From assembly GCA_001430745.1 (NCBI GenBank), contig KQ482061.1, positions 856,582-873,843 on the forward strand: a DNA stretch of 17,262 nucleotides, in the 5' to 3' direction. The notes under the pieces are model-generated. The model had not been told where the DNA came from. It did no database searches and saw nothing but the letters and a program-made list of their open reading frames with translations. The translations under genes were made by a program, and so were the position numbers. Below, in pieces: positions 1-17,262 of this stretch (position 1 is its first letter; each line of letters opens with the position of its first letter). The DNA is from Auxenochlorella pyrenoidosa (Eukaryota > Chlorophyta > Trebouxiophyceae > Chlorellales > Chlorellaceae).

Positions 1-1655
1 GGGCGGGCGAGCTGGGGGCGCGCGCTGCCTCGGCAGCGCGGCGGCGCGAGGCCGCGGCGCACGGCCGGCTGCGCACCAACGCCTTTGAGCTCATCGCCCA
101 CTCCTTCAACGTGAGTGCTCCGCTGGGCATGGGGCCGACATCCGCGCGTGGGCTGCGGTGTGGTCCATGCAGCAAAGCAGGTGCGCATGCCTGCATACCA
201 GCCCCTGGACCCCCACCCACCTGCCTTTTTGCTGCCTGTCAACCCCCCCGGGCAGATTGGCGACATGTTTGAGGAGGCGCAGGCCACCTCGCGGCATGTG
301 CAGTTCAGCAGCCGGCGGCCGCCCGGCGAGATCCTCGGCGCGCTGGAGGCGGCCGCGGGCGGCATGGGCGGCACCTCGCAGCGCCACGGAGACAAGCGGT
401 GGGGTGGTGCTGGCGCCCTGGCGTGCTGCCCACCAGGACAGCCCGCCCCTGCGTCTGCGGCCGCCGGCGAGCGCTCTGGCCCGCCGCTGGCACGTGACGG
501 GCGCGTGGGGTGGCACGCATGCGGGCATCACCTGCAGCTCTGCCGCACCCAGGTCTGCACTAGCCTGGCTTATGCTGCAGGACCACTGTCACTGTGCCCG
601 TGGGCGGCGGCCGCAGCATGAAGCTGCAGGCGCACCTGTTCGAGGTGCTGACGGGCGTGCACGTGTGCCAGATAGAGAAGCTGGCAGGTGAGGTGCCCCG
701 GGGTTGGAGCAGGCACTGGCCGCATGGCAGGCCATGAGGTGCGGCCTGTCAGAGGGCGCGGCCTCCGGCTCTGCTGGCTTTGCAAGCCTTGATGGAGGCA
801 AAGATCCTCGGCCCAGGCAGCTGTGCTGTCGCCCAGCCTCTGCCACCCCGCCACCCCGCTGTGCGAGGCAGGCAGCTCCATGGACTTCATGCGCTGCTAC
901 GCCCAGCTGGCCAGCCGGCTGCAGCCCATCATGATGAAGCGCAGGGCCTTCCCCACCGCCACCCACGCGCGCCAGCTGCTGGCCGCCACACCCTCAATGA
1001 ATGAAGAGCAGGCAGGCCGGGGGGGGGGGGGCCCGAGGCTGGCAGCGGCAAGCCACCCGGGTGGCTGTTTGGCGCCAGCCCTGGGGGCTCTTGGACGGAT
1101 GCCTCTGGCGGGTGCAAGCTGCTGCAGTGTGGGCTCGTGGACTGCGAGTTGGCATGGAGAGCGCTGCCTTGCACCCCACGAATGCAGGCTCGAGCCATCA
1201 TGGACGTGCCCCGCCACTCCTCCGGCAGCGAGATGGACGAAGGCAGCGCCGGCGGCTCGCTGGGGACCCGCTTTGATGCCGTGGCAAGCACGACTGGCGC
1301 AGCGGGCGGGTCGGGTCTTGGCAGTTGCAGCCTCCCGGGCTCCCTGGGCAGCATACCAGAGGACGCACTTGCCCATACGGCACAAGGTGCTGGCTGCATG
1401 GCGCAGGCCCGCAGCGACAGCATGCCCAGCGGCAGCTTGCCTGGGGGGGCCAGCAGCCCGCTTGCCGGGGGCAGCCCACGAAGCGTTGCAGAGCTACCAC
1501 ATGGTCAAGCGAGGCCATGTGCTCATGCAGGGCAGCAGCAGCAGCAGCAGCAACACTTGACAGAGCAGCAGCAGCAACGGCAGCAGGTGACAGCAGCACT
1601 GGCAGGTGGTGGCGAGTCGCCTGTTTCAGGAGCAGGCAGCGGCGACGGTGGCTAG
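1..1655 (+). CDS. CBL-interacting (SnRK3/CIPK-type) protein kinase, C-terminal regulatory part; 5' end outside window
   Basis: The kinase domain lies upstream of the window; only the regulatory half is seen. Proposed exons are about 3-110, 256-398, 581-687, 872-1011 and 1188-1655 (TAG). Exon 1 ends in TNAFELIAHSFN, the NAF/FISL motif through which CIPKs bind calcineurin-B-like calcium sensors. Exon 2 carries SRHVQFSSRRPPGEIL, matching the PPI/phosphatase-binding segment. Exons 3-4 (KLQAHLFEVLTGVHVCQIEK, then SSMDFMRCYAQLASRL) match the KA1-like end of plant CIPKs. Phases agree at every junction. The last intron requires a GC donor after MNEEQ; reading straight through instead gives a basic, unlikely peptide. 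Plant CIPKs normally stop soon after this domain, but here about 170 Ser/Gly/Gln-rich residues follow. The first 35 bases could be intron. The family call is firm; the tail model is less sure. Confidence 0.84.
1012..1187 (+). other. Predicted GC-AG intron of the CIPK gene
   Basis: The donor is AG|GCAGGC after codon CAG ending at 1011, and the acceptor is AATGCAG at 1187. Both sides are phase 0, joining MNEEQ to ARAIMDVPRH. The nearest GT donors (1061, 1112) leave phase 1 and do not fit the downstream frame. The intron contains a run of 13 G at 1019-1031. This is the least certain of the GC-AG introns here because the tail has no homologue to align. Confidence 0.5.
1533..1587 (+). repeat. CAG/CAA trinucleotide tracts coding for Gln in the CIPK tail
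   Basis: Two CAG-rich runs, at 1533-1554 and about 1565-1587, encode runs of seven and four Gln near the C-terminus of the kinase tail. In another frame the same bases give poly-Ser. The tract is pure enough to vary in length between strains. Confidence 0.8.
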
Positions 1656-2069
1656 ATCGTGATCATTGACTCTTGGTCATTCAGCTCCCAGCCCCCGCCT
1701 GCTGCCTCTGTTGTGTTTCTCTCTTATGTTTCGAACCCTGAACTTCAGAATTGCCTTTTGGTTTCCTCGTGCAATGAGGTGCTCAGCTGCAGGGCAAGCA
1801 AGATCTACGGTCAGCACTCAGCAAGCTGTCAGGCCAGGGTGAAAGCATGTGACCAGGGTTGCGGCACAACTGCTGCAGGGAGGCTGGCAGTTATACCAAC
1901 AAGTTGGCAGGTGTTTAATTCAAAATGTGAGGCTACAGCCTGCATTGTGTGCCTCCCCCATGTGGGGCAATGCTGGCCGGGCAGCCAGTTGTGAGTCAGC
2001 GCTCCCCTCCAGTGCGCAGCTTGCCGAACGAGCGGTGCAGGCCAGTTGGCTCGCATCTCATCGCCCGCA
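1656..2069. other. Convergent intergenic region, 3' flanks of the CIPK and phosphorylase genes
   Basis: This stretch of 414 bp lies between two convergent stop codons (TAG at 1653-1655, + strand; TGA at 2072-2070, - strand). It is clearly less GC-rich than the genes and must hold both 3' UTRs. I saw no tRNA, no convincing ORF and no TGTAA polyadenylation motif on either strand. Confidence 0.7.
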
Positions 2070-5000
2070 TCAAGCCGCCTTCACCAAGGCAGTCAGCACC
2101 AGGCTGCTGTGGTAGCTGGCAAGCCCAAAGAAGTTGCCGACCTGCGGGGGCCCAGATGAGGAACAGTGGGCAGGGCTCCTGCCTTGACACGCCTGCCAAA
2201 TGCGCACAACACGCTGTCGCTGCCCCTCGCCCTGCAAACACCGCCCTCCACCCCCGCTGCAGCACCCGCCGCGTGCCTGGTTGCCGTCAGCATCGCCGCC
2301 GGCCAGGTCTGACAGGGAGCGGATGACGATGCAGGCCTTGTTGTTGGTGGCGCACACCTGCTTGGGCGGGCGGCCAAGCCAGCGGCGCTGCTCAGCAGGA
2401 GGATAGGCGCACGCAGGCCGTCGCTGGGGGCCTGCACGCCACATCCAGCCCACCCATGCAGCGCCCACACAGCAGCCTGCAGCGCTACCGCTAACTACCG
2501 CCCTTGCTCCCTAGCTGCCCCTGCCTCCCTGCCTGCCTCCCTGGCCGGCCGGGCCCTGCTGCGCCCGCTGGCTGGCTCACCTGGATGAAGGCGGTGGACT
2601 CCATGTCGCAGGACTCGGCCTTGAGGGTGTCGTACAGGTCCTGCATGTGGGGGTGTGGGGGTGTTGGCTTGGGGCCACATGCAGCTGGAGCGCCCAGTCG
2701 TTGCCCTGGGTTTCAGGGGGTTCAGGTCTTCAACCGTCCGGGGCCACAGTGCTGCATCGACTCAATAGCCCTGCCTGCAGCCTCTGCATGCACGCCCGGG
2801 CCGAGCAGAATGGCGCCGCGATGTGCTGCGGGCCGCCCCCCGCACCTTTCGGTACTCTGCGTTGTCCACAAACGTGGAGCTGCTCATGCCCACGCCGCCC
2901 ACCTGTGCGGCACGCGGGGTCGACACAACAGCAGGCCGCTGTCGCTGAAGGGTTGTATGCAATGCTGCAGCATGCATCCAAGTGTGCCTGGAAATGATAT
3001 GCCCATGCTCTGGTCACTCCCCATGTCAACAACGAGTCAACCCGTCTAACCCTACACCAGAACGTCTCCGGGCTGCGGAGGCGGCGATGACCTACCATCA
3101 CACAGAAACAACAGTGGCGACAACAGCGTTCTGCAATCATAACCTGCATTCCTTTGCTTATCGATCAGGCCTTGTGCAGGTGTGCAGGTGCACACTTGCC
3201 TTGATCTTTGGGGTGGTGGGCAGGGTGAAGGTGGTGTTGGAGCCGGGGACGGTGTAGCTTCTGGACAGCTTCACGGTGGAGGCCACCTTCTTGGCTGTTG
3301 CCAGCAGGCCGGGGTTGACGTAAATGTTGAACTGCGAGCACCAAACACAGGGGCTGAGGAGGACGGGAGGTGAGGAGGACTGGTGGTGGTGTCAGCCCAC
3401 CTGGCGGCAGCCGCAGCTACGCCACGCGATCCAACAAACAGCAACCCGGAAACGCAGGCCCTTGCCTTGGCAGGGACAGTGCCCTTGAAGATGTCCAGGC
3501 CGTCAGTGAGGATTTGCACCGGGATGGGCAGCGCAAAGCCGGTCGTGACGACGCCCGTCTTCTGCAGCACGGGTGCATGCTGTGCCTTGAGCGGGCAGCA
3601 CGCATCCTTGGCATGCAGTCAACTCCTCTGGCTTAGCAAGACCTCTCAACGGCTTTGAAATCTCTGGGTTGAGAGGATCAAGGCATGCAGTCAACTGGAG
3701 GATGCGCATGCCTTCGCTGCAGCTTGCTTGCCTTGTAGGATGCCAGTTTAGCAGGCGACAGGCCGGCAGTGCACTGGTCCGCGCCGGGCCTAGTGAACGA
3801 GGCATACTCTGCGTGGGGCGGGCTGAACGGGTGAGGCATGCACACACAAAGCCAGGCAGGGCGGACCGACCGGCAGCAGTGCAAAGGCTGCCTTGTACAC
3901 ATAGATTCGCTCAAAGCCTCCTCCCACCTCCGCTCGCCAGCTGCTTGAAAGTGTCGTCTGTAAAGGTGTTGCCCTTGCTGGGGTAGTAGAAATACTTTGA
4001 GGCCTCAAGGGGGCGGATGTAGCGCTGCTGGTGGGGCTGCACAGTGCGGCAGGGCGGGAGCAGCACAGGGGCATCTACCTTTGAGGCCGCCAGGCGAGGG
4101 ATTGTTGGGGACGGGTGTGGAATGCCAGGACCAAGCCTCTGCCTGCCCCATGTGACTTTTCTCAATCTTCCTTTTGGTACCTGAATCCACGTGGCAGGAA
4201 TGACGACGTCGCCTGCAGCAGAAGGCAGCAAGGGATGCTGAAGAACAGCCGGGGGGGGCCTTTGCTACGGCATGCATGCCGGCTGCTCTTGCGCCTTCGT
4301 TGCTGCCTTGTGCGCACTGCTGTACACGTGTAAGCCAGGCCACTGCATGCCTGCTGGCATCCTGCCCGGCTGGCCCAGCCCACCAATGTTGTTTGCCGGA
4401 TTGACGCCGCCAGCGATCCCGCTGAAGATGAGCTTGCTGACCTGCAAGGCATTGCATGATGCCGCAGCGCTCGCTGAAGTGGTGGCCGATGTGCAAAGGT
4501 GGGCCACGAGCTGGGCAATGCTCGAAGGCCAGCTGTGACACGGCATGTATGCAGTCCCTGTGCTTGCACACCGCTCAAGTTCAGCAACTGGAGGGCAGCC
4601 GAAGCCAGAATGTGGCCGGCAAGGCAGGCAGGCAGGCAGGCAGGCAGGCGGGCACCCTGCCCCTACCTGGAACTTGTCGCAGAAGAGCTGGGTGGTCAGG
4701 GCAGCGTTCACCATAGACTCGCCGCAGGTGGTCACAGCCACAGTCTTCTTGCTGCGGGGCGTGGCGGGGCGGGGCCGGGTCCCAAGCGGTGCAAAAACAG
4801 GCGGGCAAAGGGGGCCGCACCCTGTGGTGTTTTGCACAAACGCACTGCCGCACAGCTCCGATCGTTGTGGTGGTAAGCATGGCCCGACAGTCCATGAGCA
4901 GCGCGAATCGGTGCACAAGCAAGGGCGTGAGCGGCGGCGGCACGGCCCAGCCCGCGGCGCTCACCCCAGCTTGCCGATGAAAAAGGCGCGGCCCGAGTAG

Positions 5001-5854
5001 GTCTTTTTGCCCAGGATGCTGTCCATGCGGTCCAGCACCGCCTGCACCTCTGGGCTGAAGGCCGTGATGATGCCTGCGGTGGGTTGGAGCGGGGGTTGGG
5101 GTGGGGGAGGTGCAGGGCCGGGCGCATACGCCGCATGGGAGGTGTCCACCATGCGCAACAGCACCGTGCATGCCATCTCTTCCCTGCTGCGTTGCTTAGA
5201 CGGGGTGGGCCGCATGTGCATGCATGCGATGCGCGGCGGGAGGTATGGGTGGGTGGGGTGTGGGGTGTGTGTGGGGAGGAACTTCAGAATGCGCTGCCAG
5301 CGGTGGTGCAGCCGGCGGTGGGGCAGGCACTCACCAATGTCCACCTTGGTGGCGAGATCCGGCTTCTCGGGGATTGTGGTCAGGTCCACAAGCAGGCGGC
5401 GCCCTGCACCCTCCCTGCCGCTGCCTGCCATCAGCATCTGCAGGGCAGGCGGGAGCGAGCCATCTGCCTGGCACCAGCAGCAGAGGCGAGGAGTTCATGC
5501 CAGCACGGCATGCATGAACATGCTGCCCAAGTGGTTGTGCCGTACAAGGTCAGCGCGGTGCAGCAAGGCCCACCCCCTCGCGCCATGCATCGTGGTGGGC
5601 CCTTGAGGCCAGGCCCAGCTCGTCTGCAGGGTGGCGGGGTTATGTAATGCTGAGCACAACCAGGGTTTGAACAGGGATGCAGCGGCGCAGCTCGCCGGGC
5701 CGTCTCAAGCTGCACAGTTGGCTTGCCTGGCTGAACAGTGGCTGATCCCTAAGCACATCAGCGCACCAGCGGTGGTAGTAGCGGCTGTGACCCCCGCGAG
5801 TACACACAGAGCGGCGGCAAGCAGTCCCGCCCGCAGGGTGTGGCGTGGCAGCAT
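2070..5854 (-). CDS. Secreted nucleoside phosphorylase / MTA-SAH nucleosidase-superfamily protein (plant bark-storage-protein type)
   Basis: Fourteen exons on the minus strand: 5854-5767, 5463-5335, 5073-4965, 4751-4667, 4441-4384, 4212-4181, 4036-3928, 3808-3732, 3561-3466, 3331-3200, 2902-2846, 2640-2581, 2357-2277, 2141-2070 (TGA). They total 1185 nt and 394 aa, with every phase matching. Residues 1-25 form a signal peptide (Arg at 4 and 8, hydrophobic 11-22, Ala-rich cleavage zone). The PNP/UDP phosphorylase fold starts at GIITAFSPE (73-81). GIAGG is at 145-149, DMES at 336-339 and IRSLSDLAGG at 356-365. Glu81, Met337-Glu338 and Asp361 align with E. coli MTA/SAH nucleosidase Glu12, Met173-Glu174 and Asp197, so an active N-ribosyl hydrolase or phosphorylase is plausible; a storage role is the alternative. 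Residues about 168-305 are longer than in bacterial enzymes. One NTT sequon lies in exon 10. Exon 9 could start slightly earlier at another AG. Confidence 0.9.
2142..2276 (-). other. GC-AG intron 13 of the phosphorylase gene
   Basis: The donor is AACCAG|GCACGC at 2276-2275 and the acceptor is CCCCGCAG at 2142. The spliced product DADGNQ-VGNFFGLAS keeps the spacing of the family's terminal helix after the catalytic Asp. Reading on would insert a Gly/Cys-rich stretch not expected in the family. Confidence 0.75.
2903..3199 (-). other. GC-AG intron 10 of the phosphorylase gene
   Basis: The donor is ATCAAG|GCAAGT at 3199-3198, a perfect GC-donor consensus. The acceptor is GCCGCACAG at 2903. It joins PTTPKIK to VGGVGMSSST in phase 0, the point where family members enter the conserved substrate-binding segment. 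Confidence 0.8.
3332..3465 (-). other. GC-AG intron 9 of the phosphorylase gene
   Basis: The donor is GCCAAG|GCAAGG at 3465-3464 and the acceptor is GCTCGCAG at 3332. It joins GTVPAK to FNIYVNPGLL in phase 0. No GT donor near the end of this ORF gives the needed phase with an acceptable consensus. Confidence 0.78.
3562..3731 (-). other. GC-AG intron 8 of the phosphorylase gene
   Basis: The donor is TACAAG|GCAAGC (GC at 3731-3730) and the acceptor is GTGCTGCAG at 3562. The upstream exon (3808-3732) reads EYASFTRPGADQ then ends LASYK, and is needed to restore phase between exon 7 (phase 1) and exon 9 (phase 0). The intron contains the direct/inverted repeat structure listed separately. Confidence 0.72.
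3610..3696. repeat. Intronic 15-bp direct repeats flanking a 9-bp inverted repeat
   Basis: GGCATGCAGTCAACT occurs at 3610-3624 and again at 3682-3696. Between them CCTCTCAAC (3642-3650) is matched by its exact complement GTTGAGAGG (3668-3676), giving a possible hairpin with a 17-nt loop. The whole unit sits inside intron 8 of the phosphorylase gene and has no coding capacity. It could be the remnant of a small insertion element or chance. Confidence 0.6.
4622..4649. repeat. AGGC tetranucleotide microsatellite (7 perfect units)
   Basis: Seven uninterrupted AGGC units lie in intron 4 of the phosphorylase gene, close downstream of its donor site (reading GCCT on the coding strand). They may lend pyrimidine-rich character to the intron. 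Length polymorphism is likely. Confidence 0.9.
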
Positions 5855-6617
5855 GTCTCCAATTCTCGAACTACTGCCTACGTGGGATCAGGCATCAGCA
5901 ACAAGTCGCTGTGCAGGCAGCCATAGATCAGCAGGGAAGCTGCTGCCTGCAACTTGCCCTAGTTGCAACCCTAAGGTGCTGCAGAGGTCCTTTGCCCCCC
6001 TGCAGCCCCCACGCACCCCTGATCTGTTTGTATGATCGCTCCGAGCGCTAGAACAGGCGCGGAGAAGTCAAAGACCTCGAGCTGGTGCACGGGCATCAAT
6101 GCCACAGCGTACCCAGCAGGTCGCATCTCTCCTGGTCTGCACTTGCATCTACCTAATGTAGCTCACCTCCAATGTATTTCTCTCGCATCCTTCGTCTCAG
6201 AATCCCTTTTATAACACCTTGTATGCACGAAGGTGCCACTAAAGCACATGTGTCTACTCACTCGGCCACAGGTCGAGCCGAGCCGACGCCTGCCAGCAGA
6301 CTGGCCGGGCAGATGTGTGTGCTGAGCAATGTTCACATGTGCTCTGGCCGTAAGTACCAGTGCCAATCATTCAAAAGAAACACCATACAGCACATGATTG
6401 TGTGAACATGGCGCTAGCTGCTATAAGCGACATGCAGACAGCATCATCGTGCTCTTGCGGCACCGTCGCGGCAGCAGCGGCAGCAGAGGCGACAGCGGCA
6501 GCAGCACTGCCGGTGTCATCGCACGCTTGCAGATGCCTCCCGTTGCTCAACATTGCACATTGCTGTGCCTATACAAACCGGCCCGCTGTGAGGAGGAGCG
6601 ACAGCGGGAGACCGGCG
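5855..6617. promoter_or_regulatory. Divergent intergenic region between the phosphorylase and WDR82 genes
   Basis: These 763 bp separate two start codons pointing away from each other, so the region must contain both promoters and 5' UTRs. It is visibly AT-richer than the genes. A TATA-like TTTTATAACA lies at 6207-6216 on the + strand, about 400 bp before the WDR82 ATG. A GCA/GCG-rich tract at about 6468-6510 would lie in the WDR82 leader. An upstream ATG at 6408 is in frame with the WDR82 start and no stop intervenes. No RNA gene was seen. Confidence 0.5.
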
Positions 6618-9345
6618 ATGAGGCTGGACGAGAACGTCATACGGTCCTTTGCGCTGGGCAAAGTCTTCAAAAACCAGGCGAGAGATGCGGTTGTTTTGTT
6701 CCGATGTTCCAGCCGCCTCTTGTTTAGTGACACAGCAGACCTGCTCCGCTAGCTGGAGAGCTGTTGGCACCTTTCGGTATAACTCGTAGAGAGAGCATGA
6801 TGGCAAAATGTGCGCGCACCGCTTTCGGGCTTACCACTGCTGTGCCGCCGCCGCTGCCGCCGCCGCCGCCGCCCGACTGCGTTGCTGCCCGCCGTCTTTG
6901 CCTGTGCTTGCAGGGCGCAGACCCTACCGCGCGCATCAACTCCATCTCTTTTCACCGCACCGAGGACCTGCTGGTGTCTGCCTCCGACGATGACACCATC
7001 AAGCTGTACAACACGCAGACTGGGACGGAGAGCAAGTGAGGCGATGGGCCCTGCAGCGGTGTGCAGCCAGCCGGTTGTGGCGCATGCGCTTTGGCGAGCG
7101 CCCAGCTGCACTCCACCGTTAGCCATCGGGGGGCCCGCACATGCAGCAGGCCCTCGGGCAAGCAACATGCCAGGCCAGACCCCTTGCCATGCCCTACCAT
7201 GTCGCCGTCTGCGCCTGCCGTGCAGGACGCTCCTGAGCAGGAAGTACGGCTGCGCCAACATCTCCTTCACCCACGACCCCTACTCGGTCATCGCCTCCTC
7301 CAACAAGGCAAGCGGGCAGGCTGGTAGGGGGGTTGGTCAAGGGCTGGCGGGCTGGCAGCAATGGTGGGGCTGGCTGGGTGGGCTGGCGTTCATGCTTATG
7401 CACGCGCCGTGTGCAGCCTGTCATGCGGCCTGCTGCCGCTGCCTGCAGCCTGCATGGACGGCGCACTCGCCTCGGAAGGTGTTCTGCGCAGGAACCCTTG
7501 TGCCGGCGCCCCGGCCTGCCCTCCAATGCGCCCCGAGCCCGCGCCGCCACCCTGCGCTGCGCCCCTGCAGGGCAGCGACTACGCCCTGCGCTACCACGAC
7601 CTCAACTCCAACCGCTTCCTGCGCTACTTCCGGGGCCACACCGGGCGTGTCACCACGCTGTCCATGTCACCCAAGTCGGACGTCTTCCTGTCGGCGGCAG
7701 AGGACAAGCAGGTGGGGCGGCCTGGAGTGGGCCACCGCCGCGGCCGCCGGAACCTCCAACCCCTGCCACACACACCACGCCCTACCCCCGCACTCGCCCA
7801 CTCCCGTCCCCACCCCCCGATGCGCTTCAGCGCATGCCGGGGTCGCCCGGCCGCCCCCTTCAGCCCCCCCCAACACCACCCACCCACCCACCCCCACACC
7901 CTGCGCAGGTGCGGCTGTGGGACCTGCGCGTCAACGGTTGCCAGGCGCTGCTGCAGGCCCCGGGGCTGCCCACCACCGCCTTTGATGAGCAGGGCCTCGT
8001 CTTCGCCGTGGGCGCGGAGCGGGGGGTGGTGAAGCTGTACGACGCGCGCAACTGGGCCATGGGCCCTTTCACATCCTTCCCAGTGCGCCGCCGCCGCGTG
8101 CGCACTGCGCGCGCTGCCGCCGCTGCCGTACCCTGTGCGAATGGCGGCCCCTACCTGGTAGCATGCAATCGTGCAATGCCTGAACTGACGCTGCCCTCTG
8201 CCCCCACACACCCACCCCTGGTCAGGTGCAAGACGAGATCCACTCGGGCGCCCTCTTTGCCTGCCTCAAGTTTTCGCTGGACGGCTCGCTGCTGCTGGCG
8301 GTGGCGGAGGGGCGCATCTACCTGCTGGACTCGTTCGACGGCAGCCTGAAGCAGAAGGCGCGTGGGGGGGCCGGGCGTACCCGGCATGGGGCGTGCCGTG
8401 TGCATGCCGCTGCCGCTGCCATCCGCGCCACCTCTTGGACAATCGGGGGGTTTAGTTACTGTCGCATCTGTGTACAAAACCACGGCAGGCTGCAAGGAGG
8501 CTGTGCACCCTGCGAGACTTGGCTGCGTCTCTCTGTTGAGTTCAACAAACTTGGCCCCTCGTGCGCGCCCCCCCTGCTGCGCAGATCATCAACCCAGGCG
8601 TGGGCGAGGGTGGCCAGGCGCTGGAGGCGTGCCTCACCCCCGACTCCCAGTTTGTGCTGTCTGGCAGCCCAGACTGCTGCATCCGCGCCTGGTCTGTGGC
8701 CAGCGGGCAGGAGGTGGCGCAGTGGCAGGGCCACGCAGGCGTGCCCGCCTGCCTCAAGGTGCGACCGGCCCGCCGTTGTGGACAAAACAGGGGGTGGGGC
8801 ACACTCCAGGGGTTTCCGCGCCCTGTTGCCACGCTGCCTTCCCAGGCTGCGCCACCCTGCGGGCCTGCCCTTGTGCAGGCGCCACCCCCTGCCCCTCAAT
8901 CCCTGCGCTGCCTCGGCTCCCGCCCTCCCCGCAGTTCTCCCCCCGCAAGATGCTGGTGGCCTCCGCCTGCAGCGCCCTGGGGTTCTGGATACCCAACATC
9001 CCTGTCCTGCAGCAGCTCCAGGCGCAGGCGACGCAGCAGCAGAACGTGTCGCCGCCTATGCAGCCGCTGCAGCAGGCGCCCCCGCAGCAGCAGTACCAGC
9101 AGCCCCCCATGCAGCCGCCCTACCAGCAGCAGCCGCAGCAGCAGCCCCCCATGCAGCAGTACCAGTACCAGCAGCAGCAGCCGCAGCAGCCACCATATGG
9201 GCAGCCAGGGCAGGGACCTGGCCCCCAGCAGATGCCCTGGCAGCCGCCGCCGCAGCAGCACCATGGCGCGGCGCCGCCGCCGGGCTACAGGCAGGGCCCC
9301 GCGGGGCCACCGCAACCGCCGCAGCAACGTGGCTGGGGCCGGTAA
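6618..9345 (+). CDS. WDR82: WD-repeat protein WDR82 / Swd2 / plant S2Lb (APRF1) homologue with Gln/Pro-rich tail
   Basis: Eight exons: 6618-6677, 6914-7035, 7226-7307, 7571-7711, 7909-8082, 8226-8357, 8585-8758, 8935-9345 (TAA). They total 1296 nt and 431 aa, phase-consistent throughout. WDR82/Swd2 is a seven-bladed propeller in the nucleus that serves the COMPASS/SET1 H3K4 methyltransferase and transcription-termination phosphatase complexes. Diagnostic stretches align end to end with plant and animal members: MRLDENVIRSF, FHRTEDLLVSASDDD, LRYFRGHTGRV, LSMSPKSD, VRLWDLRVNGCQ, GVVKLYDAR, GPFTSF, LTPDSQFVLSGS and GFWIPNI. The fold ends near residue 317. A further 114 residues, over one third Gln and rich in Pro, follow and are absent from animal WDR82 (about 313 aa). 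The start was chosen by homology; an in-frame ATG at 6408 would add 70 Ala-rich residues. Three introns need GC donors. Confidence 0.94.
6678..6913 (+). other. Predicted GC-AG intron 1 of the WDR82 gene
   Basis: The donor is AACCAG|GCGAGA after KVFKNQ and the acceptor is GCTTGCAG at 6913, phase 0, leading into GADPTARINS. A GT at 6690 (GCG|GTTGTT) is also in phase and would add ARDA. The GC choice keeps the spacing closer to WDR82 relatives, but this one is ambiguous. Confidence 0.55.
7308..7570 (+). other. GC-AG intron 3 of the WDR82 gene
   Basis: The donor is AACAAG|GCAAGC and the acceptor is CCCTGCAG at 7570. The joined product SSNK-GSDYALRY has the same length as SSNK-IDDTIRY in animal WDR82. 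The next GT (7324) is out of phase, so homology and frame both require the GC donor. Confidence 0.88.
8358..8584 (+). other. GC-AG intron 6 of the WDR82 gene
   Basis: The donor is CAGAAG|GCGCGT and the acceptor is CTGCGCAG at 8584, phase 0, joining DGSLKQK to IINPGVGEGG. The GT at 8362 gives phase 1 and breaks the frame. The joined segment has almost the family length between DxFxG and the LEA-x-x-TPDSQF motif. Confidence 0.8.
9001..9342 (+). repeat. Low-complexity CAG/CCG region coding for the Gln/Pro-rich WDR82 tail
   Basis: This run codes for residues 318-431 of the WDR82 homologue. It is built from short units such as QQYQQPPMQPP and PYQQQPQQQPP, with Tyr spaced among Gln runs and a final GYRQGP...RGWGR. 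The composition resembles intrinsically disordered, prion-like tails of RNA and transcription factors. It is in frame with the last conserved WD exon and ends in TAA, so it is part of the gene and not a separate ORF. Confidence 0.85.
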
Positions 9346-9724
9346 CTACGGTTCTTGCGCACATAGTGTGTGCCCGCACTGAGGCGTGCATCGAAAAGGC
9401 GGGCACGTGAGGGTGCCATGCGCCCAGTATCCGGCGCGCGGCAGGGAACTGCATGCAGCTACATGCACCGCAATGGCCTGCTACATGTGGTTTAAAAGCA
9501 CCTGTAGCCAGATCACACACGAGTCGCGTGGATGTATGTCTGAACCAGCAGCAAGCATCATCTGGAGAGGAAGTGCCTGTACTCACGGGCGGTCTCGCTG
9601 CAGCACGCTGGGATGTCCTGGTCCCAGATCCCGATCCCGTCCGTCCACTCGACATGTGCTCCAGCCGGTTCCTCCCTGCACTTTTAAAGGCCATCCAGCA
9701 GGCCGGCAGGCCCAACAGAGAACC
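9346..9724 (+). other. Intergenic region: WDR82 3' flank and promoter of the Cys-rich gene
   Basis: These 379 bp lie between tandem genes. A perfect 8-bp inverted repeat (GTGCCCGC at 9370-9377, GCGGGCAC at 9399-9406, 21-nt loop) begins 25 nt after the WDR82 stop and could form a hairpin in its 3' UTR. An AT-rich TTTTAAAG at 9682-9689, about 40 bp before the next ATG, is a weak TATA-like candidate. There is no TGTAA motif and no ORF of note. Confidence 0.5.
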
Positions 9725-12415
9725 ATGGCGGCGAGGACGGGTGACAACTGGCTTGGGCCGCTTCGGCTGGGCGCGGCCCTGCTGCTGGTGGCGTGTATGA
9801 GCGCCACAGGTGAGCACAGTCGGCGATGCGGGCACCGCACGCACCGGCGTTCCCCGGCCTGCTCACATTCATGTATAGGCCCCCTCTCTCTCCTCCCTCG
9901 CCCGAAACTCTGCAGTCCAGGCGGTAACGGTGCGCTGGTGAGTGGTGGGTGGGTACCGCATGTGCCGACGGCCGCCGGGATGCAGCCAGGGCGTGCGCGC
10001 TGCCACCGCCGCCCTCCTGCGGGTGGGCGGTGGTTGTGGCGGGGCCGCACACTGGTCCGCCGGCAGCGGTCCCAAGAAGGCTCAGTTCTGTTGCGGGGTA
10101 GTGCTTAGAAGCCCACTGCAGCCGATGCCTCTGACCGGCAGGCCGCTGCCGGCTAGGTGGTTCGCCATCAGCAGCACAGCAGCCTTGTCATGCTGACTTG
10201 CACTCCACTCTTGCCACAGCCCCGCGTACTGCGGCATCTGCACGGCGGCGGGCAAGTGCACAGAATGCGACTACAACGACCACTGGACAGGCAGGACGGT
10301 GTCGCTGAATGAGGCCAATGGGACCTGCGTGTTATGGTGAGCAGTTTGGCTTCACTCTGTTGTGGCTGCACCGCCAGTACCGCCCTCCCTCCCTGGCAGA
10401 TGGCTTTGCTGCCATTGATACACAGCTCGGTAGCAGTCTGGCAGCTGTTCTGATTTGTCCCCAGCAGTTTGCTTTTCCAGCTGGTCTGGCAAGCAGATGC
10501 GGCCCGGTTCTAGGATGTGGCCTTGCGCCGTGGCGCGGCCGTACCGCCTGCCTGCCTGCACGCAGCCCATGAAGGCCAATTGGCTCACCCACGCCGCCCA
10601 GCCGTGCCTGATCTGCGCCATGCAGCCCCGAGCGCTGCGAATCTTGCCCTGATGGCGGCTGCGCGCGCTGCGCAAGGGGCTCCTTCATGAGTGAAAACGG
10701 CACCTGCACAGGCAGGTGCTCTCCGCAGGGCAGCAGGCTGCTGCCGTAAAATCTTGGCATCTGCCTTGACCTCAATCTGTCCTGCTATGTGCCGTGCTCT
10801 CAAGCCCTGAGTCGCCTTGCTAGCCATAACCAGCTGCCCGCTGCCCTCTACCCCTGGCCCGCCGCTTTGCGTGGCCTGCAGCCTGTCCCGAGCTCTGCGC
10901 TCAGTGCAAGTTGGACATGCGCAGCGGCGAGGTCAAATGCCTGCGCTGCGAGGATTTCTTTTATGAAGGTTGGAACGATGAGGGCCCCGAGGTCTGGGAT
11001 TTCCCGGTCTACATGGACAAGCGGGGCAAGTGCCGGAAGTGAGTGGGTGGGGCAGGGAAGGGTCGAGCTTGCGCCAGAGTCTGAGAGCAGCCCAGAGCAA
11101 GGCGCCAAACAGGCTGCCTGGTGGAGGAATCGCGCTGCCTAACGCGGGGGCATGGCATGGGCCGGGTGGGCCTCCGCGCAGTCGACGTGGCGGCCTGCAC
11201 AGTTGGAGGGCGGTCAGGTCTGGATGCTGGCAGCAATTTGGCCAACTGCACGCCGCCAATCCCCGCCTGCAGGTGCAAAAGGCACCCCTGGAAGGGTGGC
11301 TGCACGCGATGCAACCACTCGGGCCGCTGCATCAAGTGGTGAGCTCCGCAGGCCTCGGGGGGGGGGGCGACCAGTCACACGGCAGGAGCAAGCTCAAAAG
11401 ATGGTGGTACCTGGCAACACACCAGCAGCTGTCCCAGGCCCAGCTGGCCGGTGCTGAGACCCCATCTCACCTGCCATCTTTGTGTGCTCGTGCATCCACC
11501 GCAGCGAGGACCAGAGAGGCGGCGTCGCGCTGGATCGGCATAGGGGAAAATGCGTCAAGTGCAAAGGTGGGTGCACAGCAGGGGCTCAGCAGGGTGCTGC
11601 AGCTCCCTGCTGAGCTGCTGCGGTGCCGCCGCTGCGACTGCCCCCTGCACCTGCTGATTGTGATCGCACGATGAGCGCTGAACGCAACCTTCGATGTGTT
11701 CCTGCTCTCCTGAACGGTGTGCAGATGAGCTGTGCGCACTCTGCGACGCCAAAAACCCGGCGCGCTGCCTGGCATGCCAGCGAATGCCGTACTGGGTGCG
11801 GGATGAGGAGTGGTTCTTTTTCGGAGACCACGGGCCGGTGTACCGTGATGCCGCCACGGACAAGTGCCTGGAGTGCAGGCAAGCAGGGTGTGCTGGCCTC
11901 TGTGAAGAGCGCTGTGCATGGCACGGCTTGCGCAGCCTGTGCATGTCACAAGGGGCATTGCTCCGCTTATAGACCCATCCACTGCCAATCGTGCGAAATG
12001 AACCTTACCTGGAGTCTCGCCCTCTCCCTTTCTGCCTTCCTGCCTGCAGCAAGTGGATGGTGTGGGATTCTGGCTGCAATCGCTGCTCCCGCCATGGAGA
12101 CTGCATCGAATGCAGCGATCCCAACAGCTTCCCAGATCCTGCCAGCAAAAAGTGCACCCCCTGCTCGGATCGCATCGACAAGTGCGCCACCTGCAGCCTG
12201 GACGGCACCCGCTGCAAGACGTGAGCGCAGGGCGCTGACGTGCGGCTGGGCAGACCTGTCTCCCTGGGTTGGCATGGTGCTCTTCATCGATGCCTGCTCT
12301 GTGCACAGTCCACCAAACAGTCGTGCTCACCTTTCTGCGCGCCCCTCCCTGCAAATGCAGGTGCGTCACAGGTTATGTGCTGCAGAGGAACGCGTGCGTT
12401 GCTGCACCCCCGTAG
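9725..12415 (+). CDS. Predicted secreted Cys-rich protein with 20 CxxC motifs (furin-like / growth-factor-receptor Cys-rich style)
   Basis: Ten exons: 9725-9809, 9916-9937, 10220-10336, 10626-10711, 10882-11038, 11273-11338, 11505-11566, 11725-11878, 12050-12220, 12361-12415 (TAG). They total 975 nt and 324 aa, all phases agreeing. Residues 1-31 look like a signal peptide: hydrophobic GAALLLVACM, then VQA before the likely cleavage. The mature part of about 293 residues holds 42 Cys, 40 of them in CxxC pairs (CGIC, CTEC, CVLC, CESC, CARC and so on) spaced roughly every 10-30 residues. Three segments start CP-x-x-C-x-x-C. There are sequons NGT (twice) and NHS. There is no membrane anchor after the signal. 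I do not recognise the family. The pattern recalls furin-like or VSP-type Cys-rich repeats: disulfide-bonded extracellular modules or metal binding are both possible. Confidence 0.82.
10712..10881 (+). other. GC-AG intron 4 of the Cys-rich protein gene
   Basis: The donor is GCACAG|GCAGGT and the acceptor is GGCCTGCAG at 10881, phase 1. The product ENGTCTA-CPELCAQC repeats the CPxxCxxC pattern of the other modules. The GT four bases further (10716) gives phase 2 and destroys the frame, so the GC donor is preferred even with a GT so near. Confidence 0.75.
11879..12049 (+). other. GC-AG intron 8 of the Cys-rich protein gene
   Basis: The donor is GAGTGCAG|GCAAGC and the acceptor is TGCCTGCAG at 12049, phase 2. 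It joins KCLEC to SKWMVWDSGC through a split Ser codon. No alternative GT nearby keeps the frame. Confidence 0.78.
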
Positions 12416-12927
12416 CCGGGGGTTGAAGCATGCGCATGCAGCAGCACCGCCTCAGGTGCCCCGCACGTGGCGGCCGCGGCCGTGGCGGCGGCGCCCATCA
12501 TGGCAGCCCAACTCTTCTGGGCAGGCATGCGTGCATGTTTGTGGCTTGCGCTGCAAAACCAAGCACCTCTGTGTGGCGAACACGTTTCCAAGCGCCCGCC
12601 TCAACGCCTCGATTGCCCACTACCACACACCAACCCCACCCCCACCGACCCACCCTCCCACACAAGCATATCAAGGGGCAAGCACTCTACCCATTGTGGC
12701 TGTGTGATCGTCTGATTGGAGGGTCAGGAGCCGCAGTGGGGCATGGCTTGCACATGCCGGGTTCCATCAGCGCGTGTCGGGCGCGCCAGGTGCGCTGGCG
12801 CGCTCAGTGAGCACACACCAAGTCCCACCACTCTCCCACCACACTTTGCTGCACCCACATCCACCTGCTTCCCACATATCGACTTGTTGGTGGCCAGACA
12901 AGCTAAGCGGCCTGGCGTAGAACAAAT
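12416..12927 (+). other. Intergenic region between the Cys-rich and PPR genes
   Basis: These 512 bp must hold the 3' UTR of the Cys-rich gene and the promoter and leader of the PPR gene. A C-rich CCAACCCCACCCCCACC-type stretch occurs at about 12630-12660 and a similar one near 12820-12845. I saw no tRNA, TGTAA motif or clear TATA box. Confidence 0.5.
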
Positions 12928-15900
12928 ATGTTGCAGGGAACGCTGGGGCGGCTGCCCTTTGCGGAGCCCACCACCGCGGCGGGGACCAAAGGTTCCTTCC
13001 TTTCCCAGAAGGGTTTCCTTGGCGCACAGCGACAGGCGGCGACTTCGCAGTGGCAGCAGCGAGGCTCGCAGTCCCGCCTGTCCATCTCCGCGCCTGCGGT
13101 TGCGGAGGTGGATGCCAGCACAAGGCAGCTGGCCACTCGGAGGCAGCAGGCGCCTGAGCAGCTGCAGGTGCGCGAACAGGGAGGGAGTCTTGCGGCTTCT
13201 CGGAGGGGCGCCGCAGCGCTCCTCTCGCTGAATGCCTGCGCTCAGCATGTCCTGATGGCACGTTTGTGAGGCCGCCGCCACGCCTGCGCTGGCTTAGCGG
13301 CGATTGTTGGCCTTTTGGCGCCTTGCCAGCGCCCTCCTGCTCGCTCCCTTACTCGGGCGGCCCCTCTGGCAGCCTTTTGGTCCCTCGGGGGCTCGTCTGA
13401 AGCCAGCAGGCGTCCCGGTTTGGCCCGCATAGCCTGGGACTGGTGCCCGCCGGCGCCTGCCCGCCGTTCAAGCGCGCGGTCTGCTCACTCGGCACCCTCT
13501 GGCTTCCCTCTCCCCTCTCTTTCTATTGCCTCAGGTGGTGCATGCCTTCCCCGAGGGCAGCGGCTCCCTGCCGCCCGCTGTGTACCGCCTGCTGGACCCC
13601 GCGGCGCCCGTTGAGCTGCCGCCGCCCGGCAGCGTCGCCCTGGATGCCTCTGACAACCGCGAGCTGGACAAGCTGGTGGCGGCCCTGGGGCGCAACAAGT
13701 CCACCTGGCGGCGCGCCCTGGCGCTGCACGACTGGCTGCTGCAGGTGCGCGAGGCGCTGGACGCGAGTGGCAGGGCGGGCGGTTTCAAACAGCCGAATCT
13801 GGTTGTTGGGGTGCAGCGGCGGGAAGGGGTGCCGCGTGCCCTCGCCATGCCCTACCTGGCTCGGCCCTGCTGCCCCCGCCCAGCCGCCATCCCGGGCCTC
13901 CACAACGCGCTGCCCCTGCCCCACCCCTCCCGCAGAGCGGGCACCGGCCCGACGACCGGCTGTGCACCACGCTCATCCGCGTGTGCGCGCAGCACGGCCA
14001 GGCCGGCACCGCGCTGGCGCTGTACGACTGGATGCGCGCGCCCGCGGGCGAGGGCGGCGCCGGCCTCACCCCCACCGTGTTCACCTACACCGCCGCCATG
14101 CGCGCCGCGCTCACGGGGTCCATGATGGACCGCGCCCTGCAGGTGCGCGCGCGCATGCGCCCCCAGCACGCCCGCACAGCCCCGCCAACAGCGTCCAAGC
14201 CGTCCTGCAGGCGCGGCCGCGGCAGCGCAGCGGCCCTTGTGCGTGCCTGGCCTCGCTCCCGCTCAGGCCCGCTTCCCTGCGTCTCCACACGCCCCACCCG
14301 CAGGTGTGGGACGACGCCGTGGCGTCCAAGTGCGAGATTGACTGCCGGCTGTGCACCACCCTCGTGGAGGTGTGCGGCCGCAAGGGCGACACCGACCGGG
14401 CCCTGGAGGCGTATGCGCAGGTGCGCGCGCCAGCCGGGGCCCTGAGTTGTTTTGCAACTTCACGTGTGGGGGGCAGGGCGGGGGCTGCCTTGAGGGCTGC
14501 CTGGAGCACTCTCTCACTCGTCCTCCTGGCCGGCCATGCCAGGTGCCTGTCCAGCCTGGGCGCCTGGCTTTCCCTCATCATGCTTCTCCCTGCCGCTGCA
14601 CCGTGCTGCCTGCAGATGCGCGACGCGCCACGCGACAGCCGCATGGCCCCCTCGGTGCACGCCTTCACCGCCGCCATGCGTGCCGCCGCGGAGGGCGGGC
14701 GCTGGGAGGCGGCGCTGGCCATCTGGGACGACATGCAGAAGGCCGGCTGCAAGCCCACCGGTGCGTGCCAGCCAGCGCCTGTGCGACCAGCTTGGCCGCT
14801 GGTGCTGAGTGCGGCTGGGCGCGCCTCGAACCGGCGGGATGCCGCCGCAGGCCCTCCTCATGACATGCAGAGCCTGCTCCCACGCCCCCGCCTCCCCTGC
14901 AGGCCATGCCTTCGCCGCCGTCATCTCCGCCTGCGCCGCGGGCGGCCAGTGGCAGCGGGCGGTGAGCCTGTTCGACGAGATGCTGGCCTGGGGGGTGCGC
15001 CCCGATGTCGTCTCCTGCACCGCCCTCATCACCGGTGAGCGCCGCCAGCAGCGCGCAGGCAGCCTCCCTCAGCCTCAACCCGAGGCGAGGTCGCCGCAGG
15101 GCCGCGGCCGCTAGCTGCCCCTTGGCCTGCAGCTTGCCCATGGTGGCTGCGCATGCTGCGGCCCCCGCTGCCGACCAACCCGCCCGCCGGCCGCCCCCGC
15201 TGCAGCACTGGGCACCGATGGGCAGTGGGAGCGCGCCGAGAAGGTGGTGGAGTGGATGCTGCGCTCCGACATCAAGCCCAACGTCCGCACCTACTCCGCC
15301 CTCATCACCGGTGCGCTCGCGCGGGGCACAGCGGGGCGCAGCGCCGCTGGTGTTGCTGGCAGTTGGTGCTGGCTGGGGGCCTCATTTTCCAGTTCCCTGC
15401 CGCCACTTGTTTGAGACCAGCGGCCACGAGCGCCCCTGCGCCAACAAACCCCGACCACGTGCCGCCCCTGCCCTGGTCTGCAGCCCTGGGCAACGCCAAG
15501 CAGTGGGACCGCGCCCTGGACATTGTCAAGCGCATGCGGCGGCACGGCTACGGCGGCGGCCTGGAGCCCAACGCCTATACCTACTCTGGTGAGGGCCTGG
15601 CTGGCAGCCAGCAGGGCAGGGCCGGCTGCTCCGCTGCCCAGCCATCGCAGCCCTGCATGCGCCTCACTGGGTGGTGTGCTCCGCCTGACCTGCAGCTCCC
15701 TTCCCCCGCCCTCCTGCGCCCTGCCTGCAGCGCTGCTCAAGACGATGGGCGAGCAGGGCAAGTGGCAGCTGGCGGAGAAGTTCTTCCGCGAGCTGGAGGC
15801 CGAGCAGCTGGAGCTGATGGCCAAGGAGGCGGCTGCCAGCATGGCGCGCCAGCCGGCAGGCGCCGGCATGGCGGCGCCTGCCGCAGAGGCCGAGCTGGCC

Positions 15901-17157
15901 GCGCCGCCGGCCCATGCGGCGGCTCTCCCCGGCAGCATGGCGCAGGCCCTGCACCAGGCAGAGGCGCCCGGGGCCAACCCGGAGGCCATCGCAGCGGCAG
16001 CCGCCGCGGTGGCGGCGCTGGCTGCGCACCAGCAGGCGCTGGCGGCTGCGGCGGGCGGCGCTGCGGTGCCCCTGGACTTTGCGCTGCTGCAGCAGCTGGC
16101 GGCGCAGGTGGCGCCGCCTGCCGTATCCACCTTTGCAGAGGACGACGCCGAGGCCGGCGAGAGCCTGGTGGACGTGGCATCTGCGGCCGCCGAGGCCGTG
16201 CTGGCCACCCCCCGCGGTGCCAGCCCCGCTGACCAGCAGCCCCAGCTGTCTGCCGACGTGCACCAGCAGCAGCAGGGCGCATCCTTCTTCTCATACTTCT
16301 CCGGCGCCTCCTCCTTCAAGTCTGCTGCGGAGGACGAGCAGCGGGCGCTCTGGCAGCAGCCAGGCAGCGGCGACTCCCCCAGCAGCGTGGCCGACGCCGC
16401 CGCCGCCTCGGGCCGGCGCAGCCCCTTTGCGCCCGACCAGCAGGCAGCGGCGGGCCCCTCGGGCGCGGCCTGGACCAGCGACAACGCCGCCTCCCGCGGC
16501 CTCTCGCTGCACCTCACAGAGCTGGCTGCCGCGCTGCCCAGCGACGCCGCCCCGGCGGCTGCGCCCGCCGCGCCCCCCGCACCCGGCGCCCTCGCCGCCC
16601 AGCCCAAGCTCAAGCCGCTGCCCAAGGGGCGCGGCCCCGTCAACGAGGTCGTGTGCGGCGCGCTGATGCTGGCGTACGAGCGCGCCGGCAAGTGGCAGGA
16701 GGCGGTGGGCATGTTGGAGCGCGCCCGCACCCTTGGTGAGTGCGCGCCGGCCCCGTCGCCCCCCTGTGCGTCCACCTGTGGTCCCTGTTCCATGGAGTCT
16801 GTGGCTGGCGGCTCAGCCCCTGCATCAACAGCAGGCTGGGAGCCGCTGCAAGTGTCGCTGTGGCAGCCTGGCAGCGCTCGCTGCAGATGCAGGGCGCACG
16901 GCACCGCCCGGCGCCGACCTGGTCCCTCACCCGCTGCCCCCCCGCTGCCCCCCCTCCAGGCATCGCCCCCAACACCATCATGTACAACACGGCCATCTCT
17001 GCGCTGGGCAAGGCCCGGCAGGTGGACGCCGCGGAGCAGCTCTTCCGCCAGATGCCCGCCCCCGACGCCGTGTCGTACGAGACCCTGATTGCGGCATACG
17101 GCATGAGCGGCGCCGCAGACAAGGCGGAGGCCACTTTCGAGGCCATGCAGCGCGCAG
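12928..17157 (+). CDS. P-class pentatricopeptide-repeat (PPR) protein, probably organelle-targeted; 3' end outside window
   Basis: Ten exons seen: 12928-13167, 13535-13744, 13936-14142, 14304-14420, 14616-14760, 14903-15034, 15206-15310, 15484-15588, 15731-16735, 16960-17157. They give 821 aa, and a phase-1 donor at 17158 leads out of the window. All nine complete introns are GT-AG. The first 80 residues are Ser/Gln/Ala/Arg-rich and poor in acids, like a plastid or mitochondrial transit peptide. About nine to ten 35-residue helical-hairpin repeats follow, for example HAFAAVISACAAGGQWQRAV, VSCTALITALGTDGQWERAE, RTYSALITALGNAKQWDRAL, IMYNTAISALGKARQVDAAE and VSYETLIAAYGMSGAADKAE. P-class PPR proteins bind organelle RNAs and guide processing, stability or translation. 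No DYW or SMR domain is visible so far. A disordered insertion of about 270 residues splits the repeat array. The specific orthologue is not identifiable from this part. Confidence 0.88.
15206..15588 (+). repeat. Two 105-nt PPR exon modules in tandem (phase 1-1)
   Basis: Exons 15206-15310 and 15484-15588 are each exactly 105 nt, 35 codons, and both begin and end in phase 1 at the same place inside the repeat. Their starts are alike (CTGGGCA..CG....GCAGTGGGA in both). The exon before (14903-15034) and the first of the pair end in the identical CTCATCACCG before GT. This fits duplication of a one-repeat exon. Confidence 0.8.
15821..16641 (+). repeat. Ala/Gln/Pro-rich low-complexity insertion inside the PPR array
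   Basis: Within exon 9, about 270 residues (about 455-724) of mostly Ala, Gln, Pro and Ser separate the repeat ending in FFRELEAEQLELMAKE from the one starting NEVVCGALML. A less biased island, ASFFSYFSGASSFK, lies near 16279-16320. The reading frame is open throughout and the repeats on both sides share the frame, so the insertion is translated. It is probably disordered. Confidence 0.8.
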
Positions 17158-17262
17158 GTGGGCGGGCGGGGCAGCCGCGCGGCAGCTGCCGTGCCGCTCG
17201 GTTGTGTCCGCTCGCACGGGCGCGCCCGCAAGCTTCCCCTTTGGCCGGCCCCAGGCCCGCCC

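What the first reader, a model, noticed from the sequence alone, without database searches (positions are those of the whole stretch)
1012..12049. About one quarter of introns use GC-AG borders
Ten of 42 complete introns are best explained by a GC donor: 1012, 6678, 7308, 8358, 10712 and 11879 on +, and 3731, 3465, 3199 and 2276 on -. All ten are preceded by AG, and five read GCAAG. In most eukaryotes GC-AG introns are around one percent. Several cases are forced by frame and homology (7308, 8358). They are absent from the PPR gene (0 of 9), so use is uneven between genes. A lineage-wide shift in U1 recognition or gene-specific regulation is inferred.
Basis: partly seen in the sequence, partly recalled or inferred. 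Interest (0 to 1): 0.8.

Follow-up and report, generated by a model that had tools for sequence, protein, structure and literature searches.

The report
Abundant GC-AG introns in green alga
A GC-rich green alga related to Micractinium starts roughly one in nine of its sampled introns with GC instead of the textbook GT, a real feature already known from other GC-rich algae, here with a clear two-way pattern (GTG or GCA) at the splice site.

Summary
The introns are real. Of ten GC donors named, nine are supported; 1012 stays open. The four on minus are fixed by a 100% identical 417-aa protein from contigs too short to hold the unspliced gene. The three in WDR82/Swd2 and 10712 fit relatives in frame; 11879 rests on frame, model and repeat spacing. 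My count is 9 of 43 window introns. Outside the window the share is lower: 25 of 214 donors (11.7%, 7.7-15.8%) by a self-trained gene model, 14 of 123 (11.4%) inside protein-homology stretches. Beta-tubulin, CK2-alpha, Lhca6, CAD and AdhE carry nine of them. No clustering by gene was detected (p=0.29). GC donors mostly have A at +3, GT donors G: GTG 180, GTA 3, GCA 18, GCG 7. The likely cause is GC-biased drift limited by total U1 pairing. High shares are in print for GC-rich algae (E. huxleyi 56%, Aureococcus 39.6%, Micromonas pusilla 22.2%, Chlorella 7.7%), so this is a new member of a known kind. U1 could not be tested: neither U1 nor U6 was found in the readable genome.

The parts
6618..9345 (+). 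WDR82/Swd2 (COMPASS WD40) gene, 8 exons, 7 introns, 3 of them GC-AG
   Evidence: In-frame 432-aa model; relatives 68% Parachlorella, 65% Auxenochlorella; alignment
6678..6913 (+). GC-AG intron CAG|GCGAGA
   Evidence: Homology, posterior 0.99-1.00; weak in-frame GT at 6690
7308..7570 (+). GC-AG intron AAG|GCAAGC
   Evidence: SSNK|GSDY matches SSNK|GADY of the three closest aligned relatives without gap; posterior 1.00
8358..8584 (+). GC-AG intron AAG|GCGCGT
   Evidence: Frame and homology, one extra residue beside the junction; posterior 1.00
2073..6188 (-). Phosphorylase-superfamily (PNP_UDP_1) gene, 16 exon segments, 15 introns, 11 GT and 4 GC
   Evidence: P0121 identical over 417 aa; Pfam PF01048
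3562..3731 (-). GC-AG intron AAG|GCAAGC
   Evidence: P0121 junction, single solution
3332..3465 (-). GC-AG intron AAG|GCAAGG
   Evidence: P0121 junction, single solution
2903..3199 (-). GC-AG intron AAG|GCAAGT
   Evidence: P0121 junction, single solution
2142..2276 (-). GC-AG intron CAG|GCACGC
   Evidence: P0121 junction, single solution
9725..12415 (+). Cysteine-rich repeat protein gene, 10 exons, 9 introns, 2 of them GC-AG
   Evidence: In-frame 324-aa model; M. tetrahymenae ABPG75_012612 over half of the query
10712..10881 (+). GC-AG intron CAG|GCAGGT
   Evidence: Locally gapless against P0125; GT 10716 out of frame; missed by the gene model
11879..12049 (+). GC-AG intron CAG|GCAAGC (likely)
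   Evidence: Posterior 1.00; in-frame GT 11888 not excluded
1012..1187 (+). Candidate GC-AG intron CAG|GCAGGC in a NAF-domain protein gene; not decided
   Evidence: Posterior 0.36-0.94 by model; in-frame GT 1129
12928..17157 (+).
   Evidence: In-frame hand model; not checked against relatives

Best explanation
These are ordinary U2-type introns whose donor carries C at +2, in a GC-rich (66.5%) trebouxiophycean green alga close to Micractinium. Shown: they exist, make up about one in nine introns of the sample, lie in housekeeping genes, show no difference in length from GT introns, and have a stricter flank than GT donors (A at -2, G at -1 and +5, A at +3 and usually +4). Inferred: the major spliceosome with a conventional U1 recognises them. 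The C-A mismatch at +2 is paid for by full pairing elsewhere. GC-biased mutation pushes optimal GTAAG donors one step away, either to GTGNG or to GCAAG, and selection stops the second step, so GTA and GCG are both rare.
For: Spliced 417-aa protein with 4 GC junctions. Homology across 9 GC junctions outside the window, no gap at any of them: beta-tubulin 2, CAD 2, CK2-alpha 1, AdhE 2, Lhca6-type 2 (the second is only two residues from the protein end, so weaker); WDR82 3. In the four-class gene model only GC learned a donor consensus; the sham classes GA and GG did not. Inside homology stretches at posterior 0.5 or more: GT 105, GC 13, GG 3, GA 1. Donor table outside the window GTG 180, GTA 3, GCG 7, GCA 18, Fisher p 1.5e-17; in 72 junctions of seven genes 52, 4, 4, 12, p 1.7e-7 (table added up by hand; test). 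No difference found in length or intron GC (p 0.83 and 0.92) and no clustering by gene. A U1-C finger exon (profile positions 14-38) reads THDSPAVRKQHNGGYKHKSNVKAYY, conventional by recall.
Against: U1 snRNA was not found, so a changed or modified U1 is not excluded. Outside the window the four-class model holds 29.2 soft GC introns but also 19.6 GA and 15.0 GG, and 3 of its 11 confident window GC calls are wrong or unsupported (9291, 13763, 5726), so its raw share carries noise. AG acceptors were built into the model and are no test. GC content alone is not sufficient in print: Micromonas RCC299 with 64.1% GC has 2.7% (PMC3033335).
Confidence: 0.8

Rival explanations
1. The splicing machinery has changed: U1 snRNA, its modification, or U1 proteins (U1-C, LUC7) accept C at +2 by design, so GC is a second canonical donor.
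For: LUC7 (PF03194) gave 0 candidates and U1 searches found no U1. Species of similar GC content differ in print (PMC3033335). GCA and GTG are nearly exclusive.
Against: U6 was also not found and 98,994 of 240,000 letters fetched by place are withheld, so absences mean little. The one U1-C exon found looks conventional. Putative U1 genes of Aureococcus and M. pusilla are conventional at the 5' end (PMC3033335, passages). GC donors need a stricter flank, as expected for a tolerated mismatch.
Confidence: 0.12
2. GC donors mark a set of introns under regulation (alternative splicing or retention) in particular genes.
For: WDR82 has 3 of 7 (p=0.039 uncorrected) and PNP 4 of 15 (p=0.089), PPR 0 of 9.
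Against: Counts across 42 genes fit chance (p=0.29). Beta-tubulin, CK2-alpha and Lhca6 carry them. No reads were available to measure retention.
Confidence: 0.05
3. The GC donors are gene-model errors or sequencing errors of GT sites.
For: The gene model does make false or unsupported GC calls (9291, 13763, 5726) and fills its sham classes.
Against: The spliced identical protein, alignments without gap at the junctions, no GT-AG shift for 16 of 16 junctions, and correlation of C at +2 with A at +3, which errors would not give.
Confidence: 0.03

Closest known systems
GC-AG introns of Chlorella sp. (Iwata and Gotoh 2011, PMC3033335)
   Same: Green alga (same order by recall) with high genomic GC; GC-AG share raised to 7.7% (passages read)
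   Different: Share here about 11% in the sample, intervals reaching down to about 7-8%; the passages I read give no donor split by +3
GC-AG introns of Emiliania huxleyi (PMC4028052), Aureococcus anophagefferens and Micromonas pusilla (PMC3033335)
   Same: GC-rich algae with GC-AG shares of 56% of 241 hand-mapped junctions, 39.6% and 22.2% (passages)
   Different: Far higher shares and other lineages; in E. huxleyi 9 GC junctions were checked by RT-PCR, here none
Mammalian GC-AG introns (PMC7242645, passages; Thanaraj and Clark 2001 and Kralovicova 2011 seen only in its text and references)
   Same: C at +2 mismatched to U1; tighter donor flank (recalled)
   Different: 0.8% of human coding introns; there linked to alternative splicing, here spread among housekeeping genes

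Membership tests
U2-type GC-AG introns | Intron begins GC and ends AG with exact exon joining | tested here: met
   16 of 16 checked junctions GC-AG with no GT-AG shift; P0121
U2-type GC-AG introns | Donor flank complementary to the U1 5' end, stricter than in GT donors | tested here: met
   Outside window -2A 24 of 25 vs 113 of 189, -1G 25 of 25 vs 167 of 189 (p=0.08), +3A 18 of 25 vs 3 of 189, +4A 19 of 25 vs 80 of 189, +5G 25 of 25 vs 184 of 189, +6T 8 of 25 vs 52 of 189 (no difference)
U2-type GC-AG introns | Spliced by the major spliceosome with U1 | not testable with these tools
   No U1 or U6 found in the readable genome
High-GC algae with abundant GC-AG introns | GC-rich genome and GC-AG share well over the usual 1% | tested here: met
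   GC 66.5%; 25 of 214 and 14 of 123
High-GC algae with abundant GC-AG introns | Confirmed by transcript reads genome-wide | not tested
   Only one gene has a spliced sequence here

The most novel reading that the evidence does not exclude
The donor code of this alga has split into two nearly exclusive states, GUGNG and GCAAG, with the textbook GUAAG almost gone. GCA would then be a second standing donor class with its own recognition requirement (U1 pairing budget, LUC7-like or U6 contribution), not a scatter of decayed GT sites.
Probability: 0.2. Interest if true: 0.6.

Novelty: new member of a known kind. Interest (0 to 1): 0.35.

Why it matters
Gene finders that allow only GT donors would break roughly one in nine introns in such genomes. 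The clean +2/+3 exchange makes the idea of a fixed 5' splice-site pairing budget testable in a small, GC-rich alga. It does not need a new splicing system.

Tried and rejected
U1 search: Rfam RF00003, 5' end patterns and Rfam on the pattern loci found none; the two exact 11-mers match no Rfam family at E<=1. U6 as positive control failed by Rfam and by a core pattern with one mismatch allowed; a loose pattern gave 21 places with 2-3 mismatches, which I took for chance without testing them. So nothing follows. LUC7 0 candidates, likewise uninformative. WDR82 against solved structures gave mostly other WD40 proteins and was not used (best 60 of 570 shown). CK2 and malic enzyme with too strict a cut-off gave nothing; CK2 was repeated with a looser one, malic enzyme only by Pfam. 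Two splice-site surveys (PMC6310983, PMC7072748, passages) gave no GC-AG share for single green algae in what I saw.

GC calls of the gene model that I reject: 9291 (last WDR82 exon runs to its stop), 13763 (CAG|GTGCGC at 13745 fits; own judgement), 5726 (P0121 uses GT 5766). 1284 has no support beyond the model. The model also fused the WDR82, Cys-rich and PPR genes. A phase-0 excess of GC donors (19 of 29 vs 97 of 207, p=0.07) vanishes given AG at -2,-1 (p=0.65). Dropped before counts: pieces under 1500 bases, withheld letters, donors below posterior 0.9. In one search, 18 of 45 genes outside the window (50 predicted introns, 8 GC) had no homology stretch: D4, D11 and D20 were scanned without a match at 1e-5, 15 were not scanned, among them D3, D8, D12 and D32 with three or more introns. 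D17, D21, D24, D27, D28, D40, D44 and D46 were scanned on about their first 330 residues only. The stretch of D17 spans several overlapping repeat matches and was set by hand.
Full report
What the window is. The 17,262-base window lies at C57:856582-873843 of a 51.6-Mb, 65-contig genome. The best hits of its WDR82 protein that bear a species name are Parachlorella kessleri (68%) and Auxenochlorella (65%). Its phosphorylase protein is 91% and 88% identical to two Micractinium proteins and 100% identical to P0121. I read it as a trebouxiophycean green alga close to Micractinium. Readable DNA used here (window included) is 66.5% GC.

Gene models. Five genes: a NAF-domain protein end (1 to about 1557; Pfam NAF), a phosphorylase-superfamily gene on minus (6188 to 2073), WDR82/Swd2 (6618-9345), a cysteine-rich repeat gene (9725-12415) and a PPR-type gene (12928 onward). 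Complete introns: 3 (plus the undecided 1012), 15, 7, 9 and 9, i.e. 43 (44).

The strongest evidence is P0121. It is a 417-aa protein of source 'lgn' (I take this to be an assembly of public reads; recalled, not stated by the tool), from contigs of at most 3,396 bases, while the genomic span is 4,116 bases. All 417 residues map exactly to 16 segments. With AG acceptors required and five donor dinucleotides allowed, each of the 15 junctions has one solution: 11 GT and 4 GC at 3731, 3465, 3199 and 2276. The contig is too short to hold the unspliced gene, so it must be at least partly spliced; I take it as RNA-derived, which the tool does not state.

Other window sites. In WDR82 the GC junction at 7308 joins SSNK to GSDY where the three closest aligned relatives read SSNKGADY, and 8358 is forced by frame with one extra residue; 6678 fits best but a weak in-frame GT exists. 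10712 aligns locally without gap to M. tetrahymenae ABPG75_012612. 11879 has model posterior 1.00 but an in-frame GT nine bases on. 1012 is open.

Genome share. I fetched 24 stretches of 10 kb from four contigs and four 3-kb loci; 98,994 of the 240,000 letters fetched by place are withheld. 168.7 kb in 22 pieces, window included, trained a gene model with donor classes GT, GC and two shams, GA and GG, all started alike. GC alone learned a donor consensus, (C/A)AG|GC(A/G)AG with +5G 96%. Adding GC to GT raised log-likelihood by 260, adding GG by 138, GA by 110. At posterior 0.9 or more, outside the window: 189 GT and 25 GC, 11.7%, block-bootstrap 7.7-15.8%; with the window 213 and 36. Soft counts outside the window are GT 218, GC 29.2, GA 19.6, GG 15.0, so single calls carry noise. 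Inside protein-homology stretches that noise nearly goes: GT 105, GC 13, GG 3, GA 1 at posterior 0.5 or more, and in the five genes with solved-structure alignments GT 40, GC 8, no shams. With a GT+GC model, 14 of 123 junctions in 27 of 45 genes are GC, 11.4% (6.9-18.2%). Five of those 27 genes were picked for alignment because they carry GC introns; the 25 genes scanned with Pfam were chosen mainly for having three or more introns, with or without GC, and not every such gene was scanned.

Proof by homology outside the window: beta-tubulin against 6u42 (Chlamydomonas by recall; 424 residues without gap, 10 introns, 2 GC), CAD (2 GC; one gap elsewhere), CK2-alpha (1; no gap), AdhE domain (2; one gap elsewhere), Lhca6-type protein against 6zzx (Chlorella ohadii by recall; 231 residues without gap, 2 GC, the second two residues from the end). 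In these five genes 41 GT and 9 GC junctions lie in the aligned parts.

Donor grammar. Outside the window GTG 180, GTA 3, GCG 7, GCA 18, odds ratio 154, p 1.5e-17. In the 72 junctions of the seven best-checked genes, added up by hand: 52, 4, 4, 12, p 1.7e-7; these genes hold GC by selection. As raw words on both strands of the sample AGGCAAG occurs 73 times (reversed word 3, composition expectation 19.4) and AGGTAAG 3 times (reversed 8, expectation 9.7); this includes non-donor words. No difference between GC and GT introns was found in length, intron GC, or gene clustering.

Mechanism. Both GTGAG and GCAAG are one GC-raising step from GTAAG. C at +2 breaks a U1 pair; G at +3 weakens one. Sites seem to afford one of the two. 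That pairing logic and the mutation pressure are inference; the association is shown. The shares in print for GC-rich algae fit, with the caveat that similar GC content can give 2.7% (Micromonas RCC299).

Machinery. U1 and U6 were not found and LUC7 gave no candidate, all uninformative given withheld sequence and short exons. One U1-C exon (L035) reads conventionally.

Verdict. Real, elevated, dispersed, and a new member of a known kind. In the library I searched, no paper holds both Micractinium and GC-AG, and none both Auxenochlorella and GC-AG.

Noticed in passing
whole sample, 168.7 kb: The textbook donor word AGGTAAG is nearly absent (3 on both strands) while AGGCAAG occurs 73 times; confident GT donors have G at +3 in 203 of 213.
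   Followed up: yes
window 2073-12415: Phosphorylase gene and Cys-rich gene match M. tetrahymenae ABPG75_012610 and ABPG75_012612, so local gene order may be kept; no Micractinium WDR82 was named among the 120 listed of 328 hits, possibly a broken annotation there.
   Followed up: no
window 9725-12415: Secreted-looking cysteine-rich repeat protein with one relative at E<=1e-60, a Micractinium protein whose annotated end looks like read-through of an intron.
   Followed up: partly
G000 stretches L005-L028: 98,994 of 240,000 letters are withheld (N).
   Followed up: no
L025+L026:12767-20000: Two neighbouring CAD-like genes, the first only partly covered, apparently a tandem pair.
   Followed up: no
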